Positions 1 to 39,073 of a DNA stretch of 39,073 nt are shown piece after piece. The position numbers and the translations under genes were made by a program. This stretch comes from a virus. Below the pieces are notes generated by a model. It did no database searches and was not told the DNA's origin. It saw only the letters and a program-made list of their open reading frames with translations. The stretch's first letter is position 1. Each line of letters opens with the position of its first letter. Where the stretch lies: positions 1-39,073 of IMG/VR virus record IMGVR_UViG_3300008110_000663, one strand, 5' to 3'.

Positions 1-302
1 CCAAGCCCACCACCAGAGCCACTCATTAAGCCTGAAAATGACTTCATAGGATTAAGGATTGCACCAATCCCTCCTCCACCGCCTCCGCCTCCACCTCCAC
101 CTGTTGCACCACCGCCACCCCCTCCTCCGCCACTGGGGAGAGTAGTGGAAGAAGAGAGAGCGTTGAAGCGACGAATGGAAGCATTCAATCCATTCATTGC
201 AGTTGAAGCGGCATCAAGGCGACTCTCTAGTTCACGGATGTTTCGTGTAGCAGTACGCACACCAGAAGAGTCAACATTGATTAGGAGTTCAGCGATTGTC
301 AT
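1..302 (-). CDS. Tape-measure protein, N-terminal part (cut by window start)
   Basis: About 100 residues are visible; the frame stays open to base 1. The start is 'MTIAELLINVDSSGVRTATR', a typical tape-measure opening in which a short strand precedes a long helix ('NIRELESRLDAASTAMNGL'). Two Gly-rich runs follow near residues 60-85, separated by Ala-Thr. Its ATG overlaps the stop of the GT frameshift product (ATGA), the conserved G-GT-tape measure order of long-tailed phages. In this family the protein sets tail length and forms the lumen scaffold. Identity rests mainly on position and N-terminal style because most of the protein lies outside the window. Confidence 0.8.
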   Translation of the reverse strand, partial: MTIAELLINVDSSGVRTATRNIRELESRLDAASTAMNGLNASIRRFNALSSSTTLPSGGGGGGGGATGGGGGGGGGGGIGAILNPMKSFSGLMSGSGGGL

Positions 303-855
303 TTCGTACCTGTTAATGCCCTTGCGGTAATCATAGCCAAGTCAACCTCGTGCTTGTCCAGAATGTCAGCGATGAATGCAATTTCACCCATCTGGTCTAA
401 GTCTAGGTCAATTTCACTTGGATGCCTATGAAGGTACTTGACGGAGTAGTACAGAATGTGTTGTGCTACTCCGTGGAGGCGTTTCCCACGTTTTTACGAA
501 GGTGGTCAACACTACCAGTCGGGAAGGCTTCTGAAAACTGGGCGGCAAGGTGAATGAATAGGTCACGGTGGTCACGAGCAAACTGACCAAGTGCCCTCCA
601 CGGTTGAATCATTTGACCCATTTCGTTCTCAGAGATGACGTAACAACGACCCATGACCATTATCTGGTAGAGCATCGCTTCCTTGAACTCTGGAAATGCG
701 GTTGACGCGGCCTTGGTCTCCGCCCCATCTGGGAAAAGGTCTGCCGCTTTAGGCTCTCTAAATGTAAGTTCGCCTTCCGTACCAAATGGTCGAAGGTCGA
801 AAACGAAGTTTGCCTTTGCCTCTGGGCGTGGGACAGACTGAAGTTTACTAAGCAT
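299..855 (-). CDS. Tail assembly chaperone GT (predicted -1 frameshift product)
   Basis: Shares its first 125 residues with the G protein (466-855), then shifts -1 at the heptamer GGGAAAC (481-487) and continues for 60 codons without a stop ('RLHGVAQHILYYSV...MITARALTGTK'). It ends with a TGA overlapping the tape-measure ATG. The predicted product is 185 aa. In lambda-like phages G and GT coat the tape measure and recruit tail-tube subunits; the T extension is made by a minority of ribosomes. The heptamer lies in the correct phase (G GGA AAC), the extension is open for its whole length, and the end couples perfectly to the next gene, so the assignment is strong although no expression data exist. 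Confidence 0.88.
466..855 (-). CDS. Tail assembly chaperone G
   Basis: 129 aa with a good SD (AAGGAG) 7-8 nt before the ATG. It starts 'MLSKLQSVPRPEAKANFVFD' and contains charged helical segments such as 'PWRALGQFARDHRDLFIHL'. The zero-frame product terminates just after the slippery site at 481-487. It lies between a tail-tube-like gene and the tape-measure gene, the diagnostic position of the G chaperone. Sequence alone would not identify this fast-evolving family; position and the frameshift do. Confidence 0.85.
   Translation of the reverse strand: MLSKLQSVPRPEAKANFVFDLRPFGTEGELTFREPKAADLFPDGAETKAASTAFPEFKEAMLYQIMVMGRCYVISENEMGQMIQPWRALGQFARDHRDLFIHLAAQFSEAFPTGSVDHLRKNVGNASTE
481..487 (-). 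promoter_or_regulatory. -1 ribosomal slippery heptamer GGGAAAC
   Basis: On the minus strand the zero frame reads GTG GGA AAC GCC, giving X XXY YYZ = G GGA AAC. Both tRNAs can re-pair after a -1 slip (GGG, AAA). The zero frame stops five codons later (TAG) and the -1 frame stays open to the tape-measure start. I did not identify a convincing downstream pseudoknot by eye. Confidence 0.88.
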
Positions 856-873
856 GACGAATCTCCTTGTTTA

Positions 874-1233
874 TTACCAACTGGAACCATGAGTTCCCAA
901 CTGGATTGTACAAGTCTCAAGTACCGTTCCGTCAAGGTCAAGTGACAAGCCAACAGACTTGATGACCCCCTCATCTTCAATGTACTGAGTCGATGCGTCA
1001 CTCAATGTGATTCGAGCCCTCACCTTCACAGGGAAACGATGAGCGTTCTGAAGAAGATATCCACCCGTGGACACATTGTTATCAACCAGCATTTCGATGT
1101 TGATACTGCCACTACGACGAGTCATCTGTTGCTTGGACGACGTGTCACAAAGAGCCGCCATATCAATACCATTCTGGGCGGCAGTGGCGACCCACATAGT
1201 GAGATAGACATCTCGGGCGATTACTCTAGCCAT
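874..1233 (-). CDS. Tail-tube-like protein, divergent third paralogue
   Basis: 119 aa. Its start 'MARVIARDVYLTM' matches 'MPRLIAKDVVLTV' and 'MPRLISKDVTISV' of the two genes upstream. The centre 'ALCDTSSKQQMTRRSGSINI' aligns with 'ALCDIQQFNRPTRISGTIEL', and the C-terminal 'VIKSVGLSLDLDGTVLE' with the SVS..ETDG region. It is shorter and more divergent than its neighbours. It could be the major tube subunit, a minor tube protein or a distal tube cap; which of the three paralogues dominates cannot be told from sequence. Confidence 0.65.
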   Translation of the reverse strand: MARVIARDVYLTMWVATAAQNGIDMAALCDTSSKQQMTRRSGSINIEMLVDNNVSTGGYLLQNAHRFPVKVRARITLSDASTQYIEDEGVIKSVGLSLDLDGTVLETCTIQLGTHGSSW

Positions 1234-1242
1234 TTAATGCTC

Positions 1243-1773
1243 CTAACCGAGAGCGTCAACAGCAGAAGCGATTGTTGAGTATGGACTTGTACCCGTAGCA
1301 CCGTCAACACCAAGCGTGATTGTGACCTGCTCGCTCACAGTTCCATCAGTCTCAGCACTAGTACTCACAGAAGTGACGATACCTAAGTCGGTCATTCTGG
1401 TTTGACCCAAGTCAACTATGATATTGACGTACCATCCATCTTTTCCGAGGAACAACCCTGCCGCTCCAACCGTGCTGTAGTCAAGGTTGAGGTCTAATTC
1501 AATCGTTCCACTCAAACGAGTCGGGCGATTGAATTGCTGGATGTCACACATCGCACCACTTTCAACCATACCGATTTCAGTCGAACGTGAATATGACTTT
1601 GCCCGACACGCAACCGTGGACGTAATTGCATACTGAGTTGCAGAGCCACCACCAGTTGTCGCACTCGTATTATTGGTGTATGTACTCGGAGCAATATACG
1701 AACCAGCAGTACCTGACTGATTCCCGAGGAACTGGACGCTTATTGTTACGTCTTTACTGATTAACCTTGGCAT
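1243..1773 (-). CDS. Tail-tube-like protein, second paralogue
   Basis: 176 aa, closely related to the upstream gene: both contain 'AKSYSRSTE.GMVESGA.CDI', 'QQFNRPTR.SGTIELD.NL' and 'ETDG..SEQVTITL.VDG'. It differs by an insertion near residues 25-50 rich in Thr, Gly and Ser ('YTNNTSATTGGGSATQYAIT') and a longer C-terminus. Located between tail terminator and chaperones, where the major tail protein is expected. Duplication with an added surface loop suggests two tube subunits or a tube plus decoration variant; this is inference. Confidence 0.65.
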   Translation of the reverse strand: MPRLISKDVTISVQFLGNQSGTAGSYIAPSTYTNNTSATTGGGSATQYAITSTVACRAKSYSRSTEIGMVESGAMCDIQQFNRPTRLSGTIELDLNLDYSTVGAAGLFLGKDGWYVNIIVDLGQTRMTDLGIVTSVSTSAETDGTVSEQVTITLGVDGATGTSPYSTIASAVDALG

Positions 1774-1777
1774 AGCC

Positions 1778-2230
1778 TTATACTCCTACAACAGCACCAG
1801 TCAAGCCAGAGTCGCCATCAACAGCAAGGGTAATGGTGACCTGCTCTGAAATCATTCCGTCAGTTTCGACGGCAATGCTGACGCTTGAGATGATACCGAT
1901 GTCAGTGATGACTGTGTATCCAAGGTTTGCCACTACACGCACAAAGTACCCTTCCCTACCGAGGAAGATACCGTTGGCGGTTGAAGTACTGTAGTTGAGG
2001 TTCATGTCGAGTTCAATCGTGCCACTGATACGGGTTGGGCGGTTGAACTGCTGGATGTCACATAGTGCCCCGCTTTCGACCATTCCAAACTCAGTGCTTC
2101 GAGAATAAGACTTAGCCCGTGTACAAACTGCGGTTCCAGTAGCAAACGACGGAGCCACATATCCGACAGCGGCGGCATTATTTCCGACTGTAACAGTTAG
2201 GACAACGTCCTTAGCAATCAACCTTGGCAT
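1778..2230 (-). CDS. Tail-tube-like protein, first paralogue
   Basis: 150 aa, first of three tandem related genes directly after the tail terminator gene, the usual position of the major tail protein. It is beta-rich with alternating polar and hydrophobic residues and ends in 'VAVDGDSGLTG'-like acidic and glycine turns. Conserved blocks with the next gene are 'AKSYSRSTEFGMVESGALCD' and 'RPTRISGTIELDMNLNYST'. The unusual amplification of this family is described in the findings. Confidence 0.65.
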   Translation of the reverse strand: MPRLIAKDVVLTVTVGNNAAAVGYVAPSFATGTAVCTRAKSYSRSTEFGMVESGALCDIQQFNRPTRISGTIELDMNLNYSTSTANGIFLGREGYFVRVVANLGYTVITDIGIISSVSIAVETDGMISEQVTITLAVDGDSGLTGAVVGV

Positions 2231-2239
2231 AATTTACTC

Positions 2240-2719
2240 CTAGACATCCACACTTATGTAGCATCTATAAGTTGATGCTACGCCATATTCAACTCGTGCG
2301 TCGGCTGTGTTCGTAACGACAACTTCAGCCCCATCACGGAAAAACCAAACCCTATTAGGGTCGGTGTCAGTTTGGTTGTCGAGTAACACGTCAATTCTAT
2401 TCATTATCGCCTGTAGTTTTGAGAGTGCAATCGCCCCATCCTGACGGTGGTAACCCGTAATCCTCATGATTGGGTACGTCATGATTCGGTTTCCACATAA
2501 TGCACGTTCATCAACCCCAGAAGAGACGAGTGACACTACTACCAAAGGAACAACAGGAGCCCTTTGACTGACAGGGTCAACCTGTGGAGCCATCTCCATA
2601 TACACACCTTGTTGATGCCCCGGAACACGTCCGTCACCAGCAAGTAACTCTTGCAACGTCGCATCACCGGTGAGCGTTTCGTACACCCACTGAGACACCT
2701 GAAACCACTCGACAGCCAT
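2240..2719 (-). CDS. Tail terminator-like protein (DUF3168 style)
   Basis: 159 aa. The N-terminal 'VSQWVYETLTGDATLQELL', the middle 'AP.VPLVVVSLVSSGVDERALCGNRIMT', and the C-terminal 'ASTYRCYISVDV' after an Asp/Arg-containing strand fit the lambda gpU/DUF3168 terminator pattern (N-terminal helix, 'L..D..L..LL', then strands ending near 'R....y.i'). Its ATG overlaps the stop of the gp10-like gene (TAATG) and it precedes the tail-tube genes. The protein would cap the tube and join it to the head connector. Confidence 0.7.
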   Translation of the reverse strand: MAVEWFQVSQWVYETLTGDATLQELLAGDGRVPGHQQGVYMEMAPQVDPVSQRAPVVPLVVVSLVSSGVDERALCGNRIMTYPIMRITGYHRQDGAIALSKLQAIMNRIDVLLDNQTDTDPNRVWFFRDGAEVVVTNTADARVEYGVASTYRCYISVDV

Positions 2720-3048
2720 TACTTGAGCCCTCGACTGATAGCGGTCAGGCTTGTCCTCATCACCACCTCAGCATCTGCCGCCGCCTTCCGCATAAAGAAC
2801 CGAGGCTTGTTCGTTGATGAGCCATACTCGACGAACTTGGCGTACTTCTCTTTCGTGTAGACCGTGTACTTGTTGCCACCACTAGGGCTAGGGTTAGTCC
2901 CCATGTGGATTGACTTCTTGAGCCGTCCCGTGAGAACTGGGACATACTTCTTTGCTTTGACGTACGCCTCTGTAGCCACCTTATTCGCAAGGTCGTCAAC
3001 CTTTTCAAGGGCAAGGTAGACAGGGTCGAAGTTCTTCTTTACAAGCAT
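2719..3048 (-). CDS. HK97 gp10-like tail completion protein
   Basis: 109 aa. The chosen ATG overlaps the stop of the beta-helix gene (TAATG); a longer upstream extension in the same frame is only antisense to that gene. Family hallmarks are visible: a helical N-terminus, 'YVPVLTGRLKKSIHMG' (P.dTG.Lr.Si), 'YTKEKYAKFVEYGSS' (...YA.yvE.GT) and 'KPRFFMRKAAADAE' (P.FM.pA). It acts at the head-tail joint. It lies directly before the terminator as in HK97, but is separated from the head-closure gene by nearly 20 kb of fibre, lysis and accessory genes. Confidence 0.85.
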   Translation of the reverse strand: MLVKKNFDPVYLALEKVDDLANKVATEAYVKAKKYVPVLTGRLKKSIHMGTNPSPSGGNKYTVYTKEKYAKFVEYGSSTNKPRFFMRKAAADAEVVMRTSLTAISRGLK

Positions 3049-4928
3049 TACAATGCCCCCACTCGAATGTTCACAGGCCCGTAGATACGGACACCAGATG
3101 GCAATGTGTATCGAACCTTGAGCCGATACATTCCTGACGTGCCCCATATCGCTGGAGGAACAACCTCAACAAAGCCAATCATGTCAGAGAGGATATTGAC
3201 TTGCATACCCGTGTACCCGCCAACACCAAACGTGTACTCGACACCGCTGTAAGCGTTGTGGACGATACCAGTGACAGTGCCACCGGCAACGGTGAGGTCA
3301 GGGTTTGAACCATCGGCGTTGAAGAGGCGGAAGTAGAGAGGCTTCCTATCACCCACCGTCTGGTAGATGATGTTGGGCATATCCACATCTTCATTGAGGT
3401 CGTTGATGACCGCACTTCTGAGTGCTGTGTTCGCATTAGCAAGAACAGAAAGGAGTTTGATTGTGACAACAGCCCCGTTCGTTCCACTCGCTCCTCGAAC
3501 GACCACCGTAACGTCATCAGCACCTGAGGCAACTGCTTCATTAGGGAGGTCAAGTCGGTAGATTCCGGGCATAAAGGCTGAATCAACCTCAGCAAACCCA
3601 CCTGCCGTCCACGGTTGCGTGATTGTTCTATCGACGAGAGGGATACTAACTGATGCGCTACGAGTTCGGTTGTATCGAGCATTGAGTCCCGCCGTAGTCG
3701 CCGTAAGCCCAGTTACACCAAGGTACACCTCGATGGATTGAGACGTTGCTGAGGGCGAGATTGTCATCGTGACATTTCGCTCGCTTGGAGTAAACGTACC
3801 GACGGAAGATATAGACCGATATGTAGTCGTACCTAAGTCCGGTGAGGAGCCTGACCAAGGAAAGCCGTACAAGTCAGTAGTCGGGCTAGATGGAGCAAAG
3901 CCAAATGATGTGTTGCGACTACCGGGAGTAGTACCAAACGGCACTGCGCCGAATCCTTGTAAGAGGGCTTGACCAAGGTCGATTCCATAGTGGTCACTCG
4001 TGATTGTGGAAGGGTCTGAATTTACTCCAGCCAAGTTGCTCCCACAATGAAGGAGGTTATTGCGTTGAGTGACTACAGAAGCCCCAATAGGGCTGTAAAT
4101 CCCAACTGCTGATAGGGCAATAATACAATTTTGAACTATGTGAGGCGTAATTGCATTCCCTCCACCTACCTGTATTGCATTACTATTGCATTGCATAATG
4201 ATGCAGTTTGATATCGTCAGAGAGTTTGATGTTGTTGTACTATTAACATTAGTACTCACATTAATAGGGAACATATTTTGCCAACCGTTTCCTTGAATGC
4301 GATTATTACTGATGACAACACCAGAGTGACCACTCGCACCAGTTTGAGCCTGAAGGTTGACAGCAATCCCGAAAGCGCACCCGAAGATTATATTTGAATC
4401 AATCAGAATACTATTCCCAGTTGTCAGGGAAGTTGTATTAACAAGTATGGAACCTCCAACACCACCGCCTAAATAGTGGCTAAAGATGACATTCTTACGA
4501 ATAGTAATATTAGTCCCAGATTGCCCTGAAGGCGCAAAATTAATAGCGAACCCGCCACCAACGGCATTGTGTTCGATAAAGAGATTCTCAACCGTGATGT
4601 AACTCTTGTTATTTAGGTTTATGCGATTTGTGGTTTGCGCCCCAACTGTGATGTCTGAAGTTGCATTTGTCAGGCGCACTTGACCAGCCGTAAGCGACGG
4701 GAACTGAGTCGCCGTTGGATTCCCAGAGATAATCAGGCGGTTAGTACTCGTAGGAGTAATCGTGACAGTCGGACTCTCTCGATACACACCCGGGGCAATA
4801 TAAAGGTAGTTGTCACCAGCACCCAGAGTCATGTTAGCAAGGGCATATGTGAGCGTAGCCCATGCAAGACTCGGGCTAGTACCAGCATTCGAGTTACTCC
4901 CGTCTTGGCGAACGTAATAGTTTGGCAT
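3048..4928 (-). CDS. Beta-helix virion spike protein A
   Basis: 626 aa. The N-terminal 'YYVRQDGSNSNAGTS' and 'GDNYLYIAPGVYRE' open a right-handed beta-helix (pectin-lyase-like) stretch to about residue 350, with Asn- and Ile-rich rungs such as 'NSLTISNCIIMQCNSNAIQV'. A strand module around residues 380-500 contains 'GGFAEVDSAFMPGIYRLDLP', and a C-terminal module around 515-626 ends 'YGPVNIRVGAL'. It is a paralogue of 7709-9556 in its helix part and shares its last module with the remnant at 5159. Likely a receptor-binding or polysaccharide-degrading spike; no catalytic residues can be assigned by eye. Confidence 0.75.
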   Translation of the reverse strand: MPNYYVRQDGSNSNAGTSPSLAWATLTYALANMTLGAGDNYLYIAPGVYRESPTVTITPTSTNRLIISGNPTATQFPSLTAGQVRLTNATSDITVGAQTTNRINLNNKSYITVENLFIEHNAVGGGFAINFAPSGQSGTNITIRKNVIFSHYLGGGVGGSILVNTTSLTTGNSILIDSNIIFGCAFGIAVNLQAQTGASGHSGVVISNNRIQGNGWQNMFPINVSTNVNSTTTSNSLTISNCIIMQCNSNAIQVGGGNAITPHIVQNCIIALSAVGIYSPIGASVVTQRNNLLHCGSNLAGVNSDPSTITSDHYGIDLGQALLQGFGAVPFGTTPGSRNTSFGFAPSSPTTDLYGFPWSGSSPDLGTTTYRSISSVGTFTPSERNVTMTISPSATSQSIEVYLGVTGLTATTAGLNARYNRTRSASVSIPLVDRTITQPWTAGGFAEVDSAFMPGIYRLDLPNEAVASGADDVTVVVRGASGTNGAVVTIKLLSVLANANTALRSAVINDLNEDVDMPNIIYQTVGDRKPLYFRLFNADGSNPDLTVAGGTVTGIVHNAYSGVEYTFGVGGYTGMQVNILSDMIGFVEVVPPAIWGTSGMYRLKVRYTLPSGVRIYGPVNIRVGAL

Positions 4929-5155
4929 TACTCAGCATCCCCAGCCATGATTTGTTGTGCCATCGTGATTGCAAAACTGTAAACAGTGTTCATCTGGAAG
5001 AACTCGTCTTGCCTAACCCACCACTCATTCAGGCTTGTCCCATCAACACCGAATGTTGCAACGACGACATTGTCGTTAGTCAGAATGTCACCGTAAACCC
5101 GCCAGTCTGTAGATGGAGGTGCTTCTTTTTCGATTCTAAAGTTCAGTAAGTTCAT
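4928..5155 (-). CDS. Small hypothetical protein of the spike cassette
   Basis: 75 aa beginning 'MNLLNFRIEKEAPPSTDWRV', with SD GGAG about 8 nt before the ATG. It ends with TAATG overlap onto the beta-helix gene and starts 3 nt after the remnant gene, so it is translationally coupled in a structural operon. It contains 'VVVATFGVDGTSLNEWWV' and 'TVYSFAITMAQQIM', resembling short beta-rich virion or spike-associated proteins. No family recognised. Confidence 0.6.
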   Translation of the reverse strand: MNLLNFRIEKEAPPSTDWRVYGDILTNDNVVVATFGVDGTSLNEWWVRQDEFFQMNTVYSFAITMAQQIMAGDAE

Positions 5156-5158
5156 TCG

Positions 5159-5527
5159 TTACACTCCAGCCTTTACTATTGCCGCACCATACCGCCTATT
5201 GACCGCCCCAAGCGTGTACCCAATGCTCAGTTTGTATGTCGTCACTTCACCCCAAGAAGGACTAGGGACAACCTGAATAAGCCCAACCAAGTCAGGTAGT
5301 ACAGTGACAGCCCAATCCGTCTCAACGTCGTCAACAAGACACGTAAGCGTTCCACCCTCAGCATATAGGTCAGGATTCGTATCATCATCATTGTTACACT
5401 TCCCTATGAGGCAATTGTACGAGGCATCATGTGACCGTGCATTACAAGTCGTTGTTTTAGAGTACTTGCAATCAGTTGCACTTTCCAAAATGGGCGAGGA
5501 ATGGAGGGTTTCAATGACGGAACCCAA
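5159..5527 (-). pseudogene. 5'-truncated virion protein (C-terminal module only)
   Basis: The last ~78 residues ('NPDLYAEGGTLTCLVDDVE' to 'RRYGAAIVKAGV') align with the C-terminal module of the 3048-4928 protein ('NPDLTVAGGTVTGIVHNAY' to 'YGPVNIRVGAL'). Upstream of about base 5395 the frame stays open to 5527, but it reads low-quality Cys/Asn/Ser-rich sequence antisense to a plus-strand nuclease gene. The expected N-terminal part of the module and everything before it are absent. I interpret it as a gene beheaded by recombination that brought in the nuclease, or as an assembly junction. No SD was found for any internal start. Confidence 0.6.
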
Positions 5528-5906
5528 CGCTTTTTTGGATTACATTTGGTGGAAGGACGGCAACGCCATCCACTACGCCGAGTTGAAGAGACGGAACAAC
5601 GCTCACAACACCTACCCAGACTACATGATTAGCCTGTCCAAGTTGAAGAAGATTCAAGCCGAGTGTAGGCGTGGATTCCTGTTCGTCCTATTCAGCGACG
5701 GGTTGTTCTATAAGACGATAGACCGTGGCGAAGAGTTCAACGTCAAGCACGGTGGGCGGACGAAGGCTGTCCGGGATAAGTGGGATGCGAATGGGGAAGA
5801 CTGTGCCTACATCCCTCACCAGCAACTCAGACTTGCCGCTGGCTGGAGTGAGTGGTGGCAACTCCGTGCAAGGAACGCCCTACACGGAATCACCGATACC
5901 GATTAG
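5406..5906 (+). CDS. PD-(D/E)XK-type nuclease
   Basis: 166 aa. Candidate active site: Glu6 in the first helix ('QLYEASCDRALQ'), Asp45 in 'AFLDYIWW', and Glu59-Leu-Lys61 in 'YAELKRR', each in the order and spacing of PD-(D/E)XK endonucleases. 'TYPDYMISLSKLKKIQ' follows as in small phage nucleases of this fold. It is the only plus-strand gene here among minus-strand tail genes and overlaps the next gene by 4 nt tail to tail. No SD precedes the ATG at 5406 and a more upstream start would run into the remnant, so the start or even the 5' end may be altered by the junction near 5395. Confidence 0.7.
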   Translation: MRQLYEASCDRALQVVVLEYLQSVALSKMGEEWRVSMTEPNAFLDYIWWKDGNAIHYAELKRRNNAHNTYPDYMISLSKLKKIQAECRRGFLFVLFSDGLFYKTIDRGEEFNVKHGGRTKAVRDKWDANGEDCAYIPHQQLRLAAGWSEWWQLRARNALHGITDTD

Positions 5907-6580
5907 GCTCCCATGAGAGCCAGTTGAACACGCTCGTGAATCATATGAGCGATTTGCTTCAGTGACGCTTGGAAGTCCTTGTCAGCCGTAACCTGAACAA
6001 TCGTAGGTTTCTTCTGACCCCACTCAGCGACCGTGATTGACTTCTGACTGAATTGCCACATCACCGACAATGCCTCGTCAGTGTCATTAGGTAAGTTGTG
6101 ATGGTAGATGAGGTTCATCTCACTCAGTCCACAGACAAGCATCTGGTACTGAATTTGTGTCATCACGTAGTCGCAAGGCTTTCCGGATTGAGCGAATTTC
6201 GTAGAGTAAGACTTTCCGCACTTTACTTCAAGCCCGTGCCACCGTCCGTCAACCTCGACTAGCCCATCAAGCGATACACGCATGAACGGAAGTTCAACAG
6301 ATTCAACACACACGGGCTCGAATGCCATACCAAGAGTCTTGCTCGCATAGTTACGGGCATAAGGCTCAAGGATAGTCCCGACCTCCATAGCCATCTTCAC
6401 AGCGTGTGGAGGATTCCAAGGTGGTGTCAGTCCAAGTTTGTCATTAACGATGTCATCGAAGTTGTGCTTTGTTACCGCCGAAGCAACCTCAGTCGCTGTC
6501 ACACCGTGCTTACGCCAGTCAAGCCACTCCTGCGTCCCCTGTTCCAGTTCCACTGTTCGAAACACTTGCCTTTGGGTCAT
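5903..6580 (-). CDS. YqaJ/lambda-exonuclease family recombination nuclease
   Basis: 225 aa. Family signatures: 'GTQEWLDWRKHGVTATEV' (residues 15-32), Glu72 in 'GTILEP', Asp105 in 'RVSLDGLVEV', Glu118-Val-Lys120 in 'GLEVKCGK', and 'TQIQYQMLVCG' (141-151) as in lambda Exo Q/Y motif. It degrades one strand from DNA ends for annealing-type recombination. No single-strand annealing partner was recognised in the window. The ATG has GGAAAG about 9 nt upstream; the gene overlaps the preceding reading frame by 62 nt, more than usual, so one of the two may have slid during module exchange. Confidence 0.85.
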   Translation of the reverse strand: MTQRQVFRTVELEQGTQEWLDWRKHGVTATEVASAVTKHNFDDIVNDKLGLTPPWNPPHAVKMAMEVGTILEPYARNYASKTLGMAFEPVCVESVELPFMRVSLDGLVEVDGRWHGLEVKCGKSYSTKFAQSGKPCDYVMTQIQYQMLVCGLSEMNLIYHHNLPNDTDEALSVMWQFSQKSITVAEWGQKKPTIVQVTADKDFQASLKQIAHMIHERVQLALMGA

Positions 6581-6851
6581 ATGTTGTCTTTCCGCAATTC
6601 TTGCAACCAGTATCAGCCACTGGTACGTTTACAGGTTCTGGTGCTACAGGAGGCTGTACGGGCGTTGTAGAGGCTCCAGAGACTATCTCATCGATAACCG
6701 CTTGCCCCTCAGCCTCAGTTGGATAAAAGCCATCAAAGACCTTCTCCAAGTCAGTCCCGTCATTCACCATGACGCTCATGTACCAAGAGTTGTTGTTCAT
6801 GTCTACTAGTCGTGTCGAATTGACCGTATACGGGAAATTAATAAGTGCCAT
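6519..6851 (-). CDS. Small accessory protein with CxxC motif
   Basis: 110 aa starting 'MALINFPYTVNSTRLVDMNN'; the ATG follows a GGAGG SD within the shared leader motif. Residues 20-60 look globular ('WYMSVMVNDGTDLEKVFDGF', 'EAEGQAVIDEIVSG'), followed by a Pro/Val/Thr linker and a single 'CKNCGK' near the end, then a Gly/Ser/Thr tail that is antisense-free but overlaps the exonuclease start by 62 nt. The lone CxxC could bind zinc as a dimer. Function unknown. Confidence 0.6.
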   Translation of the reverse strand: MALINFPYTVNSTRLVDMNNNSWYMSVMVNDGTDLEKVFDGFYPTEAEGQAVIDEIVSGASTTPVQPPVAPEPVNVPVADTGCKNCGKTTYDPKASVSNSGTGTGDAGVA

Positions 6852-6857
6852 AACACA

Positions 6858-6872
6858 CCTCCGACTTGATTG
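6858..6872 (-). promoter_or_regulatory. Shared leader motif K (no clear promoter)
   Basis: The minus strand reads CAATCAAGTCGGAGG immediately before the ATG at 6851. It matches the accessory leader (ATCAAGTTCGGAGG) except for one missing T. I could not place a convincing -35/-10 pair at the usual distance upstream. Confidence 0.65.
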
Positions 6873-6963
6873 TAGCCCTGACAGACTATCCGAACACACA
6901 TTACTATCGCCATGACTTTCAATAGTATTACAAAAATATTTTTACAACATAGTCTAAAAACAC

Positions 6964-7013
6964 TTGACAACGCTATTTACGTGTAGTATATTCTTTACAT
7001 CAAGTTCGGAGGA
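6964..7013 (+). promoter_or_regulatory. Accessory promoter-leader A
   Basis: -35 TTGACA (6964-6969), 17-nt spacer, -10 TATATT (6987-6992), then ACATCAAGTTC and SD GGAGGA (7008-7013), ATG at 7021. Best example of the dispersed promoter-leader element. Confidence 0.9.
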
Positions 7014-7020
7014 AACAAAA

Positions 7021-7245
7021 ATGACCACAGAAATCAAGACAATCATCCACAAGTTGGACGCAACCGCAATGAAGGCAATCGCCCTCAACACCCTTTTCGG
7101 TGACTACGACCTCGATACCGTAGTCCGCACGGTAGAAACCCTCACCGAGTGGAACAACACTCGTGAAAACGACGAGATTGGCAAGTTCATCGAAGAACTC
7201 AACAATCGTGCATGGGGAATGTTTGAGAAGGAGGTGACCAAGTGA
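7021..7245 (+). CDS. Small acidic accessory protein, EW-motif family
   Basis: 74 aa, predicted all-helical. 'DYDLDTVVRTVETLTEWNN' resembles 'DTDLDTIASVLDEAIEWNK' in the gene at 16388, and more loosely the gene at 16644, so a small paralogous family sits behind the same promoter type. ATG chosen because the SD of leader A lies 7 nt upstream; a longer frame would run into the promoter. Its stop overlaps a GTG of the next frame. Function unknown; small acidic early-type proteins of phages often target host enzymes, but nothing here shows a target. Confidence 0.8.
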   Translation: MTTEIKTIIHKLDATAMKAIALNTLFGDYDLDTVVRTVETLTEWNNTRENDEIGKFIEELNNRAWGMFEKEVTK

Positions 7246-7499
7246 TTGGCAATCAGTCAGAGGCGGATAGAGCCGCATACGAAATCTTCATGATGATGGG
7301 ACAGGAGAAGCGATTCTTCACAGACCAGTTGGTCGCCCTAGCCAAGGACATCGCCAAGGCGGGGGAGCAAATGAATACTCTAATCAATCAAGTTTGGAGG
7401 ATACGGAAATGGTCGCATTCGATGGAATCAAGTACACGTCTTGGGAAGGTGCATCCGTTGAGGTGTGTGGAGCAAAGTTCACGGACAACGGATTCGTGA
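7242..7499 (+). CDS. Small protein, C-terminus probably altered
   Basis: GTG start overlapping the preceding stop. The first ~45 residues ('VIGNQSEADRAAYEIFMMMG...KDIAKAGEQM', helical) look like a genuine short protein. From base ~7374 the frame reads straight through leader B and then 91 nt of the following gene in another frame, yielding a Ser/Arg-rich non-protein-like tail. This looks like a gene whose 3' end was replaced when the downstream leader-gene module arrived. Confidence 0.5.
   Translation: MIGNQSEADRAAYEIFMMMGQEKRFFTDQLVALAKDIAKAGEQMNTLINQVWRIRKWSHSMESSTRLGKVHPLRCVEQSSRTTDS
7374..7400 (+). promoter_or_regulatory. Shared leader B
   Basis: AATACT, then CTAATCAATCAAGTTTGGAGG, then ATG at 7409. 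Almost identical to leaders F and I from the -10 to the SD. The hexamer 17 nt upstream of AATACT (TCGCCA) is a poor -35, so promoter activity is doubtful; translation signals are intact. Confidence 0.7.
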
Positions 7500-7627
7500 T
7501 GATGGTGATGATTGGCGACCCTAAGTCGCTATTCCCATCAGGAGTGATGATGGATTTCCCAATGAACTATGTTCACGATTGGAAGAATCTTTCAGAGCGT
7601 GAGGTTCATCGAATCATCGGATACTAA
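7409..7627 (+). CDS. Small accessory protein, unknown
   Basis: 72 aa, 'MVAFDGIKYTSWEGASVEVC...VHDWKNLSEREVHRIIGY'. Beta-rich first half and a helical end. The ATG has GGAGG 9 nt upstream within leader B. A strong terminator follows 3 nt after the stop, so this ends the plus-strand cassette. No family recognised. Confidence 0.75.
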   Translation: MVAFDGIKYTSWEGASVEVCGAKFTDNGFVMMVMIGDPKSLFPSGVMMDFPMNYVHDWKNLSEREVHRIIGY

Positions 7628-7630
7628 GAC

Positions 7631-7655
7631 AAAGCCCCCAAAACGGGGGCTTTTT
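7631..7655 (+). terminator. Intrinsic terminator
   Basis: Perfect 9-bp stem AAAGCCCCC / GGGGGCTTT with a 5-nt loop, running into TTTTT. It closes the plus-strand cassette at 7627; the A/T flanks could also partly stop minus-strand transcription. Confidence 0.92.
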
Positions 7656-7708
7656 ACTTTCAACCAACGAAGATGCGTCATGAAGTGTAAAACGCCTGTA
7701 CGGGCATT

Positions 7709-9556
7709 CTAGAGGCTTCTAACTACCATTCTCAGAGGCCCGAAGACCTGAGTCCCGTCGTCATCAGTTCGGTTGACGTAAACCTTGTACGTTCCGGGCT
7801 CGTTGGTGTACGCCGTTGACAACCTAAAAGACAACCGACCACCGTCGCCGTAGAGAGTCGTAGTGGTAGCCGATGTGACCGTACCGCTACTATCAGCGAT
7901 GCTTACGGATGTTGATGCCCCCGTGAGTGGCACAGAGACTCCATCAGCGTCTTCCAGTGCGAGTTCGATGTCATGCTCAGACCCTTGGACAACGTCAATG
8001 ATGTCGTCCTCAACACGGTTGCCACGCATACGAGTGACCTTGAACGTACCCATGCGAACCATGAGTGGTGCTGGAGCCGAGAAACGGATGTGAGTGATGG
8101 ATAAGGCATATCCGACACCCTTGCCAGTCACGACCACGCCCGTCGTACCGGACGTAAAAGCGGCATTCGGGACATCGAGGCGGTACAAGCCGGGTTGGTT
8201 GACCGCATCGACCTCACAGAACCCACCACTAACCCAAGCCCCTGTAACAGTCTGTGCTACCGGAGTGATTGCAACTCTTGCTGACCTGTCACGAGTGTAA
8301 GAAAGGTTGAGTCCAGTTGTTGTGTGCGTCAACCCCGTCCAACCGAGCGAGATGTAAATCGTTTGACTAGTTGCCCCCTCTGGAACCGTAATCATTGATT
8401 CAATGTTCTCAGAAGGCACGTACGGGACGTTGGTGACTGTTGTCGAGTAGTTGTTGACGAATCCGATATGAGGAGTGCCATTGCCATCCCACGGATTGCC
8501 ATAGATGTCCGTTAGTGGTGTGCCAGTGTCACTATAACCGGGACGACCGGCAAGGGTTGGGATAACTGTGCCAGCCAATGTTCCACCGTTTTTAAGCAAT
8601 GGATTTGAGTTGTACCAAGGGTCTGGATAAGAAGAACCAAGTTGATAGAGTCGTTGTATAAATCCTTCAGCACCCGGGAATACAAATCCGTCATCTACGT
8701 TCCCAGCACCGTAAGCGTAACCCCATCCACTAGGAGACACAACAGATGAGTATTCCATAATCCCAGTACCAGAAGCCCCCTGAGCATAAGGATTACCTTG
8801 CCAGAAGACTGAATTGCGTAAAACTACATTTCCTCTTGCATTTTGCATACTGGCACCAGAATAACAGTTGACCACATATAAGCCTTGAGGCCCAAATGTG
8901 TAATTACTAGAATTAGCGACAGTGAAACTCAAATTGAAGCATCTGTCAAGCGTCATGTTGTACGTGTAGTTTGCGGCAGGAACGACATTCTGATTGTCAC
9001 CCCAAAAACCCTGAAGTCCTAGTCCACCGGCGACACATTGAGTGAATAAGATATTCCTAGTCACGGATGGAGCGTGAGTGACGACAAATATGTCTTGCTG
9101 TTGCTGTCCAGTTGCAAGAAAAACGCATCGCCTAAACGTCAGGTTTGTCGATGTCCTTGCATGAAACGCCTGTCGTTGGAGGTAGGCGATTTCAATCACA
9201 ATGTCTTCCCAAGTCATGAAGTTCTTGGAGTTCAAGTCAATCATCTGAGACTGAGTACCAGTAGCAGTGCCAGTATCACTCCCAAGGCGGTTACTGATGA
9301 GAATACGTGCGGCAGACATACCGGGGAATTGGGACGCACTTGGATTACCCTTGATAAACGTCTCAGTTGTATACGTCCCGTTGACTGTTAGTGTTGTTGC
9401 ACGACGATAATCACCCGGAGCAATCCACAACGTGTCACCAGAGCCAATACCCGTTGCACTAAGAGCCTTGTCAAGCGATTGCCAAGCAAGAGCGGTAGTT
9501 GAACCAAGCCCTGTGTTCGAGTCGTTGCCGTCTTGTCTTACATAATAAGTTGCCAT
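7709..9556 (-). CDS. Beta-helix virion spike protein B
   Basis: 615 aa, paralogue of the 3048-4928 protein: 'YYVRQDGNDSNTGLGS', 'SGDTLWIAPGDYRRA' and 'FIKGNPSASQFPGMSA' have direct counterparts there. Beta-helix to about residue 340, then 'GGFCEVDAVNQPGLYRLDVP' in an Ig-like module (~390-490). The last ~110 residues ('GSEHDIELALEDADGVSVPL' to 'FGPLRMVVRSL') match the C-terminus of the upstream neighbour at 9556. Probably a tail spike or fibre; start overlaps the upstream stop (TAATG). Confidence 0.75.
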   Translation of the reverse strand: MATYYVRQDGNDSNTGLGSTTALAWQSLDKALSATGIGSGDTLWIAPGDYRRATTLTVNGTYTTETFIKGNPSASQFPGMSAARILISNRLGSDTGTATGTQSQMIDLNSKNFMTWEDIVIEIAYLQRQAFHARTSTNLTFRRCVFLATGQQQQDIFVVTHAPSVTRNILFTQCVAGGLGLQGFWGDNQNVVPAANYTYNMTLDRCFNLSFTVANSSNYTFGPQGLYVVNCYSGASMQNARGNVVLRNSVFWQGNPYAQGASGTGIMEYSSVVSPSGWGYAYGAGNVDDGFVFPGAEGFIQRLYQLGSSYPDPWYNSNPLLKNGGTLAGTVIPTLAGRPGYSDTGTPLTDIYGNPWDGNGTPHIGFVNNYSTTVTNVPYVPSENIESMITVPEGATSQTIYISLGWTGLTHTTTGLNLSYTRDRSARVAITPVAQTVTGAWVSGGFCEVDAVNQPGLYRLDVPNAAFTSGTTGVVVTGKGVGYALSITHIRFSAPAPLMVRMGTFKVTRMRGNRVEDDIIDVVQGSEHDIELALEDADGVSVPLTGASTSVSIADSSGTVTSATTTTLYGDGGRLSFRLSTAYTNEPGTYKVYVNRTDDDGTQVFGPLRMVVRSL

Positions 9557-10242
9557 TAGAGTGACCTAACTACCATTCGAAGTGGGCCAAAGATTTGTAC
9601 GTCATCTTCACCACCATTCCGCTCAACATAGATTTTGTATGTCCCAGCGACATTCGTGTACGAGGTGAGGAGAGGAAAGGTAAGCCTTCCTCCCGGTGCA
9701 TAGACAATCGTGCCTTGTGTCGGGTAGGTCGTACCAGCGGCACTGACGACACGAACCCATAACGTGGTATTCGCAATCGAGACTTCCCCGCCTTCGCTGT
9801 CAAGAAGGATGAGTTCGATGTCATGGCTTGCCCCCTTGAAGATGTCGATGGCGACATCCTTGATGCCAACCCCACCAGCACTGTTGAGTTTGAAAGGCCC
9901 CATACGCAAGTCGTATGCCCCGATGTCGCTAAGTCCCAAGTCGGACGAGTCATATGGGTCGTAGTTAACAACCAGAATCTCACGGTCAGTTGGGTCAGCA
10001 CCCGGAGCCTCAGCATGGACAACCAGCGAGCCAGCCGTGTCAGTATCCGTTGCTGTCGGTGCTAGTCTATACCAACCGTATCCCATCTCGGTTATGTTTC
10101 CAGCAGGAGTGATGAAGTTGCCACCATTCTTACTTATGAGGACAACAGGAGTCTTACTGATAGCCCCGGTGATATGGTCAGTGGAATTTATAAGAAGGAA
10201 TGGAATGACCTTTCCCGTGCTTCCTGTTTTTAGTGTCAGCAT
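9556..10242 (-). CDS. Virion protein with BppU-like modules
   Basis: 228 aa in two modules. Residues 1-95 ('GNFITPAGNITEMGYGWYRL', 'ILVVNYDPYD') match the N-terminal module of the 17675-18841 protein. Residues ~125-228 ('GASHDIELILLDSEGGEVSI' to 'IFGPLRMVVRSL') share the C-terminus with spike B. Such modules occur in phage proteins that attach receptor-binding parts to the tail tip. Start overlaps the stop of the repeat fibre by 7 nt (ATGCTGA), so all three are coupled. Confidence 0.65.
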   Translation of the reverse strand: MLTLKTGSTGKVIPFLLINSTDHITGAISKTPVVLISKNGGNFITPAGNITEMGYGWYRLAPTATDTDTAGSLVVHAEAPGADPTDREILVVNYDPYDSSDLGLSDIGAYDLRMGPFKLNSAGGVGIKDVAIDIFKGASHDIELILLDSEGGEVSIANTTLWVRVVSAAGTTYPTQGTIVYAPGGRLTFPLLTSYTNVAGTYKIYVERNGGEDDVQIFGPLRMVVRSL

Positions 10243-13200
10243 TTGTGTTCCTGCCTTGTCATAACTCTCTCTCCAAGTGTACGTCGGAATACTATTCCAG
10301 TTGGTGTCGTGATAGTTGCGTAAAGGTTTGCTACGGCAGTTAGACTCGTTCTAGGCAAGAAGAGTGGAGGCACTGTAGGTAGCGAAGTTGAACCGAAGTG
10401 AATTGCGAGCGATGTACTCGCCACTTGAGCAACGCCTACTATCCCACTAGACACACCATTGCGTTGCACTGAACCTATGGCGGATACTTGTGCTATGCCA
10501 ACAATCGATGATGAACCGAACTCAGTTATGCTCAACGAGCCTGTTAATGATGCTCGCCCAACCAATGAAGCCGTTGGGAATGTAGTGTCAGGCACGGCGT
10601 TTATAGTCGCCAAACTCAAAAGACCAGCATTACCAACAACTTGCACGGAAGCCGTAGACGACAGAGACGCTGTTGCCGTCATACCGGACGAGCCCAATAT
10701 CAGGCTGTTTACACTGCCAAGCAACGTCCCAACACCAACCAACGTAGAAGAAGGTTGAGCGACGATACGTCCAATCCCATCCGTTGAGGCGATTCCGTAT
10801 ATGGAAGCCGAACCTGATGTCTGTTGCCCCGGGAATCCAGTGAGGATAGCGAACGCATTCAATCCAGCACTTGACGACTGAACTATAGTCGAGTTGGCTG
10901 TTATCGAGCCGACACCTGTAATCGAGCCTGTTGCGAATGAATCCTTTGACGCATTTGCATTAACAGTTCCAACACCAACTATCGAAGATGTGCCTGACTG
11001 AACAAAGACAGTTGGTGACGCTGATATAGTTGCCACCCCAGATAGGGATGAGGTTGCACCGATTACTTTCGAACTTACCGCTGAAAGGGTTGCCACACCC
11101 GTGAGCGAAGAAGTCGGCTGGGCGTTTGATTGACCTACTGCGGCAACAGTGGCGACTCCAGCGAGCGATGAAGTCGGAACATACATATTCGACCCAACCG
11201 CTGTGATAGTCGCAACCCCACTGAGAGTACGAGAGTTCGCATAGATGACATTGCCTTGCGAGGTAACTGTTGCTATTCCAGTAATACTCGCCGAGCCGAA
11301 TGTCCCAATACTTCCAACTACAGATACATTGGCAAACGCAGTAGGATTAGCAACCGGAGTCATCAACTTGGTCGCATTAGCCACTATGCTTGCAATGCCA
11401 CTGAGTGAAGAAGAGACCCGATGCTCAAGCCCACCATTCTGAGTAACAGTAGCGACACCCGTTATAGAAGCGTTTGCCCTGTCCTCAATGCTACTGGTTG
11501 CAGTGATGGTAGCAACACCAGTAAAGGATGCTGTTACACCACCTTGGACAAAGGCTACGGCTGAAATGGTAGCCAGTCCGCTCAGAGACGACGTTGTCCC
11601 AAAGACAGACCGACCTGTTGCCGCTATACCTCCAACGCCAACAAGTGATGTGTTCGCACCAGCAATAACTTGACCAGTGCCAACCGTTGACCCTACGCCA
11701 GTTATGCTTGCTGTAGCCCTATCCTCAATGCTACCAACAGAAGTTACCGAGGCAATTCCCGTGATGGATGCTGACCCCGTGACAATGTTCTGAGAGACCG
11801 TAGTACCGACGGCACTAATCGACGCTACACCACTAATAGAAGCGGAAGCCCCATCGATTGTCTGTGAGACCGCACTGATTGATGCGATACCCGTCAGAGA
11901 CGTGACATTACCGAAGACAGCGTTCCCAACAGCAGTGACCGTACCGATACCCGAAATAGATGAAGAACCACGTTTCTCTGGGATGCCAACCGCTGAGATT
12001 GTTGCTACACCAGATAGTGAAGAGGTCGAACCATATATATAAACGGCATTAGCGGTGATTGATGCAACACCCGATAACGACGACCCGCTATTTTGCTGTC
12101 GCACCCCAGAACTAGAGACACTTGCAATTCCAGACAACGAGGAAGTAGTCCCAGCGATGTATGTAGAAGAAGCCGTGACTGTAGCGATACCAGAGATTGA
12201 CGATACTGGTTGATGATTGACACTACCTGAGCCAGATGTTGATGCAACACCATTGATGCTCGCCGAACCAAGAACCGTAGTAGCAGTTTGACCAACAAGT
12301 GTTGCAAGACCAGTTAATGACGAAGTTGTGCCAGCAGTATATGAAGGTGTTCCAGATACACTCGCCACACCCGCAATCGTTGCCGTCGGTTGAGCAAATT
12401 TGATTGCAACAGCCGATACTGATGCCACCCCACTAATCGAAGATGTCGATGCGGTAATGACGTTACCGACGCTTGACATTGTTGCAACGCCACTAATAGA
12501 TGCCAATGGCGTACGCTGGACACTGGCACTACTCGATATAGTTGCCACGCCACTCAGTGAAGATGTTGTGGCAAAGATTGCATTACCAACACTGGATATA
12601 GAACCGACACCAGTTAGCGACGAAGACGGCGTGACTACATTTGTTGCCGCACCTGTAATCGAGGCTACACCAGAACTAGATGAAGTCGTAGCAAATACCG
12701 CATTACCGACACTGGATACGGACGATACTCCACTCAGTGAGGCTGAGGATAGGTTGAGTTCACTTCCGACAGCATTTACCGTCCCTACGCCATTTAGTGA
12801 TGATGAATGGACAGAGATAGTGTTTCCGGTCGCACTTACAGAACCGACACCAGACAGAGACGCTGATGCTCGGAGTTCATTTGTTGCTATCAGGGTCACA
12901 CTACTGAATGCCGTCAACGAACCTGAAGGAGTCATCAGATTCGTCGCATTACCAACGATGGAACCAACCCCACTCAGTGATGCTTGACCAATTTGCAAAG
13001 AAGATGTGATTGCGGTGAGCGTTGCAACGCCCGTGACTGAGGACGTACTACCCGCAATGTAAGTCGAAGCACCACTGGTTGATGCAACACCTGATATCGA
13101 AGATGATGGCTGGGCTACGAAGTTACCTGTGGCACTAAGAGTCCCAACACCACTTATAGAGGATGAAGCCCCATTTGTCTTTTGAGGCACAGCCGAAATC

Positions 13201-13808
13201 GTACTGACACCATTAAGCGATGAAACACCGCCGAACACAGCGTTCGAAACACCACTGACCGCACCGACACCAGTCAATGACGACGATGGCTGTGCGTTAT
13301 TCAGACCAACCCCGGACATGGTTGCCACGCCAGATATCGATGACGTGGATGGAGTAATGAAGTTACCAACGGCACTCAGAGAGGCGACACCTGAGATTGA
13401 CGAAATCCCTAGGACAAGGCGGGATGAAACCCCACTAGTAGTCGCTACACCACTGATAGATGATGTCGGTTGAGCAATAACTTGACCAACAGGAGTAATC
13501 GTTGCCACACCAGACAACGATGAGGTCGGCTGGGCGACGAGGTTACCTGTCCCTGTGACCGTCGCAACCCCACTGATTGAGGATGACGGCGTACGCAAAA
13601 CGGACGCTGGGGCTGTAACAGACGCAACGGCTGAGGAAGATGACGAGCCGACAACCAACAGGCTCGACACCGCCACGACACTAGCCACCCCGCTGAGACT
13701 AGCCGAGGTAGTGTGTACCGTACCTCCACCAGTGGCTCCAAATGAACGAAGGAACCAGCGGAAGTATGAGTAAAAAGCAGGGCCAATAGTTGGTTCTATG
13801 TCAGCCAT
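10236..13808 (-). CDS. Giant repeat fibre, about 55 tandem 20-residue repeats
   Basis: 1190 aa. After ~35 N-terminal residues ('MADIEPTIGPAFYSYFRWFL') almost the entire protein is a 20-residue repeat, consensus SS(L/I)(S/T)GVA(T/S)(I/V)SAVG followed by seven variable residues. I counted about 55 copies with rare 19-, 21- or 24-residue units. A short non-repeat tail ends 'TLGERVMTRQEHKC'. A fixed 20-residue period with alternating small and hydrophobic positions suggests a beta-solenoid with one coil per repeat. Context among spike genes and an operon coupled to them implies a long virion fibre. No close named family recognised. Confidence 0.75.
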   Translation of the reverse strand: MADIEPTIGPAFYSYFRWFLRSFGATGGGTVHTTSASLSGVASVVAVSSLLVVGSSSSSAVASVTAPASVLRTPSSSISGVATVTGTGNLVAQPTSSLSGVATITPVGQVIAQPTSSISGVATTSGVSSRLVLGISSISGVASLSAVGNFITPSTSSISGVATMSGVGLNNAQPSSSLTGVGAVSGVSNAVFGGVSSLNGVSTISAVPQKTNGASSSISGVGTLSATGNFVAQPSSSISGVASTSGASTYIAGSTSSVTGVATLTAITSSLQIGQASLSGVGSIVGNATNLMTPSGSLTAFSSVTLIATNELRASASLSGVGSVSATGNTISVHSSSLNGVGTVNAVGSELNLSSASLSGVSSVSSVGNAVFATTSSSSGVASITGAATNVVTPSSSLTGVGSISSVGNAIFATTSSLSGVATISSSASVQRTPLASISGVATMSSVGNVITASTSSISGVASVSAVAIKFAQPTATIAGVASVSGTPSYTAGTTSSLTGLATLVGQTATTVLGSASINGVASTSGSGSVNHQPVSSISGIATVTASSTYIAGTTSSLSGIASVSSSGVRQQNSGSSLSGVASITANAVYIYGSTSSLSGVATISAVGIPEKRGSSSISGIGTVTAVGNAVFGNVTSLTGIASISAVSQTIDGASASISGVASISAVGTTVSQNIVTGSASITGIASVTSVGSIEDRATASITGVGSTVGTGQVIAGANTSLVGVGGIAATGRSVFGTTSSLSGLATISAVAFVQGGVTASFTGVATITATSSIEDRANASITGVATVTQNGGLEHRVSSSLSGIASIVANATKLMTPVANPTAFANVSVVGSIGTFGSASITGIATVTSQGNVIYANSRTLSGVATITAVGSNMYVPTSSLAGVATVAAVGQSNAQPTSSLTGVATLSAVSSKVIGATSSLSGVATISASPTVFVQSGTSSIVGVGTVNANASKDSFATGSITGVGSITANSTIVQSSSAGLNAFAILTGFPGQQTSGSASIYGIASTDGIGRIVAQPSSTLVGVGTLLGSVNSLILGSSGMTATASLSSTASVQVVGNAGLLSLATINAVPDTTFPTASLVGRASLTGSLSITEFGSSSIVGIAQVSAIGSVQRNGVSSGIVGVAQVASTSLAIHFGSTSLPTVPPLFLPRTSLTAVANLYATITTPTGIVFRRTLGERVMTRQEHKC

Positions 13809-13901
13809 GACTCAGTGTAATCCGAACCCGGAACAAGTGGTAACATTCTGATGTGCGGAGGCAACTCTGACACTCAAAAAGAACAACAACAAACCAAATG
13901 G

Positions 13902-13940
13902 AAATAGGGATACGGGCTCGTCACCTGTATCCCTATTTTT
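13902..13940. terminator. Bidirectional terminator-like hairpin
   Basis: Perfect 12-bp stem AAATAGGGATAC / GTATCCCTATTT with a 13-nt loop; runs of T follow on the plus strand and U-rich sequence on the minus strand. Lies 11 nt beyond the stop of the minus-strand gene at 13952. The remaining bases to 13809 show no gene or clear promoter for the fibre. Confidence 0.8.
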
Positions 13941-13951
13941 ATGACTCCGGG

Positions 13952-14281
13952 CTAGTGAGTGATTAGCCCAGCACAACGATATGTGTTTTCTTTATCTTCA
14001 GGGTATGAAAAGCAATCACCCATTGTCAACACATCCGCCCTATGAGCATCTGGATGCTTATGAACATCCCTCGTTACAATGAAGAACGTGTTTTTCTTCC
14101 TCTTAGGAAGTTCAGCACTAAGATGACTAACTCGCTTCCGAATCCTTATTCCGTTCATACTTGCACGTTCGACAAGTCCTGTACAAACCACGATATTGCC
14201 CGATGCTGGAATACGGGTTTCAGATTCTCCACTACGAATAACAACAGTGAGACCCGTCAGGTTAACAAACTTGACTTCCAT
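13952..14281 (-). CDS. Small phage protein, 'FVNLT' family
   Basis: 109 aa, 'MEVKFVNLTGLTVVIRSG', 'TRIPASGNIVVC', 'SAELPKRKKNTFFIVTRDV', 'HRADVLTMGD'. This order (FVNLTPH..., I.PSG..A, LP....T..IVS..V, R.DV..P) is that of a widespread small phage family of unknown role, usually encoded as a lone accessory gene. It has its own promoter-leader (14289-14339) and terminator hairpin, so it is an independent cassette between fibre and lysis genes. The ATG is placed by the GGAGGAG SD 7 nt upstream. Confidence 0.8.
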   Translation of the reverse strand: MEVKFVNLTGLTVVIRSGESETRIPASGNIVVCTGLVERASMNGIRIRKRVSHLSAELPKRKKNTFFIVTRDVHKHPDAHRADVLTMGDCFSYPEDKENTYRCAGLITH

Positions 14282-14288
14282 TTGTTGA

Positions 14289-14339
14289 CTCCTCCAAACT
14301 TGATGTCTATAGTATTGCACAAATAAATAGACTTGTCAA
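14289..14339 (-). promoter_or_regulatory. Accessory promoter-leader G
   Basis: Minus strand: TTGACA (14339-14334), 17-nt spacer, AATACT (14316-14311), ACATCAAGTTT, SD GGAGGAG (14295-14289), ATG at 14281. Confidence 0.9.
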
Positions 14340-14374
14340 CAACTATTTCAAATATTATTGAAAATAGATGACCC

Positions 14375-14524
14375 AAAAACGACGTAAGGGCATCACCCCG
14401 GAAGGTTCTGCCCTTAACGCCAATCAAGTTCCGCACGGGGAGCGTACATAGTACCCTCAGCAAACAGCCAGTCTTTTTAGTGAATAGTGCTTGCGGTGAA
14501 TCACCCGTGCTAGGAGGTTCACTT
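14375..14524 (-). ncRNA. Candidate structured antisense small RNA
   Basis: Gene-free stretch with its own promoter (14531-14559) and an intrinsic terminator. Predicted RNA of ~150 nt. Helices seen by eye (minus strand): GUGAA/UUCAC near the 5' end enclosing CCUCCU; CCGCA (14496-14492) with UGCGG (14435-14431); within it AGCA/UGCU and a hairpin GAGgGUAC-UAU-GUACgCUC (14458-14440); terminator stem UAAGGGCA (14416-14409)/UGCCCUUA (14392-14385), then UUUUU (14379-14375). The linker between the CCGCA helix and the terminator is AACUUGAUUGG, the reverse complement of the shared leader motif (C)AAUCAAGUU. An 11-codon frame (MYAPRAELDWR) exists inside but seems incidental. Not matched to a known RNA class. 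Confidence 0.55.
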
Positions 14525-14530
14525 GGATTG

Positions 14531-14559
14531 ATAATAGGTCATAAAAAAACAGTTGTCAA
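14531..14559 (-). promoter_or_regulatory. Promoter of the candidate small RNA
   Basis: TTGACA (14559-14554, overlapping the stop codon of the gene at 14556), 17-nt spacer, TATTAT (14536-14531). The expected start is near 14524. No SD-start codon pair follows at normal distance. Confidence 0.75.
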
Positions 14560-14900
14560 GTGTTCTTTCTTGCTTTATTCCTGACCTCTGAGCGATGAAG
14601 CCGTTCGAGTTCATGTATGTAGGCAAGTTTCCAAGCCCTAGTAACGAAGTAGATGGGCATCTCCTCGTCGTCATGCACGATGATATGAGCGGCAAAGATG
14701 ACCTTGGGTTGAAGTTCGTTAGTAATAAGTTCGATGGTTATCGTTGCTGTTTGACCAGTGGGACACCAAGTCACGGCGATGAGTTCCTCTTTGACAAGAG
14801 CCTCAGCCGTGACCTTGGAGCATATACCCTTGAACGCCGACAAGAGAAGAGCCTTTCGGACTGCATTCTCTATAAGCGGCAGTAGGGCTTGGTCGAACAT
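14556..14900 (-). CDS. Hypothetical protein coupled to endolysin
   Basis: 114 aa, 'MFDQALLPLIENAVRKALLL...VTWCPTGQTATITIELITNE...VIFAAHIIVHDD...HELERLHRSEVRNKARKNT'. Start overlaps the endolysin stop (TGATG). An amphipathic N-terminal helix, a beta-rich middle and a basic C-terminal helix; no membrane segment or signal peptide, so it does not look like a spanin or holin. Coupling suggests a lysis or late role, but no function can be assigned. Confidence 0.65.
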   Translation of the reverse strand: MFDQALLPLIENAVRKALLLSAFKGICSKVTAEALVKEELIAVTWCPTGQTATITIELITNELQPKVIFAAHIIVHDDEEMPIYFVTRAWKLAYIHELERLHRSEVRNKARKNT

Positions 14901-15436
14901 CAGAAGTCCACGAGTACAAATCCACCAAACTGACCGAGTTCTGACCAGTTGCGCTTCTTCTTGAAGACACCGTCTCCATCACGCTCAACACAGGTGTCAT
15001 CAGATGGCTCGGGTGATGTGTTGCCCTCGACTGTCCATACGCCCCAGTCGTGAACCTCAACAACGATACCAATGTGTCCGATTCGCCCCAGTTGGGAGAA
15101 GTAAAACAACGCACAGTCACCAACTCTAACCTTGGCTGGATTCGCCTTTGCATCAGATGCACTGACCCATTTACTGTTCTTCTTGCCCCATCCACTCCAG
15201 TCTGGAGTGTAACCGGAGCGAGGGAAAGTTGCATCGTAAGTGATACCTAGTTCAGTAGCGGCACTCTTCATGCGGAACCGAACAAAAGCCGCACACCAAG
15301 GGGAGCCCGGTGGGATTGGTGGCTTACACGAAGCCTGATACGCCTCGACCGCCTTACCCCGATTGTCACCCTCTTCAAGTGTCCCGACGTTCGCTACCGC
15401 CTTACTTGCCGCCAACAACGCAATCGCACGACTCAT
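14900..15436 (-). CDS. CHAP-domain endolysin
   Basis: 178 aa. CHAP-type Cys-His amidase/peptidase: Cys48 in 'SPWCAAFVRF', His121 in 'GRIGHIGIVVEV', and Asn139 in 'TVEGNTS' are the likely catalytic triad. 'VRVGDCALFYF' (103-113) is the family's 'GDvv.f' strand. The family cleaves peptidoglycan peptide bonds or the amide link. There is no separate wall-binding domain and no signal peptide, so export would need the holin-like proteins at 21276-22227. The start has AGGAGG 7 nt upstream and a TATAAT-like -10 at 15462-15457 with a weak -35. Confidence 0.85.
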   Translation of the reverse strand: MSRAIALLAASKAVANVGTLEEGDNRGKAVEAYQASCKPPIPPGSPWCAAFVRFRMKSAATELGITYDATFPRSGYTPDWSGWGKKNSKWVSASDAKANPAKVRVGDCALFYFSQLGRIGHIGIVVEVHDWGVWTVEGNTSPEPSDDTCVERDGDGVFKKKRNWSELGQFGGFVLVDF

Positions 15437-15504
15437 ACACGCCTCCTGTATTCAGTATTATAGTTGCATTATTGACAAGCACCATTTTTAGCCTTTCACA
15501 CAAC

Positions 15505-15530
15505 AAAAAACCCCCATGTTTTCATGAGGG
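15505..15530 (-). terminator. Intrinsic terminator (minus strand)
   Basis: Minus strand CCCTCATG-AAAA-CATGGGGG followed by TTTTTT. The 8-bp stem (one G-U) lies 7 nt after the stop of the Tad2-like gene and insulates it from the endolysin promoter region. Confidence 0.88.
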
Positions 15531-15536
15531 CTAGTG

Positions 15537-15764
15537 TCATTTTTGTAACCTGATTAACTTTGCCATACCCCTGTCACACACTTCCCAGTCTGTGGCAACG
15601 ATATCCCTATATGTCAGCGTTAGAGTACGTTTTGTGTCGTCACTATAGTTCTCCAAAATGAAGTCATCAACGACGACATAACAAAGGGCTCTCAAGCCCC
15701 ACCCTTGTCGGTATATACCCATACCGTCCTTGTTCGCACTCTTGAATGCTTGACTGAATTTCAT
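15537..15764 (-). CDS. DUF2829/Tad2-like protein (possible anti-Thoeris)
   Basis: 75 aa. 'MKFSQAFKSANKDGMGIYRQGW' (a helix followed by R..GW at 19-22), 'YVVVDDFI' and 'TYRDIVATDWEV' (51-62) reproduce the DUF2829 pattern (M.f.eAl..lk.G..v.R.gWn....yl......l...DilA.DW.v). Members such as Tad2 sequester the signalling nucleotide of Thoeris defence; many DUF2829 proteins are untested, and ligand residues cannot be checked by eye. Second gene of a cassette with its own promoter (16104-16133) and terminator (15505-15530); start overlaps the previous stop (ATGA). Confidence 0.6.
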   Translation of the reverse strand: MKFSQAFKSANKDGMGIYRQGWGLRALCYVVVDDFILENYSDDTKRTLTLTYRDIVATDWEVCDRGMAKLIRLQK

Positions 15765-16036
15765 CTACCTTGTAGTAACCTCGTTGCTCGCCTAAAGACA
15801 TTCTGGTTGAGTGCCTTGCCACTTGCAACAGACTGTTGTGAGCGAGCATACATCTCCGATGCAATTTGCATTGATGACTGAACACTCTTCCGAAGTTCAC
15901 GGATATCGTCAATATCATCCATATGGTGATTATTAGCAATCATCATCGACTCTAACCGGTTGACAACATTGAGTGACTCCAAGCAATAGTCAACCATCAT
16001 CTTGGTGGTTGAGTCCACACTGTTCTTTCCTATCAT
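15761..16036 (-). CDS. Small helical accessory protein
   Basis: 91 aa, 'MIGKNSVDSTTKMMVDYCLE', then long charged helices ('MMIANNHHMDDIDDIRELRK', 'SSMQIASEMYARSQQSVASG'), a likely coiled coil. The ATG at 16036 is preferred over one 15 nt upstream because that ATG contains the SD (GGAGG, 16049-16045). Co-transcribed with the Tad2-like gene. No family recognised. Confidence 0.7.
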   Translation of the reverse strand: MIGKNSVDSTTKMMVDYCLESLNVVNRLESMMIANNHHMDDIDDIRELRKSVQSSMQIASEMYARSQQSVASGKALNQNVFRRATRLLQGR

Positions 16037-16044
16037 CCCACGAG

Positions 16045-16133
16045 CCTCCACAAGCCCCGTACAGGGGCAGAACTTGATTCATCAGCACATTACTGACACC
16101 GGAATAATACAACGCCTAAAAACCATTTGTCAA
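16045..16133 (-). promoter_or_regulatory. Accessory promoter-leader J with extra hairpin
   Basis: TTGACA (16133-16128), 18-nt spacer, TATTAT (16109-16104); later GAATCAAGTTC (16079-16070), a small hairpin GCCCC-TGTAC-GGGGC (16068-16054) and SD GGAGG (16049-16045). It is a variant of the shared leader with a hairpin inserted between motif and SD and a longer 5' untranslated region. Confidence 0.75.
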
Positions 16134-16161
16134 CATTGTTGAAAAGATTTTCAAATTGGGC

Positions 16162-16212
16162 TTGACATACTCAATATCCTGAGCAATACTATTGACATCA
16201 AGTTCGAAGAGG
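16162..16212 (+). promoter_or_regulatory. Accessory promoter-leader C
   Basis: TTGACA (16162-16167), 17-nt spacer, AATACT (16185-16190), ACATCAAGTTC, SD GAAGAGG ending at 16212, ATG at 16221. Divergent from promoter J; their -35 boxes are only 28 nt apart. Confidence 0.88.
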
Positions 16213-16220
16213 TAAACACA

Positions 16221-16391
16221 ATGACAGTTATGCAACGCAAGCAAATGGCAATCGCAAAGGTATCCGCTAACGGCGGACGTGCCATGAAGTTGAAGAAACA
16301 AGATGGTTACCTCGTAACAATGAACGGTGAATACATCACCCTCAAGTCACTCGTCGCACTGGAAGCATACGCACAAGGATTGGCAAAATGA
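16221..16391 (+). CDS. Small basic accessory protein (56 aa)
   Basis: 56 aa, 'MTVMQRKQMAIAKVSANGGR', then 'MKLKKQDGYLVTMNGEYITL' and 'LVALEAYAQGLAK'. Basic N-terminal half, a probable beta-hairpin, then a helix. ATG follows the SD of leader C by 8 nt; the stop overlaps the next ATG (ATGA). No family recognised. Confidence 0.75.
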   Translation: MTVMQRKQMAIAKVSANGGRAMKLKKQDGYLVTMNGEYITLKSLVALEAYAQGLAK

Positions 16392-16567
16392 AAAGTAAAG
16401 TAGCAAATAGCCTGATGCACGACACCGACCTCGACACCATAGCGTCGGTACTCGATGAGGCAATCGAGTGGAACAAGGTATATCGCCGTATCGAGGTAGA
16501 AGACCTCATCCGTCGGTTGTGCAAGAAGTACTACCTCCTATCAACAGGACGTAGGTCAAACTTCTAA
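16388..16567 (+). CDS. Small accessory protein, EW-motif family (59 aa)
   Basis: 59 aa. 'HDTDLDTIASVLDEAIEWNK' parallels 'GDYDLDTVVRTVETLTEWNN' of the gene at 7021, and 'IEVEDLIRRLCKKYYLL' parallels its 'DEIGKFIEELNNRAW'. Translationally coupled to the previous gene (ATGA). A promoter for the next gene pair begins 20 nt after its stop, without an obvious terminator between. Confidence 0.75.
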   Translation: MKSKVANSLMHDTDLDTIASVLDEAIEWNKVYRRIEVEDLIRRLCKKYYLLSTGRRSNF

Positions 16568-16586
16568 AAATAGTTTGCATTCTCTA

Positions 16587-16636
16587 TTGACATTACGTTT
16601 AGTGTGTGCAATACTCTTTACATCAAGTTCGGAGGA
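16587..16636 (+). promoter_or_regulatory. Accessory promoter-leader D
   Basis: TTGACA (16587-16592), 17-nt spacer, AATACT (16610-16615), ACATCAAGTTC, SD GGAGGA (16631-16636). ATG at 16644 has the same SD spacing as leader A. Confidence 0.9.
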
Positions 16637-16643
16637 AATGAAA

Positions 16644-16820
16644 ATGAAGATGACAACTGTAAGAGCCTTGGTTGACCTGAACATCAAGGTCGTCACCACT
16701 AGGAAAAATGAAGAGGCAATCGCCACATACACCAAGTGGTATCGCCAAGGAATGATGAGCGAGGTTGAATTGTTCACCCGCATCGCCGAACTGTTTGCAA
16801 ATGAGGAGGAGTCGAAATGA
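16644..16820 (+). CDS. Small accessory protein, EW/KW-motif family (58 aa)
   Basis: 58 aa, 'MKMTTVRALVDLNIKVVTTR', then 'AIATYTKWYRQGMMSEVELF' and 'RIAELFANEEESK'. Same short helix-turn-helix layout with a central Trp and acidic C-terminus as the genes at 7021 and 16388, though similarity is weak. ATGs at 16638 and 16650 are alternatives; 16644 keeps the SD distance seen in leader A. Stop overlaps the next start (ATGA). Confidence 0.75.
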   Translation: MKMTTVRALVDLNIKVVTTRKNEEAIATYTKWYRQGMMSEVELFTRIAELFANEEESK

Positions 16821-17026
16821 CCCTAGACACCATGCCAGTTGAGTTGCTCGCCGAGCGAGCCCGTCTCCTTCAGGAGTTCGTAGTCAACGCCCAGATGTAC
16901 ATGAAGTACAACGACATGGACGCACTCCGCAAGTACTACACGGAGTTTCAAGAGAAGCACTCTGAGGTGCTTGATATGTGGGTTGGACTCAACCCAGTAT
17001 GTTGGCTAGACGTACCGTCCAAGTAA
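16817..17026 (+). CDS. Small helical accessory protein (69 aa)
   Basis: 69 aa, 'MTLDTMPVELLAERARLLQE' with further helices ('YMKYNDMDALRKYYTEFQEK') and a hydrophobic end 'WVGLNPVCWLDVPSK'. Coupled to the preceding gene and closed by a strong terminator 2 nt after its stop. No family recognised. Confidence 0.75.
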   Translation: MTLDTMPVELLAERARLLQEFVVNAQMYMKYNDMDALRKYYTEFQEKHSEVLDMWVGLNPVCWLDVPSK

Positions 17027-17027
17027 C

Positions 17028-17067
17028 AATAAAGGGCTACAGGATGCCCCCTGTAGCCCTTTATTTT
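17028..17067. terminator. Bidirectional intrinsic terminator
   Basis: Perfect 16-bp stem AATAAAGGGCTACAGG / CCTGTAGCCCTTTATT with a 6-nt loop, T-rich on both exits. It separates the plus-strand cassette ending at 17026 from the minus-strand gene ending at 17070. Confidence 0.95.
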
Positions 17068-17069
17068 GC

Positions 17070-17243
17070 CTATAGAGGCTTCTTGTCTACCAAAGCCTTA
17101 TCAACTACTACCCGAATCTTTTGAACGTCCTCTACGGGCATCTTCAAGATTGAACTGACAATCGCTTCCACGAGAGCATCTCCCTGAAGGTTGATTTCAG
17201 GGATTCCAGTTTTCTTCTTAATGAACGCACTAACCCAAGACAT
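17070..17243 (-). CDS. Small hypothetical protein (57 aa)
   Basis: 57 aa, 'MSWVSAFIKKKTGIPEINLQ', 'GDALVEAIVSSILKMPVEDV', 'QKIRVVVDKALVDKKPL'. Start overlaps the upstream stop (TGATG), so it is the last gene of the minus-strand virion operon and ends 3 nt before the shared terminator. Amphipathic helices with a basic N-terminus; similar short proteins near phage lysis genes are common but I cannot place it. Confidence 0.75.
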   Translation of the reverse strand: MSWVSAFIKKKTGIPEINLQGDALVEAIVSSILKMPVEDVQKIRVVVDKALVDKKPL

Positions 17244-17662
17244 CAGGTGATGCTGACCGTAAGTTGTCCAGCGAGGAACTTGAATACGTCACCAGATGAC
17301 ACGTTCTTTGTTGGTGAGATAGCACCATTGAACAATAGGTTTCCACCAGTGACAGCGTCCCAAATTCCAACGTGAGTAATGGAACCAGACCAAGTCACCG
17401 TACCAGATGCAGGGAATACGATTTCGTTGACGTTTGTTGATTGTGCTGTACCCGCCGTCGTAGTGTTCCACCCAGTCGTTGCGGCTACACCAATACGAGC
17501 ATAGTTAGTACTACCAACTACAACTTCATTTGCACCTGTGTCACCGGGGTCACCTGTGTGCAAGGAAATGAATAGGTTCGTAGGAGCCGTACCAAGTCCG
17601 ACTCCTCCTTCAAACGCCCAGTTGATAATTCTGTCTTCAAGATAATTCGAAAAAGCCGACAT
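17243..17662 (-). CDS. Tail fibre family protein (LHTxDPG type)
   Basis: 139 aa. 'LEDRIINWAFEGGVGLGTAP', 'NLFISLHTGDPGDTGANEV', 'YARIGVAATTGW', 'IVFPASGTVTWSGSITHVGI' and 'GGNLLFNGAIS' match a widespread small phage fibre/structural family (lf.sLHTadPGdtG.nEv...YaR). SD AGGAG 9-10 nt before the ATG. Probably a virion surface or fibre-tip subunit. Confidence 0.75.
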   Translation of the reverse strand: MSAFSNYLEDRIINWAFEGGVGLGTAPTNLFISLHTGDPGDTGANEVVVGSTNYARIGVAATTGWNTTTAGTAQSTNVNEIVFPASGTVTWSGSITHVGIWDAVTGGNLLFNGAISPTKNVSSGDVFKFLAGQLTVSIT

Positions 17663-17674
17663 TTACTTTCACTC

Positions 17675-18841
17675 CTAAGTTGGGTCGATACCCGTCAATG
17701 GATTCATTCCAGCCGAACTTGCCACAGCCGCTGTCCAAGCGGCAGTAGTGTCGTTCTCTTTATACACCGTTAGAGTGCTTCCCGAGATTGCACTGGCATT
17801 CCGCAAGACTTGTAACGCTGATAGAACTGTTCGTTCCTCTTGCGTTCCATTTCCATCGCCTGATGAATCTAGTTTACGCCGAAGGAATCCATCCGCAATC
17901 TCATGTGGTTGAAGCACATGACTACTGTTGATAATCACGAAGTTATCTCCTGAGGCAGGAGTAGTCGTAAATTCGTCCAACACAGTAATAACACCATTCG
18001 TCTGGGTGAAAGTATTTACGCTCGACGACTGACCGATGCACGTTCCGTTTGTGAAGTACATAACCTGTCCTTCAAACACACCTGTCGAGTAGGACGTAAG
18101 GTTTGTCCTGAAGTATGTCGCTGAGTTAGCCGGGGCTCCAGATGCGGCAACTGTACCTTCGGTGATGAAGATGGACTTCCGAATGATATCCATCAACTTA
18201 CCAAACGTACTAGCAGTCGTGTGCCCCGAGTAATCCTCATCCCATACGCCATCAGCAATCTCAGCAACAGCCGTTGTGGCAAGAGCCGTGGACGTAATCG
18301 AATCTGTAGCAAAAGACCCAGATGTAATTCCACCCGTCGCCACGGAAGCCACTGAGCCAGCGATGTTCCCTGAGGTGACGTTCAACTGAGCCGTACCAGT
18401 ACCACTCGTGATGATTGCACCCGCTGAACCGGATGCGACGTTTGGAAGTGCTGTTAATCCAAGACGGACACCATCTAGTGGGTCATATGCAACAAGGTCA
18501 TACTCAAGAAGGACAGGAGCGATACCCGTACCCTTAATCATGACGACGGCGTGATTAGCACCAGCGGCAAAGACAGCGTTGGGGATGCCAATCTCGTACA
18601 GCCCGGGCATATCTGTCGCATTGACCTGAATGAACCCGCCAGACGACCATGTACCAAGAGTTCCTGATGCAAGAGTAATACTTCGACCAGTAGTTGTTGT
18701 GTCTCCGGGACGGAAGTAGAAAGCCGTGACAGATGCGTTCGTCAGTGCCGTCTTACCAGCACCAGTCGTGGATGTACTATCGAGGATGAAGACGTGTTCG
18801 AGCCTACTTGTAGACCCAGCCTTTACAGTTAGTTTAGCCAT
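17675..18841 (-). CDS. Virion protein with BppU-like N-terminal module
   Basis: 388 aa. N-terminal ~125 residues ('SGGFIQVNATDMPGLYEIGI', 'VLLEYDLVAYDP') belong to the same module as in the 9556 protein and spikes A and B. The middle is Ala/Ser/Thr/Gly-rich with 'GNIAGSVASVATGGITSGSF'. Around residue 195 'AVAEIADGVWDEDYSGHTTA' resembles a motif common in phage fibre proteins. The C-terminal third ends 'GMNPLTGIDPT'. SD GGAGG lies inside the previous gene, whose stop overlaps by 8 nt. Confidence 0.65.
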   Translation of the reverse strand: MAKLTVKAGSTSRLEHVFILDSTSTTGAGKTALTNASVTAFYFRPGDTTTTGRSITLASGTLGTWSSGGFIQVNATDMPGLYEIGIPNAVFAAGANHAVVMIKGTGIAPVLLEYDLVAYDPLDGVRLGLTALPNVASGSAGAIITSGTGTAQLNVTSGNIAGSVASVATGGITSGSFATDSITSTALATTAVAEIADGVWDEDYSGHTTASTFGKLMDIIRKSIFITEGTVAASGAPANSATYFRTNLTSYSTGVFEGQVMYFTNGTCIGQSSSVNTFTQTNGVITVLDEFTTTPASGDNFVIINSSHVLQPHEIADGFLRRKLDSSGDGNGTQEERTVLSALQVLRNASAISGSTLTVYKENDTTAAWTAAVASSAGMNPLTGIDPT

Positions 18842-19916
18842 TTATTCCTCCCGACATCCCTTGAGGCACTATGATTCCACCACCGGCTGTAGCGGTATCA
18901 ACATACTCAATCTCGACACCGCCACACACACGCTTCGTCGTTGTCTCAGTAAACGCACCAGTGTTACCACTACGTGTTACCAGAGTTGAACCATGCGTAC
19001 CAGCGGCATCCCAGTAGGAGGTAGCGTTGACAGATAAAGTCCTCATGTCCAAGTTCGCTCCGCCATTGCTTTGGACGACAAGATAGTACTTCGTACCTCC
19101 AGTCAGAACCGGACAAGCATCAAGGAAGAACCTGAATGTATCTCTAGTCTGAACCCCAGAACGAGTCTGAGCAAAGTCAATAGTAGTGCTATCAAGTACT
19201 GTAGTGCCATTAGAGTCATACAGAATGAATGAGCCAACCGTAGGAGTCGTGAATCCATACCTAAACGCCGAAACCATCAAACTGCGTATCTTGTATGACA
19301 CACCACTTGGCATCGTGAAAGAAATGCCAATCTGAGTGTTTGTCCCACCAGAGCCAATAGCGTCATCAGTCTGAGCCTCGAACCTTGGATATCCATACCA
19401 AATAGATGAAGTTCCGTATGCAAATCCAGCGTAACTAGCACTCGGAGTAGTACCTAAAAGTGCGTAGACACTTCTGTGAGTAGCACTCCACTGACTGTGA
19501 CCAGAGTGAAGACGTGGAGCCGTAATCGTGTTACCTGTACCCCAAGCCGCATTCGGGCCGAACTGGACAAAATACGTTAAACCCTTAGTCAGCGAGGCAC
19601 TCAAGCCAGTGAGCGTTTTCCATCCAGTTGTCTGTGCCGCCGTAGCATTAGTTGCGGTACTGATGGCAGTCCCCGGCGTAACCGTAGTACCAGAGGCGTA
19701 TATGCCATAAAGAAGCGTACCGGGTGTCCCAGTAACAGCCGTGACGTTAATGAGAATGCGGTCAACAGTTACTGTTTCCTCAGCAATAAACGTGCCACCA
19801 ATGACGTTTCCAGTAGCAGGCCCGACAGTACCAGTCGTAACTGACCAAGCCACGTTTCCACGAAAAGGCTCTTGTTGAGTAAGGCTAATCCAGTGAGGGA
19901 ATGTACTTGCCGCCAT
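18834..19916 (-). CDS. Virion surface protein, paralogue 2
   Basis: 360 aa, paralogue of the upstream 370-aa protein. Shared features: 'F.AEETVTVDRILINVTAV' versus 'LYATETMTVTNIAMCCTAT', 'LSASLTKGLTYFVQFG' versus 'ISASITKGTRYWFGFT', 'MPSGVSYKIRSLM' versus 'MPSGISYKIKSIV', 'ACPVLTGGTKYYLVVQS' versus 'ACPVLQGGTKYYVVYSD', and a C-terminus 'GGGIIVPQGMSGG'. Repeated all-beta domains typical of fibre or decoration proteins. Starts with TAATG coupling. Confidence 0.7.
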   Translation of the reverse strand: MAASTFPHWISLTQQEPFRGNVAWSVTTGTVGPATGNVIGGTFIAEETVTVDRILINVTAVTGTPGTLLYGIYASGTTVTPGTAISTATNATAAQTTGWKTLTGLSASLTKGLTYFVQFGPNAAWGTGNTITAPRLHSGHSQWSATHRSVYALLGTTPSASYAGFAYGTSSIWYGYPRFEAQTDDAIGSGGTNTQIGISFTMPSGVSYKIRSLMVSAFRYGFTTPTVGSFILYDSNGTTVLDSTTIDFAQTRSGVQTRDTFRFFLDACPVLTGGTKYYLVVQSNGGANLDMRTLSVNATSYWDAAGTHGSTLVTRSGNTGAFTETTTKRVCGGVEIEYVDTATAGGGIIVPQGMSGGING

Positions 19917-21028
19917 TATCCTCTAAGCCCCCCAGCCATCCCCGGATGAACCATCAATCCTCCAGTCGATGGCGTATCAAAGTAGTCAATGAAGACCGTG
20001 AATTGAGGTATCTGAGTTGTCGTCTCGGTAAACGCACCCGATGCACGAGCGTTACGAGTCACTTGCTTTGCCACAAGCCCCTCGAAGACGCTGTCAAATG
20101 TAGTTGAGCCAATGTTGGCTACACGGAAATCATTCGTGTCATCCAGCGAATCACTGTAGACAACATAGTACTTAGTCCCGCCCTGTAGAACTGGACACGC
20201 ATCGAAAGCGTATTGCCTCACACCTATGGCAAAAGCAGCAGAGTCTCTAGCCACACGCTTGTCGTAAGCAACTGAGTCCAATATCGTTGTGCCATCAGTA
20301 TCGTAAAGCCTAAGTTCAAAAGAGTTACTTCTTGCGTTGTCAGGTAAGTGCCCGTGAAAAACGATTGACTTGATTTTGTACGAGATTCCACTAGGCATCT
20401 GAAATGACACACCCCATTCGGTGTTAGTCGTTCCAGTGAAAGACACCAGAGTCTGATGAGTTGATGCAAGCGGATGGAACCCATACCAGTTTGTACCATC
20501 CGAGTACATGACAGCAGGATGACCAGTAGCCTTGGTGACGGCAGTAGTGAGACCAGATGCGGGGTATTCGAACTGCTGACTAGTAGTCAGTGTACTGGTG
20601 TAAGAAGTCCTAAACGTAGCCGAGTTACCAGTAGCCCAGTTATTTGCAGTGAAGCCGAACCAGTACCGAGTACCCTTAGTGATTGATGCACTGATACCAG
20701 ACAAGTTATATATACCCGTCGCACCACTAAAAGTTGCTGAACCAGTACTACCAACTAACCCTGACGTGAAGTCAGGAGACCCCGCTGAGTTAAGAGTGTA
20801 TACACCACCGACGATTGTCTTGTCGGTAACTGTTCCAGCAGTAGCCGTGCAACACATCGCTATGTTCGTGACAGTCATCGTCTCAGTCGCATACAGTACG
20901 CATCCAACTGAGTTAATTGCGGCACTGTTCCCAATGGCAACAGCCGTAGATGTAATCGCACCGCCATCAACCGGAGTATTCCAACCAAACGGAACTGTTA
21001 TCCACCCGTCATACGATACTGATGCCAT
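19916..21028 (-). CDS. Virion surface protein, paralogue 1
   Basis: 370 aa, all-beta, see the 18834 paralogue for shared motifs; ends 'GGLMVHPGMAGGLRG'. The GG-x(3-4)-P-GM-(A/S)-GG tail is conserved in both and may be a folding or trimerisation tag. SD AGAGG about 10 nt before the ATG. Located between holin-like genes and further fibre genes. Function inferred from composition and context only. Confidence 0.65.
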   Translation of the reverse strand: MASVSYDGWITVPFGWNTPVDGGAITSTAVAIGNSAAINSVGCVLYATETMTVTNIAMCCTATAGTVTDKTIVGGVYTLNSAGSPDFTSGLVGSTGSATFSGATGIYNLSGISASITKGTRYWFGFTANNWATGNSATFRTSYTSTLTTSQQFEYPASGLTTAVTKATGHPAVMYSDGTNWYGFHPLASTHQTLVSFTGTTNTEWGVSFQMPSGISYKIKSIVFHGHLPDNARSNSFELRLYDTDGTTILDSVAYDKRVARDSAAFAIGVRQYAFDACPVLQGGTKYYVVYSDSLDDTNDFRVANIGSTTFDSVFEGLVAKQVTRNARASGAFTETTTQIPQFTVFIDYFDTPSTGGLMVHPGMAGGLRG

Positions 21029-21039
21029 CCGAGTACCTC

Positions 21040-21276
21040 TTACGCAATCGGCTCGACACGAACCATGTTGTCAGACGTGGGGTCAATCACAATGGTATTA
21101 CCAACCGCATCATTTTGGACACGCTCGACATACGACGACAGGAAGTACAACAGACCGTCACTATTCAATTCATCAGCAGGATTGGCACGAGGGACATACA
21201 TATAAGTCCCGGGCTCAGTTTGCACAACCCAGTTGTTACCATCAACCCACAATGACAAAATCTGAATCTGTTGCAT
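21040..21276 (-). CDS. Small hypothetical virion or lysis-region protein
   Basis: 78 aa, 'MQQIQILSLWVDGNNWVVQT', then 'TYMYVPRANPADELNSDGLL' and 'GNTIVIDPTSDNMVRVEPI'. Beta-rich, acidic. TAATG coupling to the membrane protein gene upstream. No family recognised. Confidence 0.6.
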   Translation of the reverse strand: MQQIQILSLWVDGNNWVVQTEPGTYMYVPRANPADELNSDGLLYFLSSYVERVQNDAVGNTIVIDPTSDNMVRVEPIA

Positions 21277-21575
21277 TACGCCTTGACTGCCTCATTATCA
21301 ATCCACTTGAGCCTGTGCCAGTAAAACGCCCATGAAAAGAGGAGCCCAATCCCAAAGTTGAGTAGTATCTCAGACCAGTGCGGAGTTGACAGGCTAATGA
21401 CGTTGAACAACCCACCTGCCGCCATCGCTATCAGGCTCAACCGAATCCATGACCGCATAAAGAAACTCATCTTTTGCACAGGAGACTCTTCATGCTGAAC
21501 CAAGAACATGAATCCAGTGACAGAGATGGCAATCATAGTTGAAGACACTAAATTAACGTATGTCCAGATACTCAT
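21276..21575 (-). CDS. Holin-like membrane protein (3 TM)
   Basis: 99 aa with three hydrophobic segments, roughly residues 5-26 ('TYVNLVSSTMIAISVTGFMF'), 42-62 ('WIRLSLIAMAAGGLFNVISL') and 69-87 ('ILLNFGIGLLFSWAFYW'). 'GLFNVISLSTPHWSEILLNF' is typical of small phage membrane proteins near lysis genes. Three consecutive membrane proteins overlap by ATGA; one is probably the holin and another its antagonist, but roles cannot be assigned. Confidence 0.6.
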   Translation of the reverse strand: MSIWTYVNLVSSTMIAISVTGFMFLVQHEESPVQKMSFFMRSWIRLSLIAMAAGGLFNVISLSTPHWSEILLNFGIGLLFSWAFYWHRLKWIDNEAVKA

Positions 21576-21883
21576 GACGATTCCTTTTTCGACTCAGACT
21601 TGATGTTGAGTTTTGCTATGCCAGACTTCTCGAGGATAAGTTCAACCCCCTTGAGACCAAGCACACCTAGAAGGAATGCAAACCCAAGCATATACTTAGC
21701 GTCTTTGACGTGGAGCATATCGGCAACGATAGGAGTTAGGTATGTCGCCGATGCAGTGCCAGCAACCACAGACCCAAAAGACGCTCCAAGGTTCTTACTT
21801 GAGTCCTTGCTCGCCATAATCAGAGAACCAACGAACCCAGCAATCGCTTGCCCTACGTTGATTCCGAGTTCTTCGATTTTCAT
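21572..21883 (-). CDS. Holin-like protein (phage holin family)
   Basis: 103 aa. 'GFVGSLIMASKDSSKNLGAS', 'SVVAGTASATYLTPIVADML', 'YMLGFAFLLGVLGLKGVELI' and a Lys/Glu/Ser-rich cytoplasmic tail follow the layout of phage holins with hydrophobic helices separated by 'YLTP' and 'GFLLG.LGm.g.E'. Best holin candidate for release of the CHAP endolysin. ATGA overlaps on both sides. Confidence 0.65.
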   Translation of the reverse strand: MKIEELGINVGQAIAGFVGSLIMASKDSSKNLGASFGSVVAGTASATYLTPIVADMLHVKDAKYMLGFAFLLGVLGLKGVELILEKSGIAKLNIKSESKKESS

Positions 21884-22227
21884 ACGTCCCTCGTTGCTGA
21901 ACTAACTGTTACATACCTCTCAGAGTCCTTCTGTGCCTGAGCGGTATTAATCTCATTCTCAGTCTTCTTCTTGATGGAGCCAACTGAGAACGCTGGTGTA
22001 TCAGAATCTTGCCTCATGAAGAATGCAATCATAGCCGTGACCATTGCTGGAACCCCAGCACGAATGCCCTCTATTGACGCTAGGGTGAACGACTTCATTA
22101 TCGAACCAAACGTAGCGGTGTCAGGAATGTGTTGGGCTTTCCAACACGCATCAAACTCTGGAGCGGCACTAGCCATGAACGCACCAACAGCAATGATTAT
22201 CAGCCTTCCGTATGCTATGTCTTTCAT
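21880..22227 (-). CDS. Membrane protein, second holin/antiholin candidate
   Basis: 115 aa with hydrophobic segments near residues 7-22 ('GRLIIIAVGAFMASAA') and 56-71 ('GVPAMVTAMIAFFM'), followed by a polar charged C-terminus. Coupled by ATGA to the head-closure gene upstream, so the lysis module starts directly after the head-completion genes. Confidence 0.55.
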   Translation of the reverse strand: MKDIAYGRLIIIAVGAFMASAAPEFDACWKAQHIPDTATFGSIMKSFTLASIEGIRAGVPAMVTAMIAFFMRQDSDTPAFSVGSIKKKTENEINTAQAQKDSERYVTVSSATRDV

Positions 22228-22616
22228 AATTGGTCGCCATCCTCATCACTCATGATGTCGCAACTCAGACTCAGGAGCAACGCATTATCACGACCATTGT
22301 CAACGGATTCGACTGAAAAGACACGACCCTCGATTGACCCACTCGTTACACGGATTCTGTCTCGTGGAAGTACGTCGGTATCAATTGGCACACGGATTGT
22401 CCAGTTAGAACGGGCTTGCATGACACCGCCTTGAACAGACTCATTGCCTGATGACTGGTTGATGCGGCACTTGCAATAGGATGAGATACGCCACTCGGTC
22501 AACACTCCACCTACACCATCAGAAAGAGGTGAGTTCCGGAGGATATCAGCGGTCGTAGGTAACGCTCGACGTGCCATCTCAGCACGGATTGGGGCTAGGG
22601 TTTCGTCAGGGTACAT
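22224..22616 (-). CDS. Head closure (stopper) protein
   Basis: 130 aa. 'ADILRNSPLSDGVGGVLTEW' and 'VPIDTDVLPRDRIRVTSGSI', followed by 'FSVESVDNGRDNALLLSLSC', match the SPP1 gp16/HK97-type head-closure fold (tdg.Gg......v.c......vP..tdv...DrI......f.V). It would close the portal channel and bind the tail terminator. Follows the adaptor gene as expected, but the next tail-joint gene (gp10-like) lies at 3048. Confidence 0.75.
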   Translation of the reverse strand: MYPDETLAPIRAEMARRALPTTADILRNSPLSDGVGGVLTEWRISSYCKCRINQSSGNESVQGGVMQARSNWTIRVPIDTDVLPRDRIRVTSGSIEGRVFSVESVDNGRDNALLLSLSCDIMSDEDGDQL

Positions 22617-22620
22617 GGCA

Positions 22621-23094
22621 TCAGACTATCTCCATCGGTCTATATCGGCTTGCCGCTTTCATGCACTGGTCATACAACTGACTCATACGCACATTCACGC
22701 TACCGTCTGATGCATCCGTGAGTTCAACACACCGTTCAGCCTTCATCAACCAACCACGCCAAGCGGCTCGTTTGATGTCGTACAACTCTTTGTAACAAGG
22801 GCCTACATCAAGAAACTCGACTCCATTGTCGGTAGTGAGACTACTCTTTCCAGATGTATTCCAATCAGGCTCAGTGGTACTGGTAGTGCCTTCCACTGTA
22901 ACTTTGTAAAGACGACCATTGAAGGTAGCGGGGAATATCAAATCTCCAATGACATACGTCGTGGACGATTCCCAAAGTAATCCCCGCTTTGATTCATCTA
23001 CAACCGCAAGGATGTCGTCCGTAGACAACTGTGGCTGTCTGTCAGACGCACACATACGTGCGACTTCAAGGGCGACTTCCTCACGAGTTTTCAT
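22621..23094 (-). CDS. Head-tail adaptor with an inserted carbohydrate-binding-like module
   Basis: 157 aa. Adaptor-like ends: N-terminal 'REEVALEVARMCASDRQPQL', 'LSTDDILAVVDESKRGLLWE', and C-terminal helices 'ELYDIKRAAWRGWLMKAERC' and 'RMSQLYDQCMKAASRYRPM'. Between them (residues ~40-95) sits 'WESSTTYVIGDLIFP...NGRLYKVTVEG...STTEPDW', the small module with W-Y-GD-Y-EP-W pattern often found in phage surface proteins. Joins portal to closure protein; the insert probably projects outward. Confidence 0.75.
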   Translation of the reverse strand: MKTREEVALEVARMCASDRQPQLSTDDILAVVDESKRGLLWESSTTYVIGDLIFPATFNGRLYKVTVEGTTSTTEPDWNTSGKSSLTTDNGVEFLDVGPCYKELYDIKRAAWRGWLMKAERCVELTDASDGSVNVRMSQLYDQCMKAASRYRPMEIV

Positions 23095-23543
23095 TAGGTT
23101 ACCAACATCTCTCCACCATTTGCTCCACGGAGTAGAGCAGTTGACGGAACTTCTTTAGAACGGGACAAGATGGCGAATGCTGTGACAAATCCACCAGTAG
23201 CACCATTACCTACAGTTAGGACTAGGTCAAGGTAGCGTTGCCTACGTCGCATATCAATATGGAAGACAAAGAACCTGTTGTCATCAGTGGCTGTAGGAGA
23301 CAGGGAGGCAACCCCCCGCTTTCCAACTACATCCACAAAACCAGAACCAGATGTATTTGACTCTTGAATCTTACATGAGGTTATGGCTACGTCTGTTGCT
23401 CCCAGATACACGTAAACGGATGCCCAGTCGTACTTGATGCCATTCTGAACCGAGTCAACTTCAGCCGTCGTGAAAGACGCATTGTTGACGATTGCGGCAG
23501 GTGGGGTGATGCCAACAATACGCTGGTCAAGGAAATTAATCAT
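23094..23543 (-). CDS. Decoration-like head protein, paralogue 2
   Basis: 149 aa, related to the gene upstream: 'DQRIVGITPPAAI', 'VDSVQNGIKYDWASVYVYLG', 'TSGSGFVDV', 'TDDNRFFVFHIDMRRRQRYL', and a C-terminus 'LLRGANGGEMLV' against 'ATRGVTGAELLI'. Position directly behind the major capsid gene suggests capsid decoration or cement proteins. Its SD is weak and an intercistronic hairpin (23555-23585) precedes it. Confidence 0.6.
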   Translation of the reverse strand: MINFLDQRIVGITPPAAIVNNASFTTAEVDSVQNGIKYDWASVYVYLGATDVAITSCKIQESNTSGSGFVDVVGKRGVASLSPTATDDNRFFVFHIDMRRRQRYLDLVLTVGNGATGGFVTAFAILSRSKEVPSTALLRGANGGEMLVT

Positions 23544-23554
23544 TGTGGTTACCA

Positions 23555-23585
23555 GAGTGACCCCCTCACTAAGAAGGGGTCACTC
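23555..23585 (-). other. Intercistronic hairpin without U-tract
   Basis: Perfect 10-bp inverted repeat GAGTGACCCC / GGGGTCACTC with an 11-nt loop between the two decoration-like genes. No T run follows on the minus strand, so it is not a standard terminator; an mRNA-stabilising or processing hairpin is possible. Confidence 0.7.
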
Positions 23586-23593
23586 AAAAAGGA

Positions 23594-24040
23594 CTAGATG
23601 AGGAGTTCTGCGCCAGTCACACCACGAGTAGCGGCTGTGAATGGTGCTTCCTTCACCTCGAGGATGGCGATTCCACAAGCGAGGGTAGCGGCGGCGGCAG
23701 TACAGGTCACTCTCAAGTAGCGACGAGTCTTGCGAGTATCTACGTTGATTGCGTAAACCTTGTTGTCATCAGTCGATGATGTAACAACACCAAACGTACC
23801 ACCAGTACCATTACCAGAAGCAGGAATGTCTACATATCCGGAACCGGATACGTCAGAATGCTGGAGTTTGAAGTTTCCAGCGGTGATTCCACCAGCACCG
23901 ACTGCACCTAGGATGTAGTAGATGACGGCATAATCAGCCTTGATTCCGCTCTGGACAGTGTCGAGTTCAGACGATGTCAAAGCCGTTCCTGATTGAGGGG
24001 AAAGGATTCGAACAATTCTCTGGTCAGTTGTACTAATCAT
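23594..24040 (-). CDS. Decoration-like head protein, paralogue 1
   Basis: 148 aa, first gene after the major capsid gene. 'DQRIVRILSP', 'LDTVQSGIKADYAVIYYILG', 'DVSGSGYVDIPASG', 'TDDNKVYAINVDTRKTRRYL' and 'AATRGVTGAELLI' repeat in the next gene, so the pair arose by duplication. SD GGAG about 9 nt before the ATG. A capsid surface role is inferred from position; no named family recognised. Confidence 0.65.
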   Translation of the reverse strand: MISTTDQRIVRILSPQSGTALTSSELDTVQSGIKADYAVIYYILGAVGAGGITAGNFKLQHSDVSGSGYVDIPASGNGTGGTFGVVTSSTDDNKVYAINVDTRKTRRYLRVTCTAAAATLACGIAILEVKEAPFTAATRGVTGAELLI

Positions 24041-24052
24041 TGAAGTTCTCCA

Positions 24053-24078
24053 GTGGGAGGTGATTACTCACCCCCCAC
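24053..24078 (-). other. Intercistronic hairpin after the capsid gene
   Basis: Inverted repeat GTGGGAGGTGA / TCACCCCCCAC (11 positions, one mismatch) with a 4-nt loop, 12 nt after the major capsid stop. No U-tract. With the hairpin at 23555 it flanks the first decoration-like gene on both sides. Confidence 0.7.
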
Positions 24079-24090
24079 CATGTCAAATCA

Positions 24091-25349
24091 CTACGCATTC
24101 GGAGTGATAAGTCCGACGATTGGGCCCGGCGTACGGTTTGCCGCTACAGAGGAAGCATTTCCAACGTCATGGACGTTGATATCGAAACGCTGTGTTCCAC
24201 GGAGCGTAAGTTCGTCCGTCGTGAAGGCCGCGTGTTCGGACAGTGCAAGGGTTACATCACGTCGGTCACCAAGCATGGAACCCATGCGGAGGTCGCCGAG
24301 GAGTGCTGTAACTTGGCTGACGGCACTATCCTTTGGAAGAACCTGTGCAAACTCCACTGGGTATCCAAGGAAGTATGTACGAGCAATTCCGTTGATGATT
24401 TCAACACTGGAAGTACCAGCGGTTGCTTCAGCCAAGCGCACCATAACTTCATGGTAGAAGGAACGGTGGACATACCACTTAGCATTCGGCGTGTCAGCAA
24501 ACTGTGGGAGGCGACCAACGATACGGCGGAAGTCACCAAGCGTCAACGAGTTGAAGGAGGTGGCGTAGCCTGTACCAGTACCAACGACAAGACCAGCAAT
24601 GTTTGCTGGAGTTGCGTCGAGACCCTTGAGTTTCTCACGGACACCGACGATACCACCGAATGTGGAAGTACCATCACCGTTGAAACCAGCACCGTCCTCG
24701 GCGAGAGCGAATGCGTATGCGATTTCATCAGCAACCGTGGAAGCGAGGTCGATTGCACTGTCTTCGCCTTGCGACGTGGGCGAGTCTGAGTGTCAGAAGA
24801 CATCGGGGTGACACGGGAGTTACGGCGGAACACACCGTACTGCTCACGGAGGTCAATGAGGTCGGACAGGAACTCTTCAGGTACGAGGAATCCACCAGCC
24901 TCGTTCTCGTTCTCGACATGACCCTTGACTTCAATGCCACGCTCTTTGCACCAGCGTTGAGCCTTGGACTGACCAGCAGGGCCGGCGAGGAACCACATAC
25001 CAAAGCGGTATGCTTTCAATGCTCGCTCAGACTTCGTCTCACCTTGGAAAGGGCCGGTCTTCTGAACAGCGGACAACGATGCCGCCTTGATTGCGTCAGT
25101 GCGGTCATAGTTCTTGACAGCAGGAGTCTCTTCGACTTCCTTTACCTCTGGGTAAGGCAGGGAGTTGTCAGATGCCTGACCAGCAAGCGTCTTGAGGGAC
25201 TTGATGCGAGCAAGGAGCGTATCGTTCGTTGCAATCAGTTCCTGAGCGTCATCCATCGAGAGATTGGTGTCACCAAGGATTCCCTCGGCTACCTTCTTGT
25301 TTTCCGCAATTTGTGCTTCGTAATTGCGGATTCGTGCGTTGATATCCAT
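24091..25349 (-). CDS. Major capsid protein, HK97 fold, frame interrupted with internal deletion
   Basis: The first frame (25349 to ~24775) has an N-terminal scaffold-like coiled region (1-~110, 'INARIRNYEAQIAENKKVAE') and the start of the capsid fold ('GGFLVPEEFLSDLIDLREQY', 'RVTPMSSDTQTRPRR'). From ~24775 the homology continues in the -1 frame ('EDSAIDLASTVADEIAYAFA', 'NGDGTSTFGGIVGVREKL', 'SFNSLTLGDFRRIVGRLP') to 24091. Family members carry about 40 residues (TGG.TAYF...W..V.L.AKKL..L...S.EL) between PRR and GED that are missing here. Visible residues total about 420. As written the gene cannot give a normal capsid protein; assembly error or real deletion. Confidence 0.85.
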
Positions 25350-25354
25350 CTTTA

Positions 25355-27442
25355 CTAACCTTCCTGTGATGCAAGTTGCTGAAGCATTAGTTTACGCATG
25401 AGCGTTTCACGTTTTGCTTCGGAGATTGCCTTTGCCTCTTCGGATACTTCGGCGGCAACGACTGGTTCGTCAGCGTTGTCATCGGAGTTATCGTCATCAG
25501 CATCCGTATCATCGAGTTCATTGACTGACTTAGCCTCTTCCACTGGAGCGACTTCTTCAGCAACTGGTTCAGCAACAGGCGTAGCGACCTGTTTCTTACG
25601 GGGCTTCTTTACAGGCTCTTCAGCGTTCACTGGAGCATCCTGTACTACTGGCTCTTCTACTTGCGGAGCATCTTCCCAGATGATTGCTTTCGATTCGCTT
25701 TCGACCTCATCGGTCAGTGCGGCAACCCCTGCATCGCACAGGGCTTTCCATCCATGAGAAGCAACAGTTTTTGCTTCTCGTCTTGAGAGTCCGAATGCAT
25801 CACGCACACGCTTCTCAAATTCACTTACAGTCAATGGCTTAGACTTGCTAAAAGTCACTGGAATCGACTGAACTTCGTTTAGTGGACGAACACGCTCTGA
25901 CAAGAACGACTTGCCAGCCTCGTGGAACATATCCCACTCTTTCATCAACTTACCATGATATGACTCATAAGCACCCTCGTCCTCACCTTCGGACAACGCT
26001 TGAATCATGTCATAGTATGCTTGCATCAAATGACTGAGGATAGTGGAGAGAACCTGAGGATTAACTTCCAGTTCTGGCTTCTCACGCATCATCTCGCCAA
26101 CGACTTCTTCAGACTCACCACGTAGGCGAGCCATAGGCATCGGTGCTTCACCATTCTTCTGTGCCGACCCACAAGAAGGACAGAACGACATCCCCTTGTG
26201 CATCCCACGACCACACATCTTGCAAGCGGTGAATGGAGATTGCATTGCTTGCATATAATCAGGCATATATCCCTGTACCTCAGGCTGATAACGCATACGG
26301 CGACGCATCATCTCGTCTTCGGACATAGGAGCATTTGAACGTCCATAGCCAACCATTGGCACAGTTTGCATATAACCTTGGGGAGCATAAGGCTCATCCA
26401 TGGATTGCATTGCTGGGTACTGAGTGGACGGGGACAAAATTGGCATATAGCCTTGGACGGCAGGGTAAGCGGTCGTATTAGGCAAGACGGGCATATAGCC
26501 TTGCATCGAATCTTCCCGTGGAACCATGTAACGACGACGCATCATTTCTTCCTCCGACATAGGAGCGTTATTAGTTATTGTATTCATTCCTCGTGCTTCC
26601 GCACGTACAGGCAACATATAAGTGTACGGTTTAGGGCGTACGAGAACTACTTGAGGACTCGACTGCCGTGGATAACCCATCCCGCACTTCATCGGATTCT
26701 CAATCTTAGTCAATGACCTTGCTCGATGAACAACTGTAATCCCAGTCATTTCCATCTCACCTGAATCATCGGACATAACTCGCACTAAGTACGCTGGGTC
26801 ACTTTCTACACCAATCATCTCATTACCCCTTGGCTCAGGAGTAACTCGACCGTTTGTGGCAACACGCTCAATGCGTCCGACGGCATTACCACCAGATGAA
26901 GACCATTGAACGAAGTCTCCAACCTTTAGGTCGTCCGGAGCCGCTTTGACTTCTTCAGCCATAAGGCTCTTGAGTGATTTGACACTCGCCATATTTCGAG
27001 GCTCGGCTGGCTTTGGAGTAAGACTTGCCTCAGCAAGGTTCCATCGGATGATTTGGCTTGCGCTACCAACCGACTTTCGCTCGACGAGGTGGCTTGCCGC
27101 CCCACTGGAGAATCCAAGGCGACCCTCTTGCCCGAGTTTTGCAATCATCTTGCGGTACTCGTCACTAATCTCAATCTGACCCTCGTACCAGAGACCAGCG
27201 TCTTTTACGACAACCCTTCCAGTACCAACAGTTTCCTTGCCAACGACATCATCCATGCCATGAGCATAGTAGAGGTTCATCTTAAAGGAGTCGCCAACAT
27301 TTGTCGGTCGTCCAAAATCACATGATTGGGTAAAGAAGTCACCATCCAAGTCCGTTCCACCGAACCGAATTAGGTAACCACTGACCTTCCCACTCGACGT
27401 GACTTTGACCTCATCACCGAATGTAACCAGTAAGTCTTTCAT
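25355..27442 (-). CDS. Prohead protease with Tudor-like module, zinc ribbon and repeats
   Basis: 695 aa from the ATG at 27442 (GGAA SD; an in-frame TTG lies 24 nt upstream). The S78-type maturation protease occupies 1-~150, with His61 in 'YYAHGMDD' and Ser112/113 in 'LGFSSGAASH' as likely catalytic residues, then 'LAEASLTPKPAEPRN'. Residues 171-248 ('LKVGDFVQWSSSGG') are a DUF2945/Tudor-like module. Then come a duplicated 'NAPMSE(E/D)EMMRRR', four 'QGYM' units, a zinc ribbon (Cys407, 410, 421, 424), a SAP-like 'SRREAKTVASHGWKAL' and an acidic-basic C-terminus. The tail may be cleaved off or act as scaffold. Confidence 0.8.
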   Translation of the reverse strand: MKDLLVTFGDEVKVTSSGKVSGYLIRFGGTDLDGDFFTQSCDFGRPTNVGDSFKMNLYYAHGMDDVVGKETVGTGRVVVKDAGLWYEGQIEISDEYRKMIAKLGQEGRLGFSSGAASHLVERKSVGSASQIIRWNLAEASLTPKPAEPRNMASVKSLKSLMAEEVKAAPDDLKVGDFVQWSSSGGNAVGRIERVATNGRVTPEPRGNEMIGVESDPAYLVRVMSDDSGEMEMTGITVVHRARSLTKIENPMKCGMGYPRQSSPQVVLVRPKPYTYMLPVRAEARGMNTITNNAPMSEEEMMRRRYMVPREDSMQGYMPVLPNTTAYPAVQGYMPILSPSTQYPAMQSMDEPYAPQGYMQTVPMVGYGRSNAPMSEDEMMRRRMRYQPEVQGYMPDYMQAMQSPFTACKMCGRGMHKGMSFCPSCGSAQKNGEAPMPMARLRGESEEVVGEMMREKPELEVNPQVLSTILSHLMQAYYDMIQALSEGEDEGAYESYHGKLMKEWDMFHEAGKSFLSERVRPLNEVQSIPVTFSKSKPLTVSEFEKRVRDAFGLSRREAKTVASHGWKALCDAGVAALTDEVESESKAIIWEDAPQVEEPVVQDAPVNAEEPVKKPRKKQVATPVAEPVAEEVAPVEEAKSVNELDDTDADDDNSDDNADEPVVAAEVSEEAKAISEAKRETLMRKLMLQQLASQEG

Positions 27443-27495
27443 TGTCTTAGTTCCGTTGTTATCCAATGCTACATCCTATGCATCGTAAGGACTTG

Positions 27496-27545
27496 GACGG
27501 CACAAGCCGTCTCACTTACATTACGTTGTTTTTGCACGTTGTCAA
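27496..27545 (-). promoter_or_regulatory. Capsid-operon promoter with leader hairpin
   Basis: TTGACA (27545-27540, overlapping the portal stop codon), 16-nt spacer, TAATGT (27523-27518), then a perfect 6-bp hairpin GACGGC-TTGT-GCCGTC (27511-27496) in the leader of the protease/capsid genes. The hairpin has no U-tract. Confidence 0.65.
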
Positions 27546-30229
27546 CTTGACACTACAAGTTCAGTTAGAGGTGTCAACCGGACGACGTTCCCCCATGTGT
27601 CATCCATATACGTCGTTGCAAATGACGACAATGGCGTTCCGTTCTCCCAATACTCATAACGAGTCTTACCCAGTGTACTCTTACGCTCATCTGGGCTCAG
27701 TGCCATGAACAGTTGCTCAGAGGTAGGTACGTCAGTATCAACACTTCCATCTACGACTGGTACGGTAACACAGCGGCAACGAGAATGGACGTGAGGATGC
27801 TGATTCAGAGGAGAGACAACACCATGTAGACCCCAACAGACAGCACTTGTCTTGGTATCCGCCGAACACACACGCTTGTAACCAAGGACACTCGACTTGT
27901 TCTTGGCATAAGCAACCATTGCTCCCGAACGTGAGGCATGAAGCATTTCGTTACGCACGATGTTCTCGTACTGATTGAAACCGTTTAGCCTAATTCCATT
28001 GAGGACGGCATTGATGTAGGCTGGGTCACTTGTTTCAAGCGCATCTCCAACACTCCTCTTGAGCGTCGTCAATACATCATTCATCATCACCGCAATTGAC
28101 TCACCACTAGAGGCAACGCCTGACAAATCACTAATGTCATAACTATCTACGTCTGACCACTCGATATCTGGGCTCTGAAGTAATGCCATATCCTTGACTT
28201 CCTCAGATGCGGTTTCAGCCACACTAAACTGACCAGATTCAGTAAGTTCAGTCACCTTCTCAGTGAATGACTCCAATGCCCCAATATGCTTCTTACACAG
28301 TGCCGCCGCCTGAGTCTTGGTCATACCCTCAGATAGTTCCAGTGCCATCTTCTGACTTGAGGCAAACGCCTTACTCCAAGCCGTCTGTGCGGACTCAACT
28401 ACGATTTGTTCTTGGCGGAGTATGTCACGCTGTAGTTGTTTCGCACTGGAGTAGAGAGGAGAGTGGAAAGACTTAGCGGCAAGACCATCGTCTGAAGAAG
28501 CGGAATCCTCAGCCCTCTTAGCCAAGATACGATTACGCATCCTCCTTGCCCAAGCAAATCCTTCATCTCCACCCCACGCATCCCACGCCACACGACCCTT
28601 GGACGGGAATCCTTCTTCGCCCTCACTGAACCCTTCCGCTTGCTTATCAACCTCATGTCTTGCAAAGAATGAGTACATACGCATCACAGTGTCAGTGGAG
28701 AGTTTCTCTCGATTGACAAGTTGATTAGCCCTAGCCCACCCTACACGAGTTGCTCCGGGACGACCCTCTTCACGCCAAGCAATAGCACGACGGGCGGCAC
28801 TTGCCATAGCCGAGGTTGGGATAAACGTATCAGCGGAGCGAATCTCATACTGGACGAGTTTAATCTCCTCGTCAATCTCAACATCTTCACTCTTGACTTC
28901 AACTGATTTGACGACAGGCCCGGCTGGCATGATTCCACCGACGAGCCCAAGCCCCTTTGAATGGAAGACTTCAGCGTCCTGAGGTTGAACAAGTTCGCCA
29001 ACAATCTTCCTAGCCTCAGCACGGTCAATAATGCCGCTTTCATACAGAGACGTTGAGCGAGCAACCTTTGTCGTATTGTCTTCGTCAAGTGCGTTCACAT
29101 TCGAGTTATCAAATGCAACAACATCGCCTTCTTGGATGTCTGGGAAAAGTGGGAGTATCTTCAGTGTTAGCACGTCAGCAAGTTGTTGTTGAAGAGGAAC
29201 CATTCCATCTTCCCAAGCCGCTTTACGAGCCTCAGCATAGTTAGAGTAAGTGTTACGCTCGAGCCCAGCACCTAGACTCAGAACCATACAGTTCAGTCCT
29301 AGTGCGGCACTGATTCGTTCTTCAGGTTTTCGGCGTAATCCATCGAGGTTCATCTCAGACGGACTCATCGACAAGCGACTCACGTTGTATGGGGCGGTCA
29401 TGACAGCAATGCCACCAGCCCAGTCAGATGTGAAGTCCTCAGCCAACTTATCTTTCATCGTTCGAGCATCATCGACAGACATTTCAACCATGTCTCCGGG
29501 AGAAGGCCCAACCATAAGAGAAGGCATTGCGTTGTTGCGGACGAGGGCGTACGCCGTTGTTGACGACTGGTTGTCTGTAGCAATCTCTTTCAAGACGGCA
29601 CTAAGTTGAGTGCGCCCGAGGCGGATATCTTTTGGGTCACGAAGGTAAGCCCAGTGGATGATTTCCTCAGACGGAATAATGAATTGTCGCCCATCAACCG
29701 TGTACACGAAGTTCTCAGTCGTAGTAGTCTGATTACCCTCAGGAGAAACCATGTCACCGGGGAGATATTGAAGGTAGTACCTTTGTTCCCCGTCCTTTGC
29801 ACCCCTTATAGGCATAATGCGAGCATAGGCATTACCCAGAACTTTGTAATCCTGAATAATCCATCCCCACCATCGGCTTGCCGGTATATTCGGATACGGG
29901 TTTTTAATGACGGTGAGACAAGGATGCTCGTCGATAATTTCGTACTTGTCAGCGGATGTGTTTGGGGTGTTACGACGGATTACTGGTTTTGATAGACCCC
30001 AGTTTCGGACGTACCAGTCGATACCGATGGCTACGATACCGTTCAGACCAAGGTCGCCAGTCTCCTTAGCCCAATCACGAGTGGAGTTTGGAAGACGGGT
30101 CGTAATCAGACTCGTTAATTTGCCGTTTCCATACCTCGCTACGACACGACTCTGATTCCGGGAGAGTGGAAGTTCTCCCGCTGGGGCACTTTGCTTAAAC
30201 AGCCCCTTCATCCGCTCCCAGATTGCCAT
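27542..30229 (-). CDS. Portal protein fused to MuF-type minor head protein
   Basis: 895 aa, about twice a normal portal. HK97-type portal 1-~430 ('VLGNAYARIMP' 130-140, 'EEIIHWAYLRDPKDIRLGRT' 188-207, 'RKPEERISAALGL' 300-312). Residues 470-570 hold a domain seen in phage structural polyproteins ('GATRVGWARANQLVN', 'FFARHEVDKQAEGF', 'GRVAWDAWGGDEGFAWARR'). The C-terminal MuF-like domain (~740-825) has 'NEMLHASRSGAMVAYAK' and a Cys/His cluster (788-820) ending 'HPHVHSRCRC'. The portal forms the packaging vertex; MuF domains are ejected or bind the portal. SD GAGGG precedes the ATG. Confidence 0.9.
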   Translation of the reverse strand: MAIWERMKGLFKQSAPAGELPLSRNQSRVVARYGNGKLTSLITTRLPNSTRDWAKETGDLGLNGIVAIGIDWYVRNWGLSKPVIRRNTPNTSADKYEIIDEHPCLTVIKNPYPNIPASRWWGWIIQDYKVLGNAYARIMPIRGAKDGEQRYYLQYLPGDMVSPEGNQTTTTENFVYTVDGRQFIIPSEEIIHWAYLRDPKDIRLGRTQLSAVLKEIATDNQSSTTAYALVRNNAMPSLMVGPSPGDMVEMSVDDARTMKDKLAEDFTSDWAGGIAVMTAPYNVSRLSMSPSEMNLDGLRRKPEERISAALGLNCMVLSLGAGLERNTYSNYAEARKAAWEDGMVPLQQQLADVLTLKILPLFPDIQEGDVVAFDNSNVNALDEDNTTKVARSTSLYESGIIDRAEARKIVGELVQPQDAEVFHSKGLGLVGGIMPAGPVVKSVEVKSEDVEIDEEIKLVQYEIRSADTFIPTSAMASAARRAIAWREEGRPGATRVGWARANQLVNREKLSTDTVMRMYSFFARHEVDKQAEGFSEGEEGFPSKGRVAWDAWGGDEGFAWARRMRNRILAKRAEDSASSDDGLAAKSFHSPLYSSAKQLQRDILRQEQIVVESAQTAWSKAFASSQKMALELSEGMTKTQAAALCKKHIGALESFTEKVTELTESGQFSVAETASEEVKDMALLQSPDIEWSDVDSYDISDLSGVASSGESIAVMMNDVLTTLKRSVGDALETSDPAYINAVLNGIRLNGFNQYENIVRNEMLHASRSGAMVAYAKNKSSVLGYKRVCSADTKTSAVCWGLHGVVSPLNQHPHVHSRCRCVTVPVVDGSVDTDVPTSEQLFMALSPDERKSTLGKTRYEYWENGTPLSSFATTYMDDTWGNVVRLTPLTELVVSS

Positions 30230-30231
30230 TG

Positions 30232-30456
30232 CTAACCCTCGATGAATTTCACGACGTTATCGTCAGCCCATGCGACATCATTCGCATTCCTTGCCCTGAT
30301 AAACATCACGTTACCATCAGCCCCCACGAACTCAAGTCCGTAGCCCTTACCGAAACTGTACACAATGCCCTTGAACTCACAGTCAGTCCCACAAGGTAAC
30401 TTCGCTTTGAGACTTACCTTCTCGTCCAAGAGTCTTTGAAACTTGATGATATTCAT
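30232..30456 (-). CDS. Small leaderless gene preceding the portal
   Basis: 74 aa, 'MNIIKFQRLLDEKVSLKAKL', 'CEFKGIVYSFGKGYGLEFVG', 'MFIRARNANDVAWADDNVVK'. Beta-rich, ending 2 nt before the portal ATG. No SD: the ATG lies exactly 6 nt after a -10 box, so transcription should start at or next to the initiation codon. A small SH3-like fold would fit, but no family recognised. Confidence 0.7.
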   Translation of the reverse strand: MNIIKFQRLLDEKVSLKAKLPCGTDCEFKGIVYSFGKGYGLEFVGADGNVMFIRARNANDVAWADDNVVKFIEG

Positions 30457-30491
30457 GTCTGTACTATATGCAACCGTCGGTATACACGCAA
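30457..30491 (-). promoter_or_regulatory. Leaderless promoter of the portal operon
   Basis: TTGCGT (30491-30486), 17-nt spacer, TATAGT (30468-30463), ACAGAC, then ATG at 30456. Same geometry as the promoters at 32217 and 36531. Confidence 0.7.
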
Positions 30492-30504
30492 CAGAATAGG
30501 CACG

Positions 30505-30552
30505 AAAAAAGAGCGAACCGAATAATCAGTTGCCCTTCACCCTCAACTCGCT
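30505..30552 (-). terminator. Possible terminator (minus strand)
   Basis: Minus strand AGCGA ... TCGCT enclosing an inner GTTG/CAAC stem, then CTTTTTT. It lies 20 nt beyond the stop of the gene at 30572 and would separate it from the portal-operon promoter. The outer stem is short, so confidence is moderate. Confidence 0.5.
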
Positions 30553-30571
30553 GTATGAGCCCTGTAGAGGC

Positions 30572-30850
30572 TCACATGATGACGTATATATTCTTGTTCA
30601 AGTCGTACCCCATAGCCTCCAACGTCTCGAACATATGCCACTCACTTTCTTCACCATTGTAAGTAGGAGAGATTGCGATTTTCCCTCCGTGGTAAACGAG
30701 GCTTGATGGAGTCGCTATTGCTTCCATAGGGAATGGAAGTGAATGCCCGTTGTCCGCTATGGCATTTATCCCCTCGATAAGTTCAACGCTGAACCCGTTT
30801 TCTGTCAGCCTATGTCGTAGTGCTGACCACTCAACTAATTGTGCATCCAT
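30572..30850 (-). CDS. Small accessory protein, unknown
   Basis: 92 aa, 'MDAQLVEWSALRHRLTENGF', 'SVELIEGINAIADNGHSLPF', 'HMFETLEAMGYDLNKNIYVI'. The start at 30850 overlaps the preceding stop (TGATG) and has GGAGGTG 6 nt upstream. Last gene of a three-gene cassette started by leader H. No family recognised. Confidence 0.7.
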   Translation of the reverse strand: MDAQLVEWSALRHRLTENGFSVELIEGINAIADNGHSLPFPMEAIATPSSLVYHGGKIAISPTYNGEESEWHMFETLEAMGYDLNKNIYVIM

Positions 30851-31014
30851 CAATTCACCTCCGGTGCTTCATCCGCCATCACCTTCGAATGATTGGCTAT
30901 TGACTTCGCCTTTGCATCTTCATGCTTCAGTGCAATCCGTGTGGAGTCGATAAAGAACCAGACGAGTGCGATGACGAGGATGACCCGCCCGATGAATAGA
31001 AGACTACTCTTCAT
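30850..31014 (-). CDS. Small single-pass membrane protein (54 aa)
   Basis: 54 aa, 'MKSSLLFIGRVILVIALVWF' is a strong N-terminal membrane segment (about 4-22), then a charged soluble part 'HEDAKAKSIANHSKVMADE'. The ATG overlaps the stop of the upstream gene by 11 nt; a longer upstream extension only reads antisense-quality sequence. Possible superinfection-exclusion or lysis-accessory role is unproven. Confidence 0.7.
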   Translation of the reverse strand: MKSSLLFIGRVILVIALVWFFIDSTRIALKHEDAKAKSIANHSKVMADEAPEVN

Positions 31015-31162
31015 TGCGACCACCGTTACCCTTCCGGGTGTAAGCCTTACGGCTCTTGAATACCGTAGGACGTGCCCACGGTCGCTCCGACGCTGGAATG
31101 CGGTCTTTGACCGACTTGCGGGCTTTTGCCATTTCCCGCTCACTGATAATGATGTTCTTCAT
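31004..31162 (-). CDS. Small basic accessory protein (52 aa)
   Basis: 52 aa, 'MKNIIISEREMAKARKSVKD', then 'RPWARPTVFKSRKAYTRKG' and a polar end. Highly basic, typical of small phage proteins with a 'vFksrKaYnRK' tail. The ATG is fixed by SD GAGGAG within leader H. Function unknown; nucleic-acid binding is plausible. Confidence 0.75.
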   Translation of the reverse strand: MKNIIISEREMAKARKSVKDRIPASERPWARPTVFKSRKAYTRKGNGGRNEE

Positions 31163-31170
31163 TTTGTTTA

Positions 31171-31221
31171 CTCCTCGAACTTGATTGTCAATAGTATTGC
31201 ACACTAAAAGGCTGTTGTCAA
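31171..31221 (-). promoter_or_regulatory. Accessory promoter-leader H
   Basis: TTGACA (31221-31216), 17-nt spacer, AATACT (31198-31193), CAATCAAGTTC, SD GAGGAG (31176-31171), ATG at 31162. Confidence 0.9.
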
Positions 31222-31239
31222 GTAGTGTGCAAAGAATAT

Positions 31240-31497
31240 TTATTCAGATGCACTCAACTCAATGAGTGCCTTGTACTCACAGATGGCATTCGCCATGAGG
31301 ATACGCTCCTCTTCCTTGCGGAACTCAGTACAAGCGAAACAGCAAGCGTGTCCCTCGAACTCGTAGGAGTCGCCCTCCTCGTATGTCCAGACTTGAGTGT
31401 CTGTCACTTCAACGATTTCCTCCAACTGACCACAGTCAGTGCAAACCGCTACTTGACCGACCTTGATGTCATTGGTGATTGTTGTTGTTACTTTCAT
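31240..31497 (-). CDS. Small zinc-ribbon-like protein
   Basis: 85 aa with two Cys pairs: 'VCTDCGQ' near residue 19 and 'CCFACTEF' near residue 58, about 36 residues apart, as in rubredoxin-like zinc ribbons. An acidic helix follows ('FRKEEERILMANAICEYKAL'). The ATG is fixed by SD GAGGAG in leader I. Likely metal-binding; partner unknown. Confidence 0.75.
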   Translation of the reverse strand: MKVTTTITNDIKVGQVAVCTDCGQLEEIVEVTDTQVWTYEEGDSYEFEGHACCFACTEFRKEEERILMANAICEYKALIELSASE

Positions 31498-31504
31498 TTG
31501 CTTA

Positions 31505-31556
31505 CTCCTCGAACTTGATTGATTAGAGTATCGCATACACTTTACATACTTGTCAA
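31505..31556 (-). promoter_or_regulatory. Accessory promoter-leader I
   Basis: TTGACA (31556-31551), 18-nt spacer, GATACT (31532-31527), CTAATCAATCAAGTTC, SD GAGGAG (31510-31505), ATG at 31497. The -35 lies inside a dyad TACTTG-A-CAAGTA that could be an operator. Confidence 0.85.
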
Positions 31557-31585
31557 GTACTTAGTCAAATATTATTAAAAAAGTT

Positions 31586-32179
31586 TTACGTGTCTATTGT
31601 CACGAGTCTGAACCCAAGCCAATCACGCCTGAAGATAGGAGTCTGGTACGCCCTAGATTGACATAATCCGTATGTTTGTTCAGCGGAGTACCAACTACCC
31701 GTAGCAAAGCATTTCTGACCGTCCTTGGAGTCCTGTAGCCATTCAGCGACGTTGCCTGACACATCGAGTAATCCATATCCATTCAGGTACGTGTTGTGAG
31801 TCCGTGCTACTGACACAGTCCCGAACTTCTTATTCCTCACCGATGTCCAAGTTGCGGTGTCTGTATATGAATCACCCCACGGATATGGAGCAATGGTCGG
31901 ATGTAACCCACCACGGGCAATTAGCGTCCACTCGGAGTCGTAAGGAAGTCTAACCTTGTCTTGATATCTGGACGCAACCCAAACACAGTAGTCTTGCACG
32001 TCGTACCAATTCAGGTTCACCATTGGGTGGTCATCTTGCCAACCAAAGGACGGCACAACTGGCATACGCTTTGACGCATCCCGACAATAATCCTTGTACA
32101 TCGCTACAGTTACTGGATAAACACCGACGTTCATCCGTAACCCAACCTTCGTGTACTTGTAGTCTTCGTATGTATTCAC
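31586..32179 (-). CDS. FGE-sulfatase/C-type lectin-fold protein
   Basis: 197 aa. 'MNVGVYPVTVAMYKDYCRDA', 'HPMVNLNWYDVQDYCVWVAS', 'VRLPYDSEWTLIARGG', 'YPWGDSYT', 'GLLDVSGNVAEWLQDS', 'GSWYSA' and 'FRRDWLGFRLV' follow the formylglycine-generating-enzyme fold nearly end to end. In phages this fold is used mainly as a lectin-like display domain, including targets of diversity-generating retroelements. No reverse transcriptase or template repeat was found in the window, so a retroelement link is not supported. GTG start without SD; an ATG lies 14 codons inside. Confidence 0.8.
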   Translation of the reverse strand: MNTYEDYKYTKVGLRMNVGVYPVTVAMYKDYCRDASKRMPVVPSFGWQDDHPMVNLNWYDVQDYCVWVASRYQDKVRLPYDSEWTLIARGGLHPTIAPYPWGDSYTDTATWTSVRNKKFGTVSVARTHNTYLNGYGLLDVSGNVAEWLQDSKDGQKCFATGSWYSAEQTYGLCQSRAYQTPIFRRDWLGFRLVTIDT

Positions 32180-32216
32180 TCGGGCATTACATCATGCTTA
32201 TTTGTTTGCAACACTA

Positions 32217-32251
32217 TTGACGTTCATATTATTTTGTGTTACTGTATACAC
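32217..32251 (+). promoter_or_regulatory. Leaderless promoter of the gene at 32252
   Basis: TTGACG (32217-32222), 17-nt spacer, TACTGT (32240-32245), ATACAC, then ATG at 32252. No SD is present. Confidence 0.7.
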
Positions 32252-32479
32252 ATGAGAAGAAAGAAGAATTGGAAGTCGAGTGACTTCTATTCAGTGCCCG
32301 TAGTATTCGACTGCCCTGACAAAGCAGTACGATACTCACGCCGAATGATAGTCAAGTCTGTCGCATTCGCTGTTGATGGCAAATGCTGGGTAGTCAATCC
32401 TGTTGATGCTCCGAAATTGGAGAAGGCTGGGTACATGGTTCTTGACGAGTCACTGGTTTCCCATATGCACAAACCTTAG
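32252..32479 (+). CDS. Small leaderless plus-strand protein
   Basis: 75 aa, basic start 'MRRKKNWKSSDFYSVPVVFD', then 'SRRMIVKSVAFAVDGKCWVV' and 'APKLEKAGYMVLDESL'. Protein-like composition and a precisely placed leaderless promoter argue that it is real. Its 3' end overlaps the minus-strand gene at 32394 tail to tail by 86 nt, which is long. No family recognised. Confidence 0.6.
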   Translation: MRRKKNWKSSDFYSVPVVFDCPDKAVRYSRRMIVKSVAFAVDGKCWVVNPVDAPKLEKAGYMVLDESLVSHMHKP

Positions 32480-33041
32480 ACAGGGCTCGTGCGTCGTCAA
32501 CATGAGACGCTAGGCACTTGTGTGCTAGAGGACTCCACATACGCATAATGTCATCACTAATCTCACGGCGACCGTGCCACTTACGACTCGCTGTCATCTG
32601 AGCATCCTCTGGGCGTAATGGTGTCCAAAGCGTCGTCAAGAAGTGAAGCGGCACAGTCAAGTAGTCATCAACCACACATACCCTGACTGTTGATGGCGCA
32701 AGCCCATATCCAACCTTCCGGGGTGGGAACACGACTCGACAAAGCGTTCCTTCAGGAATAGTTACAGAACTCCCATGAGGCTTAAACTCACGGGAGAACT
32801 CCATCAGGTTACCAACCCTAACTTCAGGCTTCTCTTTACGCTGACGGGATGTCAACTGAAGATGCATCGCCCACGCTGTCACATACCAGTGTTGAACCGT
32901 CAGTAATTCACTGTTGGTTATTGGAGGAGCGGCATTCACATCGTAGTCAACCTCAATCCTGTCACACTTGACATTCAGCACGAGGTCTTCGATTACTCCG
33001 TACACATCAATGATTTGAGCAAGAGGAATGAAGTTTCTCAT
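32394..33041 (-). CDS. Hypothetical protein downstream of TerL
   Basis: 215 aa, overlapping the TerL stop by 4 nt. 'MRNFIPLAQIIDVYGVIEDL', 'VQHWYVTAWAMHLQLTSRQR', 'IPEGTLCRVVFPPRKVGYGL', 'TVRVCVVDDYLTVPLHFLTT' look globular. The last ~30 residues ('KPVTRQEPCTQPSPISEHQQ') are antisense to the plus-strand gene and unlike the rest, so the original C-terminus may have been lost at a module junction. No family recognised. Confidence 0.65.
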   Translation of the reverse strand: MRNFIPLAQIIDVYGVIEDLVLNVKCDRIEVDYDVNAAPPITNSELLTVQHWYVTAWAMHLQLTSRQRKEKPEVRVGNLMEFSREFKPHGSSVTIPEGTLCRVVFPPRKVGYGLAPSTVRVCVVDDYLTVPLHFLTTLWTPLRPEDAQMTASRKWHGRREISDDIMRMWSPLAHKCLASHVDDARALSKVCAYGKPVTRQEPCTQPSPISEHQQD

Positions 33042-34474
33042 ACGGCTTGCATCGTCCTTCTCCGAACAACTTCGTCATAAGCGTCAACAACGGCATCGAT
33101 AACATCATCGTGCCTTCCCATTGGGAACATACGCATCTCATCAAGAACTTCGTTATTCCACTTACCTTTGACCATGTAGACATTCCCGTTGTTGATTTGA
33201 CTAACCAATGCTTCGGCTCGGACAATCTTGCTTCCACTAGGCATATGAATCGACACCTTGTAACCATGCAACATCTTCAGAAGGTACTTAGCCTGAGAAC
33301 GACCAGCCTGTGCTGGGTCTTGCGGGAGACGACACGTTGCCTCACGTCCATCAGCGATAGTAGTCCTAAGGATTAGGTCATCACGCTCCTCAACGTCAAA
33401 CTGACCCCTGACCAAATCAAGTATCCAGAACCGACCCTGTTTATCAAGTGCCGCTTTGATACCAACGGTGTAGTCACCACTACCCTTTACAGATGCCAAG
33501 TCCCATGCACGTACCAGTTTTGCAATATCCGGGCCGTGGTCAACAATCGTAATCTTGTCTTGCTTGATGAACGAGCCAGTCCTTTGAGTAGGAGTTTGCT
33601 GGTAAAGGGCGAGCCATGAGTACTCACCTTCGTTTTGCATCTGAACAGAACGGATACGTTCGAGTGCGTCAACTGGGTAACGGTCAGGCCACAGTGCTTC
33701 ACCAATATTACGACCAAGAGGGTCATCTGGTTCGTCGGCAATGGCTGGAAGTTTGAGGACAGTCCACCGATTCGGCTCAGAGTCGATAGCACGGCTAATG
33801 ATGTCGTCGTGATGCCATCGAGTAGCCACGATAATCATCGCACCCCCGGGCTCAAGACGAGTATAAATATCGTCTGTGTACCAGTCCCAAGCCTTTTCAC
33901 GAGCATTAATCGATTCAGCGTCTTCACGACTACGGATAGGGTCGTCAATGATGATGTGCTTGAAACCAACACCCGTAGGAGGCGAACCAACACCACGACT
34001 CATGAATGTGCCACCCTCAGGCATACCCCATTCGTCCTGAGCCTTCGAACTCTCCATCAATGCTCGTCGATTACTTACAATCGCACGGGCTTTACGAGAG
34101 AAACGCCTAGCAATACGTTCGTTGTAGGCTGTAACCAAGACGTTACTGTCAGGTTCACGCTCGAAACAGTACGCTCCATACCGAACAGTGATAGTCTCGG
34201 TCTTCCCATGACGTGGAGGCATTGAAACGGCAAGGCGGTCTATCTCACCTCTGTCGATTGCATCCATATGCTCACAGATGAGTTTGATGTGAGGAGGACT
34301 TGCATCCCACCCCTTTGGAAGAGTGAGTTTCAGGTACTCGTGATAGTCGTTGAGTGAACCCATCTCAACCCCTTTGAAGTAGGGGCTAAGAGCAGTCTTA
34401 CCATCAGGACTCAGGTTCCTCTTCAGTGCCTCCTCCATCAGAATCTTGCGTAAGTAGGGAGATAATTTGCTCAT
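33038..34474 (-). CDS. terL: Terminase large subunit
   Basis: 478 aa packaging motor. ATPase: Walker A 'PPRHGKT' (86-92), Walker B 'HIIIDDPI' (173-180), coupling motif 'VATRWHHDD' (216-224). Nuclease: 'RAWDLASVKGSGDYTVG' (322-338, first acidic residues), and a C-terminal 'GRHDDVIDAVVDAYDE' carrying the last acidic pair. Close to the Terminase_6 type group. Start at 34474 has AAGGA ~8 nt upstream and overlaps the TerS 3' end by 71 nt; an ATG 11 codons inside would shorten the overlap. Confidence 0.95.
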   Translation of the reverse strand: MSKLSPYLRKILMEEALKRNLSPDGKTALSPYFKGVEMGSLNDYHEYLKLTLPKGWDASPPHIKLICEHMDAIDRGEIDRLAVSMPPRHGKTETITVRYGAYCFEREPDSNVLVTAYNERIARRFSRKARAIVSNRRALMESSKAQDEWGMPEGGTFMSRGVGSPPTGVGFKHIIIDDPIRSREDAESINAREKAWDWYTDDIYTRLEPGGAMIIVATRWHHDDIISRAIDSEPNRWTVLKLPAIADEPDDPLGRNIGEALWPDRYPVDALERIRSVQMQNEGEYSWLALYQQTPTQRTGSFIKQDKITIVDHGPDIAKLVRAWDLASVKGSGDYTVGIKAALDKQGRFWILDLVRGQFDVEERDDLILRTTIADGREATCRLPQDPAQAGRSQAKYLLKMLHGYKVSIHMPSGSKIVRAEALVSQINNGNVYMVKGKWNNEVLDEMRMFPMGRHDDVIDAVVDAYDEVVRRRTMQAV

Positions 34475-34853
34475 TCGTAAGTTCCTTCACTGTAATCTGT
34501 TGCTTGCGTCCCCAGCGTTCAGAATGACCACGTTCCAGTAGCCATGCCGCCGCCGACCAATTCTCCTCGGACGCTTTGCGAACACGGGCAATAAGCCCAA
34601 CCTCACCCTTTGCCTGTGCTTGCCTAACCTTCTGAGCAAACTCGACATACTCTTTGTAAGCGGGACGTTCATGCCCATGCTCACCTCGTGCAATCCACTT
34701 CTTCAGCGTGTCGTATGACACACCAGCCGCTTCTGCCGCTATCTTGAGTGTTGCACCCGCTGTAACCGCATCGAGAACCAACTTCTCAGAAGTCTCGTTC
34801 AACATTGACCGTCGCCCATTAGGGTTTTTGCGCTCTTCGCCATAACCTTCCAT
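34404..34853 (-). CDS. terS: Terminase small subunit
   Basis: 149 aa. HTH segment 'TLKIAAEAAGVSYDTLKKWI' (35-54), followed by helices and the hallmark 'WSAAAWLLERGHSERWGRKQ' (97-116), then an acidic Gly/Glu tail ('GGGTEEEPES'). The protein recognises the packaging site and loads TerL. Start overlaps the stop of the ParB-like gene (TAATG). Confidence 0.9.
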   Translation of the reverse strand: MEGYGEERKNPNGRRSMLNETSEKLVLDAVTAGATLKIAAEAAGVSYDTLKKWIARGEHGHERPAYKEYVEFAQKVRQAQAKGEVGLIARVRKASEENWSAAAWLLERGHSERWGRKQQITVKELTNEQIISLLTQDSDGGGTEEEPES

Positions 34854-35458
34854 TACTCAACTAGCCTCGCTTTCCGTCGTGTAATCTTTTCCCAGAATGA
34901 GAGGAGTGCGTCGCACGTCTCTACGTCCTCACCAACCGTGAGTTCAGAGTCATCGAGTTGCCATACCTGACCGACGGCACATCGCTCTTCGGGAGATTCT
35001 TGTTCAGATTGATTGTCATCAGACAGCGATTCGGACGCATCAGTGGCGGACTTAGCCAACAGACCAATGAGTTCATCGAGGTCACCGTCATCAAATCCAG
35101 TTCCAGCCAAACCTTGCTCAGTGGCTACCAGAGTCGATAACAGTTCAGCCAACCCAGATTCATCATCCACGCCAAGCCTCGTCGTCCTGTTGTCAACCAG
35201 AAGGAGCCTAATCTCATCACGCTCATCGATATCAACGTACTCAACCGGAATAGTTTCAAACCCAAGGTTGAGTGCCGCCATGTAGCGATGATTACCAGCA
35301 AGGATGTGGTTATTGCGTTTATTGACTACGATGCGACCATAGAATCCATTCCGTTGAATAGACTCTATGATTGCACCTACATCACCTTGATTGACATTGT
35401 CCGTATGAGGCTTTAGTAGCCTCACATCTACTTCAGCCGTCATCGAATTGATTGTCAT
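34853..35458 (-). CDS. ParB/Srx-fold protein with methyltransferase-like C-terminal remnant
   Basis: 201 aa. ParB-like N-terminal domain with 'HILAGNHRYMAALNLGFETI' (51-70) and 'VEYVDIDERDEIRLLLVDNR'. The C-terminal 'AVGQVWQLDDSELTVGEDVE' resembles the 'vGDvWqLG.HrL.cGDs' segment that normally leads into a DNA methyltransferase, and 'CDALLSFWEKITRRKARLVE' resembles the extreme C-terminus of such ParB-methyltransferase proteins. The catalytic domain is absent between them. Encoded directly before TerS, as in many phages where it may mark or nick the packaging site. Confidence 0.8.
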   Translation of the reverse strand: MTINSMTAEVDVRLLKPHTDNVNQGDVGAIIESIQRNGFYGRIVVNKRNNHILAGNHRYMAALNLGFETIPVEYVDIDERDEIRLLLVDNRTTRLGVDDESGLAELLSTLVATEQGLAGTGFDDGDLDELIGLLAKSATDASESLSDDNQSEQESPEERCAVGQVWQLDDSELTVGEDVETCDALLSFWEKITRRKARLVE

Positions 35459-35793
35459 ACGAGGTCTTTCTTTTGCCAGACTTCGTCGTACCCAAGAATC
35501 TCAATACTTTCCTTCTTGATAGGGAAGATGCGATGCGACGGCTTCACAACGAGTTGGTCAAACTCATCAAGTTCAACTTCAACCGCACGGAGGATGATGA
35601 GTGTCCGCTCGCCAACTATGTCTTCCTCGATAACGCCAAACTTCCACTTGCCGTCCTTCGAGCCACGGTAGCGCACCCGGGTTCCTTTTTGCATCACATC
35701 GAGTTTCTCACCCTTGTTTTGCGTCACCCCAAGTGCATATGAGACTACAGCGGTCACCAATAGGATGATTCCTGAGTTGATATCTATGCCCAT
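35455..35793 (-). CDS. Small membrane-anchored protein
   Basis: 112 aa. N-terminal membrane segment at about 8-23 ('GIILLVTAVVSYALGV'), then a soluble beta-rich part ('GTRVRYRGSKDGKWKFGVIE', 'RTLIILRAVEVELDEFDQLV') of KOW/Tudor-like character. Overlaps both neighbours by a few bases in the packaging operon. No named family recognised. Confidence 0.65.
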   Translation of the reverse strand: MGIDINSGIILLVTAVVSYALGVTQNKGEKLDVMQKGTRVRYRGSKDGKWKFGVIEEDIVGERTLIILRAVEVELDEFDQLVVKPSHRIFPIKKESIEILGYDEVWQKKDLV

Positions 35794-36530
35794 TTCTTAT
35801 TCCACCTTTCCATGCCTTCTTTAGCCGTACTCTGATTACGACTAGCCCGATACAGTGCAAACGCCCTCTTGGCTACACTGAGGTTCACAAAGTGCTTGTT
35901 CTGTGTAAAGCCACCAGCCTCACGGACAAATTGAGCCCGCACCCCTTCAGGTATCTTTTCTAACTCGTCTTCGAGTTCAGCCCTGTGTGTAGCGTCCATA
36001 ACCATATGAGCGGATGTAAGAGTCTTTGCCACCTTGACCGCCTCGTCAGCACCCGCAATGTTCTCAATTCGGCTGACCATATTGGCTACAAACTCGTCAC
36101 GCTCTTTATCGCCAGTTGGGCGCAAGTGGTCAACCCAGTCAAAAAGGTTGTGTTGCTGAGGTTGCTCACGAGCCTCAAGTTGTGGCGATGGCTGTGCCGT
36201 TGCTATCTGACGTGCCTGATATGTTGCCCCGTCAATCCCATAAGGGATATCCAAGATAGCACAAACCTTCTTAGTTACATCTTCGTACGTCGGTCGATAT
36301 CGTTGACTACGAATCCAGTAGCGGAGTTCCCATACTTCAGGTGACTCAACACTGAACTTCTGTCTATTCCTGTCCAATTGCGAGTCACACACACGCTTGC
36401 GTAGCGGTGCGAGCGTACGTGTGTAGGAGTCAACATCCATCTTGTCCATCTCAATACCGCCAATGCGGGAGATGTCGCCCATGATGTCCTTCCACACCTG
36501 AACCCATGCTTTTTGTCCTTCAGTGCCCAT
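35784..36530 (-). CDS. Unknown protein heading the packaging operon (leaderless)
   Basis: 248 aa from the ATG at 36530, 'MGTEGQKAWVQVWKDIMGDI'. Helical and charged, with 'ESPEVWELRYWIRSQRYRPT', a Gln/Pro linker ('QPSPQLEAREQPQQHNLFDW') and a C-terminal 'GGFTQNKHFVNLSVAKRAFA'. The ATG lies exactly 6 nt after a -10 box and has no SD; a 7-codon upstream extension would cross the promoter. Position before ParB-TerS-TerL suggests a role in packaging or regulation, but no family recognised. Confidence 0.7.
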   Translation of the reverse strand: MGTEGQKAWVQVWKDIMGDISRIGGIEMDKMDVDSYTRTLAPLRKRVCDSQLDRNRQKFSVESPEVWELRYWIRSQRYRPTYEDVTKKVCAILDIPYGIDGATYQARQIATAQPSPQLEAREQPQQHNLFDWVDHLRPTGDKERDEFVANMVSRIENIAGADEAVKVAKTLTSAHMVMDATHRAELEDELEKIPEGVRAQFVREAGGFTQNKHFVNLSVAKRAFALYRASRNQSTAKEGMERWNKKWA

Positions 36531-36565
36531 GTGTATATAGTACACGCACATTTACCTATTGCCAA
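36531..36565 (-). promoter_or_regulatory. Leaderless promoter of the packaging operon
   Basis: TTGGCA (36565-36560), 17-nt spacer, TACTAT (36542-36537), ATACAC, ATG at 36530. The last 15 nt through the ATG differ by one base from the promoter at 32240-32254. Confidence 0.75.
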
Positions 36566-36604
36566 CGGGTCTAAAACTATTTTGATAAATACATGAATTC
36601 ACTA

Positions 36605-36660
36605 TTGACATTACATTATCCGTGTAGTATTCTCTTTACATCAAGTTCGATTCGGAGGAA
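36605..36660 (+). promoter_or_regulatory. Accessory promoter-leader E
   Basis: TTGACA (36605-36610), 17-nt spacer, TATTCT (36628-36633), ACATCAAGTTC, GATTC insertion, SD GGAGG, ATG at 36667. Divergent from the packaging-operon promoter. Confidence 0.9.
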
Positions 36661-36666
36661 ACAACA

Positions 36667-37035
36667 ATGGAAGCAATGGTTACAGATTTCGTCAACAGCA
36701 TCGTCATCGCTGAAGACTACAATGTCTTCACCTACCTCGAGGATTCTGACCCACGGTCAGATGACCTTCATCGTTGCGAACCACAGACAATGTCTGAGGT
36801 TGGTGTCCTCTGGGGACGCACCATCATCAATGGTGAGTTCAAAAACTTCAACGAGGGAGACAACACCCTCATTACCAGTGCAATCGCTCAATGCATTGCA
36901 TACCCAATCAAAGACGTATACGCCGAGTACTCCAAGTGGGGCGTATTCATCCGTGTCGTCACAACAGATGACTACATCTACGAGTTCAACTGTCACGGGA
37001 AGATGGACTATTCCTCACTAGTGTGGAACTCCTAA
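36667..37035 (+). CDS. Accessory protein, unknown
   Basis: 122 aa, acidic: 'MEAMVTDFVNSIVIAEDYNV', 'SEVGVLWGRTIINGEFKNFN', 'AEYSKWGVFIRVVTTDDYIY'. Mixed alpha/beta, no membrane segment. Own promoter-leader, no terminator before the next promoter 20 nt downstream. No family recognised. Confidence 0.75.
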   Translation: MEAMVTDFVNSIVIAEDYNVFTYLEDSDPRSDDLHRCEPQTMSEVGVLWGRTIINGEFKNFNEGDNTLITSAIAQCIAYPIKDVYAEYSKWGVFIRVVTTDDYIYEFNCHGKMDYSSLVWNS

Positions 37036-37054
37036 ACTATTTTCACACTAGTAC

Positions 37055-37106
37055 TTGACAACACTGTAAATCATGTTCTATACTCTAATCAATCAAGTTA
37101 TGGAGG
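37055..37106 (+). promoter_or_regulatory. Accessory promoter-leader F
   Basis: TTGACA (37055-37060), 18-nt spacer, TATACT (37079-37084), CTAATCAATCAAGTTA, SD GGAGG (37102-37106), ATG at 37115. Confidence 0.88.
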
Positions 37107-37114
37107 CGACAACA

Positions 37115-37393
37115 ATGAAAACTTTCAACACCACCAAGGAGGTCATTATGACACCACAATATCTTCACGACTGCGAGTCGTGTACGTTCCTCGGACAGCA
37201 CGGAAGTGCTGACCTTTACACTTGCAATCAGTTCGATTGCATCATTGTGAGGTACTCCTCACAAGACAGCGATAACGTCGCATATCGCTGGAACATCATC
37301 GAGCGATTCGGACTCGATAGCATCGACAATCTCGATGTACTCGAGGCGTACCGCCGAGCGGTAAGACTCCAAAAGGAGTTAGCAAGCAACTAA
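37115..37393 (+). CDS. Small Cys-rich accessory protein
   Basis: 92 aa. 'HDCESCTFLGQHGSADLYTC' followed by 'NQFDCIIVRYSSQDSDNVAY' resembles a widespread small phage family with C..C.fLG....D.Y.C, probably zinc-binding. The C-terminal helix is 'VLEAYRRAVRLQKELASN'. ATG placed by SD GGAGG in leader F. A terminator overlaps its stop codon. Confidence 0.7.
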   Translation: MKTFNTTKEVIMTPQYLHDCESCTFLGQHGSADLYTCNQFDCIIVRYSSQDSDNVAYRWNIIERFGLDSIDNLDVLEAYRRAVRLQKELASN

Positions 37394-37413
37394 GCGGGGA
37401 AACCCGCTTTTTT
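37392..37413 (+). terminator. Intrinsic terminator
   Basis: Stem AAGCGGG / CCCGCTT with GAAA tetraloop followed by a T run to 37413. Overlaps the stop codon of the preceding gene. Confidence 0.92.
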
Positions 37414-37442
37414 GTTGGTACACTTGACACAAGGAGAATCGA

Positions 37443-37781
37443 ATGAACCCTATTGACCCAAGTGCTTACGCCGACATCGAGGCGTACCGTAACGAGGTTG
37501 TGAAAGCCATCTCACAGACCTCACCAGACTTCTACACGAACTTCAAAGTTATCGCCCTAGATAACGCCAAAGACGTTGTCCTCTTTGCCAGTGCGAAGGC
37601 TGGAACACAAGTCGTTGACATCTCTGGCTCTGGAACACTTGAGACTGTCGTGAACACCTGTGCATTGTTCCATGACGGAATCCCAAGTGATGAAGTCGTG
37701 AACGCTATTACTGACGACAAGGTTCGAATACTAGCGACCAAACTCATCAAGAAGATACCAACACCAGACACCGACCTTTAG
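37443..37781 (+). CDS. Accessory protein, unknown (112 aa)
   Basis: 112 aa, 'MNPIDPSAYADIEAYRNEVV', 'FKVIALDNAKDVVLFASAKA', 'VVDISGSGTLETVVNTCALF', 'DKVRILATKLIKKIPTPDTD'. Alternating strands and helices; no signal peptide. SD AAGGAG 7 nt before the ATG. It has no clear promoter of the shared type and lies between two terminators. No family recognised. Confidence 0.75.
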   Translation: MNPIDPSAYADIEAYRNEVVKAISQTSPDFYTNFKVIALDNAKDVVLFASAKAGTQVVDISGSGTLETVVNTCALFHDGIPSDEVVNAITDDKVRILATKLIKKIPTPDTDL

Positions 37782-37807
37782 GCTACTAGCCCTCAGGAGC
37801 CCCGTAC

Positions 37808-37838
37808 AGCCCCGTTCTATGCGGGGCTTACTCGTTTT
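37808..37838 (+). terminator. Probable intrinsic terminator
   Basis: Stem AGCCCCG / CGGGGCT with a 7-nt loop, then TACTCGTTTT. The T run starts a few bases late, so termination may be partial. Confidence 0.65.
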
Positions 37839-37855
37839 ACAGGTGATAATAAACA

Positions 37856-39073
37856 ATGCCTTATTTGGACACTACACGAACCAGCACACTGACGATGGAC
37901 TACTCGTTTGGTGTTGCAATACACTTATACCGACCCGGGTATCTTGTTCCCCCTGAAGACGAATTCACAAACAAAGTTCACACCCTAACAATGAGTGGAC
38001 ATCTTGGCTTTTCCGCAACAATCACAATTAATGTGGTTCCAGTACCAAATGATACAGACCCTCCATTCCCCGGCGGATTCAACCCATCAAACCCTTGGAA
38101 TTGGAAGGCGTATGCGACCATCAACTGTAATAACGGGCACGGAGTCAACACGTCGGTCAATGTGGACTTATACACAGCGACGGGAGTACCAGTAGCGACG
38201 AACTTCATCGATTTTGCCAGCACTATTAGCGGCAGTTTGAGTTGTAGCGTTGGCACAGATGTCCTTTGGGACGTAACAGTCACTGGACAGACTGAGCCTC
38301 CAGCAATCACAACCGTAACATGGCCTCCGTCAACCTCCTACCGTTGGTATGAACGCTCCACCGTTGGAAGCACGGCTACAACAACCCTTACTGTCAACTC
38401 TACATATGGGGGTGGCGGAAGCGGGTCTCACTCAGCAACTGGAACAGTGTCGTCGATTCGCCCTACAGCGGCATACAACGCTACGATTTCATCGTCGAGT
38501 TCAATCAGTTCACCTACAAGCACTTCAACAAGCATTTCTGTATCAAACGTCCTCATCAACGCAAAAACACCAAAGACATATACACACAATCATTCCTACC
38601 TATCTCAAACGGCGAATATGTTTTCGATGACACTCCAGACGATTGCTGGAAGTGTGTATTCAGCAAACGGCACAATAGCGACGACTACTCGACTAACTCG
38701 GAATGTATCTGTTCGTGGCAACTACCGTTCTTGGAAGACAGCGTACACAGATGTACTCAACCTGAATGTATATGGGTTCGACTACGAGGTGTTCCCGGGA
38801 TACCGTGCGTTGACATCAAGCGGAGGAGTAGTCGGTGGCACTGACACAATTGACCACTACTCGACCACTACAACACTGAATCAAAGTGGAACAATTACCC
38901 CGGGAGCGAACAACACTCTGACTACGTCGCTCAATCAAGTGCCGCCATCAATCTACGCATTGACCAACGCAACTGACCTGACGAATAACGGCGAGTTGGC
39001 TACTGAAGACAGATTCCTTTTTAGAGGATGGCGGTTCAACGGGATGAGTACAACTCACGACTCAACCAAGAGC
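37856..39073 (+). CDS. Large beta-rich virion/fibre-like protein (cut by window end)
   Basis: 406 codons open to the last base. Starts 'MPYLDTTRTSTLTMDYSFGV' after an SD AGGTG. It is extremely rich in Thr, Ser, Asn and Val, with 'GGGGSGSHSATGTVSSIRPT' and 'ATISSSSSISSPTSTSTSI' in the middle, and Trp/Tyr-containing strands ('NPWNWKAYATINCNNG', 'GNYRSWKTAYTDVLNLNVYG') on both sides. No signal peptide. Composition resembles phage fibre or surface proteins, but this lies on the plus strand behind accessory genes, away from the structural operons. No family recognised. Confidence 0.65.
   Translation, partial: MPYLDTTRTSTLTMDYSFGVAIHLYRPGYLVPPEDEFTNKVHTLTMSGHLGFSATITINVVPVPNDTDPPFPGGFNPSNPWNWKAYATINCNNGHGVNTSVNVDLYTATGVPVATNFIDFASTISGSLSCSVGTDVLWDVTVTGQTEPPAITTVTWPPSTSYRWYERSTVGSTATTTLTVNSTYGGGGSGSHSATGTVSSIRPTAAYNATISSSSSISSPTSTSTSISVSNVLINAKTPKTYTHNHSYLSQTANMFSMTLQTIAGSVYSANGTIATTTRLTRNVSVRGNYRSWKTAYTDVLNLNVYGFDYEVFPGYRALTSSGGVVGGTDTIDHYSTTTTLNQSGTITPGANNTLTTSLNQVPPSIYALTNATDLTNNGELATEDRFLFRGWRFNGMSTTHDSTKS

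Follow-up and report, generated by a model that had tools for sequence, protein, structure and literature searches.

A region of about 150 nt on the minus strand of a phage genome (positions 14375 to 14524) looks, from its sequence, like a gene for an independent, structured RNA that has a promoter to itself and a fold that is kept in a relative. Computed duplexes support a non-random complementarity of this RNA to the leaders and Shine-Dalgarno (SD) sequences of phage messages, for the 16 leaders of the phage and most of the 26 in the relative. On balance, and with modest confidence, it is read as a phage-encoded trans-acting antisense RNA that represses the regulon of leadered genes. Positions refer to the window, the whole stretch of DNA that was analyzed (39,073 nt of sequence); the source record of the phage, G000, is a virus record of 57,097 bases. 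An earlier note on this DNA had proposed an antisense RNA at this place. Its observation is real, and the complementarity is real and longer than stated, but details of the fold and the number of leaders had to be revised.

The RNA gene and its homologue

The RNA lies in a gene-free stretch, as had been noted, which is flanked by the stop of the gene at 14556-14900 (-) and by an accessory operon with its promoter start at 14339 (-). The good promoter claimed for it is of the sigma-70 type, TTGACA-17-TATTAT, at 14531-14559 (-), and matches the consensus in 11 of 12 bases; the end of the -10 element at 14531 places the +1 at A14524, in agreement with the claim. At the other end the U-tail reaches 14375, with U5 (14375-14379) following the 3' hairpin. 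Of the proposed intrinsic terminator, the hairpin with U5 is present in the window, but a simple scan calls no terminator in the window or the relative, where the U-run behind the hairpin is degraded to GUCGUUUAAGG. The Rfam covariance models (c4, 6S, riboswitches and other listed families) gave no match at gathering score, the best sub-threshold hit having E > 1. Downstream of the RNA, 10236-13808 (-) encodes a 1190-aa repeat protein without PHROG match, the N-terminus of which is retained in the relative. A small protein encoded at 15537-15764 (-) has a Pfam Tad2-like match (Thoeris anti-defence 2-like domain, E = 4e-6).

The folding energy of the RNA is -62.2 kcal/mol, versus -47.1 +/- 4.1 kcal/mol for shuffles (z = -3.65; 0 of 200 shuffles as good), and with the structure kept in the relative the earlier description of several helices holds. 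Alignment with the relative gives a central helix P3 formed by GCACGGG (14504-14510, -) and CCCGUGC (14433-14439, -). The variable hairpin P4 (14460-14494, -) shows compensatory changes in the relative, and the 3' hairpin P6 (14381-14421, -), followed in the window by U5, has one compensatory pair. The CCGCA/UGCGG helix described previously is absent from the minimum-energy fold, in which GCACGGG/CCCGUGC and UCC/GGA are present instead. CCUCCU (14512-14517, -), formerly placed in a hairpin loop, is computed to lie in a stem plus internal loop; in the unbound RNA its UCC is paired to GGA, and in the predicted duplex CCUCCU pairs with the leader SD. The linker GAACUUGAUUGG (14420-14431, -) is invariant in the relative. 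With the +1 at A14524 it is loosely paired, with unpaired probabilities of 0.81 for A96 and C97, 0.84 for G100 and 0.24-0.28 for four others. If the start lies upstream of 14524, the longer 5' end of the RNA pairs with the linker, which is then mostly occupied. Sequestration of the linker by the RNA's own 5' end was considered and retained only as a caveat, as the pairing uses mostly bases upstream of the +1 and the linker is loose from the +1.

Two relatives (IMGVR 3300006040_000009 and 3300027091_000001) were found via the neighboring gene, the protein of which is 80% identical; over the stretch read, the two do not differ from each other. In both, the RNA lies behind the same upstream gene, with the promoter (TTGACA-17-TAAAAT) and the fold kept. 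The alignment of the RNA in window and relative contains 49 pairs, 3 of them with changes on both sides (compensatory), and conservation starts about one base ahead of the predicted +1. Segment by segment, identical columns amount to 32 of 33 (5' part), 26 of 37 (P4), 36 of 38 (P5 to the end of the linker) and 35 of 41 (P6). With a covariance model made from these two sequences, no additional copy was detected in other related terminase-bearing records, in other records with leader-like matches or in chance hits; two extra hits of the pattern scan (L105, L106) were left out of this scoring. Pattern scans of viral contigs, a scan of genome contigs and a scan with the N-terminus of the tail gene found only the two near-identical relatives. 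For two records (G008, G004) the missing hit is uninformative, because the leader positions suggest that these records stop short of the locus. Other records of the genus apparently do not cover it, and both of the lineages with records known to span it have the RNA.

Inside the RNA lies a possible 11-codon ORF, MYAPRAELDWR (14414-14449, -), closely preceded by the purine-rich GAGGG, which resembles an SD. Its start (ATG, TTG in the relative), frame and stop (TAA, TAG in the relative) are retained, as would suit an attenuator in which translation of MYAPRAELDWR as a leader peptide controls the 3' hairpin before the tail-fibre-like gene. Such an attenuator is very improbable: the 12 codons contain no synonymous change at 82% nucleotide identity of the adjoining gene, which suggests that conservation of the ORF probably acts at the RNA level, the ORF is without regulatory codons, and in the window the RNA is separated from the tail gene by an accessory operon that has a promoter of its own.

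The shared leaders and their predicted pairing with the RNA

In related records of the genus the leadered promoters have the layout TTGACA-17/18-[-10]; behind it, at a constant distance, come A, AA or AG and then UCAAGUU. UCAAGUU lies exactly at +1 to +5 in 58 of 79 unique consensus promoters, much of the remainder being leaderless starts or non-genic matches. Since the spacing between motif and SD varies, the motif is tied to the +1 and not to the start codon. The 57-kb record G000 and the relative G002 hold 42 leaders (16 and 26, respectively), all of which start at the predicted +1; A(R)UCAAGUU is the beginning of nearly every one. The eleven leaders counted previously were not recovered as such: by the criteria used, nine leaders in the window match TCAAGTT exactly, and the 57-kb record has 16 with consensus promoters. 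The complete promoter-leader combination was detected only in the phage's own group, plus scattered look-alikes.

Target promoters with leaders on the plus strand are located at 6964-7023 (AUCAAGUUCGGAGG, followed by AUG), 16162-16221 (AUCAAGUUCGAAGAGG), 16587-16646 (AUCAAGUUCGGAGG), 36605-36669 (AUCAAGUUCGAUUCGGAGG) and 37055-37117 (AAUCAAGUUAUGGAGG); those on the minus strand are at 31497-31556 and 31163-31221 (both AAUCAAGUUCGAGGAG) and, adjoining the RNA gene, at 14278-14339 (AUCAAGUUUGGAGGAG). The leadered genes are read as early genes. Their products in the phage are mostly short among those listed, and a family scan gave, for the products scanned, no match except weak partial ones for a single product, L090:9891-10220. 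At L091 ~7321 and L096 ~17431 the motif of a leadered promoter lies in a self-hairpin (UCAAGUUACUUGA), without a clear SD and start close behind; these leaders are possibly further noncoding RNA. A second apparent RNA at 16133 (-), with AAUCAAGUU, was set aside because it looks like a 5' UTR. The succession of consensus promoter, hairpin, AAUCAA(G/A)U and second hairpin seen there (16133 to ~16050, -) is found in three genus records, the other places being L003 ~3787 and L097 ~1198.

The linker portion AACUUGAUUGG (14420-14430) is complementary to the leaders over 8 to 11 nt, as had been reported, and GAACUUGAUU within the linker is complementary to leader positions +1 to +10. In 100,000 dinucleotide shuffles AACUUGAU arose by chance in 0.35%, and the 10-nt complement GAACUUGAUU in 0.03%. 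Duplexes were computed using RNAcofold for the 42 leaders of the two genomes, each against the RNA of its own genome. Nearly throughout among the leaders listed, the predicted interaction is a nested two-part duplex in which the linker GAACUUGAU(U) sits on leader +1 to +9/10, CCUCC(U) sits on the SD and P3 is kept between; the suggestion that CCUCCU could pair with the SD agrees with the prediction for most leaders.

Mean binding was -12.4 kcal/mol for the 16 leaders of the phage and -10.8 kcal/mol for the 26 of the relative, versus control means of -4.8 for shuffled leaders in both genomes and -4.2 for 38 non-leader starts. Alteration in silico gave -7.0 for the linker and -8.3 for CCUCCU, and shuffled RNAs bound with a mean of -6.3, with 0 of 150 attaining the observed mean. 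The consensus leader was bound at least as strongly by 3 of 1,900 other 150-nt stretches of the window, a set from which stretches antisense to leaders and the RNA itself were omitted. The weakest leader in the relative (-4.2) is self-folding and without a clear SD and start close behind. An upstream start of the RNA weakens the pairing, more so in the relative (-10.8 to -7.0), because the extended 5' end masks the linker. The leader variants AGUCAAGUU and AUCAGGUU still pair through G-U and AACAAGUU and AUCCAGUU do not fit, a wobble pattern that comprises a handful of events, with A-to-G a common change anyway. In 60 of 70, the base after the leader motif is C or U, either of which can pair with G.

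Proposed mode of action and alternatives

P3 would bring the linker GAACUUGAUU and CCUCC(U) together for joint pairing with the 5' end of the leader (+1 to +9/10) and the SD. Bound in trans to the leadered messages, as the computed binding suggests, the RNA would block the entry of ribosomes, and most early and accessory genes would be turned down together, with translational shut-off or dosage control as a plausible role. One RNA could act in this way on most of these genes at once, by computation on at least 16 own messages. As its address the RNA would read the near-invariant 5' tag A(R)UCAAGUU; the leader is fixed to the -10 and starts at the +1 with variable spacing to the SD, as expected of a tag on the 5' end of an RNA. 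The wider proposal, that the non-structural regulon of the phage genus is run by an RNA and not by a repressor protein via a common 9-nt tag at the front of almost every early or accessory message, is tentative. Leaderless operons had been expected to be immune; this is doubtful, since in three genomes codons 2-4 of the apparently leaderless ssb (ATG = predicted +1) contain AAUCAAGUA (L090 ~14872, -; L091 ~3355; L096 ~13749). In G000 the Pfam SSB domain starts at the Met of the predicted +1. The presence of AAUCAAGUA in ssb carries little weight, because about half of the nearby codons are identical between the two genomes compared.

Only two lineages have the RNA, and in these hardly any change is seen in leader or linker; it counts against the antisense reading that their variation between the two is too small to show compensatory change. 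P3, the junction UGAUUCACC and the hairpin P5 are conserved like the linker, which antisense pairing does not explain. Conservation reaching well past the linker, together with a tail-fibre-like gene directly after the RNA in the relative, would suit an RNA with another job, such as protein or ribosome binding or that of a 5' element for the tail-fibre-like gene that lies downstream. A(R)UCAAGUU would then be a DNA operator read by a phage protein, or an initially transcribed element, and the complementarity would be coincidental or secondary. The motif keeps a fixed position relative to the -10 and extends across the +1, the expected place of a repressor operator, and HTH_3 proteins occur in 3 of 3 records searched, in the phage's own behind a promoter with the leader. 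Neither an integrase nor a resolvase, which would have pointed to lysogeny, was found in the records searched. This main rival is rather unlikely, given the 0.03% chance of the 10-nt complement, the fact that CCUCC is there as well, placed and oriented so as to permit one nested duplex, and the tolerance of that duplex for varying leader-SD spacing.

Because the promoter class is common to both, the RNA and its targets may be made together, a point counted against repression. Plausible co-expression, and a pairing confined to precisely the 9-10 nt at the start of the message, are what would be expected if the RNA paired with leadered 5' ends to protect or activate them (masking against decay), the SD pairing being weak or transient. 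Such protection is improbable, as in most leaders the SD, too, is paired in the predicted duplex, and antisense repression is the reading preferred here.

Comparison with known systems

DicF (Qin) and 24B_1 (Phi24B) are trans-acting phage or prophage sRNAs that silence messages, DicF by base pairing; the targets of these and other trans-acting phage sRNAs described are one or a few messages (PMC12197685). The candidate is likewise a small phage RNA, but it matches a 5' tag common to at least 16 operons of the phage. Its complementarity to the RBS regions of targets goes beyond chance, as is characteristic of trans-acting base-pairing sRNAs. P22 sar and lambda OOP are cis-encoded phage antisense RNAs that block translation or induce decay (PMC12197685). 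All are complementary to phage mRNA, but these are encoded opposite their target and the candidate at a separate locus: 15 of its 16 targets lie at distant loci, and the one next to it, the leader at 14339, has the strand of the RNA itself. The c4 RNA of P1/P7 and the CI RNA of P4 have an immunity role with a single target operon and pair, through short single-stranded segments, with stretches within or close to the target leader. The candidate would likewise be antisense via short segments, but is without an Rfam match.

The Start-Associated Sequences (SAS) of cluster K mycobacteriophages are a short motif repeated at many non-structural gene starts (PMC3203893, PMC12699233). Whether their reader is an RNA or a protein was left open in 2011 (PMC3203893), and in 2025 experimental verification was still called for (PMC12699233). 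SAS contains the SD and lies near the start codon (13-bp GGGATAGGAGCCC, 3-7 bp before start codons), whereas A(R)TCAAGTT is fixed to the promoter and +1, at variable distances, and is without sequence kinship to SAS. A single reverse-oriented SAS copy, between annotated genes in Anaya and CrimD and inside annotated gene 92 in Angelica, forms part of a predicted stem with the apical loop CCUCCUAUCC, which is complementary to the SAS core. This stem-loop was located in a cluster K subset (L107 34740-34960, i.e. Anaya 59739-59959; L108, L109, L111, L122). The region is matched by 188 Mycobacterium phage records, and among the records compared LilPharaoh and Peanam also have the stem-loop sequence. 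A parallel general to cluster K was dismissed, since others, for example Oscar and MarkPhew, have the promoter-proximal part with a different loop and without the CCUCCUAUCC sequence. If the antisense reading is true, control of a phage regulon would operate at the RNA level, with one RNA reading a common 5' tag on at least 16 operons, and a testable answer would be suggested for the existence of repeated leader motifs such as SAS.
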